The notes under the pieces were generated by a model. It did not search any database, was not told the DNA's origin, and was given only the letters and a program-made list of their open reading frames with translations. From assembly GCA_002863145.1 (NCBI GenBank), contig PKDW01000125.1:1-34974 (forward strand): a stretch of DNA of 34,974 bases, given 5' to 3'. The stretch is from Flavobacteriales bacterium (GTDB lineage Bacteria > Bacteroidota > Bacteroidia > Flavobacteriales_D > Sanyastnellaceae). Made by a program: the position numbers and the translations under genes. This document shows positions 1-34,974 of the stretch, piece by piece; positions within the stretch are counted from its first letter, which is position 1; every line of letters begins with the position of its first letter.

Positions 1-1
1 T

Positions 2-880
2 TTCAGCACAGGAATGCTCATGTTGTTCGCTCCCCTCGTGCAAGAGCAAGTTCAAGCGCTGGGCCAACTCGACACTGCGCAACTGACCCAACGCTGGAAC
101 GAGGCGTTGGCCATTGTCGATGCTTGGACTGCCGGGATCGACCTGAGCGGCGCTGGCATGCAAAACAGCGCTTACCTCGCCGAACAAGCCATGGATTTGG
201 TCCAGCTCCACAACGCGAGCGCCCTTTTCTCAGGACTCTTGTCCTCGATAGGAAACGTATTTGTCACCGGATTTTCCGTGTTGTTCATGGCGTTCTTCCT
301 CATGCGCGAACCGACGCTTTTCCGGGACCTCATGCTGACCTTGACCCCTGAGTCCAAGCGAGAAGCCATGGCACGCATCCTGGAGCGGTCTGGGCACATG
401 CTGACTCGGTACTTCGGCGGACTCGTGATCCAAGTGCTGATTGTGACGCTGGTGATTGGGCTTGGGCTCACTTTCCTCGGCATTCCCCATGGCTGGCTGC
501 TTGGATTGCTGGCGGGCTTGTGCAACCTCATCCCCTACCTCGGCCCTCTGCTCGGCGCGGGGGTGGGCGCCATTGTGATGATTTCAAGCGGCGTGGATTG
601 GCATGATTTTGCCTGGGCCATGGGCGCATATCTCGCAGCCCAAGCCGTGGACAACGTGTTCACGCAGCCGGTCATTTTTGCCAAACGCGTGTTTGCCCAT
701 CCCTTGGAGATTTTCGTGGTCATTTCTGTGGCAGGCAGCTTGGCCGGTCCCGCAGGCATGGTTTTGGCCATCCCCACTTACACCTTGTTCCGCATTGTCG
801 CCACCGAATTCTTCCAAGAGTTTCCATGGATTCAAGCCTTGACCCAAAGCATGTCGGCACGAGAACAGGCCGACGGGTGA
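2..880 (+). CDS. AI-2E family transporter (PerM/YdiK type), 5'-truncated by window edge
   Basis: This is the C-terminal part of a multi-pass inner-membrane protein of the AI-2E/PerM family, whose members are putative exporters or permeases of small molecules. The reading frame is open back to the window edge: codons before the ATG at 14 read F-S-T-G. Family members are usually about 350 residues and about 290 are present here, so the true start is upstream. Visible parts are an N-terminal hydrophobic end followed by a polar amphipathic segment (residues 8-65 from ATG 14), then hydrophobic helices around 75-95, 135-185 and 190-215. A conserved-looking region (IPHGWLLGLLAGLCNLIPYLGP) precedes a C-terminal pair of helices. 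The substrate cannot be read from sequence. It stops 104 bases before pyrG, which has its own promoter signals. Confidence 0.85.
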   Translation, partial: FSTGMLMLFAPLVQEQVQALGQLDTAQLTQRWNEALAIVDAWTAGIDLSGAGMQNSAYLAEQAMDLVQLHNASALFSGLLSSIGNVFVTGFSVLFMAFFLMREPTLFRDLMLTLTPESKREAMARILERSGHMLTRYFGGLVIQVLIVTLVIGLGLTFLGIPHGWLLGLLAGLCNLIPYLGPLLGAGVGAIVMISSGVDWHDFAWAMGAYLAAQAVDNVFTQPVIFAKRVFAHPLEIFVVISVAGSLAGPAGMVLAIPTYTLFRIVATEFFQEFPWIQALTQSMSAREQADG

Positions 881-957
881 CAGCATTGTGAATGCGCAGT
901 GAACAACTCGATGCGATTTGGCGCAGGTCGTCGTGACGTGCAAGTGGCTTCATGGTC

Positions 958-965
958 TACCTTTG
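958..965 (+). promoter_or_regulatory. -7 promoter box (TACCTTTG) of pyrG
   Basis: TACCTTTG matches the Bacteroidota -7 consensus TAnnTTTG exactly and is identical to the boxes before the ABC-F gene (3839) and the oxidoreductase (27129, minus strand). Here the gap to the ATG is 19 bases rather than 4-7. If the start point lies 5-8 bases past the box, transcription begins at 970-973, inside a CCCG run. I see no convincing -33 TTTG at the usual distance. Confidence 0.7.
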
Positions 966-968
966 AAT

Positions 969-982
969 CCCGTAACTACGGG
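969..982 (+). promoter_or_regulatory. Inverted repeat CCCGTA-AC-TACGGG at predicted pyrG transcript 5' end
   Basis: This is a perfect inverted repeat with six-base arms and a two-base centre. As RNA it can fold as a five-pair stem (CCCGU/ACGGG) with loop AACU. It starts at the predicted transcription start and ends two bases before the pyrG ATG. It could be an RNA hairpin hindering translation or a DNA operator; sequence alone cannot distinguish these. Confidence 0.5.
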
Positions 983-984
983 AC

Positions 985-2688
985 ATGCCTCTTCCAAACT
1001 CTTCTACCTCCCCAGACGCCCTTGCAAGCGGGCGCAACAGCCGCTACATCTTTGTCACGGGCGGAGTGAGCAGCAGTTTGGGCAAAGGCATCGTCAGTGC
1101 CTCTCTGGCAAAACTCCTCCAGGCGAGAGGCTACAAAGTGACCATTCAAAAGCTCGATCCGTACATCAATGTGGATCCCGGGACCCTGAACCCCTACGAA
1201 CATGGAGAGTGCTACGTGACCGTGGACGGAGCGGAAACAGACTTGGACCTCGGACACTACGAACGCTTCCTGAATGTCCAAACCACCCAGGCCAACAACA
1301 TCACCACCGGCCGCATCTACCAAAGTGTGATCGACAAGGAGCGTCGCGGCGAATACCTTGGTAAGACGGTCCAAATCATCCCCCACATCACCGACGAAAT
1401 CAAACGATGCGTCCAAATTTTGGGGTCCAAGCACGACTACGACTTTGTCATCACAGAGATTGGCGGAACGGTGGGCGACATCGAGTCACTTCCCTACATC
1501 GAGGCGGTGCGCCAGATGAAGTGGGAGTCCCCAGAAGACACCCTCGTCGTGCACCTCACCTTGGTGCCGTACCTGAGTGCCGCAGGTGAACTGAAAACCA
1601 AACCCACCCAGCACTCTGTCAAACAGCTGCTTGAGTTTGGGGTGCAGCCCGATGTGCTCGTCTGCCGCACAGAACACCCCCTTCCCGCCTCTGTCCGCAC
1701 CAAACTTGCCCGTTTCTGCAACGTGGCCCTCAACGCCGTCATCGAGAGCATCGATGCCGACACCATCTACGACGTACCACTCCTGATGCAAGAGGAACGG
1801 TTTGACGAAGTGGTGTTGGGGAAACTCGGCATGGATGGTGGCGTCACCGAAGCCAACCTTCACGAGTGGGAAGACTTCTTGCAGCGTTACAAAAATCCCA
1901 AGCGCCACGTGCGCATTGGCTTGGTCGGCAAGTACGTTGAGCTGAAAGACAGCTACAAAAGCATCTCCGAGGCCTTGGACCATGCAGGCGCACTCCTTGA
2001 AACCAAGGTGGAAGTGGATTGGATTCACAGTGAACAGGTCACCTCGGAAAATGTGGCAGAGCGCTTCGCCGGACTGCATGGCATTTTGGTGGCACCCGGC
2101 TTTGGATCTCGTGGCATCGATGGCAAGCTGACCGCCATTCGCCATGCCCGCGAGGAAGGCATCCCCTTCTTTGGCATCTGCTTGGGCATGCAATGCGCGG
2201 TGGTCGAATTCGCCCGAAATGTCCTTGGCTTGACCGAAGCTCACTCCACGGAAATCAAAGAGTACACACCTGAACCCGTCATCGATTTGATGGGAGAACA
2301 AAAGAGCATCACCAACATGGGCGGCACGATGCGCTTGGGCGAATACCCCTGCGCACTGCAAGAGGCTTCAATGGCGCGTTTGGCCTACGGTGATGCCACC
2401 GAGATTTCAGAGCGCCACCGTCACCGTTACGAGTTCAACAATGCCTACCTCGACCGCTACGAAGCGGCTGGCATGACGGCCACCGGGGTCAACCCAGACA
2501 CCAAGCTCGTTGAGATTGTGGAAATCCCAAGCCATCCCTACTTCGTGGCCTCTCAATTCCACCCAGAATATGCGTCCACGGTGTTGAATCCCCACCCCTT
2601 GTTCGTGTCGTTTCTGGAAGCCTCTGTCAAGCACGAAGTCGATAAAACCCCCAATGCCTCGAGCGAAAAGGTGTCAAGCAACGCTTGA
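985..2688 (+). CDS. pyrG: CTP synthase
   Basis: This enzyme converts UTP, ATP and glutamine to CTP in the cytoplasm, the last step of de novo pyrimidine nucleotide synthesis. The protein is 567 residues. The N-terminal synthetase domain opens with YIFVTGGVSSSLGKG (about residues 21-35), where the family usually has GGVVSSLGKG. The C-terminal class I glutamine amidotransferase domain has the nucleophile C399 in GICLGMQ and the H526/E528 pair in FHPEY. The start at 985 leaves an extension of about 20 residues before the family's usual beginning; no internal ATG fits better. The upstream -7 box and hairpin suggest nucleotide-responsive control. The 3' end overlaps the convergent elaA by 15 bases. 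Confidence 0.97.
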   Translation: MPLPNSSTSPDALASGRNSRYIFVTGGVSSSLGKGIVSASLAKLLQARGYKVTIQKLDPYINVDPGTLNPYEHGECYVTVDGAETDLDLGHYERFLNVQTTQANNITTGRIYQSVIDKERRGEYLGKTVQIIPHITDEIKRCVQILGSKHDYDFVITEIGGTVGDIESLPYIEAVRQMKWESPEDTLVVHLTLVPYLSAAGELKTKPTQHSVKQLLEFGVQPDVLVCRTEHPLPASVRTKLARFCNVALNAVIESIDADTIYDVPLLMQEERFDEVVLGKLGMDGGVTEANLHEWEDFLQRYKNPKRHVRIGLVGKYVELKDSYKSISEALDHAGALLETKVEVDWIHSEQVTSENVAERFAGLHGILVAPGFGSRGIDGKLTAIRHAREEGIPFFGICLGMQCAVVEFARNVLGLTEAHSTEIKEYTPEPVIDLMGEQKSITNMGGTMRLGEYPCALQEASMARLAYGDATEISERHRHRYEFNNAYLDRYEAAGMTATGVNPDTKLVEIVEIPSHPYFVASQFHPEYASTVLNPHPLFVSFLEASVKHEVDKTPNASSEKVSSNA

Positions 2689-3138
2689 CTTGATCATCTG
2701 GATGTGAGGAATGTCGTCTTCGAGGTAAGGTGACCCCACAGCGACAAAGCCCAAATCCCTATACCATTCCTCCAGGTAGCATTGGGCGGAGATGCGAATG
2801 TCTCCTCCCGGCCAAGTTTGCTCGGCCACCTCGATGCAGCGTCGCATGAGCTCTTTGCCAATCCCCTTTCCTCGCTGGTCCCTTCTCGTGGCGACCCGAC
2901 CAATGCTGAGCTCGGCGTAACTCACCCCAGGGGCCAAAATCCGAGCGCAGGCCACTGCGGCCGCACCCTTGGTCACAGACTCCTCTTCGCCCCACACGTG
3001 CCAAGCGCGCAAATCCTTGCCGTCCAAATCAGGATACGGACAATCCTGCTCCACCACAAACACATCGATGCGAAGACGCACCATGCCATGCCACTCGTCT
3101 CGCGTCAACGCCTCCCAAGGCTTGGACTTCCATTCCAT
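2674..3138 (-). CDS. elaA: ElaA-type GNAT N-acetyltransferase
   Basis: This is a 154-residue cytoplasmic protein of the ElaA branch of GNAT acetyltransferases, predicted to transfer acetyl from acetyl-CoA to an amine; its substrate is not established. Visible are the family-typical LRIDVFVVEQDCPYPDLDG near the N terminus, the acetyl-CoA loop region TRRDQRGKGIGKELMRR in the middle, and the C-terminal LGFVAVGSPYLEDDIPHIQM. I chose ATG 3138 over the upstream TTG at 3159 because it fits the family start and because a TAATTTTG box lies five bases before it. The gene is convergent with pyrG and overlaps its end. A terminator for the upstream minus-strand gene lies just before the box, so elaA is probably transcribed on its own. 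Confidence 0.9.
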   Translation of the reverse strand: MEWKSKPWEALTRDEWHGMVRLRIDVFVVEQDCPYPDLDGKDLRAWHVWGEEESVTKGAAAVACARILAPGVSYAELSIGRVATRRDQRGKGIGKELMRRCIEVAEQTWPGGDIRISAQCYLEEWYRDLGFVAVGSPYLEDDIPHIQMIKSSVA

Positions 3139-3143
3139 CTTTC

Positions 3144-3151
3144 CAAAATTA
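3144..3151 (-). promoter_or_regulatory. -7 promoter box (TAATTTTG) of elaA, near-leaderless
   Basis: On the minus strand TAATTTTG is followed by GAAAG and the elaA ATG at 3138, a five-base gap. This matches TAnnTTTG and predicts transcription starting at or near the start codon. Confidence 0.6.
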
Positions 3152-3157
3152 CGGCAC

Positions 3158-3183
3158 AAAAAAAGGGGGCCGAAGCCCCCTTT
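3158..3183 (-). terminator. Rho-independent terminator with UUCG tetraloop
   Basis: Read on the minus strand, AAAGGGGGC and GCCCCCTTT form a nine-pair stem closed by a C(UUCG)G tetraloop and followed by a run of T. It sits 24 bases past the stop of the small secreted protein gene (3207-3647) and in front of elaA, so it ends that transcript and separates the two genes. Confidence 0.92.
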
Positions 3184-3206
3184 CTGGTAATCGAATTCGT
3201 TGTCGG

Positions 3207-3647
3207 TTAGAAGCGTGCCCCGAAGCCAATGCCAATCGACAGATTGTCAGAGGATCCGTCAGGGAGACCGAATGAGTACTGCACATTGGGCGTCAAGAAC
3301 AAGCAATCCTTGAAGTCGATGTAACGACCCGCCGCAAGGCCAGCGTCAAGATCGCCTGTCAAGTCAGAAGCTTGAAAACCAACCCAGTAGTCGCCCATGA
3401 AATAGGCAGCACCGAGGTTGAGCCCCATGTCGTCAGTTGGACCATTGGCCGAGGCTTGGATGACGATGTCGTCAGCCACTGCATAGCCCACTGTGGGGGC
3501 CATGGCCACACCTGAAGAGAAAACGTTCAGGAGGGTCGTCGCATCACCTGTTCCGAGGTACCATGACCCCTGAGGTTGGCTCGCATCCTGAGCAAAAGAG
3601 AAAGTCGCAGTCGCAACTGCGAAGAGAGAGAGAACAAACTTTTTCAT
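3207..3647 (-). CDS. Small secreted outer-membrane-barrel-like protein
   Basis: This is a 146-residue protein with a clear Sec signal peptide (MKKFVLSLFAVATATFSFA, cleavage before Q20). The mature part alternates polar and hydrophobic residues with many Gly, Ala, Asp and aromatic positions (for example YWVGFQASDLTGDLDAGL) and ends in GIGFGARF with a terminal Phe, as small outer-membrane beta-barrels do. It is short for a full eight-strand barrel but feasible. It resembles the anonymous porin-like proteins common in Bacteroidota; I do not recognise a named family. It ends at the strong terminator at 3158-3183. The promoter region upstream (3648-3850) is AT-rich, but I find no clean TAnnTTTG box close to the ATG. 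Confidence 0.75.
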   Translation of the reverse strand: MKKFVLSLFAVATATFSFAQDASQPQGSWYLGTGDATTLLNVFSSGVAMAPTVGYAVADDIVIQASANGPTDDMGLNLGAAYFMGDYWVGFQASDLTGDLDAGLAAGRYIDFKDCLFLTPNVQYSFGLPDGSSDNLSIGIGFGARF

Positions 3648-3850
3648 CTGAAATAGATTTTAGGTTCGGTGCAAATCAACGCCCGACTTTGTGTCTCCAT
3701 AACACCTTTTGAAGTTTTGACTTAACATACTCTTGTTGAAACAGGTTCTAAAAAACTCATTTACAGATATTTGACATTCGAATATTGTCGCGCATTAAAC
3801 CATGTATTCTAGACATGTTTTGCCGAAGAACCCCACCCTACCTTTGATTC
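3648..3850. other. AT-rich divergent intergenic region
   Basis: This 203-base region between two divergent genes is much richer in A and T than its flanks. It contains the ABC-F promoter box (3839-3846) and an inverted repeat CATGT-N7-ACATG at 3801-3817 that touches a TTTTG (3818-3822), possibly the -33 element. It also contains an eight-base palindrome ATTCGAAT within 3773-3789. I see no RNA gene or ORF here. Confidence 0.55.
3839..3846 (+). promoter_or_regulatory. -7 promoter box (TACCTTTG) of ABC-F gene, near-leaderless
   Basis: TACCTTTG is followed by attc and the ATG at 3851, a four-base gap. A TTTG at 3819-3822 lies 16 bases upstream and is a plausible, slightly close, -33 element. Confidence 0.7.
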
Positions 3851-5743
3851 ATGGCTGAGAGAAGGAACATGTTGTCCGTGGAAGGGCTCTCCAAATCCTA
3901 CGGCGAGCGACAACTCTTTGCCGACCTCACGTTTGGGGTTCAAGAGGGCGAGCGCGTGGCCCTTGTGGCAAGAAATGGCTCAGGAAAGTCCACCCTGCTC
4001 CGGGCCATTTGCGGACAAGAGCCAGCCGACAGCGGTCGCGTCGTGTTCTCGTCCGGCGTGCGACATGGTCACCTTCGTCAAGAATTGGATCTGAATCCTG
4101 AAGCTTCCATCCTCGACACCCTCTACATCGGAGACAGCCCTGCAGTCTTGGCCATGCGCGATTACGAGTCCGCCTTGAGCCAGGGACTCGAAGGCGATGA
4201 ACTCCAGAGGGCTTACGATGCGATGGACGCCCATGAGGGCTGGAACTTCGAATCTCGGGCCCGAGAAATTCTCGGCAAGCTCAACCTTCACAACCTCGAA
4301 CGCCGCATTGGCAGCTTGAGTGGTGGTGAAAAGCGACGTGTGGCCTTGGCGCAAGTGCTGCTTGAGGCGCCAGATTTTTTGGTCTTGGACGAGCCCACCA
4401 ACCACCTCGACCTGGACATGATTGCGTGGCTCGAAGCACGGCTGGCCTCGATGGGAACCACCCTGCTCATGGTGACCCACGACCGCTACTTCCTTGAAAA
4501 CGTATGCGACCGCATCCTCGAACTCGACGGAACGATTCTTCACAGTTACCAAGGGAACTTCAGTTACTTCTTGGAGAAGCGCTCGGAACGCAGGGCCAAT
4601 GCACAGGCCGTGCAAGAGCGCGCCCAAAGCCACATGAAGCGCGAACTCGAATGGGTGCGCGCCACTCCCTCTGCAAGGACCACCAAAAGCAAGAGTCGCC
4701 TCGATCGGTTCAAGGACATCAAGGCCGAGGCCGCCAAGCGAATTCAAGAGGACCCCATGCACATCACCGTCATTCCCGAACGGTTGGGCAGCAAGATTGT
4801 GGAAATCCACAAAGTGAAGCGGGCCTTCGATGAACGCATCCTTTTCCAAGGCTTAACCCACCATTTCAAACGCGGTGAACGCATCGGACTGGTGGGCCAA
4901 AACGGCACGGGCAAGTCCTCCCTCCTGCAATTGATTTTGGGAATCGCCGACCCCGATGCGGGAAAGGTCGTGGTGGGCGAGACGGTGGTGTTTGGGCATT
5001 ACGCGCAGGAAGGCGGCCATTTCAACGAAGATTGGAAGGTCATTGATGCCGTCCGAGACATTGCCGACTGGATTCCTTTGAAAGGTGGCGGCAAACTCAC
5101 GGCCTCCCAATTGCTGGAACGCTTTCTGTTCCCACATGCCATGCACCACCAATTCATCCGCTTGCTGAGTGGTGGCGAGCGCAAGCGCCTGCACCTGCTT
5201 CGCATTTTGATGCGAAACCCCAACTTCTTGGTTCTTGACGAGCCCACGAACGACCTCGACATCTTCACCCTCTCCGTTCTTGAAGAGTTTTTGATGGACT
5301 TTTCAGGCTGTCTCGTCGTCGTGTCACACGACCGCTATTTCATGGACAAGTTGGTTGACCACGTTTGGGTGCTTGGGGAGGATGGCCAAACCTCGGTGCG
5401 CGACTACCCCGGCAACTATTCGCAGTACCGGGCCATGCGGAGTGAAGAAGCCAAGCGTGTACACGCGGCACAAGCGGTCTCCAAACGCGACACCCCTGCT
5501 CCTGAAGCCGTGGAAATCAAGGGGGACTACTCCGCACGCCTGAGCTACAAGGAGCGCCTCGAATTCGAAACACTCGAAAAGGACCTGCCCCAACTCGAAT
5601 CTCGGCGAAACGAATTGCAGACTGCCCTGTTGGCAGAATCAGACCACCAGAAGATGCAATCGCTTGGCGAGGAATTGGGCCACCTGTCAGAACAGATTGA
5701 CCTCGCAGAAATGCGTTGGTTGGAACTCTCTGAGCGCGCCTGA
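3851..5743 (+). CDS. ABC-F family ATPase, Uup type
   Basis: This is a 630-residue soluble protein with two ABC ATPase domains and no membrane segments. ABC-F proteins act at the ribosome; Uup relatives are also linked to DNA recombination and repair phenotypes. Domain 1 has Walker A ARNGSGKST (about residues 40-48), signature LSGGEKRR and Walker B FLVLDEPTNHLD. The linker contains the Uup-like basic stretch WVRATPSARTTKSKSRLDRF. Domain 2 has GQNGTGKSS (about 346-354), signature LSGGERKR and FLVLDEPTNDLD. The last 70-80 residues are a charged heptad-like region (from LSYKERLEF) like the Uup C-terminal coiled-coil domain. Ala replacing the first Gly of Walker A is, as I recall, common in Bacteroidota Uup. 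The start is supported by the -7 box four bases upstream. Confidence 0.92.
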   Translation: MAERRNMLSVEGLSKSYGERQLFADLTFGVQEGERVALVARNGSGKSTLLRAICGQEPADSGRVVFSSGVRHGHLRQELDLNPEASILDTLYIGDSPAVLAMRDYESALSQGLEGDELQRAYDAMDAHEGWNFESRAREILGKLNLHNLERRIGSLSGGEKRRVALAQVLLEAPDFLVLDEPTNHLDLDMIAWLEARLASMGTTLLMVTHDRYFLENVCDRILELDGTILHSYQGNFSYFLEKRSERRANAQAVQERAQSHMKRELEWVRATPSARTTKSKSRLDRFKDIKAEAAKRIQEDPMHITVIPERLGSKIVEIHKVKRAFDERILFQGLTHHFKRGERIGLVGQNGTGKSSLLQLILGIADPDAGKVVVGETVVFGHYAQEGGHFNEDWKVIDAVRDIADWIPLKGGGKLTASQLLERFLFPHAMHHQFIRLLSGGERKRLHLLRILMRNPNFLVLDEPTNDLDIFTLSVLEEFLMDFSGCLVVVSHDRYFMDKLVDHVWVLGEDGQTSVRDYPGNYSQYRAMRSEEAKRVHAAQAVSKRDTPAPEAVEIKGDYSARLSYKERLEFETLEKDLPQLESRRNELQTALLAESDHQKMQSLGEELGHLSEQIDLAEMRWLELSERA

Positions 5744-5793
5744 CCCTTCGCCTGGCATGGTGCTTCCGAAGTCAGCGACAGATCTTCAACGCA

Positions 5794-6858
5794 TCACTGC
5801 TGATCAAAGTCCAGCACCACCGCCCCCTCGCCTTCCACGTGGGCTTGGCATGCCAACACATATCCTCGCTCCACTTCTCCTGGCTCGAGCGCGTAGTTGA
5901 CGTTCATCGAAGCCTTGCCTTCCACCAACTTGGCGCGGCACGTGCAACACACGCCACCGAGGCAACTGTACGGCGCATCCAATCCAGCATCGAGAGCGGC
6001 GTCGAGCATGTTTTTGTCCTTGTCCAACTCAACAGAAGTGGTCACCCCATCCAACACCACCTGCATGGGCACTGTGTTGGCATTGGAGGTCTCCACGACT
6101 TTGGCCTTGGGCTTTGCGGCTCCCGCTGAGGTGAACAGTTCAAATTTCACGTCTCCCTCGGCCATGCCCGCCTCAATCAACGCATCCTTGCAGCTCACAA
6201 TCATGGGCTCCGGGCCACAGAGGTACGCAGCGTCAAGTGACCTGCCTTGGCAGAACGTTTCAAGCAACCCTTTGCAACGCGCTTGGTCTAAGCGTCCCGA
6301 CAACAGATCTGCATCCACGGGCTCACGGGTCAGCAAGTAGAACACGCGAAGGCGATCGAGGAAACGATCCTTCAAGTCCTGAAGCTCCTCACGGAACATC
6401 GTGCTTGCCGCAGTCTTGTTGCTGTAGAAAAGCGTGTAAGTCGCGGAGGGGTCTTCGGAAAGGACTTGCTTGATTTGGCTCAGGATGGGCGTGATGCCCG
6501 AACCCGCAGCCATGCCAAGATGATGCAAACCCGCGCCTTCTTTGAGCAAGAAACGGCCCTGTGGATCCATGACATCCATCTCAATTCCTGCGTCGAGCAC
6601 GTCGTTGGCGAACGTCGAAAACTTGCCGCCCGGCACCTTTTTGATGCCGACTTGCCACTTGCCGTCGCGAGGTGCAGAGCACAACGAATAGCTGCGTCGC
6701 ACTTCTTCCCCATCGATGGTCGTTCGCAGGGTCAAGTATTGGCCTGCTTCGAACGAGAACGCCTCGGTCAATTCCGAGGGCACTTCGAAGGAAACAACAA
6801 CGGAATCGGAGGTTTCTCGGGCGACTTCGGCGACGCGAAGAGAGTGGAAAGTTGCCAT
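5794..6858 (-). CDS. paaE: Phenylacetyl-CoA 1,2-epoxidase reductase subunit PaaE
   Basis: PaaE passes electrons from NADPH through FAD and a 2Fe-2S cluster to the PaaA di-iron site of phenylacetyl-CoA epoxidase. The protein is 354 residues. The N-terminal FAD-binding domain has [10 protein letters not shown], and the NAD(P)-binding domain has [16 protein letters not shown] and [10 protein letters not shown]-terminal plant-type ferredoxin domain carries cluster ligands C299, C304, C307 and C337 (C-x4-C-x2-C-x29-C). I chose ATG 6858 over the upstream alternative at 6879 because TACTTTCG lies five bases before it. The gene is divergent from paaABCD, unlike the single paaABCDE operon of E. coli, so reductase and oxygenase may be controlled separately from the shared region. 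Confidence 0.93.
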
Positions 6859-6863
6859 GGGTG

Positions 6864-6871
6864 CGAAAGTA
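6864..6871 (-). promoter_or_regulatory. -7 promoter box (TACTTTCG) of paaE, near-leaderless
   Basis: On the minus strand TACTTTCG is followed by CACCC and the paaE ATG at 6858, a five-base gap. It differs from TAnnTTTG by one T-to-C change that recurs at other promoters in this window. Confidence 0.6.
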
Positions 6872-6896
6872 GTCCACACCTGGGTTTGGGCACATT

Positions 6897-6907
6897 GTGA
6901 TTGTCAC
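6897..6907. promoter_or_regulatory. Candidate operator GTGA-TTG-TCAC between paaE and paaA
   Basis: This is a perfect inverted repeat with four-base arms and a three-base centre. It lies between the divergent -7 boxes (6864-6871 minus, 6933-6940 plus), near where both -33 regions would be. A regulator bound here could control both paaE and paaABCD. It is short and may occur by chance; no regulator gene is visible in the window. Confidence 0.35.
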
Positions 6908-6932
6908 CAAGTACAACCGGCGGCAGTCTTCC

Positions 6933-6940
6933 TAATTTTG
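6933..6940 (+). promoter_or_regulatory. -7 promoter box (TAATTTTG) of paaABCD
   Basis: TAATTTTG matches TAnnTTTG and lies 15 bases before the paaA ATG, giving a predicted leader of about 10 bases. The closest TTG upstream (6901-6903) is further than the usual spacing. Confidence 0.6.
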
Positions 6941-6955
6941 AGGAAAATCGCGCGC

Positions 6956-7918
6956 ATGAGTCCTGTAGAAATGAACCTGGAAGCACGCTTTGACGCCTAC
7001 GTGGCGGAGGAGAAGAAAATTGAGCCCAAAGACTGGATGCCCGACGCCTATCGCAAGACGTTGATTCGGCAAATCAGCCAACATGCACACAGCGAAATCG
7101 TGGGCATGCTCCCCGAGGGCAACTGGATTTCTCGTGCACCATCCCTGAAGCGGAAAGCCATTCTCCTTGCGAAGGTGCAGGACGAAGCTGGGCACGGATT
7201 GTACCTCTACTCCGCGGCTGAGACCTTGGGCGTGACCCGCGAACAAATGTTGGATGACCTGCATACCGGCAAAGCCAAGTACAGCTCGATTTTCAACTAT
7301 CCCACCCTGACGTGGGCCGACATGGGCGCCGTGGGCTGGTTGGTGGACGGCGCAGCCATCATGAACCAAGTCCCTCTGTGCAAGTGCAGCTACGGCCCCT
7401 ATGCACGGGCCATGGTGCGTGTTTGCAAGGAAGAGAGCTTCCACCAACGCCAAGGCTTCCAAGTGATGCTCAACCTCGCGCAAGGCACGCCTGAACAAAA
7501 GGCCATGGCGCAAGACGCGCTGAATCGGTGGTGGTGGCCCTCGTTGATGATGTTTGGGCCCAACGATTCGGACTCCCCCCATTCTGCCCAAAGCATGAAG
7601 TGGAACATCAAGCGATTCTCGAACGACGAACTGCGTCAGCGCTTTGTGGACATGACGGTGCCCCAAGCTGAGCTGCTCGGCCTCACCATTCCCGATTCCG
7701 ATTTGAGGTGGAATGAGGAGCGTGGACACTACGATTTTGGAGAGATCCAGTGGGAAGAATTCTACAACGTCATCAAGGGGAATGGCCCATGCAACAAGGA
7801 GCGTCTCGCGGCCCGCGTGAAGGCCCACGAAGACGGCGCCTGGGTGCGTGAAGCTGCCAATGCCTATGCGCAAAAGCAACAGGCGAAAAAGACCAACGCC
7901 ACAACCCACGCCGCATGA
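6956..7918 (+). CDS. paaA: Phenylacetyl-CoA 1,2-epoxidase catalytic subunit PaaA
   Basis: PaaA is the di-iron subunit of the epoxidase that converts phenylacetyl-CoA to its ring 1,2-epoxide, the committing step of aerobic phenylacetate breakdown. The protein is 320 residues, the family's usual size. Ferritin-like helices carry ligand motifs including [17 protein letters not shown] and [12 protein letters not shown], and [16 protein letters not shown] is highly typical of PaaA. I took ATG 6956 because the family begins near the following residues; the frame extends further upstream, but that sequence overlaps paaE and does not resemble PaaA. The stop overlaps the paaB start (ATGA), indicating translational coupling. 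Confidence 0.96.
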
Positions 7919-8208
7919 GCTCGACGCAACATGAATGGCCCCTTTGGGAGGTTTTTATCCGGAGCCGGCAAGGTTTGGGGCACAAGCACGCGGGTTCCCT
8001 GCATGCCGCCGACGCCGAAATGGCCATCCAAAACGCCCGCGACGTCTACACGCGCAGGCAAGAAGGCGTGAGCATTTGGGTGGTGCCTGCAGATGCCATT
8101 GCCGCGTCCAGCCCCGACGACAAAGAGGTCATGTTTGACCCTGCAAACGACAAGGTGTACCGTCACCCCACTTTCTACAAGTTGCCCGACGAGGTCAACA
8201 ACATGTGA
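7915..8208 (+). CDS. paaB: Phenylacetyl-CoA 1,2-epoxidase subunit PaaB
   Basis: PaaB is a small subunit needed for the assembly and activity of the PaaABC epoxidase complex. The protein is 97 residues, the typical length, with recognisable family segments [42 protein letters not shown] and the C-terminal [13 protein letters not shown]. Its ATG overlaps the paaA TGA by four bases, and its own stop is two bases before the paaC ATG, so the chain is probably translated in concert. Confidence 0.95.
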
Positions 8209-8210
8209 GC

Positions 8211-8969
8211 ATGACGGAAGGACAACATCTCCAAATCATCCTCCGACTCGGAGATGACGCCCTTGTGTTGGGCCAGCGTTTGTCCGCTTGGTGTGGACAC
8301 GGTCCCGTCTTGGAAGAAGACATCGCGTTGTCCAACACCGCGCTTGACTTGATTGGACAGGCACGGAATTTCTACACGCTCGCAGCCGCGCGCGAGGACC
8401 AAGGGCGCGACGAAGATCAACTGGCTTTTTTCCGCACCGACAAGGAGTTCCAAAATCACCTCCTCCTCGAACAGCCCAACGGCCATTTCGGTGATACCAT
8501 CGTGCGTCAGTTCTTCTTCAGCGCGTTTGCGCTGGAGCGCTGCGCCTTTCTCTCGCGTCAATTGGTCGACGCCGAGGTTGCGGGCATTGCCGCCAAAGCC
8601 GTAAAAGAACTGCAGTACCACTGGGAGCACGCTGCACAATGGATCGTTCGACTCGGAGACGGGACAACGGAAAGTCATGAGAAGGTCCAGGCAAGCATCG
8701 ACCACTTGTGGAGCTACACGGGGGAGTTCTTCAATGCAGACGAAGTGGATGCAGCCGGTGCGGAAGCAGGGCTCCTTCCCAACCTCGCCGTGATGCGGAA
8801 GGCGTGGAATGCGCGTGTAGAGGCCTGTTTGGCGCAAGCAACCTTGACCTGTCCCGAGGATGGATGGATGCAGCGCGGGGGAAAGCAAGGCATCCACAGC
8901 GAACACCTGAGTTACATGCTGGCTGAGATGCAAGTTTTGCCACGCACCTATCCCGACGCGACATGGTGA
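8211..8969 (+). CDS. paaC: Phenylacetyl-CoA 1,2-epoxidase subunit PaaC
   Basis: PaaC is the structural, ferritin-like partner of PaaA in the epoxidase heterocomplex. The protein is 252 residues from ATG 8211. LRLGDDALVLGQRLSAWCGHGP and EEDIALSNTALDLIGQARN near the N terminus, and VKELQYHWEHAAQWIVRLGDGT in the middle, are diagnostic. A GTG at 8205 that overlaps the paaB stop would add two residues (M-S) and is a real alternative start. The gene ends inside the first codons of paaD, with a seven-base overlap. Confidence 0.95.
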   Translation: MTEGQHLQIILRLGDDALVLGQRLSAWCGHGPVLEEDIALSNTALDLIGQARNFYTLAAAREDQGRDEDQLAFFRTDKEFQNHLLLEQPNGHFGDTIVRQFFFSAFALERCAFLSRQLVDAEVAGIAAKAVKELQYHWEHAAQWIVRLGDGTTESHEKVQASIDHLWSYTGEFFNADEVDAAGAEAGLLPNLAVMRKAWNARVEACLAQATLTCPEDGWMQRGGKQGIHSEHLSYMLAEMQVLPRTYPDATW

Positions 8970-9457
8970 CCGTCGCGCAACGCATTGAACGCGTGTGGAC
9001 CATGGTCCGAACGGTCCACGACCCGGAGCTGCCCTACCTCACTGTAGAAGAAATGGGCATGGTTCGCGGAGTCACGATGCGCGACAACCAAATCGTGGTG
9101 TCCCTCACCCCCACCTACTCGGGCTGCCCTGCCACTGATGTCATTTCTGAAGACGTCGAAAACGCTGTCAGATCCGTGGAGCCTGAAGCCCAAGTGGAGG
9201 TGGTGTTGAGCCCAGCATGGACGACCGATTGGATTTTGCCCTCCGCATACGAGAAGATGCGAGAGCACGGCATTGCCCCGCCTGAAGGCCAAAGCGCAGA
9301 CCGCGCCTTCCTCACAGGCCAAGGCAAAGTCATCCCTTGCCCCTTTTGCAAATCCAAGGACACCTCGATGGTGTCTGCCTTTGGAAGCACAGCATGCAAA
9401 GCCCTCTTCAAATGCAATGCGTGCCTCGAACCCTTCGAGCATTTCAAGTGCATCTGA
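8963..9457 (+). CDS. paaD: PaaD, MIP18/DUF59-family maturation factor of phenylacetyl-CoA epoxidase
   Basis: PaaD (also called PaaJ) belongs to the DUF59/MIP18 family and is thought to help mature metal centres of the Paa epoxidase system. The protein is 164 residues. The N-terminal DUF59 domain has VHDPELPYLTVEEMGMVRGV and TPTYSGCPAT with its conserved Cys. The C-terminal zinc-ribbon-like segment has CPFC, a middle Cys (STACKA), CNAC and a final Cys (HFKCI). It starts within the 3' end of paaC (seven-base overlap), completing the coupled paaABCD chain. Confidence 0.93.
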   Translation: MVTVAQRIERVWTMVRTVHDPELPYLTVEEMGMVRGVTMRDNQIVVSLTPTYSGCPATDVISEDVENAVRSVEPEAQVEVVLSPAWTTDWILPSAYEKMREHGIAPPEGQSADRAFLTGQGKVIPCPFCKSKDTSMVSAFGSTACKALFKCNACLEPFEHFKCI

Positions 9458-9461
9458 CCCC

Positions 9462-9469
9462 TATCTTTC
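9462..9469 (+). promoter_or_regulatory. Possible internal -7 box (TATCTTTC) before the PaaI-like gene
   Basis: TATCTTTC differs from TAnnTTTG only at the last base and lies four bases before the ATG at 9474, in the 16-base gap after paaD. It could let the thioesterase gene be transcribed separately from paaABCD. Confidence 0.35.
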
Positions 9470-9473
9470 TTGC

Positions 9474-9890
9474 ATGAGTGAGTCAAACGTGCACCCCATT
9501 GTCCAACGCATGATGGCCGCAGACACCATGAGTCAATGGCTGGGCATTGAAGTTCTGGAGAGTGCCCCAGGGGTGTGCCGATGCAGCCTCGAGGTTCGAG
9601 AAGACATGGTCAACGGATTTGGAATCGCCCATGGCGCCATCACGTATGCCTTGGCAGACAGCACCCTCGCCTTTGCGGTGAACGCCCTAGGGCGGCATGC
9701 CGTGAGCGTCACCAGCACCATCCAACATTTGGCCCCGGTCATGCTGGGCGACAAGCTTCAAACTGAGGCCATCTTGCGTGCAGAAGGGGGTCGCATCGTG
9801 CATGTCGACGTGGAAGTCAAAAACCAAGAAGGTGCCCGTGTGGCGTGGCTCACCGCCACCGGATTCAAAAAATCCACGACCTGGACGTAA
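9474..9890 (+). CDS. paaI: PaaI-type hotdog-fold thioesterase
   Basis: PaaI thioesterases hydrolyse aryl-CoA intermediates and are thought to rescue CoA when the phenylacetate pathway stalls. The protein is 138 residues, normal for the family. The hotdog signature IAHGAITYALADSTLAFAVN contains the Asp expected in the active site (LAD). The later VSVTSTIQHLAPVMLGDKL and GRIVHVDVEVKN are the characteristic strands. The frame is open much further upstream, but that part overlaps paaD in another frame; ATG 9474 gives the family-length protein and sits four bases after a near -7 box. The location directly after paaD supports the assignment. Confidence 0.87.
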   Translation: MSESNVHPIVQRMMAADTMSQWLGIEVLESAPGVCRCSLEVREDMVNGFGIAHGAITYALADSTLAFAVNALGRHAVSVTSTIQHLAPVMLGDKLQTEAILRAEGGRIVHVDVEVKNQEGARVAWLTATGFKKSTTWT

Positions 9891-9934
9891 CCCTTCCAAC
9901 TTTTTCCTCATAGTAGGGACGGAACCCTCCTACC

Positions 9935-10411
9935 ATGAGCGTTCATTTTGACCCCACAGGCGGATTTTCGATTGATCTCAAGGAGGTGATCGAAGCCATT
10001 CGTCAAGAGAATCACCACGCCATCGATCGGAAGGTGATGGCTTACGTGGCCTACCATGAGCTTTCGCAACTGAGGAATCAAATGGATGGCAAACTCCGTC
10101 ATGCATCCAAGAAATCACCCGAAGCGTTTGACCTGTGGATTCAAGGCTACGTGCGATTTGACACGGGCTTGCTGCGCACCATCATTTGCAGTCGACAGAT
10201 GTACAAGTGGGGGCTTACCAATTCTACACGAAAGGCGATTACGGCTTTCGTGGGAAATGTCGAACGTGTCCAATCAAACTACCACAAGGGCGACCTCAAC
10301 ATGGCCAATTGGAACCGCTTGGCTCAATGCCGCAAGCAAACCGGAAAACTGCTGACGAAAGCCATCCGTAAATCCAAGCAAGCCGGCAAGAAAGCCTTTT
10401 GGCTTCTCTAA
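9935..10411 (+). CDS. Unrecognised 158-residue basic protein
   Basis: I do not recognise this protein. It is 158 residues, soluble by appearance, with no signal peptide or membrane segment, and it is strongly basic toward the C terminus (CRKQTGKLLTKAIRKSKQAGKKAFWLL). The middle is helix-like (MAYVAYHELSQLRNQMDGKL; FDLWIQGYVRFDTGLLRTIICSRQMYKWG). Codon use looks like the neighbours, and the frame spans nearly the whole gap between paaI and the convergent ABC transporter, which supports a real gene. No -7 box is obvious; the 44-base gap contains CATAGTAGGG and ACCCTCCTACC just before the ATG. A short hairpin (AAGCC-TTTT-GGCTT, 10392-10405) overlaps the last codons. It may be lineage-specific. 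Confidence 0.7.
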   Translation: MSVHFDPTGGFSIDLKEVIEAIRQENHHAIDRKVMAYVAYHELSQLRNQMDGKLRHASKKSPEAFDLWIQGYVRFDTGLLRTIICSRQMYKWGLTNSTRKAITAFVGNVERVQSNYHKGDLNMANWNRLAQCRKQTGKLLTKAIRKSKQAGKKAFWLL

Positions 10412-10421
10412 ACCTGTCATA

Positions 10422-10448
10422 GAGAAAGGGACTCGCCTCACCCTTCTC
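10422..10448. terminator. Possible bidirectional stem-loop between convergent genes
   Basis: GAGAAAGGG (10422-10430) can pair with CCCTTCTC (10441-10448) with one bulged A and a 10-base loop. It lies between the 158-residue gene and the end of the minus-strand ABC exporter, overlapping the latter's stop. There is no T run on either side, so termination is only a guess. Confidence 0.3.
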
Positions 10449-12231
10449 CTTCCAGCGCTTGAAACTGCATTTCGAAGAGTCTATGGTACACGTTGCCCAA
10501 CGCGACCAGTTCTTCGTGGGTGCCTTGCTCCACAAGCTCCCCCTGATGAAGCACGACAATGCGATCGGCGTCTCGTACGGTGTTCAACCGGTGGGCGACC
10601 AAAAGCGACGTTCGTCCTGAAGTCAGTGCCTCTGTGGCCCGTTGAATCCACTGCTCGCTCTCGCTGTCGATGCTGGACGTCGCCTCATCGAGGATGAGGA
10701 TGTGCGGGTTGCTCAAATAAGCCCTCACAAAGGCAATCAATTGGCGCTGCCCCACACTGAGCGTCGCTCCCCGTTCCCGGACGTCGTGGTCCAACCCTTC
10801 GGGCAAGCGCTCCACAAAACGTTCGGCTCCAACCACACGGATGGCTTCCCAAATCTGGTCGTCGGTGATGTCTTGATCGTGCAACCTCACATTTTCGCGC
10901 AACGATCCGCTGAACAAAAACACGTCTTGCAGCACCACGCCAATGCGGCTGCGCAACACATCCACTGGAATGTCTCGGATGTCCACCCCATCGATGGTGA
11001 TTCGGCCCGTTTGGAATTCGTAAAAGCGGGAGATCAAATTGACGATGGAACTCTTGCCGGCTCCTGTGGCCCCGACAAAGGCCACCCGTTCGCCAGGCCT
11101 CACGACGAAGGACACGCCGCGCAAGACCCAATCCGGGGTTCCGTCCTCCTTGTCGATGTAGGCAAACCACACATTCTCGAACGCAATCTCTCCCTGCCAT
11201 GAAGGCTCTTGGGGCGAAGTGGGTTCGGGAATGCTGTCGTCACGGTCGAGCAACTTGAACACGCGGTCGGCATTGACAATGCCCATTTGCAACACATTGA
11301 ACCGGTCGGCAAGTTGCCGAATGGGGCGATACAACATGAACACGTACAAAATGAACTGCAAGACCACACCCAAGGTCAACCCGCCTTGGACGACATGGCC
11401 AATGCCAAGCCATAGCAGAAGCCCCACACTTGTGGCGCTCAGCATCTCCACGACAGGAAAAAACACACTGAATGCCCAAATGGACCGGATGTTCGCTTCC
11501 CGGTGGGCGCGGTTGATGTCTGCAAAGGACTCGGCTTCAACCCGCTCCCGATTGAAGGCCTGAACAATGTGCATGCCTGTCACGTGCTCTTGGACGAACT
11601 CATTGATTTTGGCCACCTGGTTGCGCACATCCACAAACGCTCCCTTGATGTGCTTTTGAAAAATGCGTGTGGCCACCAACAACACAGGAATGGGAAACAG
11701 CACCACAAGGGTCAAGCTCCAATCGATGCAGAGCATGGCGCCAATGACCACGAACAGCGCCAACAAATCCCCCACCGCATTGAGGATGCCATTGCTGAAC
11801 ACGCCTGCCACGCCGTCGATGTCACTGACGTGACGGGTCACAAGGGCGCCCACGGGGGTTTGGTCGAAGTACTTCAAGCGAAAGCGAGAGACGTGCCGGT
11901 ACAACTTGGCGCGCAGGTCCAAACTCACACTCTGCGCCACCCAATTGGCCAGGTATGTCACGCGGTATTGCACCAAGGCTTCCACCACCAGCACCCCCAC
12001 CACCATCAAGAAGACGCGCAGCAAGCCCTCGAGGTCACCCGTGGCAATGTGCACATCCACCGCCTGACGAATCAGCGCCGGCCGGATCCACACCAAACTC
12101 GACAACAAAATGACCATGGCGCCTGTCCACGCGAAGCGCCTGCGATACGGCCCTACTTGGGCAAGAATCACCCGAACCGTATCGACGTCAAAAATCTTTC
12201 CTGCCTTGGAAGAGGAGTCCATGGGCGACAT
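10438..12231 (-). CDS. ABC exporter, fused permease/ATPase (MsbA-like)
   Basis: This is a 597-residue half-transporter expected to work as a homodimer or heterodimer in the inner membrane, exporting lipids or hydrophobic compounds. The N-terminal transmembrane domain (about residues 30-310, six helices) contains the typical SLDLRAKLYRHVSRFRLKYFDQTPVGALVTRHVSDID. The ATPase domain has Walker A GATGAGKSS, signature LSVGQRQL and Walker B ILILDEATSSID followed by the His switch in VAHRLNT. ATG 12231 is preferred over the ATG three codons later because TATCTTTG lies four bases before it. That box overlaps the truA stop, so the gene can be transcribed alone or as the third gene after spt and truA. 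The substrate is unknown. Confidence 0.9.
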   Translation of the reverse strand: MSPMDSSSKAGKIFDVDTVRVILAQVGPYRRRFAWTGAMVILLSSLVWIRPALIRQAVDVHIATGDLEGLLRVFLMVVGVLVVEALVQYRVTYLANWVAQSVSLDLRAKLYRHVSRFRLKYFDQTPVGALVTRHVSDIDGVAGVFSNGILNAVGDLLALFVVIGAMLCIDWSLTLVVLFPIPVLLVATRIFQKHIKGAFVDVRNQVAKINEFVQEHVTGMHIVQAFNRERVEAESFADINRAHREANIRSIWAFSVFFPVVEMLSATSVGLLLWLGIGHVVQGGLTLGVVLQFILYVFMLYRPIRQLADRFNVLQMGIVNADRVFKLLDRDDSIPEPTSPQEPSWQGEIAFENVWFAYIDKEDGTPDWVLRGVSFVVRPGERVAFVGATGAGKSSIVNLISRFYEFQTGRITIDGVDIRDIPVDVLRSRIGVVLQDVFLFSGSLRENVRLHDQDITDDQIWEAIRVVGAERFVERLPEGLDHDVRERGATLSVGQRQLIAFVRAYLSNPHILILDEATSSIDSESEQWIQRATEALTSGRTSLLVAHRLNTVRDADRIVVLHQGELVEQGTHEELVALGNVYHRLFEMQFQALEGEG

Positions 12232-12234
12232 GGG

Positions 12235-13020
12235 TCAAAGATACTGCGTGCCCACAGGCGTGAAGACCTCTTCAGGGTAGGTCACCCTCGTCAGGTACAG
12301 CCCACAACCAAGCACGCTCTTGCCAGCCGCACCCCGGTCCTTGGCGGCAAGAACCTCAAGGATCTCCTCAGGTCGCCGCCTCCCCTTGCCCACTTCAATA
12401 AGCGTACCCACCGTGGCCCTGACCATGTTGCGCAAAAAGCGATCCGCCGTGATGTGAAAGGCCCAACGATGCGGTCCCAAAACCTCCCAACGCGCTTCTC
12501 GCACGTCACAGATGGTGGTGCCCTGATCCGATCCAGCCTTGCAGAACGAGGCGAAATCATCTTTCCTCACCAGATGCGCACTGGCTTCTTGCATGGCTAC
12601 AGGATCAAGGTCACCGTATACCCTGGTGGAACGTCCCTCAAGGAAGGGATCCTTGGCGTTGTGAATCAGGTACGTGTACCCGCGTTCCACCGCATCAAAG
12701 CGCGCATGGGCCTTTTCCCCCACGGTGTGGATGGCCACGATTCCAACATCTGGCGGCAACATGCCGTTGAGTTTCATGACGGCCTCCTCCCACGACGACA
12801 CACGTCCGCCTAGCGCCTCGTCTGGCAATTGGGCATGGGCCACGAAGTACTTGGCGTGCACCCCGGCGTCGGTTCGACCACACCCCATGACAGGACAAGG
12901 CCCGCCAAAGAGGCGGGCCAATGTGTCCTCCAACACCTCTTGAACGGTGATGGATTGAGGCTGTCGTTGCCACCCGTGGTACCGGGTGCCGTCAAACGCC
13001 AACTCGAGAAAGACCCGCAT
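12235..13020 (-). CDS. truA: tRNA pseudouridine(38-40) synthase
   Basis: TruA converts uridines 38, 39 and 40 in the anticodon arm of tRNAs to pseudouridine. The protein is 261 residues. The N terminus (LELAFDGTRYHGWQRQP) and catalytic motif GCGRTDAGVHA with nucleophile D51 are clear. The later ADRFLRNMVRATVGTLIEVGKG is also diagnostic. The start follows the stop of the upstream SPT-like gene by seven bases, so they form an operon. The last codons (TAT CTT TGA) double as the -7 box of the downstream ABC exporter gene. Confidence 0.96.
   Translation of the reverse strand: MRVFLELAFDGTRYHGWQRQPQSITVQEVLEDTLARLFGGPCPVMGCGRTDAGVHAKYFVAHAQLPDEALGGRVSSWEEAVMKLNGMLPPDVGIVAIHTVGEKAHARFDAVERGYTYLIHNAKDPFLEGRSTRVYGDLDPVAMQEASAHLVRKDDFASFCKAGSDQGTTICDVREARWEVLGPHRWAFHITADRFLRNMVRATVGTLIEVGKGRRRPEEILEVLAAKDRGAAGKSVLGCGLYLTRVTYPEEVFTPVGTQYL
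12236..12243 (-). promoter_or_regulatory. -7 promoter box (TATCTTTG) of ABC exporter, inside truA stop region
   Basis: On the minus strand TATCTTTG is followed by ACCC and the ATG at 12231, a four-base gap. It matches TAnnTTTG and overlaps the final codons and stop of truA (TAT CTT TGA). Confidence 0.6.
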
Positions 13021-13027
13021 CAGCGCG

Positions 13028-14272
13028 TCATGCCCAAGAGGCGATTTTCTCGCTCTTGTATTCTCCGGCGAACAACTTGTCCTTGACTTTCGTGAATGTC
13101 TCGATTGTGTACTTCACGTCTTCCAGCGTGTGGATGGCCGTGGGGATCAAGCGGAGCATGATCGTGTCTTTGGGAACCACAGGGTACACCACAATCGAAC
13201 AGAAGATGCCGTAATTCTCGCGCAAATCGAGCGTGAGGTTGGTCGCTTCACCAAGGCCTCCGTTCAAAAACACAGGCGTCACGCAGGAGTTGGTCACACC
13301 AAGATCAAACCCTTCGGCGCGAAGTCCCTCTTGCAGCGCGGTGGCCACCTTCCACAAGTTCTCTTTGTGCTCAGGCTGGCTACGCAGCATTTCGAGACGC
13401 TTGCGCGCGCCCACCACGAGGGACATCGGCAACGACTTGGCAAACGTCTGTGAACGCATGTTGTAACGGAGAAACTCAATCACGTCTTCGTCACCAGCCA
13501 CGAAGGCACCGATGGTGGCCATCGCCTTGGCAAAGGTGCCGAAGTACACGTCGATTTGGTCGTGGCAACCTTGGTGGTCGCCTGCGCCGCGTCCGTTCTC
13601 CCCCACCGTGCCAAAGCCGTGGGCGTCGTCGACGAAGAGGCGGAACTTGTATTCGTCCTTGTACTTGCAAATCTCTGCGAGCTTGCCTTGGTCGCCAGCC
13701 ATGCCGAAGACGCCCTCCGTGACGACAAGGATGCCGCCGCCGGTTTGGTCTGTCAAGTTCTTGGCACGCACGAGCTGCTTTTCAAAGCTGTCCATGTCGT
13801 TGTGCTGGAACACAAAGCGCTTGCCCTGGTGCAAACGAACGCCGTCCACCATGCACGCATGCGACTCACTGTCGTACACAATGACGTCGTGGCGAGACAC
13901 CAGCGCCTCAATGGCGGATTGGCATCCCTGGTAACCAAAGTTGAGCAAGAACGCATCTTCCTTCTGCATGAAGTCTGCGAGTTCTTGTTCAAGGGCTTCG
14001 TGCTGCGCCGTTTGGCCCGACATCATGCGGGCGCCCATGGGGTAGCCCATGCCCCACTCTGCCGCAGCTTCTGCATCGACTTTGCGGATTTCTGGGTGGT
14101 TGGCAAGACCGAGGTAGTTGTTGATGCTCCAAACAAGAAGCTCTTTTCCTCGGAAGGTCATGCGGTTGCTGATTTCTCCCTCCAGCTTGGGGAAGGTGAA
14201 GTAACCGTGGGTGTCGCGGGCGTGCTGACCAAGGGGTCCACGCTCCTGACGAATTCGATCAAAAATGTCCAA
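13028..14272 (-). CDS. Alpha-oxoamine synthase, serine palmitoyltransferase-like, TTG start
   Basis: This is a 414-residue PLP enzyme of the alpha-oxoamine synthase family. Its N-terminal part (RIRQERGPLGQHA, FPKLEGEISNRMTFRGKELLVWSINNYLGLANHP) matches what I know of Bacteroidota serine palmitoyltransferase-like enzymes, which condense serine with a fatty acyl donor to start sphingolipid synthesis. PLP residues are visible: H138 (SESHAC), D215/H218 (FVDDAHGFGT) and Schiff-base K249 (GTFAKAMATIGAF). The only in-frame start that preserves the conserved N terminus is TTG at 14272, right after an in-frame TGA (14278-14276); the first ATG is at codon 38, inside conserved sequence. 2-amino-3-ketobutyrate CoA ligase is a less likely relative. 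It heads an operon with truA. Confidence 0.82.
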   Translation of the reverse strand: MDIFDRIRQERGPLGQHARDTHGYFTFPKLEGEISNRMTFRGKELLVWSINNYLGLANHPEIRKVDAEAAAEWGMGYPMGARMMSGQTAQHEALEQELADFMQKEDAFLLNFGYQGCQSAIEALVSRHDVIVYDSESHACMVDGVRLHQGKRFVFQHNDMDSFEKQLVRAKNLTDQTGGGILVVTEGVFGMAGDQGKLAEICKYKDEYKFRLFVDDAHGFGTVGENGRGAGDHQGCHDQIDVYFGTFAKAMATIGAFVAGDEDVIEFLRYNMRSQTFAKSLPMSLVVGARKRLEMLRSQPEHKENLWKVATALQEGLRAEGFDLGVTNSCVTPVFLNGGLGEATNLTLDLRENYGIFCSIVVYPVVPKDTIMLRLIPTAIHTLEDVKYTIETFTKVKDKLFAGEYKSEKIASWA

Positions 14273-14293
14273 AAATCACTGATTTAGAAGGGG

Positions 14294-14301
14294 CGAATGT
14301 A
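14294..14301 (-). promoter_or_regulatory. -7 promoter box (TACATTCG) of SPT-like gene
   Basis: On the minus strand TACATTCG matches TAnnTTyG and lies 21 bases before the TTG start, so a short leader is predicted. A TTG at 14330-14328 is a weak, distant -33 candidate. Confidence 0.45.
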
Positions 14302-14383
14302 CAAACCCCAAAGCTATGCCGCACGTCCAAGGGCACGAGGGAGATGTTTGCACACTTTTCACCAAGCGTCCGTGCATGCGTCG

Positions 14384-14391
14384 TAATTTCG
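14384..14391 (+). promoter_or_regulatory. -7 promoter box (TAATTTCG) of bamD operon, near-leaderless
   Basis: TAATTTCG is followed by tcaccc and the ATG at 14398, a six-base gap. It matches TAnnTTyG and supports this ATG over the upstream in-frame starts. Confidence 0.6.
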
Positions 14392-14397
14392 TCACCC

Positions 14398-15234
14398 ATG
14401 AAGTTTCTCTCCTGTTGGTCTATGGCCTTAGGTGCCTTTTTGGTATCCATGTTGACCCAGTGTTCGGACTACAACAAAATGCTCAAGTCAGGCAACTTGG
14501 AGGAGAAGCTGAGCTATGCCGAAGCGGCCTTGGACTCCGGCAACTGCTTCCGGGCCCTCCCTTTGTACGACGAACTCATGCGTCTGACACGCGGCACTGA
14601 GCGCGCCCCGGACGTTCATTACAACCGCGCACTGACCCACGACTGCATCAACGACTTTTACTTGAGTCGCTACTACTTCCAATCCTTCGTCAAGACATTC
14701 CCCAACGACACACGCGTCGAGGAGGCCATGTTCCGAGCTGCCCTGTGCTCGTATTACTTGTCTCCTGAATCAAGTCTCGACCAAACCGACACGCGAACGG
14801 CCATCGATGAGTTGCAGTTGTTTATGGATCGGTACCCTGCGAGCGCGTTGCGGGACAGCACCCAAAACATGATTGAGGGACTGCGCGGCAAGCTTGAGGT
14901 CAAGGCCTTCGAGAATGCGCGGCTTTACCACAAGACCGGCAATTACAAAAGCGCCACCATCGCCATGGCCAACGCGATTGAAGACTATCCCGGCTCACCC
15001 TACCAGGAGGAATTGCAGTTTTTGATCATTGACAGCCACCATCGCTACGCCGAACAAAGCACCAACCGCAGGAAGTTGGAGCGATACAACGATGCTATCC
15101 AAGCTTTTCATACCTTTGCAACCCGTTTCCCGGAAAGCGCGCGCATGGATGAGGCACGTCGACTGTTTGACAATTCCATCCAAGCCATTGCAGAATTGGA
15201 ATCGGATCCTACCACGAACCCCGCAAATCGTTGA
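14398..15234 (+). CDS. bamD: Outer membrane assembly lipoprotein BamD
   Basis: BamD is a periplasmic TPR lipoprotein of the BAM complex that inserts beta-barrel proteins into the outer membrane. The protein is 278 residues from ATG 14398. The signal peptide ends in a lipobox (LTQC, lipidated C22). Tandem TPR-like helices follow (SYAEAALDSGNCFRALPLYDEL; YYFQSFVKTFPNDTRVEEAMF; AIDELQLFMDRYPAS; FHTFATRFPESARMDEARRL). The upstream part of the open frame does not look like a signal sequence, and the -7 box six bases before ATG 14398 supports that start. It is the first gene of a five-gene run. Confidence 0.92.
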   Translation: MKFLSCWSMALGAFLVSMLTQCSDYNKMLKSGNLEEKLSYAEAALDSGNCFRALPLYDELMRLTRGTERAPDVHYNRALTHDCINDFYLSRYYFQSFVKTFPNDTRVEEAMFRAALCSYYLSPESSLDQTDTRTAIDELQLFMDRYPASALRDSTQNMIEGLRGKLEVKAFENARLYHKTGNYKSATIAMANAIEDYPGSPYQEELQFLIIDSHHRYAEQSTNRRKLERYNDAIQAFHTFATRFPESARMDEARRLFDNSIQAIAELESDPTTNPANR

Positions 15235-15237
15235 GGC

Positions 15238-15588
15238 ATGAGCACCAATTTCAAGAGCATCAAAGCTGAACGCACCACTGAGACGCGCAACACGCACGAC
15301 TTGGAAACGCAAGGTACTGGGAACATCTTTGAAACCATTGTGGCGTTGTCGAAGCGCAGCAACCAGGTGGCTTTGAGCTTGCGGAAAGAGCTTGCGGAAA
15401 AGCTCGAGGAGTTCGTCATCCCCACCGACTCTTTGGAGGAAGTGTTTGAAAACCGTGAGCAGATTGAAATCTCGAAGTTTTACGAGCGCCTTCCCAAACC
15501 TCACAGCATTGCCATCAAGGAACTTCAGGACGAGTCCCTGCACATCGCAAACACGGAGGAGCAGGACGACGCAGAAGCTGACGCCTAA
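15238..15588 (+). CDS. rpoZ: DNA-directed RNA polymerase omega subunit (Rpb6-like, Bacteroidota type)
   Basis: Omega helps assemble and stabilise RNA polymerase. The protein is 116 residues. The central TGNIFETIVALSKRSNQVALSLRKELAEKLEEF matches the Rpb6/omega core where the family has an IA.RA.Q...G.-type helix, in the divergent form seen in Bacteroidota. The acidic C-terminal tail is typical of this group. Its assignment rests partly on position: it starts three bases after the bamD stop and precedes coaBC, as in many Bacteroidota genomes. Confidence 0.88.
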   Translation: MSTNFKSIKAERTTETRNTHDLETQGTGNIFETIVALSKRSNQVALSLRKELAEKLEEFVIPTDSLEEVFENREQIEISKFYERLPKPHSIAIKELQDESLHIANTEEQDDAEADA

Positions 15589-15599
15589 TTGCACTGGCC

Positions 15600-16835
15600 A
15601 TGCCTTTGGCCTCCCCCTCTTCCGAAAACATGTTGACCGGCCGCCGCATTGTGCTTGGCATCACCGGGAGCATTGCTGCATACAAATCGGCGCTCCTTGC
15701 CCGTGAACTGCGTCGGCGCGGTGCCGAAGTGCGCGTGGTGATGACGCCTGGTGCCACAGAATTCATCACGCCCCTCACTTTGGCCACCTTGGTGGACAAC
15801 CCCGTGCATTCCGACTTCACGGAGGACGAACACGCCGGGACGTGGACCAACCATGTGGAACTTGGAATTTGGGGGGACCTGATTCTCATTGCACCGGCCA
15901 CGGCCAACACCTTGGCTGCGATGGTGCACGGACAGTGCGACAACTTGCTTCAAGCGGTTCTGTTGAGCGCGCGCTGCCCTGTAACTGTGGCGCCCGCAAT
16001 GGATTTGGACATGTTCACGCATGCCTCCACCCAATCCAATTTGAAAACGCTCGCCGAACGCGGCGTGGACATCATTGACCCCGGCACCGGCCCCTTGGCC
16101 AGTGGGCTGGTGGGCAAAGGCCGCATGGCCGAGCCAGAAGACATCGCCGACCACTTGGCCCGGCGCTTTGAAGCGGACCTGCCGTGGCGGGGAAAGCGCG
16201 TCATTCTGACCGCAGGCCCGACCCATGAACCCTTGGATGCCGTCCGCTTCTTGGGCAACCGCAGTTCGGGGAAGATGGGGTTCGCCTTGGCCGAAGTTCT
16301 CGCAGCCCGAGGTGCGGAGGTGACCCTTGTCGCCGGCCCCGTCTTACTTGACACACCCTTGCGTGTCTGCGAACGAATCGACGTCCAAACCGCCGATGAA
16401 ATGAACGAGGCTGTGCAAGCCCTTTGGAAGGACATGGATTGGGGCGTGGCATGTGCAGCCGTTTCCGATTTTCGGCCTGCGGAGACTTCTTCGGGCAAAT
16501 GGCATCGCGGCGACATGCCGGAGGCTCTGGTGTTGGCCGAGAACCCAGATATCCTGGCGACCATGGGGCAATCCAAGCAGCCCCATCAAACCCTCATTGG
16601 CTTTGCGCTCGAAAGCGACAACGGGCAAGCCAGCGCACAAGGCAAACTGGAGCGCAAAAACCTTGATGCCATCGTGTTGAACAGCTTGGAAGACGACGGC
16701 GCTGGATTTGGACACGACACAAACAAAGTCCGTGTGCTCTTCCAAGGTGGGAAAAGCGTTAGTTTTGAGTTGAAATCCAAATACGAAGTCGCGTGCGATC
16801 TCGTTGAGCTTTGGAGGACAACTCTGAATCCATGA
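15600..16835 (+). CDS. coaBC: Bifunctional phosphopantothenoylcysteine decarboxylase/synthase
   Basis: CoaBC joins cysteine to 4'-phosphopantothenate and decarboxylates the product, two steps of coenzyme A synthesis. The protein is 411 residues from ATG 15600. The flavin-dependent CoaC half has VLGITGSIAAYKSALLARELRRRG, the active-site His in NHVELG and APATANTLAAMVHG, then APAMDLDMFTH. The CoaB half starts near residue 198 with ILTAGPTHEPLDAVRFLGNRSSGKMG and includes AAVSDFRP and LIGFALES. An ATG at 15630 matches the family's usual start even better (MLTGRRIVLG), giving 401 residues; both are possible. It overlaps the next gene by ATGA. Confidence 0.96.
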   Translation: MPLASPSSENMLTGRRIVLGITGSIAAYKSALLARELRRRGAEVRVVMTPGATEFITPLTLATLVDNPVHSDFTEDEHAGTWTNHVELGIWGDLILIAPATANTLAAMVHGQCDNLLQAVLLSARCPVTVAPAMDLDMFTHASTQSNLKTLAERGVDIIDPGTGPLASGLVGKGRMAEPEDIADHLARRFEADLPWRGKRVILTAGPTHEPLDAVRFLGNRSSGKMGFALAEVLAARGAEVTLVAGPVLLDTPLRVCERIDVQTADEMNEAVQALWKDMDWGVACAAVSDFRPAETSSGKWHRGDMPEALVLAENPDILATMGQSKQPHQTLIGFALESDNGQASAQGKLERKNLDAIVLNSLEDDGAGFGHDTNKVRVLFQGGKSVSFELKSKYEVACDLVELWRTTLNP

Positions 16836-17773
16836 CCCACCCATCTCGCGCCGCAACCCGTTCGTCTCTCTTGCGTTGCATCCCTCATGCCTTCTTGGCG
16901 TTGATGTTGGGCGCACCTTCCCTGCTGACGCATGCCCAGGAGCTCAATTGCAACGTCACGGTGATTGCGCCTCAAATCAGCAACGTGGACGCCTCACGCT
17001 TTGACGCGCTAGAGGACGCCATTCGGGAGTTCATGAACGGCCGCCGCTGGACCGAGGACAATTTTGACTTTGAAGAGCGCATCGAGTGTACGCTGCAGCT
17101 CACCATCAACGAAGCGATTGGCTCGACCGTGTTCAAGGGCAGCATGCAAGTCCAGAGCTCGCGCCCTGTGTTCAATTCCGATTACAACACGGCCGTGATG
17201 CTGGTCAACGACGGCGACATCCAATTTGAGTGGCTGGACAACAGCAACATCCTCTTCAATCCGGGACAGCACAGGGACAACCTCTCTTCCCTCCTTGCCT
17301 ATTACGCCTACATGGTGTTGGGCATGGACTACGACACCTTTGCCTTGGAAGGTGGCACGCCATTCTTCCTTCAAGCCCAAACCATCGTGGCCAATGCCCA
17401 AAACGCAGGTGAGCGAGGCTGGAAGGCTTCCCAAGGAAAACAGAACCGCTACTGGCTGGTGGAAAACCACTTGAGCCAAACCTTCCGTCCCGTCCGCACA
17501 TGCCTGTACAACTACCATCGAAAAGGACTGGATGTCCTCTACCAAGATGTGGAAGGCGCACGACTGACCATGGCGGAAGCCTTGATTGACATGCGCTCCA
17601 CCAACCGCATTCGTCCGGGTTCCTACAACATCCAGGTGTTCTTCCTCGCGAAAAGTGACGAGATCATCAACGTGTTTGGCCCAGCTCCGGATGCAGAACG
17701 TACGCGGTTGTTGCCCATCCTGAAGCAACTCGATCCCGGAAACATCCAGTCGTACGACGAACGTTTAAGGTGA
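16832..17773 (+). CDS. DUF4835 family exported protein
   Basis: This is a 313-residue exported protein of the Bacteroidota family DUF4835; its function is unknown to me. A signal peptide (about residues 1-36: basic start, hydrophobic HAFLALMLGAPSLLTHA) precedes the typical beginning QELNCNVTVIAPQISN. Other family-like parts are NGRRWTEDNFDFEERIECTL and LLAYYAYMVLGMDYDTFALEGG. The chosen ATG overlaps the coaBC stop (ATGA); a TTG at 16811 is less likely. Its conserved place between coaBC and recN is a hallmark of Bacteroidota, although no functional link is established. Confidence 0.9.
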   Translation: MTHPSRAATRSSLLRCIPHAFLALMLGAPSLLTHAQELNCNVTVIAPQISNVDASRFDALEDAIREFMNGRRWTEDNFDFEERIECTLQLTINEAIGSTVFKGSMQVQSSRPVFNSDYNTAVMLVNDGDIQFEWLDNSNILFNPGQHRDNLSSLLAYYAYMVLGMDYDTFALEGGTPFFLQAQTIVANAQNAGERGWKASQGKQNRYWLVENHLSQTFRPVRTCLYNYHRKGLDVLYQDVEGARLTMAEALIDMRSTNRIRPGSYNIQVFFLAKSDEIINVFGPAPDAERTRLLPILKQLDPGNIQSYDERLR

Positions 17774-19431
17774 TGCTTCGTCGCATTCGCATCCAAAACC
17801 ACGCCCTCATCCACGAGGTGGAGATGACCCTCGAGAAGGGCTTCCACGTGTTCACCGGCGAGACAGGGTCGGGCAAAAGCATCCTCCTCGGGGCCATTGG
17901 CCTGTTGCTCGGCGACCGGGCAGATACGTCAGGTGTGGGCCTTCACGGCGACCGCGCCATCATCGAAGGTGAATTTGTGGCGTCCCAGCTCGAAGGCTGG
18001 CTTCGGGACGCGGAATTGCCCCTTGCCCGGTCTATCTCCGTGCGCAGGGAGGTGCTTCGAAACGGACGCTCAAGGGTGTTCATCAATGACGCACAGGCGG
18101 CGGTAGGCCAACTCAAAGAACTGGGGTCGCACTTGGTCCACATCCACCGTCAGGACGACCTGGGCACCTCACTTGAGCGACCTTCTTTGGTGCGCGTTTT
18201 GGATTTGGCCGGCAAGCACAAGTCCGTCAAAGACACCTACGACAAGGCCTATGTCGCGTGGCGTGAAGCCAAGGAGGCTCTTCAGAAATTGGAGGCCCTG
18301 ATGCGCGCGCCGTCAGGCGACATGGATTACCTCACCCACCAAATTCGTGAGCTTCAAGCACTGCGTCCCGAGGACATCGATTGGATTGGATTGCAGGCAG
18401 AATTGAACTCATTGCAGCACGCCACTGCGCTCCATGAAGGCCTGCAGGTGGCAGCCCTGGCATGCGACGCCGAGGACACAGGTGCCTTGACGCACGTGGA
18501 ATCAGCGCGTCGCGCCCTGTCCAGCCTTGAGGGTGTGGACGCCGAGGTCGACGAGGCCTTGGGGCGCTTGACGAGTGTTCGCATCGAATTGGCCGATCTC
18601 GCCAGCACGCTGCACGACTTGGTGGACCAAAAGCAGCCCGACCCCGCAAGGCTGGCGCAATTGGAGGCGCAATACGACGCTTTCATGCGCGCCATGAGAA
18701 AGCATCAGGTCGACCGACCTGAAGCCCTCTCCGAACTCCTGCAGCGTTTGACGGAACAAGTGCAATCCCTGCAAGGGTTGGAGGAAGCCCATCAGGAGGC
18801 GTTGACACGCGAAACACAATGCCGCAAAAATCTTCAAGAGGCTGGCGCCGTCCTGACGGCGCGCCGGACAGAGGCTGGCAGAAGGCTCGTCGAAGACGTC
18901 CTTCCCTTGCTGGGACAATTGAAGATGCCCCACGCCAACATGGCCTGGGAATTCCCCCCCTGCGAGGCAGATGCCTTGGGCATGGACGATCCCGAAATCT
19001 GGTTCACCACCAACCCTGGATCGCCGCTCCTGCCTTTGGTGAAAGTGGCGAGCGGCGGTGAGCGCGCAAGGTTCATGCTCGCGCTCAAATCCGTGATGGC
19101 AGGCATCCAATCGACCCCAGTGGTCGTGCTGGACGAAATCGACACCGGCGTGAGCGGTGAAGTGGCCGCACACATGGGCCGCGCCATGAAGCACATTGCG
19201 ATGGCAGCTGACACCCAGCAAGTGTTGGCAGTCACTCACTTGCCGCAGGTCGCTGCCCAAGCCCAACACCATTGGGAAGTCAGCAAGACCACGGACGGGG
19301 CGTCCACCTATGTGAACGTTTGCGCACTGGAAGGCGAAACCCGGCGGTTTGCCGTGGCCACCCTGTTGAGCGGAGACAATGTGACCGAGGAAGCCCTTGG
19401 TCAAGCCGCAAAGTTGATTGAGGCCTCCTGA
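17773..19431 (+). CDS. recN: DNA repair ATPase RecN
   Basis: RecN is an SMC-like ATPase that acts in double-strand break repair with RecA. The protein is 552 residues. Walker A TGETGSGKS is at about residues 28-36. A long coiled-coil-rich middle is heavily charged, and the C-terminal head has signature VASGGERARFMLALK and Walker B VVVLDEIDTGVSGEVA. ATG 17773 overlaps the DUF4835 stop by one base (TGATG); an in-frame GTG at 17770 would add one residue. It ends exactly one base before the convergent TonB-dependent receptor gene begins its stop codon. Confidence 0.96.
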   Translation: MLRRIRIQNHALIHEVEMTLEKGFHVFTGETGSGKSILLGAIGLLLGDRADTSGVGLHGDRAIIEGEFVASQLEGWLRDAELPLARSISVRREVLRNGRSRVFINDAQAAVGQLKELGSHLVHIHRQDDLGTSLERPSLVRVLDLAGKHKSVKDTYDKAYVAWREAKEALQKLEALMRAPSGDMDYLTHQIRELQALRPEDIDWIGLQAELNSLQHATALHEGLQVAALACDAEDTGALTHVESARRALSSLEGVDAEVDEALGRLTSVRIELADLASTLHDLVDQKQPDPARLAQLEAQYDAFMRAMRKHQVDRPEALSELLQRLTEQVQSLQGLEEAHQEALTRETQCRKNLQEAGAVLTARRTEAGRRLVEDVLPLLGQLKMPHANMAWEFPPCEADALGMDDPEIWFTTNPGSPLLPLVKVASGGERARFMLALKSVMAGIQSTPVVVLDEIDTGVSGEVAAHMGRAMKHIAMAADTQQVLAVTHLPQVAAQAQHHWEVSKTTDGASTYVNVCALEGETRRFAVATLLSGDNVTEEALGQAAKLIEAS

Positions 19432-21804
19432 TCAGAAGGACCAATCCAAGCCCACCGAAGGCAAGAAAGGCAGCTGGTTTTTGCGCTGGCCTGTGATGCG
19501 GTTGATGTAAAAGATGTTCTCTCTGCTGTAGACATTGGTGACGCCCGCAGAAAGCTCAAGTTCACCACCACCCACCTCCTTCCATGTGCGCTTGACATTG
19601 AGGTCCAAGCGATGGTAAGCTGGCAATCTGCCTTCGTTGAGGCCTGCGAGGTAAATGCTGATGTCTCCCGGATTGGACGTGAGGTAATCGCCATCAATGC
19701 CGCCTCCCGTGCCAGGGGCTTGGTAGTAGCCTTGGCTTTGTGTAAAGGGCAATCCCGACCCCAAATTCCAACGGGCCGACACCAACCAAGCGCCGTTGCC
19801 AAAGCCTTGGCTGGCCACCAAATTGACATTGTGACGACGGTCAAACACCGGATCATACCAACGGAAACCGTCCCAACGGTCGACGTCCCCCAGACCGTAG
19901 ACAAACCACAAGTAGGTCTCTCGCTCTTCGTATTTGACCACAACGTCCGCACCCACTGCCCGTCCCCTTTCCACGATGAAATCCTTCTTGAAGGCATCGG
20001 GCTCGTCAGCATAGGTGGTGTTGTCGGGGAAGAGCTTGTTCCGGTTGAAGTTGGTCAGCTGGGTGAAGTGCTTGATGTAGCCCTCGGTGTTGATGTTCAA
20101 CCGCTCCGTCAAGTCAAATTCAAATCCCGCCACCGCGTGGTTGGCGGTCTGCAGGCTGTGCACGATCTCGCGCTCTTCGCCGTTGGGGAGCTGGATGTCG
20201 TCCTGCAGGTTTTGGGGTCCCGCCAAGAAGCCGTAAAACAGGTTGACAATGTCGCGATCTGAGTTGGCGGAGATGACGTTTTGGGAGTACATCCCTCCTG
20301 CGGCTTTCAGGCGAAGCCGCTCACTGGCTTTGTACTTGACGCCAAACCGAGGCTCCATCCGCGCACGAGCCAAAGAGCTGTAGTACTGCAGACGCACGCT
20401 GGGCTGCACAATCCAAGGTCCGCGCTTGATGGTGTAGTCGACGTAGCCTCCAAGTTCCGTGGTGTTTTCCTGCTGTTCAACAGCGACCTGCAACGAATTG
20501 AAGGTTTGGAAGTCGGTCTGCATGCCGACCACCTCAATGCCATACTCCACATTGTCTTCACCCAGCACGTACTTGAAGTCAAGTCCAAAGTTGAAGCCCT
20601 GCACCTCGCTGAAACGGTCTGGGGATCCCACTTCATCGAAGTTGATTCGGTAGTTGCTCAAGGCAAAGTGACCGTTCAAGAGCACGGAACTTCCTGGGGG
20701 CACCACCGTGAAGGTTCCGCCACCGCCGACATTGCGCCAGCCGTAGTTCGCAAAGTCCACGCCCGTGCTGTCATCCAAGACACTTGCGTTGTCGTTGAAA
20801 TTGAATCCGAAGACACTCAACTTGGAACCGTCGCCCCCGCCAAAAGTGATTTTCCCGAACGCATCTGTGAAACCAAAGGGCAACCGTCCGTCGTCGATGT
20901 AGGGATAGAACAGTTGGGAAGTCTGATCGAGGTAGCTGTGCTTGACGCTCAACAAGTAGCTGATGCCGCCAGAACGGTCCTCAGACATCTTGCGAAGCGG
21001 TCCGTGCACGAGCAACTTGGCCCCAAAAGGACTGGCACCCACGCGGCCCTCGGTTTGGCGCATGTTGCCATCGCGTGTGCGAATGTCCATGACGCTGCTA
21101 ATCCGTCCGCCGTATTTGGCTGAGAACGCACCCGTATACACGTCCGCATTGGACAGTGCGTCCGAATCAAACACACTGAACAGACCGATGCTGTGAAAGG
21201 CGTTGTAGATCAACATGCCGTCGAGCAACACCTTGTTTTGAATCGGAGAACCACCGCGGATGTACAACTGCCCACCTTGGTCCCCTGTGGAGACAAATCC
21301 AGGCAGCACTTGAAGCGCTTGCACCAAATCAGGTGCCCCGCCGAAACTGGGAATGCGTTTGATGTCCGCTGGGCGAATGGTCTCCACAGATGTCCGGACT
21401 TGGGTGGTTTGTTCCTCGCGATCCGCACGCACCTCTGCACCTTCCAGCGTGACCACCTTGGTCGTAAGCAACAAGTTGCTTGTCAGCACTTTGTCATCTC
21501 TTATATCAACCGTTTTTTTCACAGTTTCATACTCGAGACTGGTCACCACGAGGGTGTATTGTCCGGCAGGGATTCGGCTCAAACTGTAATACCCTTCCAC
21601 GTCGCTTGAAACCCCGTAGGTGGTTCCTTCGAGCGTCACGGAGGCAAACATCACCGCCTCCCCAGAAGACTCCGACTTCAAAAAGCCTTTGACCGTGCCC
21701 TGCGCGGAAGCCACAATGCCCCACCCCATCATCACCGCGAATCCCACAACGCGCCACAACGTAGACGTCTTTGCGCCCGGGGAATAGGTTTTCAATTCTT
21801 GCAT
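19432..21804 (-). CDS. TonB-dependent receptor with carboxypeptidase-like N-terminal domain
   Basis: This is an outer-membrane active transporter of 790 residues from ATG 21804. A signal peptide (through about residue 35, ending VASAQG) is followed by a CarboxypepD_reg-like domain (GTVKGFLKSESSGEAVMFASVTLEGTTYG). The plug domain begins near residue 145 (DIKRIPSFGGAPDLVQALQVLPGF, RGGSPIQNKVLLDGMLIYN). A long barrel ends in GLDWSF with a C-terminal Phe. No SusD-like lipoprotein gene adjoins it, so a polysaccharide-locus role is not supported; iron complexes, cofactors or peptides are open. The start is chosen from TACTTTTG seven bases upstream; nine extra residues would be added by ATG 21831. 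Confidence 0.92.
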   Translation of the reverse strand: MQELKTYSPGAKTSTLWRVVGFAVMMGWGIVASAQGTVKGFLKSESSGEAVMFASVTLEGTTYGVSSDVEGYYSLSRIPAGQYTLVVTSLEYETVKKTVDIRDDKVLTSNLLLTTKVVTLEGAEVRADREEQTTQVRTSVETIRPADIKRIPSFGGAPDLVQALQVLPGFVSTGDQGGQLYIRGGSPIQNKVLLDGMLIYNAFHSIGLFSVFDSDALSNADVYTGAFSAKYGGRISSVMDIRTRDGNMRQTEGRVGASPFGAKLLVHGPLRKMSEDRSGGISYLLSVKHSYLDQTSQLFYPYIDDGRLPFGFTDAFGKITFGGGDGSKLSVFGFNFNDNASVLDDSTGVDFANYGWRNVGGGGTFTVVPPGSSVLLNGHFALSNYRINFDEVGSPDRFSEVQGFNFGLDFKYVLGEDNVEYGIEVVGMQTDFQTFNSLQVAVEQQENTTELGGYVDYTIKRGPWIVQPSVRLQYYSSLARARMEPRFGVKYKASERLRLKAAGGMYSQNVISANSDRDIVNLFYGFLAGPQNLQDDIQLPNGEEREIVHSLQTANHAVAGFEFDLTERLNINTEGYIKHFTQLTNFNRNKLFPDNTTYADEPDAFKKDFIVERGRAVGADVVVKYEERETYLWFVYGLGDVDRWDGFRWYDPVFDRRHNVNLVASQGFGNGAWLVSARWNLGSGLPFTQSQGYYQAPGTGGGIDGDYLTSNPGDISIYLAGLNEGRLPAYHRLDLNVKRTWKEVGGGELELSAGVTNVYSRENIFYINRITGQRKNQLPFLPSVGLDWSF

Positions 21805-21811
21805 GCGAGGA

Positions 21812-21819
21812 CAAAAGTA
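21812..21819 (-). promoter_or_regulatory. -7 promoter box (TACTTTTG) of TonB-dependent receptor, near-leaderless
   Basis: On the minus strand TACTTTTG is followed by TCCTCGC and ATG 21804, a seven-base gap. It lies only two bases past the stop codon of the upstream helicase gene (21822-21824). Confidence 0.6.
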
Positions 21820-21821
21820 CA

Positions 21822-24260
21822 TCAGGCCCATGCCATTCGCTTCAGGCGATCTTCAAGGGTTTCGGACGACAAGCGTTCCCGCAGTCGGTCCACGAACAAG
21901 GGAAATGCCAAAGGCGAAGGCTTCTCCAAGACGCAATGCACCACCTCGCGGTTGCACATCCCCTGCAACCACTGAAGAAGTCGACCAAATTCAAGCTGGT
22001 CCGCCAACATTTCATCCTGCGCCTGGCGCAGCAGCAGGTTGTCTGGATCGTGGTCTTGGAACACCTGCAACAACAAGTTGGTGGACGTCAACAAATGGCG
22101 CTCCTTGACCGTGGCGCCGGGAAAGCCCTGAAACACGAGCCCCGCAATGGTCGCGACATCTCTGAATTTGCGGCGAACCAGTTCAGACGCGTTAAAGCCT
22201 GCGGACAAGTCGTCCATCAAGTGCGCTGGACTCAACAGATCCGAGTCCTCCACACGCGACCAAGGAATGGGCTGGTCGGACAGGAGTTCGAGGCCGTCGT
22301 CGTTGCAGGCCCAGTTGAAGGTTTGGGGGGTCAGCAGACTCAAGCGATAGGCCAAGAGCATGGCCAGGGCTTCGTGGACTTTTCGGCCTTCGAAGGGATA
22401 CAAGAACAAATGATGTCCATCCCCATCTTCCAGCGTCTCCACGAGCAATTGGTGAGCCCGGGGAATGCAACTGCGCTCCGCTTGGATTTGGACCATGGGT
22501 GCCAGCCGCTGCAGCTCGGGCTCCCAAGCCGCATCCGCGTCGGCCAAACAGTCCCAAGCGAGACGCAGCCTGTGAGACAACTCCGAACTGAGGGACATTC
22601 TGCCGCCCATCCAAGCCGGTGTGCGCGCCGTCGAGGACTTGGACCGGCGCACCTTCGCCACAAGGCCCTTGAAGGACACCAGCGCGACCGTATGGCCTGC
22701 GAAGACAAACGAGTCTCCCTCGCTCAGGGAGGCCACAAACGTCTCCTCCACGTGGCCAAGCAATCCCTGTCCCTTGAGATGGACCGCCACCATGGCGGCG
22801 CTGACAATGGCCCCCATGCTCATGCGGTGACGCCGGGCTTTGGTCCGGTCACGCATGCGCCAAAGGCCTTCCTCATCAACGTCCACGCGTCGGTGCTCTG
22901 TGTACGCGCGCAACGAGGGGCCGCCCGTCGAGATCAAATCGAGGCACTGCCGCCAGTCGTCCTCCTCCATTTCTCCGTAGGCATGGGTGTGGGCCAACAC
23001 CGACCTGACCTCCTCGGGTTGAAAACCATCTCCTACAGAAAGCGTGCATAACCACTGGACCAAGACATCCCAACACAGGATGACCGGGGTTTTGGGTTCA
23101 ATTTCTCCATGGACAATGGCCTCGCGCAGGGCCACCGCTTCAATCAACTCCAAGCCATGGGTTGGTACGAAAAACGCTTTGCTCACCTCGCCGGGCCGGT
23201 GACCACAGCGTCCCGCCCGTTGAATCATTCTCGACACGCCTTTGGGACCGCCCACTTGCACGACCGCATCCACTGGGCGGAAGTCCACGCCCAAATCGAG
23301 CGAGGCCGTGCACACCACGGCGCGCAACCGGCCGTCGTGCAGCGCATCTTCCACCCATTCACGGAGTTCGCGGGCAATGGACCCGTGGTGCATGGCCATG
23401 AGACCTGCCCACTCCGGCTTGTGGTCGAGCAGTGCCTGGTACCACACCTCGGCCTGCCTTCGGGTGTTTGTGAAAATGAGGGTGCTTTGATGTGCCTCCA
23501 CGACCTCGGCCACTTCGTCGAGCAGTTGCAATCCGATGTGCCCGGCCCATGGAAGTTTCGCAAACGCTTGAGGCATGGTGCTCTCGACCTCGATGTCCTT
23601 TTGGATGTCCGCACGAATCAATGCCCCTTTCGCCGACCCCACCAATGCCTCAAGCGCGAGCTCAGGCTCGGCCAAGGTGGCGCTGATGCCCCACACACAC
23701 ATGTCCCGTTCCGGGTTGCGTCGTGCAATCCACGACACGGCCAATTCGACTTGTACACCGCGCTTGGACCCAAGCAACTCATGCCACTCGTCGACCACCA
23801 CGGCCTGCGCCTTGGACAGGCGTTCTGCGCCGCCCTTTTGGGCAATCAAGATGTGCAAAGACTCGGGGGTCGTGATCAAAATGTCCGGCAGTGCTGTGCG
23901 CTGTTTGGCCTTCTCCTTGGCCGAGGTGTCCCCCGTTCGCGTGCCCACTTCCCAGTCCAACCCCAAACCCGCAACCATGGCCCGGGCAGCATCGGCGATG
24001 TCTGCGGACAAGGCACGCAGAGGCGCCACCCATACCAGCTTAACGCCTCGCGAGGATCTCTTTGAAACCGCGGCCGCCGACAGCACGTGGCCCATGGCAG
24101 CATAGGTCTTCCCGCTTCCGGTGGGAGCTTGAAGCAAGCCGTCTTGGCCCCGGGCAAACGCCTCCCACACCTCTTCCTGAAACGCCTGAGGCGTCCAACC
24201 CTGTTGTTGGAACCACGCCTTGACCGGCGCGTGAAGGCGATGAACTTCGGAGGGCGTCAT
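21822..24260 (-). CDS. Lhr-like DEXH-box helicase (ligase-associated type)
   Basis: This is an 812-residue superfamily 2 helicase predicted to unwind DNA in repair. Motif I APTGSGKT, motif II DEWH, motif III SATL and motif VI QRAGRCGHRPG are present. A long C-terminal region (from about residue 440) matches Lhr-family architecture. In many bacteria this helicase is grouped with an ATP-dependent DNA ligase, an exonuclease-like protein and a phosphoesterase; none is next to it here. ATG 24260 is preferred to the frame's first ATG (24305) because a near -7 box lies six bases upstream and the following residues (TPSEVHRLHAPVKAWF) look like the family start. Confidence 0.87.
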   Translation of the reverse strand: MTPSEVHRLHAPVKAWFQQQGWTPQAFQEEVWEAFARGQDGLLQAPTGSGKTYAAMGHVLSAAAVSKRSSRGVKLVWVAPLRALSADIADAARAMVAGLGLDWEVGTRTGDTSAKEKAKQRTALPDILITTPESLHILIAQKGGAERLSKAQAVVVDEWHELLGSKRGVQVELAVSWIARRNPERDMCVWGISATLAEPELALEALVGSAKGALIRADIQKDIEVESTMPQAFAKLPWAGHIGLQLLDEVAEVVEAHQSTLIFTNTRRQAEVWYQALLDHKPEWAGLMAMHHGSIARELREWVEDALHDGRLRAVVCTASLDLGVDFRPVDAVVQVGGPKGVSRMIQRAGRCGHRPGEVSKAFFVPTHGLELIEAVALREAIVHGEIEPKTPVILCWDVLVQWLCTLSVGDGFQPEEVRSVLAHTHAYGEMEEDDWRQCLDLISTGGPSLRAYTEHRRVDVDEEGLWRMRDRTKARRHRMSMGAIVSAAMVAVHLKGQGLLGHVEETFVASLSEGDSFVFAGHTVALVSFKGLVAKVRRSKSSTARTPAWMGGRMSLSSELSHRLRLAWDCLADADAAWEPELQRLAPMVQIQAERSCIPRAHQLLVETLEDGDGHHLFLYPFEGRKVHEALAMLLAYRLSLLTPQTFNWACNDDGLELLSDQPIPWSRVEDSDLLSPAHLMDDLSAGFNASELVRRKFRDVATIAGLVFQGFPGATVKERHLLTSTNLLLQVFQDHDPDNLLLRQAQDEMLADQLEFGRLLQWLQGMCNREVVHCVLEKPSPLAFPLFVDRLRERLSSETLEDRLKRMAWA

Positions 24261-24266
24261 GTTGGA

Positions 24267-24274
24267 CAAAGGAA
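24267..24274 (-). promoter_or_regulatory. Near -7 box (TTCCTTTG) of helicase gene
   Basis: On the minus strand TTCCTTTG is followed by TCCAAC and ATG 24260. It differs from TAnnTTTG by one base (A to T). Confidence 0.4.
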
Positions 24275-24355
24275 CATTGCGAAGCGACGTCGGTTCAAAC
24301 AACATTTGGGGCTCTCAGCGCGTCCTTGTTTCGTCGTCCTGTATCTTCGGCACGG

Positions 24356-24385
24356 TTTGTGTCTCAGACCACTGCAATACTTTCA
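24356..24385 (+). promoter_or_regulatory. Promoter TTTG-N18-TACTTTCA of TPR-like gene, near-leaderless
   Basis: TTTG (24356-24359), an 18-base spacer and TACTTTCA (24378-24385) form the most complete -33/-7 pair in the window. The box is followed by aacc and the ATG at 24390. The last base of the box differs from the consensus G. Confidence 0.55.
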
Positions 24386-24389
24386 AACC

Positions 24390-25202
24390 ATGATTCAGTC
24401 TTTCACACGCTCCACCCGGTTCGCTTCTGCGGCCATGCTGTTCCTTCTTGCCCTTGGCGCCGCGCCCCAATCTTGGGCCCAAATCCGGGGGGGAGAAAAG
24501 GAAGAACCGATCCTCATCACGGAGGACGAATTGAACCAATTGCTCGTGTGGTACGTCGACGGCAAGTACGAAAAGGTCTTGTTCAAGGCCATTCGTTACA
24601 CCGAGGACGACGACCAAAAGAAGCACCCCGTCCCCTACCTCTACATGGCCAAGGCCTACCTCGCCATTCACAACAGCGACGACTCCGATTTGCGGGAATC
24701 GTATGAAGTGGACAAGATGAAAGCCCTCAAGAACGCGCTGAAGTATGCGGGCAAATTTGTCAAGAAGGACAAGGAACAGGAATTCGTTCCCGAGGAACAG
24801 GAATACATTGAAGAACTCCGCAAAGAGACCATCATTGCTGCAGAGACCGAAATGGACAACGGCAAATTCACCAAGGCCAAGTCGTACTACAAGTACCTCA
24901 CAACCCTCGACAAGGAAGATCCCGGAGCGTGGATGATGTATGGCACGGTGTTTTTGACCCTCAAGGCCCGCCGAGATGCGGACAAGTCCTGGGAAACAGC
25001 CCGCAACTTGCTCCTCGACCAGCAGGCCCGCGGGTTGACCGGAGGGCAGCGCGATTTGCTTCAATACGCCTTTGTGACCACCATCGAAAAGTTGGACGAG
25101 ATGGGCGACGCCGCCAAGGCGCGTGATTTCATCACGCTCGGTGACGAGTTCATTGGCGGTGAGCGCGAATACGAAGCGGTCAAGCGTTCCATCGGAGGCT
25201 GA
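24390..25202 (+). CDS. Secreted tetratricopeptide-like protein
   Basis: This is a 270-residue exported protein with a signal peptide (MIQSFTRSTRFASAAMLFLLALGAAPQSWA). The mature part is highly charged and helical, with TPR-like elements (LLVWYVDGKYEKVLFKAIRYTE; HPVPYLYMAKAYLAIHN; AETEMDNGKFTKAKSYYKYLTTLDKEDPGAWMMYGTVFL). Such proteins usually scaffold complexes in the periplasm or at the membrane; nothing identifies a partner. The start is set by the signal peptide and by the promoter box four bases upstream. It is followed after 12 bases by a FemAB/GNAT-like gene, so they are probably cotranscribed. Confidence 0.8.
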   Translation: MIQSFTRSTRFASAAMLFLLALGAAPQSWAQIRGGEKEEPILITEDELNQLLVWYVDGKYEKVLFKAIRYTEDDDQKKHPVPYLYMAKAYLAIHNSDDSDLRESYEVDKMKALKNALKYAGKFVKKDKEQEFVPEEQEYIEELRKETIIAAETEMDNGKFTKAKSYYKYLTTLDKEDPGAWMMYGTVFLTLKARRDADKSWETARNLLLDQQARGLTGGQRDLLQYAFVTTIEKLDEMGDAAKARDFITLGDEFIGGEREYEAVKRSIGG

Positions 25203-25214
25203 TCCCCACTGCGG

Positions 25215-26105
25215 GTGTCGACTCTCGCCTCTTCTTTCTCCCCCGACACGGGTTTTGCCTCCAAGGCATGGCTCAACGATGAGGGCCACACGTTTTCATC
25301 GTCAGGATGTTCTGTGGGTGTCACCCGCACCACCCTGAAAGGTTTGCTCTCCTTGACGTGCACTCCTCCTTGGGCCTTGCACATGGGACTCCAAGGCGAT
25401 TTGAACACCCAGCAAGACTTGGTGTCTTCTTGCGCAGGCATGTCGACAATGCTCCACGTGCTGGATCTCGGTCCCCGCGCCCATGAGCGCCTTCAGGCAC
25501 CTCACGGGTGGCAGGACATCACGCGACACACACGGCAGAGCACATGGTCCGAAGACAAAGGTTGGGACGTGGGCAAATCCCGGCAAAAGCAGTCCGCACG
25601 ATTCCTGCGCGACGAAGGGACCGTGACCGTCACGGAACACCCTGAAGCCTGGCAGGACGTGCATGCGCTTCACTTGGCTTCCCGAACCCGCAAAGGCCTT
25701 GCGCACCACGGCAACAAATTGTCTGCGTTGCTGAATCGTTTGGCCGACCAACCGTGGACCTTTGCGGTGTTGGCCCTCAATGAAGAGGGAGAATGTGTGG
25801 CGTCTGGTGGCTTTGTCGTGCTTCAAGACCAAACCTGCGTCTACGCCTTCGGCGGCCAAGTCCGGTCCAAAGTCTCGGGCCGTGCCTCCGCCGCCATGTT
25901 GCTCGCGGCCATGGATGAAGCCAAGGCACGGGGCTGCACCACCTTCGACTTTGGGGGCAGCCAAGATCCCGGCGTGGACCAATTCTATGCCGAATTTGGG
26001 TCACGTGCCGTGCCCATGCGCCGTTGGGTTCATGCCCCTTGGTGGTTCAAGTTTTGTTTCCCGCAAACGTGGTCCGCTTGGACCACGCCCTCGCCTCACT
26101 TCTGA
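25215..26105 (+). CDS. FemAB/GNAT-like acyltransferase, probable GTG start
   Basis: This is a 296-residue cytoplasmic protein resembling the GNAT-type or FemAB-type acyltransferases of Bacteroidota, some of which attach amino acids to cell-wall precursors or lipids. The clearest segment is near the C terminus: ASAAMLLAAMDEAKARGCTTFDFGGSQDPGVDQFYAEFGSRAVPM, similar to the FemX/Acetyltransf_6 end. An N-terminal part (FSPDTGFASKAWLNDE) fits the two-lobe layout. No ATG precedes the conserved region; GTG 25215, 12 bases after the upstream stop, is the best start. The 3' end overlaps the convergent oxidoreductase gene by 10 bases. The substrate is unknown. Confidence 0.72.
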   Translation: MSTLASSFSPDTGFASKAWLNDEGHTFSSSGCSVGVTRTTLKGLLSLTCTPPWALHMGLQGDLNTQQDLVSSCAGMSTMLHVLDLGPRAHERLQAPHGWQDITRHTRQSTWSEDKGWDVGKSRQKQSARFLRDEGTVTVTEHPEAWQDVHALHLASRTRKGLAHHGNKLSALLNRLADQPWTFAVLALNEEGECVASGGFVVLQDQTCVYAFGGQVRSKVSGRASAAMLLAAMDEAKARGCTTFDFGGSQDPGVDQFYAEFGSRAVPMRRWVHAPWWFKFCFPQTWSAWTTPSPHF

Positions 26106-27124
26106 GTGCGCCCTTTGGCGTGCATAGCTTCGATGGCCGCCACCACCGCGAGCCCCTCTTCCACGGGTGTGGCCACGTCATGTCCGTCCAACAAGACGCC
26201 AAGCACGTTGTCGTAAACGTGATGATGGTTGGCCGCGGACCCAGTGTACCCTCCGTAGTCGTTGGGTGGTGGCGCCTGGGCCAACGTCGGCTTGAGGGTG
26301 TCGGGCATTTGGAACTCCTCCAAGCGGTCCATGTATTGCCCGCCAATACGGACCATGCCTTTGTGCCCCATCACCGTCATGCTGCTTTCAAAATTGCAGT
26401 GCGGCGAAGACGTACTGAACGTCAAGGTGCCCCATCCCCCGTGACTGAGCCGGAAGCGCACCGTCCCTCCGTCCTCAAATGCGGTGTCAGGATGGGTTTG
26501 GTTGACAAAGTGTGCGTCCTCCACGTCAAAAGGCCCAAAGACCCACATCAGGATGTCAATGAAGTGAGAAAACTGGGTGAACAACGGACCGCCATCTTGA
26601 TCCATGGTGCCGCGCCACGACCCAGGGGTGTAGTACCGTTCGTCCCGGTTCCACAGGCATTGCACATGCACTTGAAGCACCTCGCCAAACCCACCGGATT
26701 CGTGGGTTTGCTTGAGCCATTGGGCGGCTGGCGCATACCGGTTTTGCATCACCCCAAACACCCTCACATCCTTCGCTTCCGCGTCAATCTTCAACCGTTC
26801 CACCGACGCCACATCCAGCCCCAAGGGCTTCTCGACCACCACATGACAACCGGCGGCAACCGCCTCACAAGCGAGGTCGATGTGGCTGCCATTGGGAGTC
26901 GCCACAACAACGACATCCACATCCAATGAAGTCAGCGCCGAAGAAAGCGTTGCAAAGGCACGTGCCTCAGGAGCCCAGGGTCTCCGAGACACATCCCCCT
27001 CTTCTGCCCAGGCGCGGTCGACCACCGCCACAAGCGTGGCGCGCTCGTCTCCTTGAATCATGGCCGCATGGCGCTTGCCAATGTGACCGCATCCCACCAC
27101 AGCAAAACGTACAGGTGCCCTCAT
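26096..27124 (-). CDS. Gfo/Idh/MocA family oxidoreductase
   Basis: This is a 342-residue NAD(P)-dependent oxidoreductase of the Gfo/Idh/MocA family. The Rossmann motif VVGCGHIGKRH is at residues 9-19 and the catalytic EKP motif is at residues 98-100 (VVVEKPLGLDVAS). The C-terminal substrate domain has GGPLFTQFSHFIDILMWVFGP, where the usual G-G-x-L-x-D-x-G-x-H motif appears as GGPLFTQFSHFID. Family members act on sugars or sugar nucleotides; the substrate here cannot be told. The frame extends upstream, but ATG 27124 fits the Rossmann start and has an exact TACCTTTG box four bases before it. It is divergent from the BtuF-like gene. Confidence 0.9.
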   Translation of the reverse strand: MRAPVRFAVVGCGHIGKRHAAMIQGDERATLVAVVDRAWAEEGDVSRRPWAPEARAFATLSSALTSLDVDVVVVATPNGSHIDLACEAVAAGCHVVVEKPLGLDVASVERLKIDAEAKDVRVFGVMQNRYAPAAQWLKQTHESGGFGEVLQVHVQCLWNRDERYYTPGSWRGTMDQDGGPLFTQFSHFIDILMWVFGPFDVEDAHFVNQTHPDTAFEDGGTVRFRLSHGGWGTLTFSTSSPHCNFESSMTVMGHKGMVRIGGQYMDRLEEFQMPDTLKPTLAQAPPPNDYGGYTGSAANHHHVYDNVLGVLLDGHDVATPVEEGLAVVAAIEAMHAKGRTQK

Positions 27125-27128
27125 GCGA

Positions 27129-27136
27129 CAAAGGTA
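27129..27136 (-). promoter_or_regulatory. -7 promoter box (TACCTTTG) of oxidoreductase, near-leaderless
   Basis: On the minus strand TACCTTTG is followed by TCGC and ATG 27124. It is back to back with the plus-strand box at 27143-27150, six bases apart. Confidence 0.65.
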
Positions 27137-27142
27137 GCGGAC

Positions 27143-27150
27143 TACCTTCG
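27143..27150 (+). promoter_or_regulatory. -7 promoter box (TACCTTCG) of BtuF-like gene, near-leaderless
   Basis: TACCTTCG is followed by catc and ATG 27155. Together with the minus-strand box it forms CAAAGGTA-gcggac-TACCTTCG, a nearly palindromic pair of divergent promoters. Confidence 0.6.
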
Positions 27151-27154
27151 CATC

Positions 27155-27898
27155 ATGCGCGTGGTCTCTTTGGTGCCGAGTTGGACGGAGTTCCTGCATG
27201 ATCTCGATGTGGATGTCGTGGGACAAACCAAATTTTGCGTTCGTCCTGCCTCCAAGTTTCGGGCGTTGCCGCGCATCGGTGGCACCAAAAACGTCAAGGT
27301 CGAAGACGTCCTCGCCCTGAAACCCGACCTCGTGGTGGCCAACCGTGAGGAGAACGACAAGGCCCAAGTCGAAGCCTTGATGGAGGGCTTGCCGGAGGGC
27401 GTGCTGTTGACCGACGTGCGCACCGTCCCGGACGCATGGGCCGCCATGGCACAAGTTGGATCACGCGTGGACCGTGCCGTGGACGCCCGCGACATGGTGA
27501 ACCGCATTCAAGATGCTTGGGGCGAACCACGCGCCATCGTGGGGCAGGCGGGATATGCGGTTTGGTCTTCTCCATGGATGGTGGCAGGACACGACACGTT
27601 CATCCACGACGTCATGCGCCATTGGGGCATCGCCAACGCCATCGACGGAGGTCCGGAAAGCCGCTACCCCACCACAGGGAAGGATCTGGAGCGCGGAACT
27701 CTTGCGGCCCGACAGTGGCTGCTCCCTTCCGAGCCCTTCCCCTTTCAACCCAAGCACCTTCCCGCACTGCACGCAGCCCATCCCGAAGCGCGCTTTCGCT
27801 TGGTGGACGGCGAGGCCTTCAGTTGGTATGGGTCACGCATGCTCCATGTGACAGCACACCTTAACGAGGTGGCCCAGTGGGTTGCAGAAACCGCTTAA
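27155..27898 (+). CDS. BtuF-like helical-backbone metal receptor without signal peptide
   Basis: This is a 247-residue protein of the periplasmic-binding-protein fold with a helical backbone, related to cobalamin- and iron-chelate-binding proteins (BtuF/FepB type). Typical parts are VVSLVPSWTEFLHDLDV, VGQTKFCVRPASKFRALPRIGGTKNVKVEDVLALKPDLVVAN and MLHVTAHLNEVAQWV. It starts directly with the fold, so it has no signal peptide and would stay in the cytoplasm, unlike classical binding proteins. No ABC permease or ATPase for import adjoins it. ATG 27155 is chosen over upstream in-frame starts because of the fold's beginning and the -7 box four bases upstream. Confidence 0.85.
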   Translation: MRVVSLVPSWTEFLHDLDVDVVGQTKFCVRPASKFRALPRIGGTKNVKVEDVLALKPDLVVANREENDKAQVEALMEGLPEGVLLTDVRTVPDAWAAMAQVGSRVDRAVDARDMVNRIQDAWGEPRAIVGQAGYAVWSSPWMVAGHDTFIHDVMRHWGIANAIDGGPESRYPTTGKDLERGTLAARQWLLPSEPFPFQPKHLPALHAAHPEARFRLVDGEAFSWYGSRMLHVTAHLNEVAQWVAETA

Positions 27899-27971
27899 GG
27901 TTGAACATGGAGATTGACATGATGACTCCAGGCCCCGCCCGGTCAGGCTGTCAGGCTTTGCCCCCCTTTTT

Positions 27972-28016
27972 TGACGTAGATGTCATAAAAATTCCACGGG
28001 CTTTGACAGGATGTCA
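27972..28016. promoter_or_regulatory. Twin palindromes upstream of dnaK
   Basis: TGAC-GTAGAT-GTCA (27972-27985) and TGACA-GGA-TGTCA (28004-28016) share the frame TTTGAC-N3/4-ATGTCA. They begin 32 bases apart, about three helical turns, so a regulator could bind both on one face. The first has T-rich and A-rich flanks that extend the symmetry. Confidence 0.4.
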
Positions 28017-28048
28017 GTTTGGCATGGGGAGAAAGGGATTGGCACCAG

Positions 28049-28070
28049 GTTTGGTCTAAGAGGGCCAAAC
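28049..28070 (+). promoter_or_regulatory. Leader hairpin before dnaK
   Basis: GTTTGGTC and GGCCAAAC can form an eight-pair stem (one G-U pair) with loop TAAGAG, ending 28 bases before the dnaK ATG. It might be a 5' UTR structure or part of an operator; there is no T run for termination. Confidence 0.4.
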
Positions 28071-28098
28071 AAACGAAAACACAATCAACCCTTGCAAC

Positions 28099-30009
28099 AT
28101 GAGTAAAATCATTGGCATCGACCTCGGGACCACCAACAGCTGCGTTGCAGTGATGGAAGGAAACGAACCCGTGGTCATCAACAACAGCGAAGGCAAGCGC
28201 ACCACTCCTTCTGTGGTGGCCTTCATCGACGGTGGCGAACGCAAAGTGGGTGAACCCGCCAAGCGTCAGGCCATCACCAACCCCACGAAGACGATCTCCA
28301 GCATCAAGCGCTTCATGGGATCGAGCTTCAGCGAAGTGGAGAAAGAAGCAGGCCGCGTGGCGTACAACGTGGTAAAAGGCGACAACAACACGCCCCGCGT
28401 TCAAATTGACGACCGCCAGTACACGCCTCAAGAAATCTCTGCCATGACGCTTCAGAAGATGAAGCGCACAGCTGAGGAGTACCTCGGCCAAGAAGTCACG
28501 GGCGCGGTCATCACCGTTCCCGCCTACTTCAACGACAGCCAGCGTCAAGCCACCAAGGAAGCCGGCGAAATTGCCGGTCTTGAGGTGAAGCGCATCATCA
28601 ACGAGCCGACCGCCGCCGCTTTGGCGTATGGATTGGACAAGAAGTCCACCGACCAGAAAATCGTGGTCTTCGACTTGGGTGGTGGTACGCATGACGTGAG
28701 CATCCTCGAACTCGGGGACGGCGTTTTCGAAGTGCTTTCGACCGACGGCGACACGCACTTGGGCGGGGACGACTTCGACCAGGCCATCATCGAGTGGCTC
28801 GTGGACGAATTCAAGAGCGAGAACAGCGGACTCGACCTCAGTAAGGACCCCATGGCCCTCCAGCGCCTCAAAGAAGCTGCCGAGAAATCGAAAATCGAAC
28901 TCTCCAGCACCACGACCTCTGAGATCAACCTCCCCTACATCATGCCCGTGGACGGCGTGCCCAAGCACTTGGTGCGCAGCCTGAGCCGCGCAAAGTTTGA
29001 GCAATTGGTCGACAGCCTCGTGAAGCGCTCCGTCGAGCCTTGCATGAGCGCCTTGAAGGCCGCTGGCCTCGACAAGGACGACATCGATGAGGTGATCCTC
29101 GTGGGTGGCTCCACCCGCATCCCTGCTGTGCAGGACGCGGTGAAGGCGTTCTTCGGCAAGGAGCCTTCAAAGGGTGTGAACCCCGACGAAGTGGTGGCCG
29201 TGGGTGCCGCCATCCAAGGCGGTGTCTTGACTGGCGACGTGAAGGACGTTCTCCTCTTGGACGTGACGCCTTTGTCCCTCGGCATTGAAACGATGGGCGG
29301 CGTGTTCACCAAGCTCATCGACGCCAACACCACGATTCCCACCAAGAAGTCGGAGACGTTCTCAACCGCCAGCGACAACCAGCCAAGCGTGGAAATCCAC
29401 GTGCTCCAAGGCGAGCGTGCCATGGCTGCGGACAACAAGACCATCGGTCGCTTCCACTTGGCGGACATCCCTCCCGCGCCACGCGGTGTGCCTCAAATTG
29501 AGGTGACGTTCGACATTGACGCCAACGGCATCATCAATGTGGGCGCCAAGGACAAGGCAACCGGCAAGGAGCAGAGCATCAAGATCGAAGCGTCCAGCGG
29601 ACTCAGCGAGGACGAAATCGCACGTATGAAGGCGGACGCCGAAGCCAACGCCGATGCAGATGCCCAGGCCAAGGAGCGCGTCGATGTGTTGAACCAGGCA
29701 GACGGTTTGGTCTTCCAAACAGAGAAGCAGCTCAAGGAGTTTGGCGACAAGATTCCGGCAGACAAGATGGCGCCCATCAACGAGGCCCTCGAAAACCTCA
29801 AGAAGGCACACGGTGCGCAAGACGTGGACGAATGCAAGTCTGGCATCGAAGCGTTGAACACCGCCTTCCAGGCCGCGAGCCAAGAGATGTACGCAGCCCA
29901 ACAAGCTGCAGGTGAAGCGGACGCAGGCGCATCTGGAGATGCAGGCGCATCTGCGGACGGCGATGCCGAAGTCACCGATGTGGATTTTGAAGAAGTGAAG
30001 GAGGGATAA
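28099..30009 (+). CDS. dnaK: Molecular chaperone DnaK (Hsp70)
   Basis: DnaK is the ATP-driven Hsp70 chaperone, working with DnaJ and GrpE in the cytoplasm; neither partner gene is in the window. The protein is 636 residues. The ATPase domain has [17 protein letters not shown] at the start, [11 protein letters not shown] near the middle and [15 protein letters not shown]. The substrate-binding domain begins around residue 390 ([17 protein letters not shown]). The C-terminal tail is Ala/Gly/Asp-rich and ends [10 protein letters not shown], the conserved acidic end. It is flanked by twin palindromes and a leader hairpin upstream and a strong terminator 22 bases downstream, so it is a single-gene unit. 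Confidence 0.98.
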
Positions 30010-30030
30010 CACCCTCGGATGTGAATAGAG

Positions 30031-30060
30031 AAGGCCTCGCTGCATGCGGGGCCTTTTTTG
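30031..30060 (+). terminator. Rho-independent terminator of dnaK
   Basis: AAGGCCTCGC and GCGGGGCCTT form a ten-pair stem (one G-T pair) with loop TGCAT, followed by six further T. It stands 22 bases after the dnaK stop. Confidence 0.95.
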
Positions 30061-30080
30061 TGTCTGTTTTTTTGTGTCTG
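30054..30080 (+). repeat. Tandem repeat TTTTTTGTGTCTG x2
   Basis: The terminator's T run and the next seven bases are duplicated: TTTTTTGTGTCTG (30054-30066) and TTTTTTTGTGTCTG (30067-30080), differing by one T. This looks like replication slippage and may also add a second T tract. Confidence 0.7.
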
Positions 30081-30121
30081 TGGTGAACTGCATGCCCTGA
30101 CGCGTGTTCCTCCTTTGCACC

Positions 30122-32398
30122 ATGAGCGACCCAAACCTCGACCAACTCCCCCCTGCTTGGCGGCGCAATGCTTGGGCCGTGCTCGCGCTTCTCGTGGCAA
30201 CCTCAGGTTGGATGGCTTGGCAAGCGCTTGGCTTGGAATTCAACTACGACTTCGAGCAGTTCTTTCCGGCAGACCATCCTGAAACGACCTTCTACCGTGA
30301 ATTCAGGGAGACATTTGGAAGCGACAATGACTTTCTGATTGTTGGATTCGAAGGGGACAGCCTGACCGCCGAATTCCTCGCTGAGGTCGATGCCGAAGTA
30401 GACGCCCTCCGTGCCCTTCCGGGTGTCGAAACGGTGCAGTCCCCCACCCGTCTCAAACTTCCCGTTCGTGACCCGCTGAGTGGCATGGCCTTTCAGCGGC
30501 CCTTGCTCTCGTGGGACAACGACAGCACCCTGGCCAAAGACGTGACTCGTTTGCGTCACCGAGACGACGTGATGGGCACGTTTGTGAGTCCGAGCGGACG
30601 GGCTGTGGCATTGACCCTCGAACACACCGATGGATTGAGCAAGGCCGGATGCGACAGTTTGGCCGCAGCAGTGACGGCGTGGGAGCGGGATGTCCATGAC
30701 TCCAAGTCAACCATCCGGGATGTCCACGTGTCGGGCCGAGCCGTGGCCCAAGCCTATTACGTGGGCGTCATGGAACGCGAAGTGGCGTGGTTCGTGAGCG
30801 TCGGCATTGTGCTGTTGGTGGCGTTTTTGTGGTTTGCTTTTCGCACCGTATGGGGCGTGATGGTGCCGCTGACCGTGGTCTTGATGAGTGGCCTTTGGAC
30901 CTTGGGCATCATGGTGGCGACAGGCAAAGCGGTGGATGTCATGACCGTTGTGCTGCCCACCATTCTCTTTGTCGTTGGCATCTCAGATGTGGTGCACGTC
31001 TTGACGAGGTATTACGACGAGCGACGGGCCGATGCGACACACCAAACGGCGATGCAGCGTGCCTTCCGCGAGGTGGGGCTCGCCACTTTCTTGACCTCGT
31101 TGACGACGGCCTTGGGCTTTTTGACCTTGCTCACCAGTTCCATTGGCCCTGTCCACGATTTTGGCATGTACGCAGCTGTGGGGGTCGGCGTGGCCTACGT
31201 GCTGGCGTTTACCCTGCTCCCCAGCGTCATGGTCTTGGCGCCTCCTCCGGTCATCTACAAAAGTGGCACAGGGGTGTTCTGGAATGGCACCCTGCATAAG
31301 GCTTTGCGATGGACCCTTCGCAACAAGGGATTGTTGGCTGTGGCTTGGGTGGGCATTGCAGGCGCTTCTGTCGTCTTGGGAAGTGCGTTGCGCGTGGACA
31401 ACAAATTGATTGAAGACCTCCGCGACGACGATCCTTTCCGCAAGCAGTTTGTCTTCTTCGAACGGGAATTTGCAGGCGTCCGGCCCTTTGAATTGTCAGT
31501 CACACTTCCCGAATCCGCAGAAAGCCCGACATCACTTCAGGCCTTGGATGCTTTGGAACAATACCTGAAAGCCGACTACGGTGTAGGTGCCTTGGTGGGT
31601 CCTGCAACGGCGGTTCGCATGGCGCACCGCGGATACATGGGCGACCGGGAAGCGTACTACGCCATTCCAGAGGACACCCGCATCCTCGGGAAGGTCCTCC
31701 GCCTGATGAAGCGCTCTGGACAGTGGAACATGCTTGTCGCTGAGGACGGCCAAAGTGTGCGTGTGTTTGGCAAGGTGGAAGACAACGGGTCGCAAGCGAT
31801 TCAGGTCAAAAACGAGAACCTGGACGCGTGGTGCGCACAAAACATGCCGGCGGGAAGCGCGTGCAAAGTGACGGGAACGGCGCATTTGGTCGACGTCAAC
31901 AACGCGTCGCTGGCCTCGGACATGGTGGGCGGATTGGGACTGGCCCTGGTGGCCGTGGCCATCATTGCAGGCCTGCTTTTCCGGAGTGGAGCCATGGTCG
32001 TGCTCTGCCTCATCACCAACCTCCTCCCCTTGGTCATGATTGCGGCCGTGATGGTGCTGATGGACGTGGACTTGAAAGTGACCTCGGGCATCATCTTCAC
32101 GGTGGCGTTTGGCATCGCCGTGGACGACACGATTCACTTCTTGAGCAAGCTGCGACTTCAATTGAGCCAAGGCCGAACCTTGCCCGTCGCGGTGAAGCGC
32201 AGTTTCTTGGCCACAGGCAAAGCCATCGTCGTGACGAGCCTCATTCTGTGCGGCGGATTCATGACGCTGACGTCTTCGTCGTTCCTAGGCACCTTCCACA
32301 TCGGGTTTTTGATCAGCCTCACCTTGCTGTTTGCGGTGGTGGCCGACCTCACCTTCTTGCCGTGGATGGTCCTGCGTTGGTTTAAGGCGAAGGTTTGA
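30122..32398 (+). CDS. RND/MMPL family transporter
   Basis: This is a 758-residue inner-membrane protein with the MMPL-type duplicated layout. A first helix (about residues 18-36) is followed by a periplasmic loop (FNYDFEQFFPADHPETTFYREFRETFGSDNDFLIV). A five-helix cluster spans about residues 215-375, then a second helix (about 400), a second loop and a second cluster spans about 600-755. GISDVVHVLTRYYDE and FGIAVDDTIHFLSKLR are the paired conserved TM motifs with acidic residues for proton coupling. Related proteins export lipids or other hydrophobic substrates; the substrate here is unknown. ATG 30122 is preceded by TTTG and four bases, a degenerate -7 box. The glycosylasparaginase gene follows after 13 bases. 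Confidence 0.9.
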   Translation: MSDPNLDQLPPAWRRNAWAVLALLVATSGWMAWQALGLEFNYDFEQFFPADHPETTFYREFRETFGSDNDFLIVGFEGDSLTAEFLAEVDAEVDALRALPGVETVQSPTRLKLPVRDPLSGMAFQRPLLSWDNDSTLAKDVTRLRHRDDVMGTFVSPSGRAVALTLEHTDGLSKAGCDSLAAAVTAWERDVHDSKSTIRDVHVSGRAVAQAYYVGVMEREVAWFVSVGIVLLVAFLWFAFRTVWGVMVPLTVVLMSGLWTLGIMVATGKAVDVMTVVLPTILFVVGISDVVHVLTRYYDERRADATHQTAMQRAFREVGLATFLTSLTTALGFLTLLTSSIGPVHDFGMYAAVGVGVAYVLAFTLLPSVMVLAPPPVIYKSGTGVFWNGTLHKALRWTLRNKGLLAVAWVGIAGASVVLGSALRVDNKLIEDLRDDDPFRKQFVFFEREFAGVRPFELSVTLPESAESPTSLQALDALEQYLKADYGVGALVGPATAVRMAHRGYMGDREAYYAIPEDTRILGKVLRLMKRSGQWNMLVAEDGQSVRVFGKVEDNGSQAIQVKNENLDAWCAQNMPAGSACKVTGTAHLVDVNNASLASDMVGGLGLALVAVAIIAGLLFRSGAMVVLCLITNLLPLVMIAAVMVLMDVDLKVTSGIIFTVAFGIAVDDTIHFLSKLRLQLSQGRTLPVAVKRSFLATGKAIVVTSLILCGGFMTLTSSSFLGTFHIGFLISLTLLFAVVADLTFLPWMVLRWFKAKV

Positions 32399-32411
32399 CG
32401 AACTTCCCGGC

Positions 32412-33407
32412 ATGGGACATTCTTCTCGCCGTGCCTTCCTTCAAAAACTGATCGCCACGGGCGGCACCTTGGGGCTCTCCCCTTGGACCCTCAAGTCCAT
32501 GCTCGCCCAGAAGCCAAACGCTGCAAGACCTCGTTCTCTTGGACGTGGCAGCGCCACCATGCTGTCCACCTGGAATCACGGCATGGAAGCCAATGCGGCC
32601 GGCTTCTTTGCCCTTCAACAAGGTGGAAACGCCATGGACATGATTGAGGCGGGTGCGCGCATTGTGGAGGCCGACGCCACAGGATTGAGCGTGGGCATCG
32701 GAGGATTGCCTGACCGCGATGGACATGTCACCCTCGATGCGTGCTGCATGGACCATACAGGCAACGCAGGTTCTGTGTGCTTCGTTCAAGGGGTTCTGCA
32801 CCCCCTCTCCCTGGCGCGCAAGGTCATGGAAGACACCCCGCACGTGATGTTGGCTGGGGCCGGAGCGGAACAATACGCCCGCGAACTCGGCATCGACGAG
32901 GTGGAGCTGTTGACAGACACCTCGCGTCGTGCTTGGGAAGAATGGCGCAACACATCCGATTACGAGCCCGTCATCAACATCGAAAATCACGACACCATTG
33001 GGTTGCTCGCACTGGATGACCAAGGCCGTCTGGCCGGTGGATGCACGACGAGCGGACTTGCCTACAAGATGCATGGGCGCGTGGGCGACAGTCCCATCCT
33101 CGGTGCGGGGTTGTTTGTGGATGCCGAAATCGGCGGCGCCACGGCCACAGGCCTGGGTGAAGCGGTGATGAAGACCGTGGGCTCGTTTTTGGTGGTGGAA
33201 TTGATGCGCGGTGGCCGTTCCCCGCAGGAAGCATGCGAAGAGGCGGTGCACCGCATCATGGACCGCATGCCAACCGACGATTTGCAGGTGGGTTATTTGG
33301 CCCTGTCGCGGGATGGTGGCATCGGTGGACACGCCATTCACGGGGGCTTCAACTACGCGTACACGACTGCAGAGGCCGGCCGCATGATTGACGCTTCGCA
33401 CGGTTGA
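32412..33407 (+). CDS. N4-(beta-N-acetylglucosaminyl)-L-asparaginase with Tat-type signal
   Basis: This Ntn hydrolase removes the sugar-asparagine link of N-glycosylated Asn. The protein is 331 residues. The N terminus carries a twin-arginine-like motif SRRAFLQK followed by a hydrophobic stretch, suggesting Tat export to the periplasm. The alpha subunit region has STWNHGMEANAAGF. The self-cleavage site NHDTIGLLALD has nucleophile T195, and the beta subunit has HGRVGDSPILGAGLFVDAEIGGATATGLGE, characteristic of glycosylasparaginase rather than plain asparaginase. ATG 32412 gives the export signal; upstream codons of the open frame overlap the RND gene. The 3' end is seven bases before the UbiA ATG. 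Confidence 0.92.
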   Translation: MGHSSRRAFLQKLIATGGTLGLSPWTLKSMLAQKPNAARPRSLGRGSATMLSTWNHGMEANAAGFFALQQGGNAMDMIEAGARIVEADATGLSVGIGGLPDRDGHVTLDACCMDHTGNAGSVCFVQGVLHPLSLARKVMEDTPHVMLAGAGAEQYARELGIDEVELLTDTSRRAWEEWRNTSDYEPVINIENHDTIGLLALDDQGRLAGGCTTSGLAYKMHGRVGDSPILGAGLFVDAEIGGATATGLGEAVMKTVGSFLVVELMRGGRSPQEACEEAVHRIMDRMPTDDLQVGYLALSRDGGIGGHAIHGGFNYAYTTAEAGRMIDASHG

Positions 33408-33414
33408 CCTCGTC

Positions 33415-34272
33415 ATGACCTCATCCCCAACTTCACATTTTCTGTCTTGGTGGCGCCTGACGCGCCCCTGGAATGTGCTTGCCATGGGCGTCATGGTAAC
33501 GCTGGTTCTCCGCTGGCAAGGCTTTCCATTGGGCGACTTGTTGCACCTCGGCCGAATCGGATGGGTGCTTGTCCCCATGTTGGTGGGTGCCGCAGGGAAC
33601 TTGATCAACGACTACTTCGACGTGCGTGAAGACCGCATCAACAAACCGGAACGTGCCCTTGTCGGGCGCACCGTGAAGCGACGGGTTGTGGTGGTCACCC
33701 ACTGGGGCTTCTCGGCGGCCGCTTTCTCTTGGAGCGCTTGGCTTTCTTCCGAGGCGAGCTCCTTGTGGCCCCTCCTTCTGGTTGCCGTGTTCTCCGTGGT
33801 GCTGTACCTCTATTCGCCCGTCTTGAAGGGCCGAGGGGCATGGGGAAACATCGCCATTTCCCTTTGTGTGGCGGGTTTGGTGGCTTGGGGCGGCATGGCC
33901 TCAGGTGACTGGGCAGAGCCTGGCCAAGGTCGCTCCCTTTGGATTCTGGCAGGAATCGTGGGTTGGCTCAACTTCTTGCGGGAATGGGTGAAAGACATCC
34001 AAGACCTGGAAGGAGATCGTGTGGCCCATCACCACACCATGGCCATGCATTTGACGGCTTTACAGAATCGAAATGGTCTCTTGATTGGCATGCTCTTGGG
34101 TGGCCTCGGCATGCTCGCGTGGGGAACTTCAATGCCCTTGTCGTGGTGGCGAATGCTGCCCATGTTGATTTTCTTTATCGGTGTTGTTACAACCACCATT
34201 CAACAAAAATCAAAAAGCGTATCTGCTTGGTTAAAAGTTCTTATAGGTTCTTTATATCTACTTATTATTTAA
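33415..34272 (+). CDS. UbiA family prenyltransferase
   Basis: This is a 285-residue polytopic inner-membrane enzyme that transfers a polyprenyl group to an acceptor. The first Asp-rich motif NDYFDVRED is at residues 65-73 and the second, DIQDLEGD, at residues 194-201; several hydrophobic helices surround them. It resembles the Bacteroidota branch related to geranylgeranylglycerol-phosphate geranylgeranyltransferase, but the acceptor cannot be read; quinone or heme precursors are alternatives. It follows the glycosylasparaginase by seven bases. The last 25 or so codons are strikingly AT-rich (tta, aaa, ata, tat, att) compared with the rest, continuing into the AT-rich gap. Confidence 0.87.
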   Translation: MTSSPTSHFLSWWRLTRPWNVLAMGVMVTLVLRWQGFPLGDLLHLGRIGWVLVPMLVGAAGNLINDYFDVREDRINKPERALVGRTVKRRVVVVTHWGFSAAAFSWSAWLSSEASSLWPLLLVAVFSVVLYLYSPVLKGRGAWGNIAISLCVAGLVAWGGMASGDWAEPGQGRSLWILAGIVGWLNFLREWVKDIQDLEGDRVAHHHTMAMHLTALQNRNGLLIGMLLGGLGMLAWGTSMPLSWWRMLPMLIFFIGVVTTTIQQKSKSVSAWLKVLIGSLYLLII

Positions 34273-34465
34273 AACTTGTTCATGTTTTCGTAACCTTTTG
34301 GTTGGGTTGGCTCAACCTGATAGCAGCATGCCGTTCATGTTTCAGGCGGTTTGGTAACGTTTGTCACGGGCGAACTTCAATGAAGGGTAAGGATGAGGAA
34401 ATGACGTTTCGTCGAGTCATATAGGAGATTTGGCGAGGAAAATGTCAAACTCAAACCCCTATTTC
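34273..34465 (+). other. AT-richer intergenic region before secreted protein gene
   Basis: This gap of about 190 bases holds a small hairpin GGTTG-GCT-CAACC (34305-34317) without a T run, the direct repeat GTTCATGTTT (34278 and 34333, approximately) and GAGGA four to seven bases before an alternative start ATG at 34442. TAacgTTTG near 34353 is a possible -7 box with one extra spacer base. I see no RNA gene. Confidence 0.45.
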
Positions 34466-34974
34466 ATGAAGCATTTGTTTCTTGCAGCCGTGGCCCTGTT
34501 CTCGGGCTTTGCTGCCATAGCTCAGTGCGATTGCCCCCCTTTGGCAAGCCGCACAGAAGTCGTCATTTCAGACGCCGGACAAGGTACTGGCACCGGCACT
34601 TGGACGTGCGACAACACCTACATCCTCGACGGATACGTGTTTGTAAACGCCGGTCAAACTTTGACCATTGAACCTGGTACGGTTGTGAAAGGAGCTGCTG
34701 GTGCAGGTTCCGATGCCTCTGCCTTCATTGTTGCAAACGGAGGCCAAGTCATGGCTGACGCCAACGAGTCGTGCCCCATCATTTTCACATTTGCAGCTGA
34801 TCCCCTCGATGGCTCCATTTCTTACGACACCCGCGGCCAGTGGGGCGGTGTGATTCTCTTGGGTGACGCTTCCACCAACTTTGGTGGTGTTGCACAGATT
34901 GAAGGCATCCCCGCCGACAACGACCGCGCTTCATACGGCGGTTCGAATGACGCACACAGCGCAGGCATCATGCG
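34466..34974 (+). CDS. Secreted beta-helix-type surface protein, 3'-truncated by window edge
   Basis: The frame runs to the window end without a stop (about 169 residues seen). It begins with a Sec signal peptide, MKHLFLAAVALFSGFAAIAQ, then a Cys-containing segment and WTCDNTYILDGYVFVNAGQTLTIEPGTVVKG, GAAGAGSDASAFIVANGGQVMADA, and GQWGGVILLGDAS with VAQIEGIPADNDRASYGG. This matches a common Bacteroidota family of parallel beta-helix-like exported proteins, many with type IX secretion C-terminal domains; that end is not visible here. An in-frame ATG at 34442 with GAGGA before it would add eight residues (MSNSNPYF); the shorter start gives a more typical signal peptide. Function (adhesion, matrix or enzyme) is unknown. 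Confidence 0.8.
   Translation, partial: MKHLFLAAVALFSGFAAIAQCDCPPLASRTEVVISDAGQGTGTGTWTCDNTYILDGYVFVNAGQTLTIEPGTVVKGAAGAGSDASAFIVANGGQVMADANESCPIIFTFAADPLDGSISYDTRGQWGGVILLGDASTNFGGVAQIEGIPADNDRASYGGSNDAHSAGIM

Follow-up and report, generated by a model that had tools for sequence, protein, structure and literature searches.

How two divergent genes can both be served by an intergenic gap of only 30 bases is the question raised by this locus. In the window, by which we mean the whole analysed stretch of 34,974 nucleotides, direct reading of the sequence places the ATGs of an oxidoreductase gene (minus strand) and a metal receptor gene (hereafter PBP, plus strand) on either side of positions 27125-27154. 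The 36 bases from 27122 to 27157, both start codons included, read CATGCGACAAAGGTAGCGGACTACCTTCGCATCATG. The original prediction recognized in this gap two -7 boxes, each four bases from an ATG, and rereading of the sequence together with near-zero counts for control motifs confirms it. Either box lies exactly 4 nt from its own ATG, 6 bp separate the two, and the gap is made up of 24 bp of promoter elements and this 6-bp spacer. The near-palindrome is one promoter element in two outward-pointing copies, of which 8 of 11 half-site positions match when counted by eye. We consider it likely that the locus consists of two separate minimal promoters that abut through genome compaction and the absence of a patatin gene, and that are weakly coupled at most.

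Table 1 Coordinates of the genes and promoter elements at the divergent locus.
Feature	Position	Strand	Evidence
Gfo/Idh/MocA-family oxidoreductase gene, 342 aa; CAT (ATG) at 27122-27124	26096..27124	-	Pfam PF01408 1.6e-22, PF22725, PF02894
BtuF/TroA-like helical-backbone metal receptor gene (PBP), 247 aa; ATG at 27155-27157	27155..27898	+	PF01497 5.5e-13, NF038402
-7 box TACCTTTG of the oxidoreductase promoter (CAAAGGTA on the plus strand)	27129..27136	-	Sequence; genome-wide enrichment; 8/8 columns invariant in 9 genomes
6-bp spacer GCGGAC between the boxes	27137..27142		Length kept in 9/9 genomes; 2/6 columns invariant
-7 box TACCTTCG of the PBP promoter	27143..27150	+	Sequence; genome-wide enrichment; 7/8 columns invariant in 9 genomes
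Discriminator of the oxidoreductase promoter, -4 to -1; predicted TSS 27124	27125..27128	-	Box-TSS distance in F. psychrophilum and F. johnsoniae; C at -1
Discriminator of the PBP promoter, -4 to -1; predicted TSS 27155	27151..27154	+	Box-TSS distance in F. psychrophilum and F. johnsoniae; C at -1

As evidenced by its Rossmann domain PF01408 (80.8 bits, cut-off 24) and its family C-terminal domain (68.1 bits, cut-off 27), the oxidoreductase is a member of the Gfo/Idh/MocA family; no NCBIfam equivalog model reached its cut-off for this protein. The PBP belongs to the TroA/BtuF-like helical backbone metal receptors (NF038402 TroA_like, scoring 144.7 bits where 30 are required). Its identification as BtuF itself, the binding protein of the vitamin B12 ABC transporter, was rejected with 36.4 bits against the equivalog cut-off of 234. 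Judged by eye, the PBP apparently has no signal peptide and is cytosolic. Its N-terminus, MRVVSLVPSW, aligns with relatives from residue 1. The PBP frame stays open in the 5' direction to a TTG at 27053, across the divergent promoter region and into the oxidoreductase gene, and the translation of this upstream part (27053-27155) does not have the look of a signal peptide by eye. Neither sigma-70-type promoters nor terminators were found between 26900 and 27400, and Rfam gave no match between 26500 and 28200.

The box at either gene follows the primary-sigma pattern of Bacteroidota. Published studies locate the -7 box of F. psychrophilum between -12 and -5 (PMC9723704) and that of F. johnsoniae 4-5 nt from the TSS (PMC6847099). 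At our locus TACCTTTG is an exact TAnnTTTG, the primary-sigma motif, at -12 to -5, and TACCTTCG carries a C at -6, a variant that 30 of 70 such promoters in the source genome share. Since each box lies 4 nt upstream of its ATG, within the distance of the Flavobacterium boxes from their TSSs, both transcripts are predicted to start on the A of the ATG and to be leaderless mRNAs. Their predicted starts, one on either strand, are separated by 31 bp.

Genome-wide counts show that such placement is common. In the source genome (2.14 Mb, 187 contigs) TANNTTYGNNNNATG has 134 matches (72 + 62), compared with 14 for the reversed control. A sample of 799 kb, consisting of 40 stretches plus the window, contains 657 genes predicted by a home-made gene finder. 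The program chose a later GTG for the oxidoreductase and so missed the true start in the window, for which reason the scan took in all in-frame ATGs between the upstream stop and a point 150 nt into the gene. TANNTTYG stands exactly 4 nt from an in-frame ATG in 55 of the 657 genes and the reversed motif in none. At 5, 6 and 7 nt the box was found in 15, 9 and 8 genes (reversed motif 0, 1 and 0), and a second, small rise appears at 19 nt (11 against 0). A C at -1 precedes 95% of the 55 starts with the box at 4 nt, and the oxidoreductase promoter has it too. Its value as proof of a TSS is weakened, as 69% of 261 box-less predicted ATG starts and 39% of all ATGs also have a C there.

According to the original prediction, any -33 contact would lie inside the opposite gene. 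The geometry is correct: with the TSS on the A, position -33 of each promoter lies in the opposite start codon (27122 and 27157). The -33 element itself, however, could not be detected. Neither TTTG nor TTG occurs at that position at the locus, and among 70 leaderless-type promoters of the source genome, in which the box precedes the ATG by 4 or 5 nt, the columns from -45 to -17 never exceed 0.13 bit over background. In this set a TTG starts at -33 three times and a TTTG never; a weak preference for G is visible at -16 and -13. The study on F. johnsoniae (PMC6847099) likewise reports that no -33 motif is evident. Because these promoters have no -33 element, the overlap with the opposite start codon probably has no consequence.

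Conservation was followed in the genus, which comprises 11 genomes, 9 of them testable; G005, with fragments lying at contig ends, and G009, which gave no match, were left out. The 30 bp and both boxes are kept in all nine, as are both ATGs, at a PBP identity of 60-93%. Invariant columns make up 15 of the 16 box positions compared with 1/20 and 3/20 third codon positions in the flanking 60 nt of coding sequence, a pattern which indicates that the boxes are under constraint. Of the four columns in each discriminator, only 1 and 0 are invariant. Mean identity, out of 9 genomes, is 8.17 for the spacer and 6.75 and 5.50 for the discriminators; the 6-bp spacer, being more conserved than the discriminators, may carry function. 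Absence of the arrangement from close relatives that keep the gene pair had been named as evidence against it. Within the genus this is not the case, but outside it six g4 genomes, in which the PBP is directly divergent from the oxidoreductase, have gaps of ~84 to 486 bp.

Further divergent pairs show the arrangement as well, and so do further genera. Two outward-pointing boxes with 0-30 bp between them occur at 4 places in the source genome, where the control gives 0, and in 237 cases across 79 of 114 family genomes, with the control at 0 in all 114. At 31-61 bp the double arrangement is present in 57 of the 114 and absent from the source genome. Across the class the arrangement with 0-30 bp was found in 63 of 396 genomes, the control matching in 8 of 396. 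Elsewhere in the source genome compact pairs consist of a QRPTase with a SPOUT methyltransferase, a RidA-like protein with an aminopeptidase P (of which the N-terminal part was seen), an acyl-CoA carboxyltransferase with another PBP_2-like protein, and a thioesterase with a protein of no assigned family. These partners do not look like genes for alternating expression.

Repeated 36-base cases were not counted as independent. We rejected the argument that a preferred spacer proves a single fixed device: spacers scatter, and many of the repeats are orthologues of a single locus. At each locus the spacing is usually constant across the genus, whatever its value. By eye, the QRPTase pair keeps 37 bases in 4 of 4 genomes and the thioesterase pair 48 bases in 8 of 8, and other loci shift slightly (42-43, 53-55). 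These locus-specific spacings speak against a single fixed device, yet for constraint per locus, and the strictness seen here, as at the majority of the genus's other loci, exceeds the demands of simple compaction. Exactly 6 bp between outward boxes was seen at three loci of the genus; besides ours, one is conserved between HU-like and MutY-like genes (G000:C2:47667-47688, L166) and one is conserved upstream of a tRNA-Val gene (G000:C31:69-90, L176, L171-L174).

Pairing itself is no more frequent than chance predicts. Leaderless-type starts account for 46 of 194 divergent starts in the 799 kb, and 5 of the 97 divergent gaps have both sides leaderless, compared with 5.45 expected under independence; an excess of double-leaderless pairs was thus tested for and is absent. 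Four of the five span 30-36 bp and one spans 487. Median gaps are 34 bp with both sides leaderless (n = 5), 110 with one (n = 36) and 188 with none (n = 56); one-sided rank tests between the classes gave p = 0.022 and 0.034 on small numbers.

The genera with the most pairs per genome are g9, g3, g1, g4 and g14, whose means are 3.1-5.5; genera of the family with larger genomes have almost none. Across 21 genera, mean genome size and pair count are negatively correlated (Spearman -0.62, p 0.003, uncorrected for phylogeny and based partly on incomplete MAGs). As far as a correlation can show, the counts fit genome compaction. Size alone does not account for them, since g9, at 2.75 Mb, averages 5.5 pairs and g10, at 2.2 Mb, only 0.65; g20 is also small with few. 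In family f53 all 8 genomes (G176, G212, G242, G270, G294, G318, G340, G361) have 5-10 pairs each at 1.8-2.3 Mb, the highest counts in the class sample.

That these two genes are neighbours is best explained by an older shared gene cluster. The PBP and the oxidoreductase lie on the same contig within 4 kb in 52 of the 74 family genomes bearing the PBP; in the remaining 22 they are on different contigs or there is no listed oxidoreductase match (2). A functional link between the genes, hinted at in the original prediction, therefore draws its support from this conserved neighbourhood and not from the promoter itself. In g10 the oxidoreductase follows the PBP on one strand at 63-108 bp (12 genomes). 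In g2, g5, g6, g8, g11, g12, g16 and g19 a gene of ~2.3 kb lies between the two, all on one strand (14 genomes). This middle gene was read in seven loci, and the one that was scanned encodes a patatin (PF01734); patatin matches inside the PBP-oxidoreductase gap were obtained in further genomes. In g4 and g9 the PBP is divergent from a patatin-oxidoreductase unit, except in the six g4 genomes mentioned above. No patatin was found in the 11 genomes of the window's genus by a search that was positive in 64 of the 114 family genomes, and an earlier patatin search of the genus, run without a positive control, gave the same blank. Seen across family f1 (e.g. L102, L110, L112), the neighbourhood comprises three genes, for the receptor, a patatin-like protein of ~760 aa and the oxidoreductase, in one-strand as well as divergent layouts.

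Both promoters can be found apart from one another in these relatives. Where the oxidoreductase follows patatin in g4 and g9, the script located its box 4 nt from the ATG in five of six loci (L104, L110, L113, L114, L115); in the sixth, L103, the box is at 4 nt by eye, the script having started from an ATC that precedes the ATG by three bases. Six loci from more distant genera differ: the oxidoreductase box is 14-21 nt off in five (g12, g2, g5, g16, g11), and L111 has none. PBP and patatin starts are 42-47 bp apart in g4 and g13. Two canonical boxes at 3-4 nt are present in 10 of the 21 divergent loci examined, and in the other 11 at least one box is non-canonical or misplaced. The simplest history, with a direction of change that we infer, is that the start-adjacent promoters arose first and that loss of patatin then joined them.

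How do two such promoters compare with bidirectional promoters elsewhere? A 2021 survey by Warman, Grainger and colleagues reportedly describes bidirectional promoters in E. coli as well as in other prokaryotes. Like those, our locus has predicted divergent starts that are probably too close for two polymerases, and such promoters mostly drive mRNAs. In the promoters described there, the commonest distances between TSSs are 18, 10 and 23 bp, and the starts lie around or inside a -10 element that is shared or symmetric. Here, by contrast, two complete and separate -7 boxes lie 6 bp apart with predicted TSSs at 31 bp, and the Bacteroidota box is not self-symmetric; the locus thus has neither the shared, overlapping or symmetric -10 nor the typical TSS distances of 10, 18 or 23 bp by which Warman and Grainger define the class. 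A study on E. coli bidirectional promoters (PMC12825309) reports that two polymerases cannot bind starts so close, that basal activity was too low for competition in all five promoters tested, and that repression of one side appears upon strong activation of the other.

These comparisons bear on the two regulatory suggestions in the original prediction, mutual exclusivity of the genes and a single bidirectional promoter. Judged from the 31 bp between the predicted TSSs, simultaneous binding of two polymerases is sterically unlikely. A true regulatory site, at which the polymerase picks an orientation and expression is reciprocal, would agree with this distance, with the steric exclusion and activation-dependent repression described for E. 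coli (PMC12825309), with the conserved length and sequence of the spacer and with the recurrence of exactly 6 bp at three loci of the genus. We nevertheless regard it as improbable. Housekeeping-type pairs share the identical layout, spacer lengths in the family start at 1 and extend past 30, no value prevailing, pairing does not exceed independence, no -33 element that could be displaced was detected, and E. coli promoters at basal activity show no measurable competition (PMC12825309); the claim of mutual exclusivity is not upheld by this. Two joined promoters are a likelier reading than a single bidirectional one, because each promoter exists separately in sister genera. A somewhat different proposal, possible though still unlikely in our estimate, is that streamlined Flavobacteriales converged on a minimal bidirectional module. 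It would consist of two -33-less leaderless promoters, fused back to back with fixed, locus-specific spacing, in which each polymerase footprint covers the other start codon and the choice of orientation sets a stable mRNA ratio and lowers noise. If so, selection rather than incident would lie behind the strictly conserved spacing, the conservation of the spacer and the abundance of such loci in genomes of at least two families (f1, f53).

The inverted repeat of 22 bp, CAAAGGTA-N6-TACCTTCG, could also serve as an operator for a dimeric repressor or activator of both genes, which could be co-regulated members of a cluster; the near-palindrome and its conserved spacer would suit such a role. The half-site alone, however, precedes many unrelated ATGs by 4 nt (134 in the genome), inverted pairs occur with many spacings, and the N6 pair is found 1-4 times per genus genome, the two other cases examined in the source genome flanking the HU-like/MutY-like pair and the tRNA-Val gene. 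With half-sites that stand alone and spacings that vary, we rejected a transcription factor operator as very unlikely. It is harder still to credit that chance or annotation has produced the locus through wrong ATGs and accidental boxes. Start codons are uncertain in principle, as the GTG chosen by the gene finder and the PBP frame open to the TTG at 27053 illustrate, but boxes and ATGs persist in all nine testable genomes, with PBP identities ranging over 60-93%, and reversed-motif controls are near zero.

Two separate promoters pushed together thus remain our preferred explanation, and the locus would then work as follows. Two primary-sigma promoters (sigma-ABfr/sigma-A type), each comprising only the -7 box TAnnTTYG and 4 nt, would fire outward, transcription starting on the A of each ATG and giving two leaderless mRNAs. 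Heavy use of start-adjacent, -33-less promoters in a compact genome would have allowed promoters to abut. They would do so here because the patatin gene that sister genera have between PBP and oxidoreductase is absent from the genus, which would leave two pre-existing promoters in the least space that holds them. Polymerase would probably bind one at a time, with weak coupling at most at ordinary promoter strength, and both genes would be expected to be expressed in the same cell. Their adjacency would go back to the older shared cluster PBP - patatin - oxidoreductase.

Placed among known promoters, the locus is a divergent promoter pair of compact form, and the lineages concerned have unusually many of these. 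It resembles Bacteroidota sigma-ABfr/sigma-A promoters in the box TAnnTTTG, the 4-nt TSS distance and a -33 element that is weak or missing, as described for F. johnsoniae (PMC6847099). It differs from their consensus in that TTCG is as acceptable here as TTTG (30/70 vs 40/70). Start-adjacent placement is much commoner than the 5.5% of leaderless mRNAs given for F. psychrophilum (PMC9723704), although the two counts differ in kind. In TA-led leaderless genes a -10-like box ~10-12 bp before the start codon is taken as a sign of leaderless transcription (Zheng et al., PMC3160421), and our promoters likewise have a -10-like box close before the start codon. That survey filed many Bacteroidetes genes as atypical, whereas here a clear class of predicted leaderless genes appears, also back to back. 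A partial literature search returned nothing on back-to-back leaderless promoters in Bacteroidota.

At 30 bp, and with neither -33 elements nor predicted leaders, the region illustrates how compact a bacterial divergent promoter region can become. It also offers a sequence-level case of how such a site may be assembled, from two start-adjacent promoters and the loss of an intervening gene. Families f1 and f53 provide natural loci frequent enough for testing polymerase competition and leaderless translation. The gene pair in turn flags a conserved three-gene neighbourhood of a TroA/BtuF-like receptor, a patatin-like protein and a Gfo/Idh/MocA oxidoreductase. Finally, TAnnTTGC takes the place of TAnnTTTG before the PBP ATG in g9 and some of g4 (L193, L196, L198, L201, L202, L203, L215; at 5 nt in L104 and L113). 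It resembles the motif SM5 (TAnnTTGY), which PMC9723704 assigns to a probable alternative sigma factor, and a change of sigma factor on one side of the pair may have taken place in these lineages. In the source genome TAnnTTGY is found at 4 nt from 5 of 657 starts.
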